Assembly: GCA_021462625.1 (NCBI GenBank)
Contig: JAJNAU010000010.1
Location: 1 to 48,205 of the forward strand
DNA: 48,205 bases
Direction of reading: 5' to 3'
Source of the DNA: Shewanella sp.
Lineage (GTDB): Bacteria; Pseudomonadota; Gammaproteobacteria; Enterobacterales; Shewanellaceae
In this document: positions 1-48,205 of the stretch, piece by piece
Layout of the letters: every line of letters begins with the position of its first letter
Numbering within the stretch: position 1 is the first letter of the stretch
The notes under the pieces: model-generated
What the model was told of the DNA's origin: nothing
What the model saw: only the letters and a program-made list of their open reading frames with translations
The model's database searches: none
Translations under genes and position numbers: made by a program

Positions 1-1224
1 GGAAATTGCGCGGTAGGGTTTGCTGTGATCAATTTTGTGGCAACCTACGTGAAATACCCGCCAGCCGTTTTTGCGGGAGCCAAACCCCAGAAACAGGGGG
101 ACCATCTTTTTGGCTTTGAGTTCTGCCAGCGTGGCAGAATAGAAATGAATGCTGCCTTTGACTGTGTGGGTAAAGCAGAAAATCAGCCGGTGGTTGCTGT
201 TATTCGGTTCGGCAATGATACGCCTCAGACGGGTTGAGGTAAGCATGGCCGTCAACTGACTCTTGTCATTCTCATCGAAGAAATAGTTAACCAGTGAGTG
301 GTTGTCCTGACTGAGTAACATGTGGCCAATCAGGGGCTCGTTGTGCTTGTTACTGATAAACAATGGTAGATGAGGCATTCTGGGCAGATATTGTCGCTCG
401 AGTCCAAGCGAGATGGCGGATTGCACCACATCGTTCACATCCAGTTTGTATTTTTGTTTATAGGTGGCGATAAAGCTTTCAAGTAATTCAGATACACTGG
501 CGCTGTTGCCGATGCGTTTCAGCTGTAATACGACCTGGTCATCGACAGGTTCTTCTGCACCTAGCACTTCATAATCTATGCCCTCGGCCAGTTTATCAAA
601 CAGATGTTCTTCATCGGTATAATGCAGTTTGATTTGTATCGGGTGGTTGGTATCAATGCAGCTGGCGGGGGAAAGGACGACTTTGGCGCGATTGACCGAC
701 AGCTCCAGTGTCTTGCCCTGCAGTGCTGAACCATCCTGCTGACTGGCAGATATCTTGATGGTCATATTCAGCTGGACTCGATTGCCGGTGTCATGATTAC
801 CCAGCAAGATCCCCGGAGCGATCAGAGCATTGTCTTCATCCCGCAGAGCCTGCTGGGTCTGTGCCCGCTGTTCATTTTGTTGGGATTGGCGGGCGCGAAA
901 ACTCTCGATGACTTCTTCGTAAACGCCTAAAGTATACTCTCCCTGATACAGGGCAATGCTGGATTCAAATACCGTTCTGGCGGGTTCATCGAGAAAGTGC
1001 ACCAGCTCGTCGTGTTGAATGGCATCACATGGCAGGTCACTGTTGTCGCGCAGATCTATGCTGCGGGAACAGGGCTCTGAAATGCGGTTCAGTTCCATCT
1101 TGATCAGAAAACGTGTGGAGGTGGCTTCGCCAGCGGTGAGTTGTTCAAAGGCTTCTTGGAAGTGTTCCTCTTTCAGTAAGCCTTTGAGTTGGTCTATCAG
1201 TTGGGCTTGCAGCTCGATACTCAT
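1..1224 (-). CDS. PilZ-domain-like protein adjacent to radA, 3' end truncated by window edge
   Basis: Manual minus-strand translation from ATG at 1224 (MSIELQAQLIDQLKGLLKEEHFQEAFEQLTAGEATSTRFLIKMELNRISEP...) stays open to the left edge; absent from the supplied ORF track because it runs off the window. Family call from length, content and position next to radA. Confidence 0.7.
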   Translation of the reverse strand, partial: MSIELQAQLIDQLKGLLKEEHFQEAFEQLTAGEATSTRFLIKMELNRISEPCSRSIDLRDNSDLPCDAIQHDELVHFLDEPARTVFESSIALYQGEYTLGVYEEVIESFRARQSQQNEQRAQTQQALRDEDNALIAPGILLGNHDTGNRVQLNMTIKISASQQDGSALQGKTLELSVNRAKVVLSPASCIDTNHPIQIKLHYTDEEHLFDKLAEGIDYEVLGAEEPVDDQVVLQLKRIGNSASVSELLESFIATYKQKYKLDVNDVVQSAISLGLERQYLPRMPHLPLFISNKHNEPLIGHMLLSQDNHSLVNYFFDENDKSQLTAMLTSTRLRRIIAEPNNSNHRLIFCFTHTVKGSIHFYSATLAELKAKKMVPLFLGFGSRKNGWRVFHVGCHKIDHSKPYRAIS

Positions 1225-1330
1225 GTTCTGGTCTTTTTTAGGTTTTAGTTTGAATACCGGTTTTCAGCTGCTAATGTCGGCAGTGAGACCGGTTACTTTA
1301 TTAAAGTTTATACGAAAATTTATTTAAATC

Positions 1331-2707
1331 ATGGCGAAAAATAAAACTGCATATGTGTGTAATGAGTGTGGTCAGGACTTTCCCCGTTGGCAGGGGCAGT
1401 GCAGTGCCTGTAAGCAATGGAACACTATCACCGAAGTCAGATTGGGTAGCGTGACTGCAACCAGAGGAAATCAGTTCAGTGGCTATGCCGGTACCAGCGG
1501 CAGTGAAGTCAAAACGCTGGACCAAATTGATTTGAATGAATTGCCCAGACTTGGCAGCTCGTTTAAAGAGTTTGACCGAGTGCTGGGTGGCGGGATTGTG
1601 CCGGGCAGCGCCATTCTTATTGGCGGTCATCCGGGAGCCGGCAAGAGTACATTGTTGCTGCAGACCCTGTGCCGGCTGGCAGAAACCATGTCGGCGTTCT
1701 ACGTTACCGGTGAAGAATCATTGCAGCAGGTGGCTATGCGGGCCCATCGCCTGGGGCTGCCTACCAGCAAGTTGCGCATGCTGTCGGAAACCAGTGTTGA
1801 GCAACTCTGTGAGGTTGCATTAAAAGAAAAACCCCGAGTCATGGTAGTTGATTCTATTCAGGTGATGCATATGGCAGATATTCAGTCATCTCCCGGCAGT
1901 GTATCACAGGTGCGTGAGTCAGCGTCGTTCCTGACCCGTTTTGCCAAGCAGCATGGCATTGCTGTGATTATGGTAGGTCATGTGACTAAGGATGGCAGTC
2001 TGGCTGGTCCGAAGGTACTGGAACACTGTATCGACTGCTCTGTTATGTTTGAGGGCGATAGCGACAGCCGCTATCGCACGCTTCGGGCACACAAAAACCG
2101 ATTCGGCGCCATTAACGAATTGGGGGTTTTTGCCATGACCGAGAGAGGATTGCGGGAAGTGGCCAATCCGTCGGCAATATTTCTGTCCCGTGGCAGTGAG
2201 GCTGCGTCCGGGTCTCTGGTGATGGTCATATGGGAAGGAACCCGTCCCATGTTGGTGGAAATGCAGGCGCTGGTAGACAACTCTGCATTGGCTAATCCCA
2301 GACGGATTGCCGTGGGCATGGATGGTAATCGGATGGCGATGTTGCTGGCGGTGATGCACAGGCATGGAGGCCTGCAAATGTCGGATCAGGATGTGTTTGT
2401 TAATGTTGTGGGCGGTGTAAAAGTGACCGAAACCAGCGCCGATTTAACACTGTTGCTGGCGATGGTGTCCAGCTTCCGCAATCGGGTGTTGCCTCAGGAT
2501 ATGGTGGTTTTTGGTGAGGTGGGGTTAAGTGGTGAGATCCGCCCTGTTCCCAATGGCCAGGAGCGTTTGCTGGAGGCCGCCAAACATGGCTTTACACGGG
2601 CCATTGTTCCCGTTGCCAATGTTCCCAAAAAAATGCCGCAGAGTATGCAGGTTCTCGGGGTCAGTAAACTGTCCGAGGCACTGGATGCGTTAAGCAATAT
2701 CGATTGA
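1331..2707 (+). CDS. radA: DNA repair protein RadA
   Basis: N-terminal zinc finger CNECG...CSAC, Walker A GGHPGAGKST, KNRFG motif, Lon-like C-terminal domain. Confidence 0.97.
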   Translation: MAKNKTAYVCNECGQDFPRWQGQCSACKQWNTITEVRLGSVTATRGNQFSGYAGTSGSEVKTLDQIDLNELPRLGSSFKEFDRVLGGGIVPGSAILIGGHPGAGKSTLLLQTLCRLAETMSAFYVTGEESLQQVAMRAHRLGLPTSKLRMLSETSVEQLCEVALKEKPRVMVVDSIQVMHMADIQSSPGSVSQVRESASFLTRFAKQHGIAVIMVGHVTKDGSLAGPKVLEHCIDCSVMFEGDSDSRYRTLRAHKNRFGAINELGVFAMTERGLREVANPSAIFLSRGSEAASGSLVMVIWEGTRPMLVEMQALVDNSALANPRRIAVGMDGNRMAMLLAVMHRHGGLQMSDQDVFVNVVGGVKVTETSADLTLLLAMVSSFRNRVLPQDMVVFGEVGLSGEIRPVPNGQERLLEAAKHGFTRAIVPVANVPKKMPQSMQVLGVSKLSEALDALSNID

Positions 2708-2805
2708 CGGGTGGTTGAGCGTGCGGGACTTACTCAGTAACGGGAAGCTGCACGCTCAGCGATAAAGTGCTCAAGGGAAGGTGCGGGGACTTGTTCGCCC
2801 CTTCC

Positions 2806-4164
2806 TCAGAAGAATAAATGTGCCATCAGGGCGATAAACGGCAGGGTCACCAAAGTCCGCAGAATAAAGATGGCAAACAGCTCCCACACCTTCACCGGGA
2901 TCCGGCTGCCTAGCAACAGAGCACCGACCTCACTCATATAGATAAGCTGAGTCACCGACAGGGCAGCAATTACGAAACGGGTCATTTCAGATTCAATTGA
3001 TGCCGCCAGAATCGATGGGATGAACATATCGGCAAATCCCACCACTATGGTCTTGGATGCTTCTTCTGCGTAAGGGATTTGCAGCAGCTCCAGCAGCGGA
3101 ATGAACGGCATGCCCAGCCAGGTGAAAATCGGCGTGTATTCAGCGATGATCAGCGCCAGAGTACCTATGCCCATGACCACAGGCAGTACACCAAAGATCA
3201 TATCGATCATGTTCTTACTGCCATCAAGCATAAAGTGTTTAACACCACCTGCATTTTCAGCCCGGCACAAGGCGCGGTCCAGTCCCCAGGAGAGAGCTGT
3301 GTGTCCCAGGGGGATCACTTCATCGTCTTGTTTGCGCACGGTCTGGTCGATAAACAGATCCTTCTTGCGGCTCAGAGGCGGCAGCCGGGGAACGATCACG
3401 GCCGCCAATACACCTGCCATACAGACAGTCAGGTAGAAGGGAATGAACATGTGTTCCAGCTGTACCTGAGAGATCACAACCAGCGAGAAGGTGATGGATA
3501 CGGCGGAGAAGGTTGTGCCAATTACCGCAGCTTCGCGCTGGGTATAAAAATTTTCTTCATACTGCTTGGTCGTCAACAGGATCCCCACACTGCCGTCTCC
3601 CAACCAGGATGTCATACAGTCGATGGCGCTGCGCCCCGGTAAATTGAACAGCGGGCGCATGACTAAGGTCAGCAGGGCACCGAGTAGCTCCAGCAAGCCA
3701 AAATTCAGCAATAGTGGCAGCAGCAAGCCGGCAAACAGGAAGACGCAGAACAGGATCGGCAGCAGATCATTAAGTACCAGAGCTCCGGTTCCGACCGAGT
3801 TAATCATTTCCGGTCCGGTTTGACTGTATGTCAGCACAATGAAGATGGCGCCCAGCAAACGAACCGAAAACCATATCGGAGAAATATCCAGCAGATTTTT
3901 CAGAAATGAATTTTCCATGATGAGTCTGGGCTTCATCAGTTTGGTCAGTATGGTTGCCAGAGTGCTGAGGACCACAATGAAGGTGACCATCTGTGGCAAC
4001 ACTTCTGCCAGAGCAGCTTGCAGACCTTTGGCCAGCACAGCAATGGGAATGGTCAGAGCATTGTTGTAATTGACTGGCGTCATAAACAGCAGCAGACCTA
4101 TAAAGGAAGGGACGATAAAGGTCATCATCGTCTTGATATTATAATTTTGGTTAGTGTTTTCCAC
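2806..4164 (-). CDS. YjiH family membrane protein (nucleoside-recognition/GATE-like permease)
   Basis: Polytopic 452-aa protein with MTSWLGDGSVGILLTTKQYEE and C-terminal SEVGALLLGSRIPVK typical of YjiH-type proteins. Confidence 0.75.
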   Translation of the reverse strand: MENTNQNYNIKTMMTFIVPSFIGLLLFMTPVNYNNALTIPIAVLAKGLQAALAEVLPQMVTFIVVLSTLATILTKLMKPRLIMENSFLKNLLDISPIWFSVRLLGAIFIVLTYSQTGPEMINSVGTGALVLNDLLPILFCVFLFAGLLLPLLLNFGLLELLGALLTLVMRPLFNLPGRSAIDCMTSWLGDGSVGILLTTKQYEENFYTQREAAVIGTTFSAVSITFSLVVISQVQLEHMFIPFYLTVCMAGVLAAVIVPRLPPLSRKKDLFIDQTVRKQDDEVIPLGHTALSWGLDRALCRAENAGGVKHFMLDGSKNMIDMIFGVLPVVMGIGTLALIIAEYTPIFTWLGMPFIPLLELLQIPYAEEASKTIVVGFADMFIPSILAASIESEMTRFVIAALSVTQLIYMSEVGALLLGSRIPVKVWELFAIFILRTLVTLPFIALMAHLFF

Positions 4165-4523
4165 GAGTTATAAGCCCTTGATTGACTGAAAACAACTGAT
4201 CCCTGACTGATTTCTCATGTCTGGCGATGACGCTACAGGGACAATCGGCAGGCATGACAACAACAGGAACGTTGCCACTTTGCATGGTCATACAGGTAGT
4301 TATGCAAAATTGTTTTGCGAGGTTACCCTCTTACTGCAGTACTGTAAAATGCACTTTTTCTGTTTTTTATACTTGCTGCGGTAAATAAATATACACTTTA
4401 GATGACTGAATGCGCAATATCTAGAAAATCCATAAATACGCGAAAAGTGTATAGCTTGTATAATTTAAAGGATTTTTGGTATTTTTGTGCTTAGGATTTA
4501 TGGGTTTGTTGAATTATTATGCG

Positions 4524-4555
4524 TTTTTGGTTTTTGGTTTTTGGTTTTTGGTTTT
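4524..4555. repeat. Tandem heptamer TTTTTGG, four perfect copies plus partial
   Basis: gcg(tttttgg)x4 ttttg read directly. Confidence 0.95.
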
Positions 4556-4700
4556 GTTTGCCCTCCGAGGGCGATGCAGATGGCGTCAAAATGGGAGCGT
4601 TGATTCAGGAGAGTTTGGATAGTCAATAAACCGAACACCTGAACCAGGCTAACTTAAGTGGGGGCAATTACAGCCTGGCAAAGGTATGGCGAAGGGCTAT

Positions 4701-4972
4701 AGGGCAGGTGCGAACAAGTCCCGTGCGTGCTGTGCGAGTGATGATAGCTCCTAGATGCAGGACGCAGCTCGACGTTAATGGCCTGAGTCCTTAGCGGGAG
4801 CTGTAACAAAGCAGATAGGGCTGTCAGCCTCGCCCTTCGGGGCTTTCGGGTACACTCGATTGCTGTGGTATTGCGCCTTGAAAGGCAACCCGCCTTGCTG
4901 CACCTGAATACCTTGAACTCGAATATGCCCGTAAGCCAGAGCTGTGCGAGGACTTGTTCGCAGCTTCCTTAG
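4701..4972 (+). repeat. Intergenic repeat family 1, copy a (~272 bp, terminal inverted repeats)
   Basis: Left end GCAGGTGCGAACAAGTCC, right end GGACTTGTTCGCAGCTTCCTTAG; reverse complement aligns over its whole length with 27777-28050. Confidence 0.85.
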
Positions 4973-4993
4973 TGGTTTCGGCGCAGGCTCTTA

Positions 4994-5025
4994 GGGTCCG
5001 TTGACAACAAAAGGTCAACAGACCC
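4994..5025. repeat. Repeat family 3 hairpin (GGGTCCGTTGAC ... GTCAACAGACCC)
   Basis: Near-perfect 12-bp inverted repeat (one mismatch) separated by 8 bp. Confidence 0.85.
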
Positions 5026-5073
5026 AAGGTGATAAGCCACCTGCTCAATCATATTAACGGCTTGCCGGTTTTT

Positions 5074-5985
5074 TCACTCAGGGCTGAAGTCCGGTGAATA
5101 TTGTCCGCCAGCTCTTGCAGTGCCGTTGTTGGTCATGCCCGCCTGACCCAACCAATAGCCGTTACTGATGGAAGATAGTCGGGGGGCTGGCTGCTTAGCT
5201 ATCAGCTGCTCGGCATAAGTGATGGTCGACAAGCCGACAGGCAATATCCTGTACCAGTCCACGCCAATGTCCCGCATCTCCTGCTGATAGTCCTGTAAAT
5301 CCGTGCATTGCGCCGCCTGGGTTTGAATACCATTGAGTCTGAGCAACGACTGGTTTTCCTGGGTCAGGACCTCTATCCCTGTGGGGTAGGCTCTACAGGC
5401 GGTATTACAGTCATCCTTGCTTAGTCCCTGCTGGCGGGCAGTGAAACAGCGGGCGGAGTGCGCCAGCGGCAGGTGTCCAAATCCTGTGACTTCCGTTTCA
5501 AATCCCAGCTGTGGTTTATCCTCCAACACCCTTGCCAGCCAGTCTCTTGACAACTCCAGTGGCATAACAAAGCGTTGCATGCCCAGTTTTTTGAGTAATG
5601 TGAGTGTCTGCAGATTGTATTGGTTAATCTCAGGCCCGGCCACGAATGGCAGTTGTTGTTCATGTGCCAGCTGGACAACTGCCATGTCATTGGCTTCCAC
5701 CATGAACTCACCGTTATCAACGATTTTTTTTAGTTCGGTCAGTTCAGACTTGGCTTCTACCAAAGCCAGGGTGGACAGTACCACCTGTTTTCCGGCATCT
5801 CTGAGTTGATGGGCTATCTGCAGGTAATCACTGAATTTCAGCTCCCGTCTGCGACTGCAGACCACTTCACCCAGATACACCAGCTCGATAGTGGATTGCG
5901 CAACCGCGTCATAAAAGGCTGTGACTTCATCTTTATGCCAGCAATAATGCAGTGGTCCGAGGGAATACTTCATGGTCATCTCCAT
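5074..5985 (-). CDS. ubiV: UbiV, O2-independent ubiquinone biosynthesis (U32 family)
   Basis: U32-type protein with Cys-rich segment ARCFTARQQGLSKDDCNTACRAYPTG; next to ubiU. Real start possibly the internal MKYSLGPLHYCWHKDEV. Confidence 0.9.
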   Translation of the reverse strand: MEMTMKYSLGPLHYCWHKDEVTAFYDAVAQSTIELVYLGEVVCSRRRELKFSDYLQIAHQLRDAGKQVVLSTLALVEAKSELTELKKIVDNGEFMVEANDMAVVQLAHEQQLPFVAGPEINQYNLQTLTLLKKLGMQRFVMPLELSRDWLARVLEDKPQLGFETEVTGFGHLPLAHSARCFTARQQGLSKDDCNTACRAYPTGIEVLTQENQSLLRLNGIQTQAAQCTDLQDYQQEMRDIGVDWYRILPVGLSTITYAEQLIAKQPAPRLSSISNGYWLGQAGMTNNGTARAGGQYSPDFSPE

Positions 5986-5996
5986 AGGAATGTCAG

Positions 5997-6998
5997 TTAT
6001 TGCCAGCTGCGCTCATAGGCACCCAATGTTGTGATCTGTCCTTCAGATACCTTGGCCAGCATGGCGTTCCACTCCTGGCGTACAGTAAATTGAGTGGGAT
6101 TATTGATAAAGCAGTCTATTGCTTGACGCCATATTTTGGTGACCTGCTCCACATAGATTGGACTGCGTTGGCGACCTTCGATTTTCAGCGACACAACGCC
6201 CGCCTGATAAAGTTCAGGCAGCAGGCTTAACGTGTTAAGGCTGGTGGGGGACTCCAGCAGAAAATCGGCGCGGTTCAGGGTGGCGGTGCAATAGCGTCCC
6301 TTGCAGACTACCGGGTAGCCCATCTGGCTGTTCACGTCAGACTTATCGATCAACACATTATTAAGTCGCGTCAACCTGGTATTGCCTGACTCCTGCCAGC
6401 GTACATGTTTCGCCGGGGAGCAGGAGCCGCCGGTGTTCGGGGATTCTCCAGTGACCCAGGATGACAGGTGGCAGCGGCCTTCTGCCATGATGCACAGGCT
6501 ACCAAAGGCAAACACTTCAAGGTCGACTATCTGCTCTCTGGCCAGATCCCGCACCTGCTTCATCGACAATACCCGGGGCAATACTGCCCGTTCAATATTG
6601 AAAGCCTGTTTGTAAAACTCAAGCGCCTTGGCGTTGCTGGCACTGGCCTGCACCGACAGGTGCAGCGGCATATCCGGATATTTGTGGTGGGCATAGTCGA
6701 GCAGCGATATATCGGCAACGATCAACGCATCCACCTGGGCGTCAGCGGCGAGATCGACAGCCTGATACCAGCGATGCTCTTCCCCCGGTTTTGGAAAGGT
6801 GTTGAGAGTCAGGAATATTTTCCGCCCCTGGGCATGGGTAAAGCGGGCGGCTTCGGCGAGTTTGGCCGGTGTGAAATTAAGGCCAGCAAAGGAGCGGGCA
6901 TTGGTATCGTCTTTCAGACCCAGATAGATGGCATCGGCCCCGGCTTTGATGGCGCTCTTCAGTGATGGCAGATTGCCTGCCGGACACAGCAGTTCCAT
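5997..6998 (-). CDS. ubiU: UbiU, O2-independent ubiquinone biosynthesis (U32 family)
   Basis: MELLCPAGNLPSLKSAIKAGADAIYLGLKDDTNAR; cysteine pattern CIMAEGRCHLSSW...CSPAKHVRW...CKGRYC. Confidence 0.94.
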   Translation of the reverse strand: MELLCPAGNLPSLKSAIKAGADAIYLGLKDDTNARSFAGLNFTPAKLAEAARFTHAQGRKIFLTLNTFPKPGEEHRWYQAVDLAADAQVDALIVADISLLDYAHHKYPDMPLHLSVQASASNAKALEFYKQAFNIERAVLPRVLSMKQVRDLAREQIVDLEVFAFGSLCIMAEGRCHLSSWVTGESPNTGGSCSPAKHVRWQESGNTRLTRLNNVLIDKSDVNSQMGYPVVCKGRYCTATLNRADFLLESPTSLNTLSLLPELYQAGVVSLKIEGRQRSPIYVEQVTKIWRQAIDCFINNPTQFTVRQEWNAMLAKVSEGQITTLGAYERSWQ

Positions 6999-7180
6999 AA
7001 TGCATTACTCCCTGATGGCAAAGGCAACTCCTTGGCCACTTTAACAAATGTCGTTCTGTGATTGGCGTCCGAGTGTAGGAGGATATTGTGATTCAGGAAT
7101 TGACTTAAGACAGGTTTTGGCACTGAAAGGTCAGTTATGATCCGCCGATCTATGAATGCAATTTGATAAGGATGTAGAAC

Positions 7181-7693
7181 ATGGCAAATGCCCTGGCCAC
7201 CGGTGCGGCAAAACAATTGTTGCAATGGGCGCCCAAATTGGCGACCAAGCCTTTGGCTGTCGTCCCTTTTTCACTGAAGGCTGCCATTATCCGGCAACTG
7301 TTAGGACAGGTGATGGTGCAGCAAGCTCAGGATGGTGAACTGGATTTTCTGCAGGGGCGTCAGGTTGCTATCAGAGTGACTGATTTGGATCTTGACTTTG
7401 CAGTCAGTTACAACGGTACCTGGCTTATCACCCCATTTAATAATGAAACAGCGGAAGTATGTTTCAGCGCTTCTTCGCAGTCCCTGTTGCTGATTGCCTC
7501 AGGAAAAGAAGATCCTGACACTTTGTTTTTTCAGCGTTTACTGAGTATCGAAGGTGATACGGAGCTGGGACTTGAAGTCAAAAATTTGTTGCTGGGGATT
7601 GAGCTGGAGACTATGCCAGCGCTGTTGCAGTACTCAGTGCAGACGGTGGCCAAGACGTTACAACAACTGCAGCAGGTAGCACAACTTGGGTAA
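7181..7693 (+). CDS. ubiT: UbiT, SCP2-domain ubiquinone accessory factor
   Basis: SCP2-like 170-aa protein divergent from ubiU-ubiV. Confidence 0.88.
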   Translation: MANALATGAAKQLLQWAPKLATKPLAVVPFSLKAAIIRQLLGQVMVQQAQDGELDFLQGRQVAIRVTDLDLDFAVSYNGTWLITPFNNETAEVCFSASSQSLLLIASGKEDPDTLFFQRLLSIEGDTELGLEVKNLLLGIELETMPALLQYSVQTVAKTLQQLQQVAQLG

Positions 7694-7929
7694 TGGTGCA
7701 GTATAGAAGTCTGTTGTTATTTATGTGCAAGTGTTGATTTAATTCGTTGCCCCTGTTTGGATAACGACTGAAATATTTCATTGTTTTACATAAGCATAGA
7801 AACTTATGTTAACTAAACTTAAGTGGTATGTTTATCTCGGGCTGTTTTAAAATTGAACATATTTAAGTGAGGTTAAATCTGACCTTATGCATGTGATTAC
7901 GTGAAAATTTGGCCTGTAAGGAGCTGAAA

Positions 7930-8484
7930 ATGGAATATAGATATGTGTTGTCCAGTCTGGTGTTATTGGCCGCTTTAGCCGGTTGTACTTCCACTTCCGA
8001 TTCCGGAAAACAAGCAGTTTTAGAGAATTACCTGACCCACAACGGTAATGTCTATGTTGTCTGGAAAGACCCTGCCAAGTATACCGATATTAAATCTACC
8101 ATGTGGTTACAATCCAAATTTGATCAGTACTTGTTTACTGAATTGACTGATGATTTGGGGAAACTTGCCAACCAATTTCTGGATAAAGACCAGCAGCTGG
8201 ATCTGGTAGTAACCAACGTGGATTTGGCCGGTGACGTGCAGCCAACCTTTGGTGCCGGGCCTGATGATGTGCGGGTGGTATCCGAACTGTACCCACCCAG
8301 GATTGCGTTTGAATATGCGCTGAAGCAAAACGGTAAAATCATCAAGCAGGGCACAGAGAGTATTAACGATATGGGATTCCTGCTAGGAATTCAGCCCATT
8401 ACCCACGATCCATTCCCTTACGAGCGTCAGATTTTACGCAAGTGGTTTAAAGAAACCATTGAGCCAGCGCTGGTAAAGAAGTAA
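7930..8484 (+). CDS. DUF3016-like lipoprotein
   Basis: Lipobox LAALAGC; VVWKDPAKYTDIK and LYPPRIAFEYAL; track start 7909 is upstream of the ATG at 7930. Confidence 0.7.
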   Translation: MEYRYVLSSLVLLAALAGCTSTSDSGKQAVLENYLTHNGNVYVVWKDPAKYTDIKSTMWLQSKFDQYLFTELTDDLGKLANQFLDKDQQLDLVVTNVDLAGDVQPTFGAGPDDVRVVSELYPPRIAFEYALKQNGKIIKQGTESINDMGFLLGIQPITHDPFPYERQILRKWFKETIEPALVKK

Positions 8485-8508
8485 GTCGAATTCCAGACAA
8501 TAAAAGAC

Positions 8509-8538
8509 AAAACAGGTGGCCTTTGCCACCTGTTTTTT
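8509..8538 (+). terminator. Rho-independent terminator
   Basis: AAAACAGGTGGC cttt GCCACCTGTTTTTT after the 7930-8484 gene. Confidence 0.9.
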
Positions 8539-8553
8539 ATCTGCCTGTTGAGA

Positions 8554-9855
8554 TCAATGCAGTTTCATGCGGGGGCGAACCGCTTTGAGCAATCGCTCTG
8601 CAATAAACAGGGCAAAACTGCGGGCATAGCCGTGAATAGCCAACTGGTGCATGCGGTACAGCGAGATATACATCAACCGGGCAATTTTCCCCTCGATAAA
8701 CATACTGTTTTTGCTCAGATTTCCCATCAAACTGCCGACTGTGCTGTAACGTGACAGATTCACCAGTGAACCGTAATTATGGTAGTGGTAGCTCTTGAGC
8801 GGCTTGCCGGTTAATTGTGCCGGGATGTTGTACTCGAGCAGCTGTGCCATCTGGTGTGCTGACTGAGCACGGGGAGGCACCCACTGGCCATTTTCCTGCA
8901 GGAAACCACAACAATCTCCCAATACAAACACATTGTCTGTTCCCTGCATTTGCAGCTGGGGGGTAACCAGAATCTGATTGGCCCGGTTAAGCTCAATGCC
9001 GGCAATGTGGGTAAGCAGATCCGGCGCTTTGACACCGGCGGCCCACAGCATCATATCGGCTTTAATTTGCACGCCTTCGCTAGTAACAAAGCCTTCTGCT
9101 GTGGCTTCATTGATGCGGGTATTTTCCATCACTTCCACACCCAGCAAACTCAGCTCGTTGCGCGCCGCGGCAGATAGCCTCTCCGGCAGGGCTGGCAGAA
9201 TACGTGGGCCGGCTTCAATCAGTGAGATGTTAAGCTTGTCTTTGGTCATTTTACCAAGGCCATAGCTCTTGAGGAGCTCTGCAACATGGTAGAGCTCCGC
9301 AGACAACTCCACGCCGGTGGCACCGGCACCCACAATGGCGATTTTCAGGGCAGTGTTGTCGTCAGACTGGTGCATGCGGGTGAAGTTATCTAACAGTTCA
9401 TTATGGAACTCCTGCGCCTGTTTGTGGGTATCCAGGAAATGACAGTGATCCTTGACGCCCTGGGTATTGAAGTCATTGCTGACGCCACCAATGGCGAGTA
9501 CCAATTTGTCATAATGGATTTCGCGCTGAGGCAGCAGCAGCTTACCTTCGTGATCGAAGCACTCAGACAGCGTAATGGTCTGGGCCTGTGTGCTCAGGTC
9601 GCAGAACTCTCCAAACATAAACTGATAACCATGCTTGACCGCATGGACTGAATACACCACACCATCCAAATCTGAATCCAGAGAACCGGTTGCCACTTCG
9701 TGCAGCAATGGTTTCCAGATATGGGTGCGGGAGCGGTCGATAAGCAGGATTTCCGCTTTGCCTTTTTTACCCAGTTTATGGCCCAGACGGGCGGCCAGTT
9801 CAAGGCCGCCGGCGCCGCCCCCGACAATGACGATTCGCTGAAGTGTATTGGTCAT
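8554..9855 (-). CDS. ndh: NAD(P)/FAD-dependent oxidoreductase, type II NADH dehydrogenase
   Basis: IVIVGGGAGGLELAARLG, second dinucleotide motif IVGAGATGVELSAEL, ending FIAERLLKAVRPRMKLH. Confidence 0.9.
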   Translation of the reverse strand: MTNTLQRIVIVGGGAGGLELAARLGHKLGKKGKAEILLIDRSRTHIWKPLLHEVATGSLDSDLDGVVYSVHAVKHGYQFMFGEFCDLSTQAQTITLSECFDHEGKLLLPQREIHYDKLVLAIGGVSNDFNTQGVKDHCHFLDTHKQAQEFHNELLDNFTRMHQSDDNTALKIAIVGAGATGVELSAELYHVAELLKSYGLGKMTKDKLNISLIEAGPRILPALPERLSAAARNELSLLGVEVMENTRINEATAEGFVTSEGVQIKADMMLWAAGVKAPDLLTHIAGIELNRANQILVTPQLQMQGTDNVFVLGDCCGFLQENGQWVPPRAQSAHQMAQLLEYNIPAQLTGKPLKSYHYHNYGSLVNLSRYSTVGSLMGNLSKNSMFIEGKIARLMYISLYRMHQLAIHGYARSFALFIAERLLKAVRPRMKLH

Positions 9856-10057
9856 TTACTCAATCTCTGAATTACCCAAGTTATGCTGGTGCAAAGTCTG
9901 TCTTGAATTGTACTGTTGTTCACACTTGAAAAGGTAACAAATTTGATCAATGTTGTCAGGGTATATAGTTGTTCGCTTACGTACTGGTAACACTTGTTGC
10001 TTCATCAAGTTGTTTAAACAGCGAGCCAGGACACAGAATGGCACTACCTGAGAAAAC

Positions 10058-10083
10058 AAAAAGTCGCCCACAGGCGACCTTTT
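10058..10083 (-). terminator. Putative bidirectional terminator downstream of valS
   Basis: AAAAAGTCGCC caca GGCGACCTTTTA. Confidence 0.75.
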
Positions 10084-10103
10084 ACTTACAGATGTAAAGA
10101 AAA

Positions 10104-13001
10104 TCAGGCTTCCAGTTTGGCCAGCTCTACTTTCTGTTCGTTCAGTTTGTCCATATCCCGGGTGAACTCAGCCAGTTTGGCGCGCTCTTTGTCGATGACT
10201 GCAGCAGGAGCCTTAGCCACGAAACCTTCGTTGGACAGTTTGCCTTCAATGCGCTTGACATCCTGAGCCAGCTTCTCCAGTTGCTTGTCGATACGGGCCA
10301 TTTCAGCCGCAACGTCAATCAGGCCTGCCATAGGGATCAGCAGCTCCATGTCACCAACCAGCTGAGTGGTTGACATAGGGGCAGTTTCACCGTCAGCCAG
10401 TATGGTCATGGATTCCAGCTTGGCCAGTGTCTTGAAGAAGGCCTGGTTGGCTTCAACGCGGGCCTTGTCCTGCTCGCTGACATTGCGCAGCAGCGCAAAC
10501 AGCGGCTTGGATGGAGCAATGTTCAACTCGGCGCGGATGTTACGTACCGCAACGATCATCCTCTTCACCCATTCCAGATCTTCCATGGCAGCTGCATCAA
10601 CCTTGGCGGCATCATACTCAGGGAAGCTCATCAGCATCAGGGTTTCGCCTTGCCCTTCGTCACAAGAGATGATGCCGGCCAGTGGCTTAACGCGGTGCCA
10701 GATAGTCTCAGTGATATATGGCATCAGCGGGTGCATCAGACGCAGCAGCTGCTCCAGGACAGTCACCAGAGTATGACGGGTGCCACGCAGCTGAGCTTCA
10801 CTGCCGTTGTTCAATACCGGCTTGGTCAGCTCCAGGTACCAGTCACAGAACTGGTTCCAGGTGAACTCGTACAGGGTGTTGGCTGCCAGGTCGAAACGAT
10901 AAGCTTCGATATGTTCATCGAAGGTCTTCACGGTGTCGTTGAACAGACCTGTGATCCAGCGATCGGCCAAAGACAGCTCCATCTCACCACCGGCCTTTCC
11001 ATCAGGAGAGTTAGGGCCACAATCCTGCCCTTCAGTGTTCATCAGCACATAGCGGGAAGCGTTCCACAGTTTGTTACAGAAGCTGCGGTACCCGTCCAGA
11101 CGTTTCATATCCCAGTTGATGTCACGACCGGTAGAGGCCATGGCTGCCAGGGTAAAGCGCAAAGCGTCGGTGCCGTGGGCTTCGATACCCTCGGCGAACT
11201 CTTTGCGGGTGCTCTTTTCAATCTTGGCGGCCAGCTGTGGCTGCATCATGTTGCCGGTACGCTTCGCAACCAGAGATTCCAGATCGATGCCGTCAATCAT
11301 ATCCAGAGGATCCAGTACGTTACCCTTGGACTTGGACATCTTGTTGCCCTGTTCGTCACGGATAAGGCCGGTCACATATACTGTCTTGAATGGCACCTGT
11401 GGCTTGCCGTCTTCATCTTTGATGAAGTGCATGGTCATCATGATCATACGGGCAACCCAGAAGAAGATGATGTCGAAGCCGGTCACCAATACGTCGGTTG
11501 GGTGGAAGGTCTTCAGATCTTCAGTGTTTTCTGGCCAGCCCAGAGTTGAGAAGGTCCACAGTGCGGAAGAGAACCAGGTATCCAGTACGTCTTCGTCCTG
11601 ACGCAGGGTTACGTCCACCCCCAGCTTGTGTTTGGCACGCACTTCGGCTTCATCACGGCCGACATAGACCCTACCGGCTTCGTCGTACCATGCCGGGATA
11701 CGGTGACCCCACCACAGCTGACGGGAGATACACCAGTCCTGAATATCACGCATCCAGGAGAAGTACATGTTTTCGTACTGCTGAGGCACAAACTTGATAT
11801 CACCGTTTTCAACGGCTTCGATGGCAGTCTTGGCCAGTGGCTTAACAGCCACGTACCATTGATCAGTCAGCAGTGGCTCAATCACTACGCCGGAGCGGTC
11901 GCCATAAGGCACTTTCAGTCCGTGAGGATCAATTTTTTCCAGCAGACCCAGGGTTTCAAACTCAGCAACCACTGCGTCACGGGCTTTGAATCTGTCCATG
12001 CCGGCATAGCGCTCTGGCAGGCTTGCATCCAGCTCATCATTGATGGTGCCATCAGTGTTAACCACTTCAGCGGTCGCGCGGATAGCGGCATCCAGCGTCA
12101 TGATGTTGAACATAGGCAGAGCGTGACGCTTACCCACTTCATAGTCATTGAAGTCGTGGGCTGGGGTGATCTTCACACAACCAGTGCCAAACTCCATATC
12201 GACATAATCGTCGGCCACAATTGGGATGCGGCGGTTAACGATAGGCAGGATGATTTCTTTACCGATAAGTGACTGATAATGCTCGTCATCAGGGTGCACG
12301 GCAACCGCGCTGTCACCCAGCATGGTTTCAGGACGGGTGGTCGCCACCACCAGGTAGTCTTTACCGTCGGCCGTCAGTGCACCGTCAGCCAGTGGATAAC
12401 GGAAGTGCCACATGTGGCCCTGCTTCTCTTTGTTTTCCACTTCCAGATCGGAAATCGCGGTATGCAGCTTAGGGTCCCAGTTAACCAGGCGCTTGCCGCG
12501 GTAGATCAGGTCATCTTCGTACAAACGAACAAACACTTCCTGCACGGCAGCAGACAGGCCTTCGTCCATGGTGAAACGCTCGCGGTCCCAGTCTACAGAG
12601 GCGCCCAGACGACGCATCTGGCGGGTGATGGTGCCACCGGACTGAGCTTTCCAGTCCCATACCTTGTCCATAAAGGCGTTACGGCCCAGGTCATGGCGGC
12701 TCTTGCCTTCTTCGGCTTCCAGTTTACGCTCAACCAGCATCTGGGTCGCAATCCCCGCGTGGTCGGTACCCACCTGCCACAGGGTGTTCTTGCCCTTCAT
12801 ACGCTGATAGCGGATCAAGGTGTCCATAATGGTGTCCTGGAAGGCGTGTCCCATGTGCAGGCTGCCGGTGACGTTTGGTGGTGGGATCATGATGCAATAG
12901 TTGCCATTGCTCTGATCACCCTGGGGTTTGAAATAGCCTTTCTCTTCCCAAACCTGGTAGAGAGCCTGTTCAATAGACTGCGGATTGTATGTTTTTTCCA
13001 T
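10104..13001 (-). CDS. valS: Valyl-tRNA synthetase
   Basis: HMGH motif ([12 protein letters not shown]) and [18 protein letters not shown]; 965 aa. Confidence 0.98.
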
Positions 13002-13016
13002 GGGAGCTTACGTTTC

Positions 13017-13481
13017 TCAAACTAACTTAAGAGGCTCGGTTGCCAGGTCCCGGGTGCACAGGGTGATGCCCATAGTCCGGTATTGCTTGTAGCGCTCGCG
13101 CGCTAATGCCTTGTGGGCCTTGTCACTGGCAACGAAATCGACAATTTGGCCAAAGTTTACCGCAAATGCGGGGCTTTGGTCTGCAAGATTAATCAGTACC
13201 GCGCGCTTTTTATTGGGACCGAGTCGGTCAAAGCCAATCTCCACCGGTGCGCCGGTCATCGGGCCTTCGCCCTTGAGGTTGTGGGGGACAAAACTGTTGG
13301 CATCAAATTGCCACAGCTGTTCATCGATTGCATAGGCCTGAGCTTTGTCCTGACAATGAATATAGACATCAGCGCCTTCGCGGTAATGCTGGCTTGCCAG
13401 CTGACAGGCGGTCAGACTCAGATGATCAATGGCACTCATTGCCGGATTGGCACTCAGCAGATAAAAAGTCGCCTGGCTCAT
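13017..13481 (-). CDS. holC: DNA polymerase III subunit chi
   Basis: 154-aa HolC-like protein immediately upstream of valS. Confidence 0.92.
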   Translation of the reverse strand: MSQATFYLLSANPAMSAIDHLSLTACQLASQHYREGADVYIHCQDKAQAYAIDEQLWQFDANSFVPHNLKGEGPMTGAPVEIGFDRLGPNKKRAVLINLADQSPAFAVNFGQIVDFVASDKAHKALARERYKQYRTMGITLCTRDLATEPLKLV

Positions 13482-13661
13482 GGCCCGAATTGTACCCTGT
13501 GGAAGTTGGACATAAGGACGAAATACTACACTTTTTGGCGTTATGATAATAGGGCTGCGGCTTGTTGCTGAGTGGTTTGTTAAGGAAAGATAAACTGAAT
13601 GAGTGGCTCTTTCATGGTGGCTCCCGGGGCGATGTTATCATCGCGGGCATATACGTTTTTA

Positions 13662-15407
13662 TCAGAGAATCAACTTGCTGAAATGCTCTGCATCCAGCGG
13701 GGGATGAAATAAAAACCCTTGATAATAGTGGCAGTTAAGCCGCTTGAGAAAGTTCAACTGTACGGTGTTTTCTACGCCCTCAGCCACCACTGTTAACCCC
13801 AGGTGGTGTGCCATCACCATGGTGGTTTCGACAATGGCAGCATCGTAGCCATCATGGGGCAGACCCTGAACGAAGGATTGGTCAATTTTAAGGGTATTGA
13901 TGGGGAGATGCTTCAGATAGGACAGGGATGAATAGCCTGTGCCGAAGTCATCCAGTGCGATACCGATCCCCATGGACCTGAGCTTAAGCATTTTTTCAAT
14001 GGTGGAATCAACATCCGCCAGGGCAACGCTTTCTGTCAGTTCAAACTCCAGTTGGCTGCAGATAGTGCCGTAGTCCTGCAGACATTGTTCGACACACTCG
14101 ATAAACTCCGGATGATTAAATTGATCGGCGCTGACATTGACTGACAGGCATAAAGAAGTATTACCCGCCTCCCGCCAGCCCTGCAGAAACCGGCAGCTCT
14201 GTTGCAGTACCCATTTACCCACAGGAATAGCTAAACCGTTCGCTTCAAGATGGGGGATGAACTCGACCGGATTGATCAATCCCTTTTCGGGATGGCGCCA
14301 TCGCAACAGGGCTTCGGCTTTATAGATGTGTTTACCGCTGCTGTCCACCAAAGGCTGAAAGAATAGCTCAAATTGCTCCCGGTTGACGGCGGCTGCCAGT
14401 TCGGTTTCCAGCCGCTGACGGCGCTGCTCGCTCTGGCGTAACTCCTCATCGTAGAAGCGTACGCGATTCTTGCCTGTGTGTTTGGCACAATACAGCGCGG
14501 CATCGGCAAACTTGAAAATATCTGAGCATTGGATCGGCTTGTCATCCACAATTACAACGCCAATACTGCTGCTGATTTGAGTCGAGACATTGCCCATCAG
14601 CACGGGGTTGCGGAGTTTGACTCTGATATTTTCGGTGATTTCAGTCAGTTCTGTTTGGGCGTTCTGAGCGTCGAGATCACTCAGGAAAATCACAAACTCA
14701 TCGCCCCCCATGCGGGCGACCAAATCATGCTCTTTGACCGCAAACTCCTGCAATATCTGGCTGATTTCACACAGAAGTTGGTCACCCGTATTGTGGCCAT
14801 AGTGATCATTGACCTGTTTAAAGTTGTCCAGATCTATGTAAATGATTGCTGCCCATTCTCCGTGATTGTCCGTCAGCCTGTCTGTCAGGTGCTCTATTAG
14901 TAATCGTCGGTTGGCAACGCCGGTGAGTGCATCGTGGTATGCCATAAAACTGACTTTTTCTTCGGCAGCGACTCTGGTGGTAATATCGGACAATATGCCG
15001 GCAAATCCTACATATTGCCCGGTTTCATCGCGCAAGGCACGGGCTGAAAGCTCAAAAATACGCAGCTCACCATCGGCATTGAAGAAGTTGATCTCTTCAG
15101 TCAATTCTGTTTTCTCACCAGACAGGAGATCAGAAAACCCCATGGAGCAGCGCTGTGCATCGCTGGCCTCGACATTATTGAGAAACTCCTTTCCCAGTGA
15201 TTCATCAACGTTAAAACCGGTCAGGGAATACCAGGCCTGATTGAGAAAGGTCCACCTGAGTTTCAGATCCAGATGGAACACCGCATCCCGCAAGTGCCCT
15301 ACCAAATCCTGATAGCGTTTTTCTGATGCCTGTAAATGTTCAATCAGGCGATTCTGGGCCTGCGAGAGCAATTCACCGGGATTGGGACCTTTATGTCTGT
15401 GCTGCAT
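13662..15407 (-). CDS. PAS-GGDEF-EAL diguanylate cyclase/phosphodiesterase
   Basis: PAS-like N-terminus, intact MGGDEF, intact EALLRW, DDFGTGYSSLSYL and VVAEGVE. Confidence 0.95.
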   Translation of the reverse strand: MQHRHKGPNPGELLSQAQNRLIEHLQASEKRYQDLVGHLRDAVFHLDLKLRWTFLNQAWYSLTGFNVDESLGKEFLNNVEASDAQRCSMGFSDLLSGEKTELTEEINFFNADGELRIFELSARALRDETGQYVGFAGILSDITTRVAAEEKVSFMAYHDALTGVANRRLLIEHLTDRLTDNHGEWAAIIYIDLDNFKQVNDHYGHNTGDQLLCEISQILQEFAVKEHDLVARMGGDEFVIFLSDLDAQNAQTELTEITENIRVKLRNPVLMGNVSTQISSSIGVVIVDDKPIQCSDIFKFADAALYCAKHTGKNRVRFYDEELRQSEQRRQRLETELAAAVNREQFELFFQPLVDSSGKHIYKAEALLRWRHPEKGLINPVEFIPHLEANGLAIPVGKWVLQQSCRFLQGWREAGNTSLCLSVNVSADQFNHPEFIECVEQCLQDYGTICSQLEFELTESVALADVDSTIEKMLKLRSMGIGIALDDFGTGYSSLSYLKHLPINTLKIDQSFVQGLPHDGYDAAIVETTMVMAHHLGLTVVAEGVENTVQLNFLKRLNCHYYQGFLFHPPLDAEHFSKLIL

Positions 15408-16010
15408 TCAAAGCCCCAGTTTTTCAATCATGTCTGCAGAGCCGGCAACGGTTGCATACATGGGCATGATTTCTTTGAGGTAGTACTCCTGTTCAAAGGA
15501 GGTTCGGGCAACAGTGCAGTCTGACAATATGGTGACTTTATAGCCCAATTCTGTAGCTTCACGGCCCGCGGAATCGATACACAGGGACGTTACCGCACCG
15601 GCGATAATGACGTCGGTAATCTGATGTTGTTGCAGTACTTTGTGAAGTGTTGTTTTGGTGAAACAGCTTAATCCCCGTTTGCCTGGAATATTGCAGATGT
15701 CGGTACCAAAGGCTTTGATTTGGACAATGGTTTCTGCTCCGGGCGAGCCGGACCTGAAGGCGCCTTTTTCCTTGATTATTTTCAGGATGCCAATCGGAGC
15801 AGACAGCTCTGAATAGTCAGGGGTAAAAATGATGGGAGTGGTGATGACAGTTGCATCGGTCGGCAGGAGTTGCTCAATAAAAGCCAGAGAGTTTTGCAAT
15901 ACCTGGCCGACCTGCTCAGAGTTTTCCAGTGCATGGTGCAGTATGCCATTGTGCGCAAAGTAATCGTTTTGATAACCGATGAGTATCAGGGCGGTGTGTT
16001 TTAAATCCAT
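15408..16010 (-). CDS. Isochorismatase-like cysteine hydrolase
   Basis: MDLKHTALILIGYQNDYF..., catalytic-type Cys in GAVTSLCIDSAGREA; start at 16010 fits the family better than the track start 16037. Confidence 0.88.
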   Translation of the reverse strand: MDLKHTALILIGYQNDYFAHNGILHHALENSEQVGQVLQNSLAFIEQLLPTDATVITTPIIFTPDYSELSAPIGILKIIKEKGAFRSGSPGAETIVQIKAFGTDICNIPGKRGLSCFTKTTLHKVLQQHQITDVIIAGAVTSLCIDSAGREATELGYKVTILSDCTVARTSFEQEYYLKEIMPMYATVAGSADMIEKLGL

Positions 16011-16186
16011 GAGCTTATCCATTCCTGGTGGCGGCAAAATACTTGCAATGACAACGACTTATCTCCAGACTGTGTCACACCTTATGATTTGCAGGTGCCG
16101 CAATCCACCGCAGACGGTGCCCTGGCCATGCCTGACTCTGTAATCCAAGTATAGTCAATAGTTGGTGAGGGCAGCGCTTTTGTGAT

Positions 16187-16406
16187 TAGGGTCTGTTGAC
16201 CTCTGCCGGTTCAGCCATTGAGCCAGGTTTGTCATTTTGTCGATTGGATTATTTCGGGGGCTGGGGTGTGGCTTACAGCTACACCTACACCTGTAGCGTT
16301 ACAGATTTTGCAAAGGATTGGGGACATTCGCTGCGAACGGTGCCTTGCATATGAGAGTTGCAAACCTGCGCAGAGCACGCACGGGACTTGTTCGCACCTT
16401 CCTTAG
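16187..16406. repeat. Composite intergenic repeat (family 3 left end, family 2 body, family 1-type right end)
   Basis: TAGGGTCTGTTGACC at left; 16271-16406 aligns with 35849-35975; right end GGGACTTGTTCGCACCTTCCTTAG. Confidence 0.7.
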
Positions 16407-16544
16407 TCACGGATGTTATTCTCTGGACTATTTTTGGGGAGGTTTACACATGTCTTTGTAAAAACAACCGTTGAGTTGAGTCTCATGCAGGAATGCCAGC
16501 CTGACATTGTTAAATACATCCATATTAACTTTCGCCTGTTTATG

Positions 16545-16990
16545 CTAGAACCTGGAAAGAGAAACGCTACTGATCAGCCCGTTAATGTCATACCGGGCGA
16601 GGGCGCCAAAGGATTTACCTACAATGATGTTGTTTTCAAAAGGGGAGTCATTGCGACAATGAGCTAGGTTTGCCCTTAGCGGAGACAGCGGGCTGTTGGC
16701 ATTGACACCCCCTTCTTCCATGGTGACAAAGTCAGGGCGTAAATAGCCTGCTTCAAGTGCCCAGAATTTGATATCCATGCGTTTGCAGACTTTAGCGGCC
16801 AGTGCATGATAGCTGCGACAATTACCCTAAACCACGACAGCATCAATCTGATGGGTAGAGCAAAACTTGCTGAAGTCTTTTGACCATTGATTTATCGGCG
16901 CTGTGTACCTTACCAACTCAGTTTGAGTCGGCCAGCACTCATCTTCGCCGTTAAAACAGATTTTATGGCGCTGACTTGGTGCCGCAAGCT
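16545..16990 (-). pseudogene. KpsS/LipB-like capsular polysaccharide synthesis protein remnant
   Basis: Minus-strand reading gives SQRHKICFNGEDECWPTQTELVRYTAPINQWSKDFSKFCSTHQIDAVVV*GNCRSYHALAAKVCKRMDIKFWALEAGYLRPDFVTMEEGGVNANSPL; in-frame TAG, no intact 5' end found. Confidence 0.75.
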
Positions 16991-17164
16991 TGCCCGGTTA
17001 TCGAGCTGATTTCTTGTGAAAAAGCTGCTGGCCACAGGCTGACTTGCTCACTAGATACGCCCCAGCTCAAGCGCTGCACAGTCTCCGGCTTGATAAACAG
17101 CTGATCCCAAATCAGTTGTTTTTTCTGTTTCTATAAGTAGAAAGAACAATTAACTGGAACTCCC

Positions 17165-18407
17165 ATGTCTGCATCCTCCTCCTGCCCGTCCACGGCAAAC
17201 TCTACCTCAGCCGATAAAGATCGGGATTTTCAACGCAAAGCCATTTTCAGCGTTGCCTTTTTGATGGCGACCACCTCGGTCGGTCCGGGATTTCTCACTC
17301 AAACCGCGGTGTTTACCAATATCTACAAGATGAATATGGCGTTCCCTGTGCTTATTTCCGCCTTTATCACCTTTGGTATTGTGATGAACCTGTGGCGTAT
17401 CGTCGGCGTCTCCGGCCTGCGTATTCAGGATATCGCCAACCGAATTGCACCGGGTCTGGGCTATGTGATTGGAACTTTGCTGGCGCTGGGTGCCGTGGCC
17501 TTTAACTTTGGTAATGTCAGCGGCTCTGCGCTGGGGCTGAATGTGCTGACCGGCATAGGTACTAACTGGGGTGCCCTGTTTACCGGTTTGGTCGGTAGCG
17601 CACTGTTTTTAATGCACAATGCCTCCAAGCGTATGGATCAGATGGCCAGGTATCTGGGGCTGTTGATGATCTTGCTGATCGCCTATGTCACCATGACCAA
17701 TCTGCCACCTAATGCAGCAAACACTGATTGCAGCGGTATTCTCTTCTGACTATGCCAGCATACTGCTGCCAACCCTGACCATTGTGGGTGGCGCCGTGGG
17801 CGGTTATTACACAGGGGCGCAGCGTCTGGTGGATGTAGACTTGCAAGGAGAGGCGCAGGTCGGGGCGATTAAGCAGGCCGCCTGGGCCGGGATCTCCATC
17901 GCTGTGATTATCCGGGTATTGCTCTTCTTCGCTGTGTTGGGGGTGATTGCATCCGGTGTAGTATTGGATGGCGCTAACCCAGCGGCCGATGCCTTCCGCG
18001 CCGGCGCAGGCAGTTTGGGTTATCACATCTTCGGCCTGGTGCTGTTTGTGGCCTCTATTACCTCGGTAGTGGGTAACTCCTATATGGCGGTTTCCTTGGT
18101 TAACACCCTGTTCCCTGTGGTGGCCCGCAATGAAAAGGCCTGGTGTGTTGGTTTTATTGTGGTGACCAGTATTGGCACTGTGCTGGTGAATATGCCGGTG
18201 TTCCTGCTGATGCTGGCGGGGCTGGTTAACAGCATTATTCTGCCGTTGGTGTTGGGCGTGATGCTGCTGGCGGCAAGACGTAAGGACATTGTCGGTAGCT
18301 ATCAGCACCCGATTTGGCTGACTGCGATAGGGGTTGGCATAGTGATACTGATGGCCGGTGCCAGTGTCTCCAATGTCAGTAACTTTGCTGCCAAATTCCT
18401 GGGGTAA
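17165..18407 (+). pseudogene. NRAMP-family divalent metal transporter, single frameshift
   Basis: ORF 17165-17749 continues in the +1 frame as 17712-18407; deleting one base in CCACCT[A]ATGCAG restores ...TNLPPMQQTLIAAVFSSDYASILLPTLTIVGGAVGGYYTGAQRLVDV. Confidence 0.8.
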
Positions 18408-18480
18408 GGGCACTGTTTCCCTCTTATAATTTGCCCTTTTCCTGACAAGAATGAATGTAAATATTGTCAGGGAGTGCGGG

Positions 18481-18924
18481 ATGCAAGAGAAGCAAGCATT
18501 GAGTCAAAGAGAGTCCAGTCAGTCAGTATGCGCTGGAAGGCGGCTGTTTGTGCGGCGCGATTTGCTATCGTGTAGATGATGACCCTTTTGATGCCGATTA
18601 CTGTCATTGCCGTATGTGCCAGCAGCAGACTGGAGCCCCTGTGTCGGCCTGGATGGACTTTAAGATTGAACAGGTGCACTGGCTTAAAGGAAAGGTGAAG
18701 GAGTTTGCTTCTTCTGATACGGTCCGCAGAGGCTTTTGCGCCCAGTGTGGTTCGACCCTGACATTTCGGGACACAGGTTATGCTGACTATCTGACCTTAA
18801 GTATTACCTCTTTGGATAATCCCACCCTTGTAGTCCCCAATACTATATCTATACCGCCAGCGTGCCTGACTGGCACAGTATTGATGATAGCTTGCCCAGG
18901 TATGTAAAAGGCCGCAGCGACTGA
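18481..18924 (+). pseudogene. GFA-family (glutathione-dependent formaldehyde-activating-like) protein with two frameshifts
   Basis: GGCLCGAICYRV, YCHCRMCQQQTGAP and FCAQCGSTLTFRD zinc motifs; 5' ATG lies in a different frame, and the 3' end YYIYTASVPDWHSIDDSLPRYVKGRSD* lies in another frame. Confidence 0.82.
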
Positions 18925-18945
18925 TATCCAGGGCGCTCAGGCAAT

Positions 18946-18975
18946 AAAAAAGCGAAGCCTGAGCTTCGCTTTTTG
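18946..18975. terminator. Bidirectional terminator between GFA remnant and pepA
   Basis: AAAAAAGCGAAGC ctga GCTTCGCTTTTT. Confidence 0.9.
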
Positions 18976-18993
18976 GGTTACTGATAAGTGTGA

Positions 18994-20508
18994 TTACTCT
19001 TCGGAGCCAATACTGGCGCGGTTGATCAAAAACTGAGTTAGCAGGGGAACCGGCCGGCCGGTGGAACCTTTGTTTTGACCGCTGTTCCAGGCTGTGCCGG
19101 CCACATCCAGGTGTGCCCAGTTATACTTCTTGGCAAAGCGGGACAGGAAACAGGCCGCAGTAATAGATCCTGCCGGGCGGCCGCCCAGATTGGTCATGTC
19201 CGCAAACGGGCTTTCCAACATTTCCTGGTACTCATCCCACAGCGGCATGCGCCATGCGCGGTCACCAGACTGTTCACCGGCATTCAGCAGTTCATGGGTC
19301 AGCGGGTTGTGACCGGAGAACAGGCCGGATGCGTGCTTACCCAGGGCAATCACACAAGCGCCGGTCAGGGTGGCGGTATCAACAACCAGCTCAGGGTCGA
19401 AACGCTCAACATAGGTCAGTACATCACACAGCACCAAACGGCCTTCGGCGTCAGTGTTCAATACTTCCACTGTCTGGCCTGACATAGTGGTCAGGATGTC
19501 GCCAGGACGATATGCGGTGCCGGATGGCATGTTTTCACAACCAGCCAGTACACCAATCACATTGATTGGCAGGTTCATTTCACAGATCGCTTTCATGGTA
19601 CCGATAACACCGGCAGCACCACCCATGTCGTACTTCATCTCATCCATGGCTTCGCCCGGCTTCAGCGAGATACCGCCGGAGTCGAAGGTCAGGCCTTTAC
19701 CTACCAGTACGATAGGCTTTTCAGTGGCATTCAGTGAGCCCTTGTAGTTCATCACTGTCATGATGGACTCATTAGCACTGCCGCGGCCCACGGCCAGATA
19801 GGCATTCATGCCCAGCTCAGCCATCTGCTCTTCACCAACAGTGGTCACTTTCAGGTTTTCATACTGCTCGCCCATTTGACGGGCCTGGGAAGCCAGGTAA
19901 GCCGGATTGCAGATGTTGGGTGGCATATTGGCCACATCGCGACACAGGAGCATACCGGCAGAAACGGCTTCTCCTTGCTCGATGGCACGTTCGCCAACGG
20001 TCAGCTCGCGGCGGGTCGGTACATTAAACACCAGTTTGCGCAGTGGACGGCGGTGCTCGCCTTTACAGGTCTTGAGTGTATCAAAGTTGTACAGACTGGC
20101 ATTGGTGGTTTCCACTGCCTGACGCACTTTCCAGTATGTGTCGCGGCCTTTTACATGCAGCTCAGTCAAGAAACAAACGGCTTCCATTGAGCCGGTTTCA
20201 TTCAGCGTGTTAATGGTTTTGGCAATAATCTGTTTGTATTGGCGTTCATCCAGTTCACGCTCTTTGCCACAGCCAACAAGCAGTACGCGCTCACTCAATA
20301 CATTGGGCACATGATGCAACAGCAGCATTTGGCCTGGTTTTCCTTCCAGATCACCGCGGCGCAGCAGATTGCTGATGTAGCCTTCGCTGATTTTGTCCAA
20401 TTGCTCGGCGATACCTGACAAACGCCGGGGTTCATAAACCCCAACCACAATACAGGCTGAGCGTTGTTTTTCAGGGCTGCCGCTCTTTACGCTAAACTCC
20501 ATGAGCAC
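18994..20508 (-). CDS. pepA: Leucyl aminopeptidase (cytosol aminopeptidase)
   Basis: [31 protein letters not shown] and [10 protein letters not shown] signature. Confidence 0.97.
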
Positions 20509-20832
20509 TCCTAGATTCTTAAAGACAAATTTTTATATTTATTAGATAATGCCGCTTTATACCTGCGTTCGGCACGGTGCGGTGTTTGCCGTTTATCAGC
20601 CAAGCCTGAGCTTAAATAGCCTGGGCACTGTCAGCAGGGCACAGGGCAGTCCGGCTGTGTTTTCTGACGTTGTGTAAAGCCTGAACCTGTTGTGGCAGCT
20701 CTTATAATGACATTTATTACCCCGTCAGCAGACGGACGTGGGGTTGGTCAGAAAACTATCAAAAGTAAACAGTTTACATGAAAGTCAGTCTGTTACCAGC
20801 AAAATGATAAGTTTAGATACCGGATTCAGCCT

Positions 20833-21942
20833 GTGATTGTATTTAGATATCTGATTCGAGAAGTTTTAAAGGCGCAAATCGCGGTACTTTTGGTACTGTT
20901 AACTATTTTTATCAGTCAGCATTTCGTCAGAGTGCTGGCTGATGCCTCTGACGGCGAATTCCCCGCCTCTCTGGTGTTGACTTTGCTGGGCCTTAACCTG
21001 CCGGGGCTGGCTGTGTTGGTACTGCCTTTGAGTTTGTTTTTGGGGATCCTGCTGGCCCATGGCCGCATGTACGCCGAAAGCGAAATGGTCATTTTCCACG
21101 GTGTGGGGATCAGTGAGTGGTATGTCACCCGGGTTACTTTGTTGCTGGCTATTGCCAACCTGGTGGTGACGGGATACCTGTCAGTGTTTGTCTCGCCCTG
21201 GGCGGAAGAAAAACAAAATCAGGTGCTTGAGCAGGCACAATCCGATGCGGGCCTGGCAGCGCTAGTGCAGGGACGGTTCCAAACCAGTCCCAATGGCCGA
21301 GCCGTGCTGTTCGTTGAAAAAATTGGCAAAGACAAAAGTCTTGGCAATGTGTTTGTGGCCCAGTTGCCAGAACCCGATGAACAGTCCGGGCTAACCAATA
21401 TCGTTGTAGCCAAGGGCGGTAAGGTGATCGAAGAAAGCTCTGGCAGTCAGCATCTGCAATTAACTGATGGCAGTCGCTATCAGGGTTCACCTATGGCAAA
21501 AAACTACCAGGTTATTGATTTCGGTGGTTATGACATGCAGATCAAAGAGCAGCCGGTGGATCAGCGTCGTCGCAAAATGTCGGCGCTGCCGATCGGTGAG
21601 TTGATGAAACTCGATACGCCTGAAGCCAATGCGGAATTCCACTGGCGTCTGGCTATTCCCATGTCTATCCCACTGTTGACCTTAATTGCGGTGCCTCTGG
21701 CTCGGGTAAACGTGCGGCAGGGCAAGTTCGCCAAAATGCTGCCGGCTATTTTGCTGTATCTGGGCTATTTCGGCTTGATGGTGGCCGGTCGCAAGGCGCT
21801 GGAAGATGGAGTCATTCCGGGATATCTAGGGATGTGGTGGATCCATATCATTGCGCTGATCATGGGGCTGATGCTGCTGGGTAAGGAGCGACCGTTTGGC
21901 ATGAAGGTGTTCGGTTATATCAAGCGCAAGAGGTACCCCTAG
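20833..21942 (+). CDS. lptF: LPS export ABC transporter permease LptF (GTG start)
   Basis: 369-aa permease, first gene of a pair with lptG, divergent from pepA. Confidence 0.96.
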   Translation: MIVFRYLIREVLKAQIAVLLVLLTIFISQHFVRVLADASDGEFPASLVLTLLGLNLPGLAVLVLPLSLFLGILLAHGRMYAESEMVIFHGVGISEWYVTRVTLLLAIANLVVTGYLSVFVSPWAEEKQNQVLEQAQSDAGLAALVQGRFQTSPNGRAVLFVEKIGKDKSLGNVFVAQLPEPDEQSGLTNIVVAKGGKVIEESSGSQHLQLTDGSRYQGSPMAKNYQVIDFGGYDMQIKEQPVDQRRRKMSALPIGELMKLDTPEANAEFHWRLAIPMSIPLLTLIAVPLARVNVRQGKFAKMLPAILLYLGYFGLMVAGRKALEDGVIPGYLGMWWIHIIALIMGLMLLGKERPFGMKVFGYIKRKRYP

Positions 21943-23000
21943 TGAAGATCCTTGACTTGTATATCGCGCGTGTATTGCTGAGTACCTCTGCGCTGAGTCT
22001 GTTGGTACTGACAGGCTTATCCGGCATCATCAAGTGGGTAGACCAACTCAGGCACGTCGGTCGTGGTGCCTATAACATGGCGGACGCTGCCATTTATGTG
22101 CTGTTTCTGGTCCCCAGAGATATTGAAATGTTTTTCCCCATGGCAGTGCTGCTTGGTGCACTGATTGGCATTGGGATGCTGGCATCCAACTCTGAATTGG
22201 TGGTGATGCAGGCTTCCGGTATGTCCCGTTTGCAGATCACTATGTCGGCGATGAAAACGGCTGTACCACTTATGTTGATGGTGATGGCTCTGGGTGAGTG
22301 GGGCGCACCGGCTGCTGAACAAAAAGCCATTGATATGAAAGCCAAACAGATTTCGGGTGGCAGTCTTATCCAGTCCCACCGGGGGATTTGGGCCAAGGAC
22401 GGGGATCTGTTTGTCAATATTGGTGAAGTGGTGGATATGAATAAACTGGGTAACATTACCCAGTATAAGTTCGACACTGAGCAGGCCCTGACAGACATTG
22501 TCCATGCCGACTCGGCAGTGTTCCAGAATGATGCCTGGTTGATGCGCAATGTCACCCATACTGAGATCACCCCGGAGCAAGTAAAAATGCAGAAGCTGGA
22601 TACCAATGTATGGCAGTCAACCCTGACCCCGGACAAACTCAATATTGTTTCCATTAAGCCCGAGGCTCTGTCCATTGAGGGATTGGTGGATTATCTGGAG
22701 TATCTTAAGGTCAATTATCAGGATGCCAGCCGGTATGAGCTGGCATTGTGGCGCAAGATGATGCAGCCGGTGACCGTTGCTGTGATGATGCTGGTGGCCC
22801 TGTCGTTTGTATTTGGACCATTGAGAACCGTGACTATGGGAGCCCGGGTGTTGCTGGGTGTCGTGGCGGGCTTCAGCTTCTATATCTGTAATGAGATCTT
22901 CGGCCCCATGAGTATGGTGTACGAGCTTCCACCTGCTGTGGGAGCGATTGCACCGAGTTTGTTGTTTACTGCGGTGGCGCTGTATTTCATACGACGATAA
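21942..23000 (+). CDS. lptG: LPS export ABC transporter permease LptG
   Basis: 352-aa permease overlapping the lptF stop. Confidence 0.96.
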   Translation: MKILDLYIARVLLSTSALSLLVLTGLSGIIKWVDQLRHVGRGAYNMADAAIYVLFLVPRDIEMFFPMAVLLGALIGIGMLASNSELVVMQASGMSRLQITMSAMKTAVPLMLMVMALGEWGAPAAEQKAIDMKAKQISGGSLIQSHRGIWAKDGDLFVNIGEVVDMNKLGNITQYKFDTEQALTDIVHADSAVFQNDAWLMRNVTHTEITPEQVKMQKLDTNVWQSTLTPDKLNIVSIKPEALSIEGLVDYLEYLKVNYQDASRYELALWRKMMQPVTVAVMMLVALSFVFGPLRTVTMGARVLLGVVAGFSFYICNEIFGPMSMVYELPPAVGAIAPSLLFTAVALYFIRR

Positions 23001-23014
23001 TAGCAACATTGATG

Positions 23015-23041
23015 AAAGGCGCTCAGCAGAGCGCCTTTCTT
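23015..23041 (+). terminator. Terminator of lptFG
   Basis: AAAGGCGCTC agca GAGCGCCTTTCTT. Confidence 0.85.
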
Positions 23042-23322
23042 ACCCGTGAATGAACTTGGGCTGGTATGTCATACCAGTGCATGGAAGATGGGTATTCGAT
23101 GGCAAAGTTATTCAGCATTGCATTCCAGGCTGGAAAGTTCAGGGTCATGATAATAACAACAATCGCGAGAAAGCCGAAAGGGTTATGCCATCGGGACCTA
23201 AACTGAGTCAGTGAGTTGGACTTTTACTCAAGTCTAGCGGTTGATGGGCAGTGTGGGTAACCCAATTCCCATAGAGTATTTTTGTTTTATGAACACAGGG
23301 AAAAGTGGCTTTGAATAAGGCG

Positions 23323-23351
23323 GTGCGAGGACTTGTTTGCACCTTCCTTAG
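23323..23351. repeat. Solo family 1 end
   Basis: GTGCGAGGACTTGTTTGCACCTTCCTTAG, matching 4945-4972. Confidence 0.75.
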
Positions 23352-23356
23352 GCTGG

Positions 23357-23905
23357 CTATGCACCGTGCCAGTTGCGTAACTGATTGGCTTCTTTGGACA
23401 GTACAACGACTTCAGAGCGGGTCATGCTGTCCTGCAGCGCCAGTTTGTCTCCTGACATCAGAATGGCGATGTTGCCCAAACCCAGCAGTGACCAGATAAC
23501 TCTGGCATATGCGGTAATCATGCTCAGATTCAGGCCATTGGGATGCTGTACTTTTAAACGCCAGGCGCGCATGCCCAGCGTCTGGCCGCCACGGCTCCAG
23601 AACAGGGCGTAGAAGGTCGCAACACAAATCACCAGATAAACCTGATATAGTCCCCGGTAAAGCGGAGTGTTATTCAACAGATCAGAGATATGCGCCTGCC
23701 CCTGAATACCGATAAGGCCGGCTTTGACCAGCAAAGTGAAAAGGCCAAAACCTATGGCGCCGGCAAATATATAGACGGCAACCGCCAGCATCAGGTCATA
23801 GGCCATGGCCCCTAGGCGACGGAAAAACCCCGCCCGCGGAAAGTTTGCATGCTCTGGATTGTGCATAAAATTATCCCTGTTATTGTTATTCTGATGTGTT
23901 ACCAA
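23357..23905 (-). CDS. RDD family membrane protein
   Basis: FRRLGAMAYDLMLAVAVY and GQTLGMRAWRLKV. Confidence 0.9.
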   Translation of the reverse strand: MVTHQNNNNRDNFMHNPEHANFPRAGFFRRLGAMAYDLMLAVAVYIFAGAIGFGLFTLLVKAGLIGIQGQAHISDLLNNTPLYRGLYQVYLVICVATFYALFWSRGGQTLGMRAWRLKVQHPNGLNLSMITAYARVIWSLLGLGNIAILMSGDKLALQDSMTRSEVVVLSKEANQLRNWHGA

Positions 23906-23914
23906 GGGTTGGAG

Positions 23915-24160
23915 TTATTCTTCCTCACGCACAAACTGAATGTCTTTAAAGCCCATTCGAGCAAACTCATTCAAGCGGTAATCGCGCACGGCTTTGTTGC
24001 CCCTGGAGGTCATGGCCACCTGTTGCTCCATCGCCAGGAAACAGGTCAGATCAATGCCTTCGGCGGCAGCTGCAGCCTCAAACATATCGTGATACTTGTC
24101 ATAGGCAAAATTGATGACCTTGGCTTCACCTTTAAAGGTATAAGTGACCTGACGTGCCAT
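23915..24160 (-). CDS. DUF2960-like small protein
   Basis: 81 aa: MARQVTYTFKGEAKVINFAYDKYHDMFEAAAAAEGIDLTCFLAMEQQ...; family recognised from memory. Confidence 0.65.
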   Translation of the reverse strand: MARQVTYTFKGEAKVINFAYDKYHDMFEAAAAAEGIDLTCFLAMEQQVAMTSRGNKAVRDYRLNEFARMGFKDIQFVREEE

Positions 24161-24299
24161 GACGGCTCCTTAAAACTCACTGCTTGATAAAATAAACGGC
24201 GTCGATTATACACAATCCCGCCTACAAATAATCGCGTTTTGGCTGCACCTTCCTTAAAATATTGCAGCGGCACAAAAGGCATATGGTGGTGGGGTGATA

Positions 24300-25002
24300 T
24301 TAAAGCGCCAGCCTCATGTAGCTGGGATTGTCACAGTAATACCAATCCGCATAGGAGTTTAGTCACTCAGCGAGAATTCAAAGGTGTGAAGACAATCAGA
24401 GCAATCGAAGGTCTATCGGGATAAATCAAGAGGGCTCTGGGCAGTATGCACGCCTTTAAAAGTCGCCCTACGGGAGCCTGTCAGCCACACGATTACGGCA
24501 CCAAATTGTTTAGCCAGAGAACCACTATGCCGTCACCAATTTCGCTTGTACTCGAATGGCTGACATGGCTCTGATGAGATCAATCTTCTATGCGGATTGG
24601 TATAAGAGCCCAGCGACTTGGTGGTGTGGGTATGTTCAAACCCCTGCTTTTTCCAAAAGCTTTCGGCACCTTGTGCCGCCACCAAAGACAGATGGGGAAC
24701 ACCCAGTTGTTTAGCGTGAGCAATCAATCTGCCGAGCAAGGCCTTGCCGGCACCCAGCCAGCGAACTGCCGGAGCAAAAGCCATATCATGCAGATAGAGG
24801 GTTTCTGGACTATCCAGCTCTGTGGGCAGGCATTGATTCAGCGATGGGGGCCTCCAAGCCAGGGGTGAGCCAGGCAATAACCCACGACCTCAGTCTCCAG
24901 TTCAACCACTAGGCAAGTATCAGGAGACAGTAACCACTTACTATGCATGACATTCAGAGGTTCAGGATAAATGGCGTGATATGTTTGTGCCTGAATGGTC
25001 AT
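24300..25002 (-). pseudogene. GNAT acetyltransferase with a frameshift, interrupted near the C-terminus by a MITE
   Basis: MTIQAQTYHAIYPEPLNVMHSKWLLSPDTCLVVELETEVVGYCLAHPWL... frameshift near 24850-24860, then ...LYLHDMAFAPAVRWLGAGKALLGRLIAHAKQLGVPHLSLVAAQGAESFWKKQGFEHTHTTKSLGS, MITE, then YCDNPSYMRLAL*. Confidence 0.88.
24340..24602. mobile_element. 263-bp MITE with 15-bp perfect TIRs and TAA target duplication
   Basis: TACCAATCCGCATAG (24340-24354) / CTATGCGGATTGGTA (24588-24602), flanked by TAA at 24337-24339 and 24603-24605. Confidence 0.92.
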
Positions 25003-25261
25003 GATGGCTGATCAGTCGGAGTGAGTGATTGGACGGATGTGCATACCTGTTGATTCAGAATGAAATTAAAAAAATTAATCTGGCGGTAATTATATCAAGG
25101 CATTGTTGGCCTTCCCACCCGACTTTGTTTTCATCATGGGTGAGCAAAAGGGAAAGGGAAATCGACAAGCTGTCAAAGAGATTGCATGGAAGCATTAAGG
25201 TCGGCTATTGGCAGCGCCACTTACCAGACTGTTACCCAAAAAATGAATGTTCGGTGATCTT

Positions 25262-25297
25262 TAGGGTCTGTTGAACTTTTGTGGTCAGCAGACCCTA
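25262..25297. repeat. Family 3 hairpin
   Basis: TAGGGTCTGTTGA ... TCAGCAGACCCTA, one mismatch in 13. Confidence 0.85.
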
Positions 25298-25449
25298 ATA
25301 GCGTCGCTCGTCGGTTACGTGGGTGTAATGACCAAGGTGTCGCCAGCAACTGCAGGGGAAAGCGGCGTCCGTATGCATGCGCTACAGTTGAATGTGGATT
25401 GAGATTGTTTATGTCATGTCAAGTTATATCTTGTGTGCTTACTATCACA

Positions 25450-26973
25450 TCATTGATGCAAATATCTGGCGCGCAGATGTTTGAGCAGAGCCTCAGAGGA
25501 TAGAGGAGCGCCGGTGGCGCAGAGGATAATCTCCTCAGTGCTGTGCAGGGAGCCCTTTGACCAGATCTTGCTGGCCAGCCACTGCAAGATGGTATTAACT
25601 CGACCGGCACGGATCAGCTCATCCATGGCGCCCAACTGCTGCTCCAGAGCAAATTTCAATTGCGCGGCAGTCATGGCGCCCAGGGTGTAGGACGGGAAGT
25701 ACCCCAGTTCACCGAGGGTCCAGTGAATATCCTGCATACAGCCATCACGGTAGTTGCCGTCAGTATTAATTCCCAGTAATTGCTGCATATTGGCAGACCA
25801 GAAGTCCGGCAGATCATCCACGACCAGGCTGCCATCAATCAGCGCACGCTCGGCATCGAATCGCAGCATGACATGGCAGGGGTAAGTGACCTCATCGGCA
25901 TCGACCCGTATGAACCCCGGAGCCACCCGAGTCAGGTTCTGATACAGTGTCTGCGTAGCGAAATTACTGTCTAAGGTGTGATTGATGTCGTCCTGGATAA
26001 GATCCAGAAAGGCTTCGCTGCGTGCCAATTGCATTTCAAAGAACAAGCTCTGGCTTTCATGCATTCCCATAGAGCGCGCCATGCCGGCGGGTTGTCCCTG
26101 CCAATCGGTTGGCAAGCCTTGTTCATATTGAGCGTGGCCGGTTTCATGAATGGTGCTCATCAACGCTGGGCTGAAGTCGGTTTCATCAATGCGGGTGGTG
26201 ATACGGGTATCCCCGGCGCTGCCGCAGGAAAATGGGTGAGAGCTGACGTCCAATCGGCCGCAGTTGAAATCAAAGCCCAGCTTTTCCATCACCTTGCGGC
26301 TCAGCGTTAGTTGGTACTCAGCTTTGTAATGCCCCTGCAGGGAACAGAGTGGCAGCCATTGCTGGCGAGCCATTACCTCGGCGATCAGCGTCGGCAATGC
26401 CTTACGCAGGGGGGCAAACAGGGCGTCCAGTTTGGCGGTAGTCATACCGGGTTCAAACTTGTCCAGAAAAGTGTCATAAGCGGGGATCCCTAAGGCCTCA
26501 CCACGGATTTGCGCTTCCTCCCGAGTGAGTGAGATGACCTGCTTCAGGTTTGGGGCAAATCCAGCCCAGTCGTTTTCTTTGCGCTGGGTGCGCCAGGCAT
26601 GTTCACACTGAAATGCCGCCCGGGTTTTGGCCGCGATCAGTTTGGCAGGCACAAGGCTGGCCTGTGCTACCTGTCTGGACATTTCATCAAGGTTGGCCTG
26701 CTGCGCAACAGTCAGTGATTCCTCACGGGCATTCGCTATTGCATCGTCAAGCCAGGATTCAGTGCGCATGATATGAATGTGGGCACTCAGGGTTGCCATG
26801 GCTTCTGAGCGCACTGTGCTGCCACCGTCCGGCATCATGGTGTTGATATCCCAGTCACCCAGGGTGTTGAAGTGCTCGAAATGACTGATGCGTTTGAAGT
26901 GGTCTGCTAGTTGTTGATAGTGGCTCGCTTGAGTCGGCATATGAGATTCCGGTTGGCGGGTTATTGAGGGCAT
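25450..26973 (-). CDS. Carboxypeptidase M32 (thermostable carboxypeptidase 1 family)
   Basis: HEXXH in MSTIHETGHAQYEQGLP; typical length 507 aa. Confidence 0.95.
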   Translation of the reverse strand: MPSITRQPESHMPTQASHYQQLADHFKRISHFEHFNTLGDWDINTMMPDGGSTVRSEAMATLSAHIHIMRTESWLDDAIANAREESLTVAQQANLDEMSRQVAQASLVPAKLIAAKTRAAFQCEHAWRTQRKENDWAGFAPNLKQVISLTREEAQIRGEALGIPAYDTFLDKFEPGMTTAKLDALFAPLRKALPTLIAEVMARQQWLPLCSLQGHYKAEYQLTLSRKVMEKLGFDFNCGRLDVSSHPFSCGSAGDTRITTRIDETDFSPALMSTIHETGHAQYEQGLPTDWQGQPAGMARSMGMHESQSLFFEMQLARSEAFLDLIQDDINHTLDSNFATQTLYQNLTRVAPGFIRVDADEVTYPCHVMLRFDAERALIDGSLVVDDLPDFWSANMQQLLGINTDGNYRDGCMQDIHWTLGELGYFPSYTLGAMTAAQLKFALEQQLGAMDELIRAGRVNTILQWLASKIWSKGSLHSTEEIILCATGAPLSSEALLKHLRARYLHQ

Positions 26974-27129
26974 GGTAGCACAGCCAATGTCTTCAGGATG
27001 ATGTTGATGGAAGATGAAAGGGATGACTTATTGAATAGGCTTTTATCCGCAACCAGGGCTCGAAAGACCCTAACACTGGCCCCTTGGCTGGGGTAAAATC
27101 GTGGCAGATATTTCTGTCCTGATTTTTTT

Positions 27130-27753
27130 ATGAATTACAATCAAGCAATACTGGGCATGGCCCGTGATGGACTGGCTGCGTTGGCCGACTCGGCGCTGGC
27201 GCGAAAACAACCGACTGCGGCGCAGGAGAGTCATTTTATTTGCAGCTGGATGGTTGATGCCCTAAAAAAGCACGCTTATCCCAAGTGCCTGGCGCGGGAG
27301 CTGACTTTCTGGGTGCGGGATGGCCGCAGCCTGGGAGCCGGTGCTCAGTTAAAGCCTTTGCTGGAGCAGATCGTGACCCAGTACGCAGCCCTTTAGCATC
27401 AGGGCACTTCACTTGGCAGCGCGCTCAATTTGTGGCTGGATGAGTTGCGCTCAGATGGTGTACTGGTGATTACTGATACCCCTGTGGATGGCAAGCTGAA
27501 GCTGGACAATGATGGTCTGCCCAGCGTTATTATTTCGGCACCTGAGTACCGGCAGCATATTCAGGATGGCGAGCTTATCAAACCTGTTACCCTTTACATC
27601 CGGGCTGATGAAGCCATGCTGGCGACCACGGCGCTGGCTCAGGGGTTGTTGCTCAGTACCGGCGACAGGAAATCATCTCTGATTAAACATCACAAGGCGT
27701 ACCGGATTTATCCGGCAAACAACCAACCCGGCTTGGCTTTGTTGATTTCCTGA
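27130..27753 (+). pseudogene. DUF2913-like protein interrupted by one in-frame TAG
   Basis: ORFs 27130-27396 and 27430-27753 share a frame; TAG at 27394-27396; sequence continues HQGTSLGSALNLWLDELRSDG. Confidence 0.75.
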
Positions 27754-27776
27754 AGCCTCCGAATGGAGGCTCTGCC

Positions 27777-28050
27777 TTAGGGAAGGTGTGAACAAGTCTT
27801 CGCATCGCTCTGGCTGACGGGCAAATTCGAGTTCAAGGTATTCAGGTGCAGCAAGGCGGGTTGCCTTTCAAAGCGCAATACCACAGCCATCGTGTTTGCC
27901 CGAAAGCCCCGAAGGGTGAGGCTGACAGCCCTATCTGCTTGGTTGCCGCTCTCGCTAAGGACCCAGGCCATTAACGTCGAGCTGCGTCGCGCATCTCGGG
28001 GCTGTCATCACTGGCAGTGCTCGCACGGGACTTATTCGTACTTTCCTTAG
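27777..28050 (-). repeat. Intergenic repeat family 1, copy b (~274 bp), opposite orientation to copy a
   Basis: TTAGGGAAGGTGTGAACAAGTC ... GGGACTTATTCGTACTTTCCTTAG; interior nearly identical to the reverse complement of 4701-4972. Confidence 0.88.
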
Positions 28051-28053
28051 AGG

Positions 28054-29349
28054 TTATTTCAGTTTTTTCGGCTTGATGCCGCTGGAGCCGACTTTCACTT
28101 TCACGCGGCGACCCGACATGTTCTTTTCTGCTGCCATCTGAGCCACAGCTTCATCATCACGCAGTGACTTGCTAAAACGGCGGCGCTGCAGGTGCTTGAG
28201 CAGTGACTCACGGCGGGACACCTCATAACCTGGCACTGTCATACGTTTGATACGCTGGTCGATCAGCTTTTCAATGTCTGCCAGCATACGCTCTTCTTCG
28301 CGGCTGACGAAAGAGATAGCCACACCGGATTTACCGGCACGACCGGTACGACCGATACGGTGGACATAGTCTTCTGCCAGGAACGGCAGGTCGAAGTTGA
28401 CCACATACTCCAGATCAGGAATATCCAGACCCCGGGCGGCCACTTCGGTGGATACCAGTACCCGCAATTTGCCTTCCACAAATTCTTTCAGGGCGCGGCG
28501 GCGGTTGCCGTGAGCTTTTTCACTGTGGATCACGCCGGTGGGAATACCATCCATATTCAGCTCCCGGGCCAGCTGCTCGCAGTCTTCCCGGGTGGCAGAG
28601 AACACCAGCACCTGATGCCAGTTCTTGCGGCCAATCAGCTCCGACAGGAGTTCGCGTTTGCGGCGCTGTTCAACCGGGTACACCACCTGACTGACGGTTG
28701 CCGCAGCCGTGTTGCGTTTATCGGCGGTAATAACTTCATGCCTTGGCATGATTTCATCGGCCAGACGACGTACGCCGCCTGAGAAGGTGGCAGAGAACAT
28801 CAAGGTCTGGCGTTGTTTATTACAGACCTGCAGTACCCGCTGAATGTCCTTGATAAAGCCCATATCCAGCATACGATCAGCTTCATCCAGCACCAGATAA
28901 TCGATATTCGCCAGACTCAGATTGCAAGCCTGCAATTGCTCCAGCAGGCGACCCGGCGTTGCCACCAGAAAGTCTGTTCCCTGGCGCAGTTTTTTGGCCT
29001 GAGCCTCAGCGCTTTTCCCGCCAGTCATCAGACGGACATTGAGCTTGAGGTACTTACTGTAAGCCTTGAGGTTATTGGCGATCTGTTCGGCCAACTCACG
29101 GGTTGGCGTCAGGATAAGCGCTCTTGCCTGACCTGCAGTCAAAGGTTTCGGCTGCTCGACCATCTTCTGCAGAATAGGTAGGGAGAAGGCCGCGGTTTTG
29201 CCTGTGCCGGTCTGGGCGCTAGCCAGCACATCCTGCCCCCGGCGCACGGCAGGAATCGCCTGGCGCTGGATAGGTGTCAGGGTTTTATAGCCACACCCAG
29301 ATACTGCCTGCAGTATCTCAGGGGCAAAACTGAAGGATTCAAAATTCAT
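28054..29349 (-). CDS. rhlE: RhlE-type DEAD-box RNA helicase
   Basis: ASAQTGTGKTAAF, VLDEADRMLDMGF, SATF, HRIGRTGRAG; likely start is the internal MNFESFSF (about 29349) rather than 29487. Confidence 0.88.
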   Translation of the reverse strand: MNFESFSFAPEILQAVSGCGYKTLTPIQRQAIPAVRRGQDVLASAQTGTGKTAAFSLPILQKMVEQPKPLTAGQARALILTPTRELAEQIANNLKAYSKYLKLNVRLMTGGKSAEAQAKKLRQGTDFLVATPGRLLEQLQACNLSLANIDYLVLDEADRMLDMGFIKDIQRVLQVCNKQRQTLMFSATFSGGVRRLADEIMPRHEVITADKRNTAAATVSQVVYPVEQRRKRELLSELIGRKNWHQVLVFSATREDCEQLARELNMDGIPTGVIHSEKAHGNRRRALKEFVEGKLRVLVSTEVAARGLDIPDLEYVVNFDLPFLAEDYVHRIGRTGRAGKSGVAISFVSREEERMLADIEKLIDQRIKRMTVPGYEVSRRESLLKHLQRRRFSKSLRDDEAVAQMAAEKNMSGRRVKVKVGSSGIKPKKLK

Positions 29350-29514
29350 CGGCTTATCCCATTGTTGCAAAAATGACCCGTCGGCGTCGGGCGGGCGCGG
29401 AGTATACCAAACTCCGCCGATAATCTGTACTTTTTCACCGCAGTGATTGTGATTATGAGTGTGATTGTGCCCCGCTGAGGCTTGCATTCAGCCAAGCCCT
29501 GTGGTGTGCGGGTG

Positions 29515-32013
29515 TCAAGGCCGCTGGTTTATCGTCACACACTGGCGGGTCCACTGAGCCTGCTGCTGTAGCTTATTCATCAACTGCGGCTGCAGTGTTG
29601 CCTCGGCGAGGCGCTGCCATTTGTCGGCCCACTGACTGTCGCAGCCTGGATGCAACATCAGTGACGCCAGATCGTAGCGAAACACCATTGGTTGCTGTTC
29701 ATCCTGCAGCCATTCGAGGCGCAGAACCTGACTGGCCTCACTCAGTAACTGTTGCTCAGGAGGATAGAGGCTGGACATGATTTGACGGCGCTGTGCATCA
29801 GTCATTCGTGGCAGTTTGGCAAGCAACGCTTGCTTTTCCAGCGCACTGGGGCTGACCGCCCGTAATATGAGCTGCTGGGTGTCTGACAGTGGCTGCTGTT
29901 TGTGTTGCTCTTTGAGCAGACGCGGCGCGGCCGGATGATCAAAACGCGCCAGTTGCCGCAGGGTGGCGAAGCGCTGTGCCTGAGTCAGAGGCGGCAGACG
30001 AACGGCGGGATACTCCAGCAGGCTTGCCAGATGGTCAAGTGTCTCGCGGCTTTGTGCCAGAGCTAAATAGGTGTCAAGCCAGGTTTGCTGCAATGTGCTG
30101 TCGCTGCCGGTTTCCATAGCCCGCTGCACGCTGAGATGCGCCATGGCATCAATCAGCCGGTCACTTTCTCTGTGCTGCCCGGCGGCGAGAAACTCTGCCA
30201 GTGCCAGCAGTTGTGTCTGCAGCAGCTGTGCAGTTGCAGACTCTGAGATGTTTGATGCATTGAGCATGACCAGCGCCAGATACTCACGGGCTGTCAGCTG
30301 GCCTTCCAGCACGGATTGCCACAGTGACTGCCATAACAGCAGTGATGTCAGCGGCTGATGTATCTGCCCTAATTGCAGACGCGAGCGGCTCAGACTGTGT
30401 TCATCCGGCAGTACCCTGATATAACTGAGGTTATCCTCATTGGGCCAGATGAAATCCGGGCAGACCAGATGAGTGGCCTGAGTGACCTGGGTATGGCCGC
30501 CGCTGAGCATGACCGGCAGGACTTTATCCAGGTATACTCCCTGACGATCGGTATGGTAGAGCCCGATACGCACTGACTGATGGCGAAGCTGCCCTTGTTG
30601 TTCAGGCTGTTGTTCAAGCGTCAGCTTTTTAATTACGCCGTTACGGCATTGTACTCTGGCCTGGAGCTGATTGATGCCGCGCCTGTTGATGAAATCTTCA
30701 AACCATGGCTGAAGGTCCCGCCCGCTTGTTCTGAGCGCGATATCCATAAATTCCACTACGCCAGAGGCCTGTCCTGCGTAGTGCTGCAAATAGGCCTGGA
30801 ATATTTTATCCAGCTGCGATTTGCCCAATTGCGCCTGTAATTGTTCAAGGGCTGCAACAGCCTTGGTATTGATGCTGGGAGCTTGAGACAAATTATGGCC
30901 TGGAGCGTCAATAGCGTGACCGCTCAAGGGCGGAGTGTCGTGCGCTGTGGCCAGATCCTTTGCCTGTGGCGCCTGAGAGGTGCGGGACAAGAACTGGCTG
31001 ATAGCATCCGCCAGCCAGTGACTGGTCCACCAATCTATGCTAACACTGCTGCCAAGCCACTGATGTGCCAGTTGATAACTGATTGTCTGAGCATCAGCCC
31101 GGGCGGGTTGGATAAATACTACCGCCGCAGCTTTGCTGTGCGATAGCGCCTGTTCGTTCTGCAGCAGTTGATCATACTTATCAAACGGAAAGTCGGTACC
31201 GAGCCGGCTTTCCAGTAAGTTAAGCTGCTGCCGGGTTCGGCTCAGCCAATTATCGGCATTAACCAGTCCCTGCTGTGATTGCCGGGCATAAAGCGCCAGA
31301 GGCAGACCTTTACCTGTGTTTTGCCAACGGACAAAGGGGCCAGCATGCAGTGACATATTATGGGGGCTCAGCGGTAGCTCGGTATTAAACGCGGTGCAAC
31401 GGCTGGAGTCATCCTGAGATGGTGCATTACATGCCATGGGACGACTGCCGGAGATAACCTCCCACCTGGATGGCGCCGTGACTTCCAGTTTAAAGCGGGC
31501 TGGCAGATCCGGCTGATCAAACAGGGGAAACACTCGGGATGCGCCGTTAGGCTCAAAGTGGGAATAGAGGTATTGCAGTCCATCCTGAGGGTCAATCAGG
31601 CTTATCAGTCCAAGACTGCCAGTTTGGTATTGTCCGTTGAATGTCAGTGTCACCCGGTTGCTGCCGGTACTCAGCAACGCCGGTGAAAAGGTCAGTTGCG
31701 AGCCATTGTAATTGGGATAGAGGTAGCGGTCATTGATGGTTACGGCACTAAGCTGCAGCCCTTTGGCGTCAAGCGACAGCGGCTGGCTGGCATCATTCAG
31801 GTTGAACCGGATCTCAGCCTTGCCCTGGAAGCCATATTCGCTCAGGGTCAGTTGGTACCTGTAGTCAAGCTCAGACAATCTTGCTGAGCGCGCCATGGCC
31901 GCAGCACGCCCGGCATCCGCTGTTAGCGCATCGGGCTTATTGGAGGAGGTTGACTGACAACCTGTTAATGACAGCAGGGCCAACAGACCGGGAAGCAATA
32001 ACAGCCGGAGCAT
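29515..32013 (-). CDS. M1 aminopeptidase-like lipoprotein with degenerate catalytic motifs
   Basis: Lipobox LLSLTGC; M1 fold landmarks retained (LAHQWLGSSVSIDWWTSHWL) but the HEXXH position reads YQLAH. Confidence 0.82.
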   Translation of the reverse strand: MLRLLLLPGLLALLSLTGCQSTSSNKPDALTADAGRAAAMARSARLSELDYRYQLTLSEYGFQGKAEIRFNLNDASQPLSLDAKGLQLSAVTINDRYLYPNYNGSQLTFSPALLSTGSNRVTLTFNGQYQTGSLGLISLIDPQDGLQYLYSHFEPNGASRVFPLFDQPDLPARFKLEVTAPSRWEVISGSRPMACNAPSQDDSSRCTAFNTELPLSPHNMSLHAGPFVRWQNTGKGLPLALYARQSQQGLVNADNWLSRTRQQLNLLESRLGTDFPFDKYDQLLQNEQALSHSKAAAVVFIQPARADAQTISYQLAHQWLGSSVSIDWWTSHWLADAISQFLSRTSQAPQAKDLATAHDTPPLSGHAIDAPGHNLSQAPSINTKAVAALEQLQAQLGKSQLDKIFQAYLQHYAGQASGVVEFMDIALRTSGRDLQPWFEDFINRRGINQLQARVQCRNGVIKKLTLEQQPEQQGQLRHQSVRIGLYHTDRQGVYLDKVLPVMLSGGHTQVTQATHLVCPDFIWPNEDNLSYIRVLPDEHSLSRSRLQLGQIHQPLTSLLLWQSLWQSVLEGQLTAREYLALVMLNASNISESATAQLLQTQLLALAEFLAAGQHRESDRLIDAMAHLSVQRAMETGSDSTLQQTWLDTYLALAQSRETLDHLASLLEYPAVRLPPLTQAQRFATLRQLARFDHPAAPRLLKEQHKQQPLSDTQQLILRAVSPSALEKQALLAKLPRMTDAQRRQIMSSLYPPEQQLLSEASQVLRLEWLQDEQQPMVFRYDLASLMLHPGCDSQWADKWQRLAEATLQPQLMNKLQQQAQWTRQCVTINQRP

Positions 32014-32098
32014 GATTCGTTATTATTCTTGTATAAGTGAGTCGTGTTTTTCCACAAAGAGTGGGGCAACTCAGTTGTTGCCCCTTATGGTTGCTCGA

Positions 32099-32692
32099 TT
32101 ACAGACCAAGGAAGGATTTTGAGAGAGTTTTACGGATCTCTTTTTCATCCGACCATTCAATCAGCCCGGTATCCAGATCCATCAGACGCATGGTCATCTT
32201 GTAGTAGACATCCTTGGTGCTGCCCTCCTGTTTGACTATGCTCGACAGGTTGCCATACAGCATGTACTGAGCACCAATTTGGCGACCAAACTTAATGGCG
32301 TTGGATGGGTCAACCATACCTGAGTTATTTTGGTAATCCAGTTGCTTACGTACTGCATCGACCTTGGTCATGTCGATGAAGCGGAACTTGCCTGAACGCA
32401 ATAACTGATTGCTGATGGAGTCGGTGACTGATTCAGTGTCGATATGCTCTGAGGTCTTGTTCTTAATGCGGTCGACAAAAATCACCGGACGCTCTTTGGC
32501 AGTCAGTGCCACTACTGGTGGGAATGCCAACATACTGTCGACCATTTTCTCAGTGATCGCCTGCAGATCCGAAGAGCCAAAGTTTTCATTCACGGTTTCC
32601 ACGGCGCTGGCATCGCCGTATTCCACCCGGGACTGACAGGCGGAGAGTCCGACTACCGCGGCCAGTATCAGTATCAATTTTGCGTGTTTCAT
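32099..32692 (-). CDS. LpoB-like penicillin-binding protein activator lipoprotein
   Basis: Lipobox GLSAC; FVDRIKNKTSEHIDTESVTDSI; QIGAQYMLYGNLSSIV. Confidence 0.8.
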   Translation of the reverse strand: MKHAKLILILAAVVGLSACQSRVEYGDASAVETVNENFGSSDLQAITEKMVDSMLAFPPVVALTAKERPVIFVDRIKNKTSEHIDTESVTDSISNQLLRSGKFRFIDMTKVDAVRKQLDYQNNSGMVDPSNAIKFGRQIGAQYMLYGNLSSIVKQEGSTKDVYYKMTMRLMDLDTGLIEWSDEKEIRKTLSKSFLGL

Positions 32693-32716
32693 GCTTCTGT
32701 CCTTTGGTTCCTAAGT

Positions 32717-34081
32717 TCAGATGATTATTGAATAAAATCGGATCAGATTACCAGTGTCGATTGCCCAAACCAGCGTAGTTTTTCCAGCCTCTATGGTTAC
32801 CTGATGAGCCGGGCTGCTGTCTAGCCTGATTGGATAACTACCGGCAGGTAGTGATTCACTGGCTATCTGTGCCTGTTGCGGTAAGGTCAACCAGCTGCGC
32901 CTGTCTGCCTGCTCGGATACCAGGTTAAACAGCTGCACCGCGACAGCACCGACATTATCCTGATTTTGGTTGTGTTTTCCGCCGGCTTGCTGGTTCATTT
33001 TGGCCTTGGCTGCAACCCGCGCCGCCTGTCGCAGCAATATTGCGGGCATTTGTTGACGCAGAGCGTTGATGGCCATGGCATCAAGATTGGCAATGGGAGC
33101 CGTTTGCCGTGGTTTTCCCGCGCCGGTGACCGTGGCCGGCAGTACCTGAGGGGGGCGTCCAACATAGGTGGGCAGAGTCACTCTCTGCCAGTAACCATCA
33201 ATGGTAAAAGGGACGGTGAAGCTCTGTTTTTCCGGCACCAGTCCTCGCTCCAACAGCAGGATCAGCTGGCCATTGGTTTTCGGGGTGGCGTTGGTATCGC
33301 CCCAGCGCTGTTTGAACTCCTGATACTGAGGCATTTGCAAGGTCTTGGCCAGACGCACCAGCGTCTGTTGCAGATAGGGATTGCCCGGTGACAACCGCAC
33401 CGCTTTGCGGTAGTCAATGAAGGCGTCATTGGGCTGGCCAAGAAGTTCATAGATAAGGCCGGTCACATAGTAGCTGTAGGCATTCAGAAAGGCGTTGTCC
33501 AGGTTGCCGGCTACCTGCCCCAGACGGCGCATTTCTGCGGCAACTTGACCGTTTTCTATGTCTTGTACTGCAGATTTTGACTCAAAGCGTTTTTGCTCCT
33601 GAGCCTGTAGTTCGTTGGTGCGGCGAACTTCCACCAATGCCGCCTCATAATCTTTGGTAAACAGGAAATTCAGCGCCTGGTACTGATGCAGCATAATGCG
33701 TTCAAATGCGGGCCCCTGGTAGGGAATGGCGTTGTCGTTCAGCAAAATGCCAGAGGTTTTGGCGCCAATGTCAGAGGCGCTGATAACAGCTTTGTTGTCC
33801 TGAGTCTGATAGTCGGCAATGGCTTGGCGATAATATTGTTCACTGACCCTGAAATCCCCGCTTATCTGCGCTACCCGCCCGGCTTCCTGAGCGTAGAGCA
33901 GAGCATCCTGCCCCTCGAGTCCGGCCTGCAGGGTGGGTAGCGTTGTTGCAGGCTTTTGGCTGTCAAGTGCCTGACGCACCGGCGCCATCTGACTGGGATA
34001 GCTGACAAATAAGCTGGAGCCAGCGCAGCCGCCCAGTAACGGCAAGCAAAGGCAGGCAAACAGGACGCGCAGCTTCAGCAT
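32717..34081 (-). CDS. COG3014-like lipoprotein with TPR-like region
   Basis: Lipobox LLGGC; NAFLNAYSYYVTGLIYELLGQPNDAFIDYRKAVRLSPGNPYLQ. Confidence 0.75.
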   Translation of the reverse strand: MLKLRVLFACLCLPLLGGCAGSSLFVSYPSQMAPVRQALDSQKPATTLPTLQAGLEGQDALLYAQEAGRVAQISGDFRVSEQYYRQAIADYQTQDNKAVISASDIGAKTSGILLNDNAIPYQGPAFERIMLHQYQALNFLFTKDYEAALVEVRRTNELQAQEQKRFESKSAVQDIENGQVAAEMRRLGQVAGNLDNAFLNAYSYYVTGLIYELLGQPNDAFIDYRKAVRLSPGNPYLQQTLVRLAKTLQMPQYQEFKQRWGDTNATPKTNGQLILLLERGLVPEKQSFTVPFTIDGYWQRVTLPTYVGRPPQVLPATVTGAGKPRQTAPIANLDAMAINALRQQMPAILLRQAARVAAKAKMNQQAGGKHNQNQDNVGAVAVQLFNLVSEQADRRSWLTLPQQAQIASESLPAGSYPIRLDSSPAHQVTIEAGKTTLVWAIDTGNLIRFYSIII

Positions 34082-34578
34082 AGCGTTGACTCCTGAGTCT
34101 GCTCGTTCAGCCTGATACGCTCAAGCAGGGTAAGCCCTTTGAGATGGTCCAGTTCATGCTGAAAAATCCGGGCTACAAAGCCATCAACCACCTGCTGATG
34201 ACGCTGTCCCTGTAGATCCTGATACTCTACTTCCAACCACTGATGGCGCGGAACTGACAGCCGGGTGCCGGGCAGTGACAGGCAGCCTTCCTCACCCATT
34301 ACCTGTTCTGCTGATGCGGCAATAATTCCCGGGTTGATCATGATCTGCGGCGCCATCAGGGGGGCATCGGGGTATCTGGCGTTGGGACGGGAAGCTATGA
34401 TAAACAGTGCCAGGGGACAGTAGATCTGGGGCGCTGCGATACCCACACCATCGCTGGCCATCATGGTGTCCATCATGTCTTTGGCAAGTTTACTCAACTG
34501 CCGGTCAAACACTGTGATCGGCATGGCTCTCTGGCGAAGCATGGTATCCTGATTAGTCGCAATGTGGTGAACCGTCAT
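34075..34578 (-). CDS. Peptide deformylase
   Basis: All three motifs: GVGIAAPQ, EGCLSLPG, HELDHLKG; ATG at 34578 preferred. Confidence 0.92.
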   Translation of the reverse strand: MTVHHIATNQDTMLRQRAMPITVFDRQLSKLAKDMMDTMMASDGVGIAAPQIYCPLALFIIASRPNARYPDAPLMAPQIMINPGIIAASAEQVMGEEGCLSLPGTRLSVPRHQWLEVEYQDLQGQRHQQVVDGFVARIFQHELDHLKGLTLLERIRLNEQTQESTLC

Positions 34579-34592
34579 GACGCTCCCTGAAC

Positions 34593-34805
34593 TCAATAGT
34601 GTGGTGGTGTCTCTTCTGACTGACTGGCGATATGACTGGGTTCAATCGCCCGCAGTTTGTCGATGATCAGTTGCATCTGATATTGCTGGCGGGCCACCAG
34701 GTCATTGAGTTTGATCAGTTCCTGATTCAGCTCTTCAATGGTGCCATCCTGAAAGGCAATACGCATTTCCAGCTCTTCCAGGTGCGCGTGCAATGTGTCG
34801 TTCAT
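34593..34805 (-). CDS. slyX: SlyX family protein
   Basis: [26 protein letters not shown] coiled coil, C-terminal PPHY. Confidence 0.93.
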
Positions 34806-34808
34806 CCG

Positions 34809-35774
34809 TTACCTCGTTGTGGATGTGAGCGACCAGGCTTCCAGCAGCCCGTTGCTGCTGACACTCAATACCTGATCGGCTCCCTTGGTCGCGACAGAGT
34901 ATACAACGGCGCTGTTGATTTGCCCTTTCTTTGTGATGGCCACCTGCCAATTACCGAGTTTTTTGCCATTGTCGGTACGCCACAGAATGACTTCCCGGGC
35001 TGGCGTGCCGGTAAGCAGTGCATTGCCGGATTCGACAAAACGGGCGGCACTGAAGGTTTTTTGGCGCACCCGGATATCCAGTTGGCTGATTAAGTCCCCG
35101 CTGTGACTGCTCCAGATACGGGCATCATTGGTGCTGTCGCTGGCAAAGGCCTGCGCCCCGTCATCGCTGAGGGTCACTTTTATCACCCGGGACGCCAGTT
35201 GCCAGTTGTGTTCAGGCTGACCTGTGCCTGCATCCCAGAGGATTACCTTGTTGTCATTGCCGCCGGACAGCGCCTGCCTTCCATCGGCGGATATCGCCAC
35301 GCTGTTAACCTTTTCGCTGTGACCTAGAAACTTAATCAATTTGTCCTGTTCACCGGTCAGCGACATCACGCTGCCATCGGCAAGACCGATAAGCAGGGCA
35401 CCGTTGTCGGCAACCGCGACGCTCTGGCCTGCCGCTGGCAGTGACCACCATCCCCGGGACTGGCCATCGACAATGCTCCACAGCGCCACTGAATCCAGGC
35501 TTAACGAGGCGGCATACGAGGCCGATGGCGAGATGGCAGTCTCAATGATGTCGCTGTTGTTATCGCCGTGTCGCCACTGATATTTCGCGCCAGTTTCGCT
35601 GAGCTGCCGGTATAGCAGTCCGGAATCTGAAGTGCTGAGCAGTACACCATTCCCATCTTGTGTCAGGCTGGCGGCGTACAGGGGCTCCTGAGTGAGGGTG
35701 ATAACCTCCTGTGCAGGTTTGGGCTGACAGGCTGATAGTGCTGTTACTGTGATAACCAAAAGCAGTTTGTGCAT
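34809..35774 (-). CDS. WD40-repeat lipoprotein
   Basis: Lipobox LSAC; GHSEKVNSVAISADGRQALSGGNDNKVILWDAGTG. Confidence 0.88.
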   Translation of the reverse strand: MHKLLLVITVTALSACQPKPAQEVITLTQEPLYAASLTQDGNGVLLSTSDSGLLYRQLSETGAKYQWRHGDNNSDIIETAISPSASYAASLSLDSVALWSIVDGQSRGWWSLPAAGQSVAVADNGALLIGLADGSVMSLTGEQDKLIKFLGHSEKVNSVAISADGRQALSGGNDNKVILWDAGTGQPEHNWQLASRVIKVTLSDDGAQAFASDSTNDARIWSSHSGDLISQLDIRVRQKTFSAARFVESGNALLTGTPAREVILWRTDNGKKLGNWQVAITKKGQINSAVVYSVATKGADQVLSVSSNGLLEAWSLTSTTR

Positions 35775-35814
35775 ATCCAGACTCCGAACTTTTCCCTGTC
35801 GGGGTTGTCTTCAA

Positions 35815-35975
35815 TTAGGGAAGCTGCGCATAAGCCCCGCAGGGCTCGAGTTACAGCTGCATCCGCAGCGTTGCAGTTGTTGCAAAGGACTTGGCCCATT
35901 CGCTGCTGTGCCTTGCATCTGCTGGCTGTAAGCCTACGCAGAGCAAGCATGGGATTTATTCGCACCTTAACTTAG
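35815..35975. repeat. Intergenic repeat family 2 copy (~160 bp)
   Basis: TTAGGGAAGCTGCGCATAAGCC ... GGGATTTATTCGCACCTTAACTTAG; aligns with 16271-16406. Confidence 0.75.
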
Positions 35976-36153
35976 GTGCTACCCAGTTGATGAATGAACA
36001 GAATGTCATTGGTATCTGTTTAATAACTGGGGTAAAGTGATTATTTGTCGCATTAGTTCAAAATATTGTTGGGCTTGGTTGAGTCCATTTTGAAGTAGTA
36101 CGACATTGATCTACTTGTTATTTTAACGTCAAATGAGAGCTGAGGAAGCATTG

Positions 36154-36924
36154 ATGAAAGTAATTTACAAATTTTCACTGGTTGCACTGACAGTTGCCAG
36201 TTTGGCCGGTTGTAACCAGGAACAGGCAAAAGTAACGCCAGCGCAGGCTCTCACACCCGACGCTATGCCTCTGACGACTCCTGAGCAGAAGGAGTCATAC
36301 AGCGTTGGCGCCTCTATCGGTGCCTATCTGAGAGAGCGCATCACCGAGCAGGAATCTTTGGGTATGCCGGTTGATCGCAAGCTGATCGTCGAAGGCTTCA
36401 GCAATGGTTTGAACAACAAGCTGCAACTGACCGAAGAAGAGGTGCAGACTGTTTTGCAGAACCTGGATAAGAAGCTGAATGACAAGCGTACGGCACAGTC
36501 TGAAGCACTGGCCAGCAAGATGCGGGAAGAGAGCAAGAAATTCCTGGAAGAGAACGCCAAGAAAGAAGGTGTGAAAACCACTGACTCAGGTCTGCAGTAT
36601 GAAGTGCTGAAGGAAGGTACCGGTGGCAAGCCGCAGGCCACTGACACTGTGGAAGTGAACTATCGCGGCACTCTGATCGATGGCACCGAGTTTGACAGTT
36701 CTTACAAGCGCGGTGAGCCTATTAAGTTCCAGCTCGATCGCGTCATTCCGGGTTGGACTGAAGGCGTACAGCTGATGCCTGTTGGCTCCAAGTACAAGTT
36801 CTTTATTCCATCCGATCTGGCCTACGGTGACCGTGATACCGGCACTATCCCTGCTAACTCAACATTGATATTCGAAGTTGAGTTACTGGGTATCGACAAG
36901 CCAGCTGCAGAACCTAAGAAATAA
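36154..36924 (+). CDS. fkpA: FKBP-type peptidyl-prolyl isomerase, FkpA-like lipoprotein
   Basis: Lipobox LAGC; YRGTLIDGTEFDSSYKRGEP and IPGWTEGVQLMPVGSKYKFFIP. Confidence 0.93.
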   Translation: MKVIYKFSLVALTVASLAGCNQEQAKVTPAQALTPDAMPLTTPEQKESYSVGASIGAYLRERITEQESLGMPVDRKLIVEGFSNGLNNKLQLTEEEVQTVLQNLDKKLNDKRTAQSEALASKMREESKKFLEENAKKEGVKTTDSGLQYEVLKEGTGGKPQATDTVEVNYRGTLIDGTEFDSSYKRGEPIKFQLDRVIPGWTEGVQLMPVGSKYKFFIPSDLAYGDRDTGTIPANSTLIFEVELLGIDKPAAEPKK

Positions 36925-36943
36925 TCTGCGAGCAAGCCGAATG

Positions 36944-36970
36944 AAAAGGGCGCCTGAGGCGCCCTTTTCT
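36944..36970. terminator. Terminator between fkpA and the ZntB-like gene
   Basis: AAAAGGGCGCC tga GGCGCCCTTTTCT. Confidence 0.9.
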
Positions 36971-36981
36971 GATCCTGTGGC

Positions 36982-37953
36982 TTACTTGTGAAGCCACCTG
37001 AAGCGGTACAGCAACCCCAGTTGAATGAAGATAAGCATCAGCAGTCCCAGAGTAAACCAGCCGAAAGCGTGGGGTTCATCAACTCCAGGAATGCCTCCGA
37101 TATTGACCCCGAGCAACCCGGTTAAAAATCCCAGTGGCAGGAAGATAGCGGTGATCAGTGACAGAAAATACAGGCGCTTGTTCAGCTGCTCTGTCATTTG
37201 GTTGGCCAGCTCTTCTTGGGTTACCATGGCGCGATCGCGGATAGAGTCAAGATCTTCTATGACCCTCAGCAGGGTATTGTAGTTTTCCCGCATATGGATT
37301 TTCTCTCCCACTGTCATCATACTCGGCGTGTTGATGACATTGAAGAAGGCTTCTTTCTGGGGAGCCAGATAACGGCGAATGGCAATTAGTTGACGCCTGA
37401 GCTCCGCCAGTTCAGCTCGGGGTGAGCCCGAATTAGCCAGTAATACCAGTTCTTCCAGATCGGCCAGTTTATCCTCCAGCTCTATCACCATATCCACCTT
37501 ACGCAGTGTCAGGCGGTGGCACAGTTCCAGAATAAATGAGCCCGGTGTGGTTGGCCCTTTGTTGAGCAGCAGATGTTCGGCCAGCTCGCCGATAGACTTC
37601 ACTTTACGGTCGCTGGAGGTGATGATCCGCCCGGTATCGGCATACAGGCGCACAGCTACCATATCTTCTGGCCCACTTTCGGGATTGAGATTGATACCCC
37701 TTAACGTCATCAGAATGCGCTCGGTGGTGGCTTCGACCTTGGGACGGGTGTTCGGTGCCAGCAGGGTCTGGGTGTCGGTCAGTGACAAGCCAGCCTGCTT
37801 CAGCCACCTTTGTGCATCGGGATTGCGGTAGTTCATATGCAGCCAGAGAATGCCCTGATCTGGCTGCCATTGCTGCAGTTCAATCTGACTCAGTTCTTTG
37901 GTCTCCCCTGTTTTAGGGTTAATTAACAGGTTGAAAACAAAGGCTTTTGACAT
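36982..37953 (-). CDS. zntB: ZntB/CorA-family zinc transporter
   Basis: C-terminal two-TM CorA-like end with LTGLLGVNIGGIPGVD. Confidence 0.88.
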   Translation of the reverse strand: MSKAFVFNLLINPKTGETKELSQIELQQWQPDQGILWLHMNYRNPDAQRWLKQAGLSLTDTQTLLAPNTRPKVEATTERILMTLRGINLNPESGPEDMVAVRLYADTGRIITSSDRKVKSIGELAEHLLLNKGPTTPGSFILELCHRLTLRKVDMVIELEDKLADLEELVLLANSGSPRAELAELRRQLIAIRRYLAPQKEAFFNVINTPSMMTVGEKIHMRENYNTLLRVIEDLDSIRDRAMVTQEELANQMTEQLNKRLYFLSLITAIFLPLGFLTGLLGVNIGGIPGVDEPHAFGWFTLGLLMLIFIQLGLLYRFRWLHK

Positions 37954-38096
37954 TGGTTGTTCACCGGTTTATGACCTAACTCCAGCTTACCGCTGCCACC
38001 GCCAGCTGCCAAGGGCATATTGCCCGTCAGACATAGGCAGCCTATGTGGATTGGGGTAGAATAACCACCCCGTTTAAATAGTAAAAAGAGTTCCCA

Positions 38097-38468
38097 ATGG
38101 ATTACGAATTTCGTCGTAACTTGCTCGATGGATCGGTATTGGCGCTATTCAGTATGGGTCATGAAGCTCTGGGACGTTGGTTGTCCGAAGAGCTGGGGGA
38201 GGATAAATCCAAATTGGTGGCTGTACTGCAGGCCATTGCTGAGTTGCAGGCGGGTGAGCTGGAGCAATTTCAGCTGGAGGGGCGTGATCTTACGCTGGTT
38301 CTGGATAACGAGCAGGCAGTGGTGATAGCGAATGTCCTGGGCTTTGGGCTGGAGCATGAACTGCAGGAGTCCATGAGCCTCTATGACGCCGAGTCTGTAT
38401 CTGCCTGTGGGCTGGAAGACTTTCAGCAAGTGCTGGAGAGCTGGCAGGCGTTTTGGGGCGAGTCCTGA
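38097..38468 (+). CDS. YacL (UPF0231) family protein
   Basis: MDYEFRRNLLDGSVLALFSMGHEALGRWLSEELG. Confidence 0.85.
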   Translation: MDYEFRRNLLDGSVLALFSMGHEALGRWLSEELGEDKSKLVAVLQAIAELQAGELEQFQLEGRDLTLVLDNEQAVVIANVLGFGLEHELQESMSLYDAESVSACGLEDFQQVLESWQAFWGES

Positions 38469-38516
38469 TATTCAAAAAGGCAGCTTTCGGGCTGCCTGTT
38501 ATGTACTGAGTCATTG

Positions 38517-39146
38517 TTAATTATTGAGATAGCGAACAGCCATTTCGGTGCGTGACTTGGCATTGGCCTTACGTAACAGATTTTTCACATGCACTTTAAC
38601 CGTGCCTTCGCTGATATGCAGTTCTTCAGAAATGGCTCTGTTACTCAGACCCTCCGCCAGATGTTGGAGGATTTGCAATTCTCTGGGGGTCAGGGCATCA
38701 ATCCAGCTGGCCTGATCCGGCGTTGCTTTCAAATTGTATAGGTACTCGACTACCTCATTGCTGATAACTCTGTGTCCCTGCATGGCTTGTTTGAGTTGTT
38801 CAAGCAATAGATCCGGTTCCATGTCTTTGAGCAGGTAGCCGTCTGCACCGGCCTTCATCAATCTGACAACATCCTGTTTTGCATCTGACACGGTGAGGAT
38901 CACCACTCTGGCGGTGATGCTCTCCTGCCTCAACGCTGTTAGGGTATCCAAGCCTGACATGCCTTTCATGTTTAGATCAAGCAACACGATATCCGGTTCA
39001 TCATTGGCCACCGCTGCCAGCGCATCCAAGCCTGTGCCCGCTTCTCCAAACAGGGTGAAATCTTCATCAGAGGCGATCAGCTGACAGATTCCGCGTCTCA
39101 GCAGGGGGTGGTCGTCAACAACCAATACGGAATATGGCTTACTCAT
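38517..39146 (-). CDS. narP: NarL/NarP-family response regulator
   Basis: Receiver domain plus LTPRELQILQHLAEGLSNRAISEELHISEGTVKVHVKNLLRK; ATG at 39146 overlaps the narQ stop. Confidence 0.92.
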   Translation of the reverse strand: MSKPYSVLVVDDHPLLRRGICQLIASDEDFTLFGEAGTGLDALAAVANDEPDIVLLDLNMKGMSGLDTLTALRQESITARVVILTVSDAKQDVVRLMKAGADGYLLKDMEPDLLLEQLKQAMQGHRVISNEVVEYLYNLKATPDQASWIDALTPRELQILQHLAEGLSNRAISEELHISEGTVKVHVKNLLRKANAKSRTEMAVRYLNN

Positions 39147-40845
39147 ATTGCGAAGTCTCCTGGGGTGGGAAACAAAGATCGACGGTGGTTCCGCCTTCGG
39201 CATTGCCGGCGAATTCTACCACACCCGCAAGCTTGCTCGCACGCTCGTGCATGATACTTATACCAAAGTGTTGATCTCTTTCCTTTATATGATCCAGGCC
39301 AATACCATTGTCGCAGATGCGTATATGCAGCATGCCATCATTTTCCAGTTGGCACTGGATATTGATTTGGCTGGCGTTAGCATGCTTGATGGCATTGAGT
39401 GTGGCTTCCCGGATCAGCTGCAGAATATGGATATGCTGATTGGCACTCAGCAGTGTTCCCGGCAGTTTGTAATCCAGGGTAATGATCACTTCTGTTTTAG
39501 CCCGTAGCTGATCCAGCATGGCTTCAATTGCCCGGCGCAGGTTGGGCTCTTTGGTGGTCAGGCGGAACGTGGACAACAGCTCCCTGAGCTGGGCATAGGC
39601 AGTGTTGATACCCTCGTTGATTTCATTCATCTGCTGCTTTACCCGGGCATTAGCGTTTGCTTTTTCCAAAGATTTGCGCAGTAGACTGATTTGGATCTTC
39701 AGGAAAGACAATAACTGCCCCAGTGAGTCGTGCAGCTCGCGGGCGATAATGCCGCGTTCTTCCATGAGCGCCAGTTGTTGACGCTGCTCGCCACTGTTGT
39801 GAATAACAATGGAGCGCGCCAGCATCATGGCGTAGTTGAGCAGCAGCAGTTGATTGGGCGTTTCGTCGGTGATGACATCAAGGTATCCCAGCTCTGACTC
39901 ATCGCATTTCAGCACAAATCTGGCGCTGGGTAACGAGCTTGCCGGCCAGCCTTGGGGATCGGTGATTTCATCGGTATCATCTTCATTCCCCAACAGCAGG
40001 CGGATATGTGTGAGTTGTTGATTTTTCCTCAACTTTTCCAGCAAATGCCCCAGTAACTGCCGATCCAGTGGCCGGGTATGCAGCAGCATCAGACTGTCGT
40101 ACAGCAGGGTCAGCTCAAGATGCGCCTGAGTCAGCGCTCGGGTTTTGTCCTCGACCTGAGACTCCAGATTGCGGTACAAGGAGGACAGTTCTCTGGCGGT
40201 ACTTTGCAAGGCATCGTTCAGCGCCGTCAGTTCAACATAGTTGGTCTTGGGCATTTCAAGCTCAAATTGTCCTTTCGAGATACTCTCGGCCGATACCATC
40301 ATCTGTTGCAGTGGGATAACCACCCGCTTGCGGGTATAGCGAACCGCAAAAAAGGCGATAAGCAACATCAGCCCAAGCCCCAGCAACTGACTGATGGCCA
40401 GCACCTTGAGCTTGAACTCGGCATGGTGCTCCATTTCCAGTACCAGCAGATCTATGGTGTCGACAAAGTCTTTCAGGGAGGTGGCATAGCTGCGGGAGTT
40501 TTCCTGCTGGATAAACTGTTTCATGGTTTGCCACTTGTCCACCACCAGGCTGTACTGGGCGCCCAGTGCTGCCGGAGCGGCCCAGGATACGGCGTGTTTG
40601 AGATCGTCTGAATACAGGGTGTTTTCAAATTGCCGGATTTTGTTTTCCGCTTCTTTACTGCCTGAGTCGGCAAAAAATATCAGGCGATAGCTTTGCATAC
40701 GCAGGGAGCCGGAGGCGTTGATCGCCCGGCTGTCTTCCAGGCTGTAGAACAAATTTCCCAAAGCAAAGGTGGCCAATCCACTGGACAGTAAAATCAGTAC
40801 CAACATTACCCCTAAAATTGTAGAGGTGAGACTGGCTTGTTTCAT
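39139..40845 (-). CDS. narQ: NarQ-type nitrate/nitrite sensor histidine kinase
   Basis: N-terminal TM plus P-box-like NASGSLRMQSYRL, HAMP, H-box ARELHDSLGQLLSFLK. Confidence 0.92.
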   Translation of the reverse strand: MKQASLTSTILGVMLVLILLSSGLATFALGNLFYSLEDSRAINASGSLRMQSYRLIFFADSGSKEAENKIRQFENTLYSDDLKHAVSWAAPAALGAQYSLVVDKWQTMKQFIQQENSRSYATSLKDFVDTIDLLVLEMEHHAEFKLKVLAISQLLGLGLMLLIAFFAVRYTRKRVVIPLQQMMVSAESISKGQFELEMPKTNYVELTALNDALQSTARELSSLYRNLESQVEDKTRALTQAHLELTLLYDSLMLLHTRPLDRQLLGHLLEKLRKNQQLTHIRLLLGNEDDTDEITDPQGWPASSLPSARFVLKCDESELGYLDVITDETPNQLLLLNYAMMLARSIVIHNSGEQRQQLALMEERGIIARELHDSLGQLLSFLKIQISLLRKSLEKANANARVKQQMNEINEGINTAYAQLRELLSTFRLTTKEPNLRRAIEAMLDQLRAKTEVIITLDYKLPGTLLSANQHIHILQLIREATLNAIKHANASQINIQCQLENDGMLHIRICDNGIGLDHIKERDQHFGISIMHERASKLAGVVEFAGNAEGGTTVDLCFPPQETSQYE

Positions 40846-40935
40846 GATGATTCCCGGTCAAATCAGGTGGCTTCCGGCTGTCTTTTTTAACACTTGTTGT
40901 ATTAGTAAGTGCTTTATCCTGAATAAAAAAGTTGA

Positions 40936-40957
40936 AAATGCGATCTAAATCTTGCGT
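40936..40957. promoter_or_regulatory. Weak CRP-like site upstream of nrfA
   Basis: AAATGCGATCTAAATCTTGCGT versus AAATGTGATCTAGATCACATTT; left half good, right half poor. Confidence 0.3.
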
Positions 40958-40989
40958 GTTTGTTAATCTAACGCAAGCTTCAATTCTGA

Positions 40990-41005
40990 TACCTATATAG
41001 GGGTA
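40990..41005. promoter_or_regulatory. NarL/NarP 7-2-7 binding site upstream of nrfA
   Basis: TACCTAT-AT-AGGGGTA matches TACYYMT N2 AKRRGTA at every consensus position. Confidence 0.75.
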
Positions 41006-41088
41006 TATTCATGTTTTTTAACTGTTTATAACTTTACCTTCAGAATGAGTGGGTTGCACAGCACTACCTGCATAAAGATGGAGATAAG

Positions 41089-42487
41089 ATGATGAAAGCG
41101 ATAACTGGAAAATCCTTTGCCCTGAGCGCATCGGTTGCCGCCAGCTTTATGGCAGCGGGCGTAATGGCCAGCGATAAGACTGAGCCACGTAACGAAGTTT
41201 ACAAAGACAAATTCAAAGATCAATATGCTAGCTGGCATGCGACCAGTGAAAGTAGCGAATTAATCGATCTACTGGCAGAAGACCCTAATCTGGTAATTCT
41301 GTGGGCTGGCTATGGCCTTGCCAAAGATTACAACAAGGCCCGGGGGCATATTTATGCAGTGGCCGACGTGCGCAACACTCTACGTACTGGTGCGCCTATG
41401 AGCGACACCGATGGTCCAATGCCAATGGCGTGCTGGAGCTGTAAGAGCCCTGGCGTTCCTCGTCTGATTGAAGATAAAGGTGAAGCCAGTTACTTCGATG
41501 GCAAGATAGGCAGCGGCAGTGCTGAAATTGTAAACAGTATCGGTTGCTCTGACGGCTATGAAAAAGGCTCACCAACGCTGCGTATTTCCCGTCCATTCGC
41601 CGAGCGTGCGCTGGAAGCCATCGACATGCCGTTCGACAAGGCCTCACTTAAAGATAAGCAGTCCATGGTATGTGCCCAGTGTCACGTGGAGTACTACTTC
41701 GAGAAAGGCGAAGGCCGTAAAGGCTGGGTGAAGTTCCCTTGGGATAAAGGCGTTACCGTAGAAGATATGGAAGCCTACTATGATGCACTGGACTTTGCTG
41801 ACCGGACTCATGCGCGCTCCAATACGCCTATGTTGAAAGCACAGCACCCTGGCGATGAAACCTGGATGCAGGGTGTACACGGTAAGAACAATGTAAGCTG
41901 TACTGATTGCCACATGCCACGTGTGACCAATGAGAAGGGCCGCAAGTTTACCGACCACAAAGTGGGTAACCCATTTGATCGCTTTGATGAAACCTGTGAC
42001 ACCTGCCATACCCAGGACAAAGAGTTCGTCATGTCCATCACCAAAGAGCGTCAGCAGAAGGTGAAATCACTGACCTTACTACTGAGCAGCAACTGGCTAA
42101 GGCTCACTTTGAAGCCGCCAAGGCCTGGTAAGTCGGTGCAACTGAAACGAAATGGCATCAATCCTCAAGGACATCCGTCACGCTCAATGGTGCTGTGACT
42201 ATGCGATTGCCTCTCACTGTGTGGCGGCTCACACTCCTGAAAAAGCACTGCGTATTCTGGGTACTTCTGTAGACAAGTCTGCCGATGCCCGTGTGAAACT
42301 GGCTCAGGTACTGGCCAAACACGGTGTGACTGAGCCGGTTGTGGTTCTGGACATCTCTACCAAGGCCAAGGCTCTGTAGGTGCTGGGTATGGATATGGAC
42401 AAGATGAATGCTGACAAGCAGAAGTTCCTCAAAGAGATCACGCCAAAGTGGGATGAGGAAGCCAAGAAGCGTGAAGCAACCTGCTGA
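41089..42487 (+). pseudogene. nrfA: Ammonia-forming cytochrome c nitrite reductase, multi-lesion pseudogene
   Basis: CWSCK, CAQCH, CTDCH, CDTCH present; CXXCH after NSIG replaced by CSDGY; frameshifts near 42061-42069 and 42141-42150, TAA at 42129, TAG at 42377, then [33 protein letters not shown]. Confidence 0.93.
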
Positions 42488-42492
42488 TCTCA

Positions 42493-42510
42493 TAGGGTCA
42501 ACAGACCCTA
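42493..42510. repeat. Minimal family 3 palindrome
   Basis: TAGGGTC AACA GACCCTA, 6 bp past the nrfA remnant stop. Confidence 0.85.
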
Positions 42511-42563
42511 GTGTAAAGAGCTGATACCCCCCAGTTTGCAGTTCCCCTGCAAGTTATCAGAGC

Positions 42564-42594
42564 AGCCCCCCGCCCAAGTGCAGGGGCTTTTTTT
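42564..42594 (+). terminator. Putative terminator after nrfA remnant
   Basis: AGCCCC ... GGGGCTTTTTTT. Confidence 0.65.
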
Positions 42595-42989
42595 GGAAGG
42601 GATACCTCTGAGGAGGCATTGTTACTCGGCAGTTAATCGATTGCAGTGGATTATCATACCAAGGCATTGAACACACTTTAGTGTTGGCCCTACCAGAGTT
42701 GGTGGGGTTAACACTATTAAGTAAATTTGTATGATCGATTTTATGATATCTATTGATATTAATTTTTAATGAGTGGTTGCGGCGTGCGAATCCATGCAAT
42801 GAGTTGGTAAATGTCGATTAATCTTCTTTGCTTGAGCGCCTATCTGGTTGTTTTCACTTTGTTTGAAGCATATTTAAAAGGTGTTTCCGGTGGTGTGTCG
42901 CTTGTTTTTCAATCTAGTTGATGTGACAATAGTTAGAGTTGAAATTATTATTGTTGTAATTAAATTAATAGTAGAAAGGAAGCGTTCGC

Positions 42990-44183
42990 ATGTCTCAGTT
43001 GTCTTTGAAAGAGAAGCATTTTTCACCCGATATTCCCCTGACGCTGGTATCTGATTGTTCACCGAAGGATTTTAAAGATTATCAGGCGTTGATGGCATTC
43101 GATGTGGCCAATACGCCCTGGCGTGAAACCTTGGCTCGCTCCTTTAAGACCGATAAACAGTTAGCGCGGGTATTCAGTAATATCAATCCCGTTGATGATG
43201 AGGTTTATCAGGTCATTGCCGCTCGTATCACACCTTACATAGCCCAACTGATGGATCAGGAAGATCCTGCCTGTCCTATCCGATTACAGTATGTCCCTGA
43301 GCAGGATGAAATGGATGTTGCTCCCCATGAGTTGGGTGATCAGCTGGCTGAAGATGACATGATGCCAGCGGGGACCTCCATCGTGCACAGATACCCAAAC
43401 CGGGTACTGTTTCTGGTGCATAACATCTGCGGAGCTTACTGTCGACACTGTACCCGCAAACGCATGGTTTCAGATCCGTTGAATGTTATTTCAATGGATA
43501 GAATTCGACAGTCGGTGGCGTACTTACAGGCACATCCTGAAATTGAAGATGTACTCCTGTCCGGCGGTGATCCTTTGCTTCTGACTGACGACCGACTGGA
43601 TACTATTTTATCCATGATTCGGGAGGCTAGGCCGGATTTGAAAATCCTGCGCATCGGTAGTCGCTTGCCAACTCAATTGCCAACGCGTATCACTCCAGAG
43701 TTATGTCGGGTGCTGGTCAAAAATCGGGTGACCTTGCTCAATACTCAGGTTAATCATCCGAAAGAGATAACATCGTTATTTATCAAACACATGACTATGC
43801 TGCGTAACAGCGGAATTATGCTAGGAAATCAAAGTGTGTTGATCAAAGGGGTCAACGATGATGTTGATGTGATGCGGGAGCTGGTGATGTCGCTTATCTC
43901 CAATGGCATCAGACCTTATTATGTGTATTCCATGGACCCTGCCCCAGGTAACAGTAAGTTTCAGGTTAGTTATGATCGCATGTTGGAGATCTATCATGGG
44001 ATCAGAGGCTGGGTATCAGGCCCTGCTATTCCGACCTTTATCGTAGACGGTATCGGTGGCCTTGGAAAAATGCCGGTACAGCCAGAATATGTCCGCAAGG
44101 AAACCAAGGAAGGGGAAACGCGCCTGATGGCGACAAATTTTGAGGGGCGCAGTGCCGACGTATCCTTCCTGCTTGGCAGTTAA
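42990..44183 (+). CDS. ablA: Lysine 2,3-aminomutase
   Basis: Radical SAM CGAYCRHCTRKR; YYVYSMDPAPGNSKFQV; PTFIVDGIGGLGKMPV. Confidence 0.93.
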   Translation: MSQLSLKEKHFSPDIPLTLVSDCSPKDFKDYQALMAFDVANTPWRETLARSFKTDKQLARVFSNINPVDDEVYQVIAARITPYIAQLMDQEDPACPIRLQYVPEQDEMDVAPHELGDQLAEDDMMPAGTSIVHRYPNRVLFLVHNICGAYCRHCTRKRMVSDPLNVISMDRIRQSVAYLQAHPEIEDVLLSGGDPLLLTDDRLDTILSMIREARPDLKILRIGSRLPTQLPTRITPELCRVLVKNRVTLLNTQVNHPKEITSLFIKHMTMLRNSGIMLGNQSVLIKGVNDDVDVMRELVMSLISNGIRPYYVYSMDPAPGNSKFQVSYDRMLEIYHGIRGWVSGPAIPTFIVDGIGGLGKMPVQPEYVRKETKEGETRLMATNFEGRSADVSFLLGS

Positions 44184-44185
44184 TA

Positions 44186-45616
44186 ATGCATCAGTTGGAT
44201 TACGCAATATTTGTTGCCTATCTACTTGGGTTACTTGGGTTTGGTTATTATCACTCTCTAAACCATCGTAACGGCGATGATTACTATTTGGGCGGAAGGG
44301 GGATAAAGGCCCGTCACGTCGGCTTTTCAATTGCGGCTACAGATGTAGGAGGTGGCTTCTCTATCGGGCTTGCCGGGTTGGGATTTTCCTTAGGCTTGGC
44401 AGGCAGCTGGCTGCTGTTTACCGGACTGTTGGGCGCATGGCTGTCTGCAGTAATCTTGATCCCGAAAGTGAAACAACTTGAGGCACAACATGGATTGTTG
44501 ACTTATCCTGATTTGCTCCGTCGCCGTTTTGGTGCGGGTGTCGCGCTAGTTGCAGCAGTCATTTCCTGTGTTGGCTATCTCGGATTTACCGGGGCTCAAA
44601 TGTTAGCCGGTGCAAAGTTGGCGGCTGCGACTTTACTGGCAGAGCCGGCCACAGGTATCTCCAATCTTGATTTGATGTTATGGGTGATCGGTGGTGTTAC
44701 CGTTATCTATACTGTATTTGGTGGTCTTAAGGCAGTGATCTACACCGACAGTGTTCAGTGGTTAGTGCTGTTATTGGGGCTATCGTTGTTTGCAATTCCC
44801 TTTGCGTTGAACGCTGTCGGCGGATGGGTTGGATTGCGCGCCAGCCTGCCTGCTTCGTATTTTTCTTTGTCATCATTAAGTGCCGCAACCGCATTTAATT
44901 GGTTGGTGACCATTACTCCTGTCTGGCTGGTGGCCATGACCTTATACCAACGGATGTTTGCCTGTCGGGATGCGGCTGCGGCGAAACGGGCCTGGTATTT
45001 GGCCGGTGTGCTGGAATACCCCTTGATGGCGTTTAGCGGTGTGGTGCTGGGCATGTGTGCCCGGGTATTGTTGCCGCAAATGGATGCGGAAATGGCGGTA
45101 CCCGCTATGATACGTGATCTGTTGCCTATCGGTATCACCGGGATAGTTATAGCCGCTTATTTTTCGGCAATTATGTCAACGGCAGACAGTTGCCTGATGG
45201 CGGCTTCGTCAAACCTTACTCAGGATGTACTTAACATTTCTCCACATCACCCCAGGGCAGTTCGCTTGTCCATGTTGGTGACAGCATTGTTGGGGGGCGT
45301 TGCCATGATACTTGCGTCAGCTGCTACCCAGGTGCTGGATGCTATTCTTTATGCATACGGCTTTATGGTATCTGGATTGGTGTTACCTACACTTGCTGCA
45401 TTGTATTGGCCTAGAGTTGATAGTTTTACCGCCATGGCTTCAATGCTCTGCGGCGGAGGATGTGCCATTTTGCTGATGACTAACCCGTTGGTATTACCAG
45501 GGCCCATGGCAAATTTGGGGTTGGATATGAGTGTTTATGGATTAATGCTGTCAGGAGGCGTGATGGCTGCCGGTGTTACAGTCGGCCATTGGAAGCGGAA
45601 AGATAAAGCGGTTTAA
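44186..45616 (+). CDS. Sodium:solute symporter family protein between ablA and ablB
   Basis: SSS-type polytopic protein: DDYYLGGRGIKARHVGFSIAATDVGGG and AAYFSAIMSTADSCLMAASSNLTQDV. Confidence 0.92.
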   Translation: MHQLDYAIFVAYLLGLLGFGYYHSLNHRNGDDYYLGGRGIKARHVGFSIAATDVGGGFSIGLAGLGFSLGLAGSWLLFTGLLGAWLSAVILIPKVKQLEAQHGLLTYPDLLRRRFGAGVALVAAVISCVGYLGFTGAQMLAGAKLAAATLLAEPATGISNLDLMLWVIGGVTVIYTVFGGLKAVIYTDSVQWLVLLLGLSLFAIPFALNAVGGWVGLRASLPASYFSLSSLSAATAFNWLVTITPVWLVAMTLYQRMFACRDAAAAKRAWYLAGVLEYPLMAFSGVVLGMCARVLLPQMDAEMAVPAMIRDLLPIGITGIVIAAYFSAIMSTADSCLMAASSNLTQDVLNISPHHPRAVRLSMLVTALLGGVAMILASAATQVLDAILYAYGFMVSGLVLPTLAALYWPRVDSFTAMASMLCGGGCAILLMTNPLVLPGPMANLGLDMSVYGLMLSGGVMAAGVTVGHWKRKDKAV

Positions 45617-45625
45617 GGAGTTAGC

Positions 45626-46486
45626 GTGGTAGTCATGAAGACTGAAGAATTTGATATTTGTAGCAGCCTGAAAGGAGCGAGCGTACAGTTTGGTCCTAAC
45701 AGTGACAGGGTGTATCTGATGTCGATGCAGCAGGGATCACCCAGTGTGTTGGCAAAGGCCATGCGTCAATTGGCCAAAGAGCAGATGCTTGGGAAGCTTA
45801 TCGCCAAAGTCAGACAAAGTGATGCAGAACCGTTTTTACAGCAGGGGTTTGTGGAAGAAGCGTGCTTACCCGGGTATTTTGGCTCTCATGGATTGGGGGG
45901 GGGAGAGGATGCTCTGTTACTGGCTGCATACCCTGACTCTCAGCGGCAGTATGAGTCCGGCTCAGCTGATTATGACAGGGTACTTGAACTGGCAACCATG
46001 AATATTACACCCTTTGTCCCCAATCGAAATTGGCAGATTATTCCTCTTGATCAGGGGCATGTGCACGAGATGGCACACCTGTACCGGGAAGTGTTCCCCA
46101 CTTATCCATTCCCGATCTATGATGGCGAATATCTGCGGCAGATGATGGCCAAGAATGTTAGATATTATGGCATTAAGTTTCAAAGTCGACTGGTGGCATT
46201 GGCTTCTGCAGAGCAGGATGCAGAGAATCTGGCTGTGGAGATGACAGATTTTGCGACATTGCCGGAGTTTCGCGGACAACATTTGGCTGGATCATTGCTC
46301 GCTACCATGGAGAGCGAAATGCAGCAGTCAGGCTATCAATTGGCCTACACTATTGCCAGAGCTGCCTCCGTCAGTATGAATCGAACTTTTGCCCGTCAGG
46401 GCTATGAATATCAGGGCCGGCTAATCAACAACACACAAATTTCAGGTAATCTTGAAAGTATGAATATCTGGAGCAAGGTACTCTGA
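45626..46486 (+). CDS. ablB: Putative beta-lysine N6-acetyltransferase (GNAT), GTG or downstream ATG start
   Basis: AblB-like HEMAHLYREVFPTYPFPIYDGEYLRQMM; AAGGAG upstream of the GTG; third gene of the ablA cassette. Confidence 0.88.
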   Translation: MVVMKTEEFDICSSLKGASVQFGPNSDRVYLMSMQQGSPSVLAKAMRQLAKEQMLGKLIAKVRQSDAEPFLQQGFVEEACLPGYFGSHGLGGGEDALLLAAYPDSQRQYESGSADYDRVLELATMNITPFVPNRNWQIIPLDQGHVHEMAHLYREVFPTYPFPIYDGEYLRQMMAKNVRYYGIKFQSRLVALASAEQDAENLAVEMTDFATLPEFRGQHLAGSLLATMESEMQQSGYQLAYTIARAASVSMNRTFARQGYEYQGRLINNTQISGNLESMNIWSKVL

Positions 46487-46532
46487 TCCCCAAATTTGGG
46501 GCTCTTGCAGTGATCTTGTAGTAACCTGAAAC

Positions 46533-47036
46533 TTAATCGCTGTCGTTGCTGTTATCCTGATTGTCAGGGTTATGAATATTACCAACTACCAACACAGGAG
46601 CGGCATCCAGATCTTCTGCATCCATCATATAGGCAATACGTTCAACAGCTGACAGCAATTGACTTTGCTCCCACTCATTCAATGCCTGATAGCGTTTAAT
46701 GAAGTGTTCTTGTAACGCCCTGGGCGCATCCTTGTGGACTTTTTTCCCTTGTTCACTCAGATAGAGGTGTACTTTACGTTTGTCACTCTGGCTGCGGATC
46801 CTGATAACAAGTCCCCTGGACTCAAGTCTATCTATGATGTTGGTCACGGTGGCCGGGCTGAGATTAATCTCATCGGCAACTTGCTTTGCCAACGGGCCGT
46901 CTAGCTGAGAGATTTGGTGCATCACCATCAACTGAGGCCCGGTCAGACCGGCAAATTTACTGAGTTGTTTTGAATGGATATCAATGGCCCGGATGATGCG
47001 GCGCAATGAAATCAAGAGTTGTTCGTATTTTTCCAT
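46533..47036 (-). CDS. MarR family transcriptional regulator
   Basis: wHTH: GPLAKQVADEINLSPATVTNIIDRLESRGLVIRIRSQSDKRKVHLYLSEQG. Confidence 0.9.
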   Translation of the reverse strand: MEKYEQLLISLRRIIRAIDIHSKQLSKFAGLTGPQLMVMHQISQLDGPLAKQVADEINLSPATVTNIIDRLESRGLVIRIRSQSDKRKVHLYLSEQGKKVHKDAPRALQEHFIKRYQALNEWEQSQLLSAVERIAYMMDAEDLDAAPVLVVGNIHNPDNQDNSNDSD

Positions 47037-47078
47037 AGTGCTCTATTCCAATGAACATCAGCACCTTAACGGCTTTAG

Positions 47079-47702
47079 TCATAGGTTGGAAGTCTTTTCC
47101 CGGGAATATCTTGCTGTTGATGTTGAACATCGGTTATTTGGACTGACGCCACCAGGCGTTATAAAGTGCAGCAGCGCAAAGCCGCCGTGACCGTATATAT
47201 AGGTTTCTATAAGGCCTATTAGGTTTTTGTGGAGGTTCAGTAAATCAGCTGCCTCACTCGATCCCTGACGCATGCCAATAAACCAGAGTGTGCCGCTGAG
47301 CGCCGCCAGCAACAAAGCCAGCAGTCCCAATCCTTCAACACAGGCCGCCAATCCCGCGGATCTGAATGGTGGCAGCGTGAGGGTTTGCAGGGTGTGAATG
47401 TCTTCTTTAATCACGTTAAAGCTACCCGCCAGCCAGGGATACAGAACCCGACAGGTACGACGCTTGAGTAAAATCCCCATAAATACAGGCACCAGCAGCA
47501 AGAGTCCTAGACCGACAACAATGTGATACCAATCCAGTGCGCCGAAACTGCTCGGCAGCGTGTCTGCATGGATATGCATGAAAGAGGAGGAGATGATCTG
47601 CAATATGACCGCGGTTAATATCAGCCCATGCCGCCATTTTTTCAATGGCGGCAGTCCGGAAAACAAGTCATTGATCCCGCGGGAAAGCTTGGATTCAGAC
47701 AT
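47079..47702 (-). CDS. Multi-TM protein, possibly cytochrome b-type membrane protein
   Basis: Four hydrophobic segments with His in WYHIVVGLGL and IYGHGGFALLHFI; family call tentative. Confidence 0.5.
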   Translation of the reverse strand: MSESKLSRGINDLFSGLPPLKKWRHGLILTAVILQIISSSFMHIHADTLPSSFGALDWYHIVVGLGLLLLVPVFMGILLKRRTCRVLYPWLAGSFNVIKEDIHTLQTLTLPPFRSAGLAACVEGLGLLALLLAALSGTLWFIGMRQGSSEAADLLNLHKNLIGLIETYIYGHGGFALLHFITPGGVSPNNRCSTSTARYSREKTSNL

Positions 47703-47880
47703 AGATTGTTAGGTTCAGTGGCCTTTGGTGATTTTTTTGCAGCAGTTTGTGGGTTCTTTATCCAAGGAAGAGGCTTTGGCCTACATGAGAAACCGATAAC
47801 GCAGGAGAAAGGGGCCACAAACGCTGCCCATAGGGCTGGGCTAAAAGCGTTTTATGCTTTGTTGAGGTGTAATTAATTGC

Positions 47881-48013
47881 TTAGCGAGGGTGCGAATAAG
47901 TCCTGTGGGTGCTCAGCGAGTGATGACAGCGCCTAGATGCGGCACACACCTTGCCGCGTCTAAAACGCTTTGTGATAGAGTGCAATTTAACCACAAAAGG
48001 TCAGCGGCCCTTA
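47881..48013. repeat. Composite repeat: family 1 left end joined to family 3 right end
   Basis: TTAGCGAGGGTGCGAATAAGTCCTGTGGGTGCTCAGCGAGTGATGACAGCGCCTAGATGCGG resembles 4701-4762; right end CCACAAAAGGTCAGCGGCCCTTA. Confidence 0.7.
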
Positions 48014-48117
48014 ATACTGACGAAGATGGATACTGACAGTGCGCCGTATTTCACTGAAAGGCGAGATGATTTTTGGTTAATGCTGGCAAGGTGAAGAAAT
48101 AAAAACGGGAAGATAGC

Positions 48118-48205
48118 TAGGGTCTGTTGACCTTTGAAGATGGTTTTTGCAGCACTTTGTCGTTGTTTTATACAAAGCAACGCGATTGTGGTGTAGTTGT
48201 TCTAC
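48118..48205 (+). repeat. Family 3-type element start, runs off the window
   Basis: CTAGGGTCTGTTGACCTTTG at 48118 onward. Confidence 0.6.

Follow-up and report, generated by a model that had tools for sequence, protein, structure and literature searches.

In a 2024 review of metallopeptidase pseudoenzymes, yeast Tma108 is the only M1 entry, and alpha-MPP and other inactive M16 subunits are metallopeptidase homologues that lack the zinc motif and are kept by selection (PMC11266112). An aminopeptidase-like fold is also predicted in TAF2, a subunit of the TFIID complex (PMC4309443). No paper on bacterial M1 pseudoenzymes was found in open-licence PubMed Central. The described system closest to the gene analyzed here is the active Shewanella lipoprotein aminopeptidase N, TIGR02412/PepN-like, encoded at the lpoB locus.

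Gene identity and predicted localization

The window, that is, the whole 48,205-nt stretch of Shewanella sp. DNA that was analyzed, contains an M1-like ORF with an ATG start that is open over 832 codons on the minus strand, and the plus strand of the same interval carries many stops (Table 1). The uninterrupted frame and the good lipobox had been recorded in a first-pass annotation made from the letters alone, which gave no strand; both were recovered here. The protein matched Pfam Peptidase_M1_N (PF17900, 4.8e-15), Peptidase_M1 (PF01433, 1.7e-10) and ERAP1_C (PF11838, 1.4e-9), all at or above cut-off, i.e., the N-terminal, catalytic and C-terminal domains of the M1 family. The NCBIfam model TIGR02412 PepN matched residues 36 to 829 (E 3e-113), with a score of 379.7 bits below the curated cut-off of 591.2 for the pepN_strep_liv equivalog, and the top match in the PDB was an aminopeptidase N (2e-51). 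Judged from these profiles, M1 homology covers the entire length of the protein.

The signal peptide ends, after a hydrophobic stretch, in a lipobox with the invariant Cys, read by eye as LTGC here and as LTAC in the orthologue of S. corallii, a sequence pattern of bacterial lipoproteins from which lipidation is predicted; export and folding of the protein are likewise predicted. Two Cys pairs in the C-terminal part, Cys456/Cys518 and Cys791/Cys825, are conserved in the alignment in active and dead copies alike ("dead" is used here for copies that have lost catalytic residues). An AlphaFold2 model, for which the only input was the window and S. corallii proteins, had a mean pLDDT of 45.5 and a pTM of 0.28, too low for use.

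Table 1. Features of the M1-like gene and its neighbors in the window
Feature	Position	Strand	Basis
M1-aminopeptidase-like lipoprotein, predicted catalytically dead, 832 aa	29515..32013	-	ORF; Pfam, NCBIfam and PDB homology
Predicted lipoprotein signal peptide MLRLLLLPGLLALLSLTGC, lipid-acceptor Cys19	31957..32013	-	Translation; near-identical in S. corallii
N-terminal domain (M1_N), residues 45-240; SHFEP with E154 kept	31294..31881	-	Pfam PF17900, residues 53-216; alignment
Former GAMEN region, LSHSKAAAV, residues 290-298	31120..31146	-	Alignment to 93 active orthologues
YQLAH replacing HEXXH, residues 313-317 (codons TAT CAA CTG GCA CAT)	31063..31077	-	Alignment
Asp336 replacing the third zinc ligand Glu, 18 residues past HEXXH	31006..31008	-	Alignment
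Asn382 replacing the catalytic Tyr	30868..30870	-	Alignment
C-terminal part, residues 448-832, beta domain and ERAP1_C-like helical domain; least relaxed in dead copies	29518..30672	-	Pfam, alignment, per-domain dN/dS
lpoB-M1 intergenic hairpin, located where many Shewanella have an lpoB terminator; weak T tract here	32063..32084	-	Sequence
lpoB, PBP1b activator lipoprotein, upstream neighbor of the M1 gene	32099..32692	-	Pfam LpoB 6.9e-58; synteny across Shewanella
TPR lipoprotein, upstream of lpoB	32717..34081	-	Pfam TPR_2
Peptide deformylase homologue, first gene in the conserved run	34075..34596	-	Pfam 2.5e-47; S. corallii order identical

Gene order at the lpoB locus

The run of genes for deformylase, TPR lipoprotein, LpoB and M1 protein is conserved, and its order was matched in S. 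corallii DSM 21332, the sole match in a related-locus search of genome contigs. In most other Shewanella the gene behind lpoB encodes an M1 protein 32 to 36% identical to the window protein, which makes the window gene their positional orthologue. A different arrangement was seen in six genomes (L019, L021, L086, L088, L128, and L132), in which an active M1 copy lies away from lpoB; the RpoBC tree, which includes L019 and L128, places this group as the sister of the window clade, and its gene order suggests relocation or replacement. In most Shewanella species inspected, lpoB is separated from the M1 gene by a terminator-like hairpin, so a shared operon with lpoB is not assured and cotranscription is not required; the idea of an lpoB-M1 operon is weakened by it.

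About 20 bases preceding the M1 start codon (TACAAGAATAATAACGAATC; 32014-32037, minus strand) do not differ between the window and S. corallii despite saturated synonymous sites and are probably a promoter or translation signal. Elsewhere in the window, a DUF2913 gene (27130-27753, plus strand) carries a single in-frame TAG at 27394-27396. The parts before and after it cover profile positions 1-86 and 102-206, both in one frame, and the interruption is a pseudogene mutation, a readthrough site or a sequencing error.

Loss of the catalytic residues

Residues were assigned by aligning the window protein with the 93 active orthologues. Y313, Q314 and H317 align with the H, E and H of HEXXH, i.e., the first His and the general-base Glu are gone and the second His is kept. 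The NES of active relatives reads ADA, the GAMEN exopeptidase motif aligns with LSHSK, and HEXXH, the third zinc Glu, GAMEN and the catalytic Tyr, by which active M1 enzymes are recognized, are all missing from the window protein. Both the window protein and that of S. corallii retain E154, at the position that in M1 enzymes binds the amino group of the substrate, and the QW, WW and WL surrounding the former HEXXH helix. The first-pass annotation had thus read the HEXXH replacement, the missing GAMEN and the retained scaffold residues correctly, and its missing NEG glutamate was right in the letter, but the aligned residue is Asp336, a conservative change from Glu.

The persistence of H317 and D336 raises the question of a rebuilt site, in which these residues, with others, would coordinate a metal and make the protein a hydrolase of another kind. 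S. corallii carries R at the H317 position, and no new polar set is fixed in the catalytic domain across the dead clades in the alignment, which leaves this reading scarcely credible.

Dead orthologues are widespread in Shewanella

The orthologue alignment comprised 126 sequences, 125 from Shewanella and one from a related family, with one genome per species. All zinc ligands and the general base (His, Glu, His, Glu) together with the EN of GAMEN were kept in 93 of them. The remaining 33 had lost the general base, a zinc ligand or several of these residues; the general base was gone in 31 and all five positions checked were gone in 23. Judged from these residues, roughly one in four Shewanella orthologues is dead, and the window protein is not a single oddity. 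The dead orthologues were essentially full-length (826 to 1023 aa) except for L067, a split gene. Only small active-site changes were found in L022 and L094; that of L094, one His-to-Pro substitution, could stem from an error in sequencing. The other 30 were full-length and deeply changed.

The S. corallii orthologue, 56% identical to the window protein, is intact and dead with different letters (QQLAR). A third member of the window clade (L065, genome G158) has a frame of 1053 aa, in which the dead catalytic domain contains long additional sequence. Conservation of YQLAH and a dN/dS below 1 had been proposed as a check on the pseudoenzyme assignment: the letters vary, but the absence of the catalytic set is common to these copies and dN/dS is below 1. 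The M1 gene behind lpoB is broken in G001 (L233) and G023 (L067) and absent from G018 (L234), and no match to the M1 gene was found in four genomes, G018, G058, G162 and G166; the gene is therefore dispensable in these lineages.

Purifying selection on dead copies

dN/dS was calculated by NG86, pairwise rather than with a branch model. Among pairs with unsaturated dS, values were about 0.10 to 0.22 for dead and 0.02 to 0.11 for active copies; the window gene against S. corallii gave 0.39/2.87 = 0.14, a rough value since dS is saturated. Dead copies are relaxed about 2- to 3-fold overall, yet they are clearly under purifying selection and far from neutral. In a neutral simulation at 0.13 substitutions per site, about 11 stops arose on average and none of 400 runs kept an open frame, which indicates that the frame is kept by selection.

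These values bear on whether the gene is a decaying pseudogene that is open by chance. The relaxed dN/dS, the broken and absent copies in other genomes, and the small window genome (3.37 Mb) with at least one broken gene would fit such decay, but the dN/dS of the window pair and of the other dead clades, together with the simulation, have already largely refuted it, and we consider it very improbable. The loss of catalytic residues with retention of the frame and of purifying selection agrees with the sequence definition of a pseudoenzyme, with inactivity predicted, and the candidate pseudoenzyme under selection proposed in the first-pass annotation is borne out by the dead lineages and by the intact dead orthologue in S. 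corallii. Intact-HEXXH orthologues combined with relaxed selection had been named there as grounds for rejection; such orthologues do exist, but the relaxation is only about 2- to 3-fold and leaves the gene far from neutrality, so that just half of this ground for rejection applies.

Domain-specific relaxation and probable retained role

Relaxation was uneven along the protein. Median dN/dS in dead and active copies was 0.149 and 0.061 in the N-terminal domain, 0.186 and 0.039 in the catalytic domain, and 0.117 and 0.066 in the C-terminal part; the catalytic domain changed from the most constrained in active copies to the least constrained in dead ones, yet its value stayed well below 1. Mean identity of catalytic segments was 29% among dead copies versus 73 to 82% among active ones, and that of C-terminal segments was 40 to 47% versus 54 to 60%.

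The old cleft might still bind peptides or protein N-termini without cutting them. Tma108 is described as binding nascent chains via its substrate pocket (PMC11266112), and the window and S. corallii proteins share the retained E154, QW, WW and WL. Across 29 dead copies, however, the amino-group-binding Glu was present in only 4 and the catalytic Tyr in none, GAMEN is gone, and conservation is lowest in the catalytic domain, so that peptide binding by the cleft is unlikely. Of the two roles first suggested for the protein, envelope scaffolding is therefore favored over peptide binding in the old active site, since the catalytic domain lost most constraint and the Glu is rare. The better-kept N- and C-terminal domains, the two Cys pairs and the lipoprotein signal point most simply to a periplasmic scaffold or binding protein. 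What the remaining constraint preserves would thus probably lie mainly outside the old active site and be a structural or binding function in the periplasm.

About 30 Shewanella genomes encode another active M1 enzyme (L225-L232), whose N-terminus (HELAHQWYGNLVTM) looks like that of an exported protein. The dead protein could serve another peptidase as its inactive subunit or its regulator, as alpha-MPP serves beta-MPP, and the second, probably exported M1 enzyme (HELAHQWYG) was present in 18 of 33 dead versus 12 of 92 active genomes (Fisher P = 6e-6). The association was gone once relatedness was counted (independent pairs, P about 1), and the window genome has just one other M1 match; a partner role is improbable. 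Replacement of the dead copy by the second exported enzyme was considered as well and rejected, the association being non-significant after relatedness was accounted for.

Number and history of losses

Activity is taken as ancestral because the related-family homologue (L164) and the characterized M1 aminopeptidases that these proteins resemble are active. On a species tree of RpoB and RpoC from 60 genomes, five active/dead changes were forced by well supported branches. The M1 gene tree calculated without the catalytic domain had three changes of state, because 30 dead copies fall in one clade. In trees of this kind, fast-evolving rows are drawn together. Dead copies were scattered on both the RpoBC and lpoB trees, and the gene tree conflicted with RpoBC for the window clade, the grouping of which with its species neighbors was rejected by the AU test (P = 0.003). 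When placed singly among active copies, the window, B and L072/L073 groups joined the L007/L008 active clade, and groups C and D joined the L091 clade. Long-branch attraction, old transfer or differential paralogue loss are possible causes of the conflict. Catalysis was thus lost repeatedly: three independent losses are common ground for both trees, and five or more are likely.

Proposed explanation and comparison with known systems

We favor, with moderate confidence, the explanation that the window protein is a true M1 pseudoenzyme, predicted to be lipid-anchored in the periplasm, which derives from an active Shewanella lipoprotein aminopeptidase and retains a non-catalytic role. The ancestral enzyme would already have had a second, non-catalytic job, carried by the N-terminal beta and C-terminal helical domains, namely to provide a scaffold or a surface for binding at the envelope. 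In lineages that could do without the peptidase activity, the active site would then have decayed while the other job continued. Such a double role of the ancestor is inferred from the recurrent losses with the gene retained, which suggest that the role is older than the losses. Gene order hints at a possible link to LpoB and peptidoglycan synthesis. More tentatively, this may be an envelope family that lost activity at least three and probably at least five times in one genus but was retained because of an older, unrecognized structural role of the outer domains, possibly in cell-wall assembly beside LpoB.

At a single locus, Shewanella species carry active, newly dead and long-dead orthologues, a natural series in which aminopeptidase roles beyond cutting can be tested. 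For about one in four of these genes, the automatically assigned name "aminopeptidase N" would be wrong.

The active lpoB-locus enzymes share with the window protein the position, all M1 domains, 32 to 36% identity and, in several of them, a lipoprotein-type signal. They differ in having GAMEN, HEMAHQWFG, the catalytic Tyr, and NES, which includes the zinc-ligand Glu; in the window protein each of these is lost or changed. TAF2, likened here by description and not by sequence comparison, is a eukaryotic nuclear protein, and alpha-MPP belongs to another family and forms a dimer with an active twin, of which the window protein gives no sign. Tma108 is likewise an M1 homologue for which a role other than catalysis has been proposed (PMC11266112), but it is eukaryotic and ribosome-associated and, unlike the window protein, keeps HEXXH and the zinc ligands and has lost one substrate-binding residue. 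Since the pocket decays in window-type proteins whereas Tma108 is thought to use its own, the parallel between the two is one of principle, not of mechanism.
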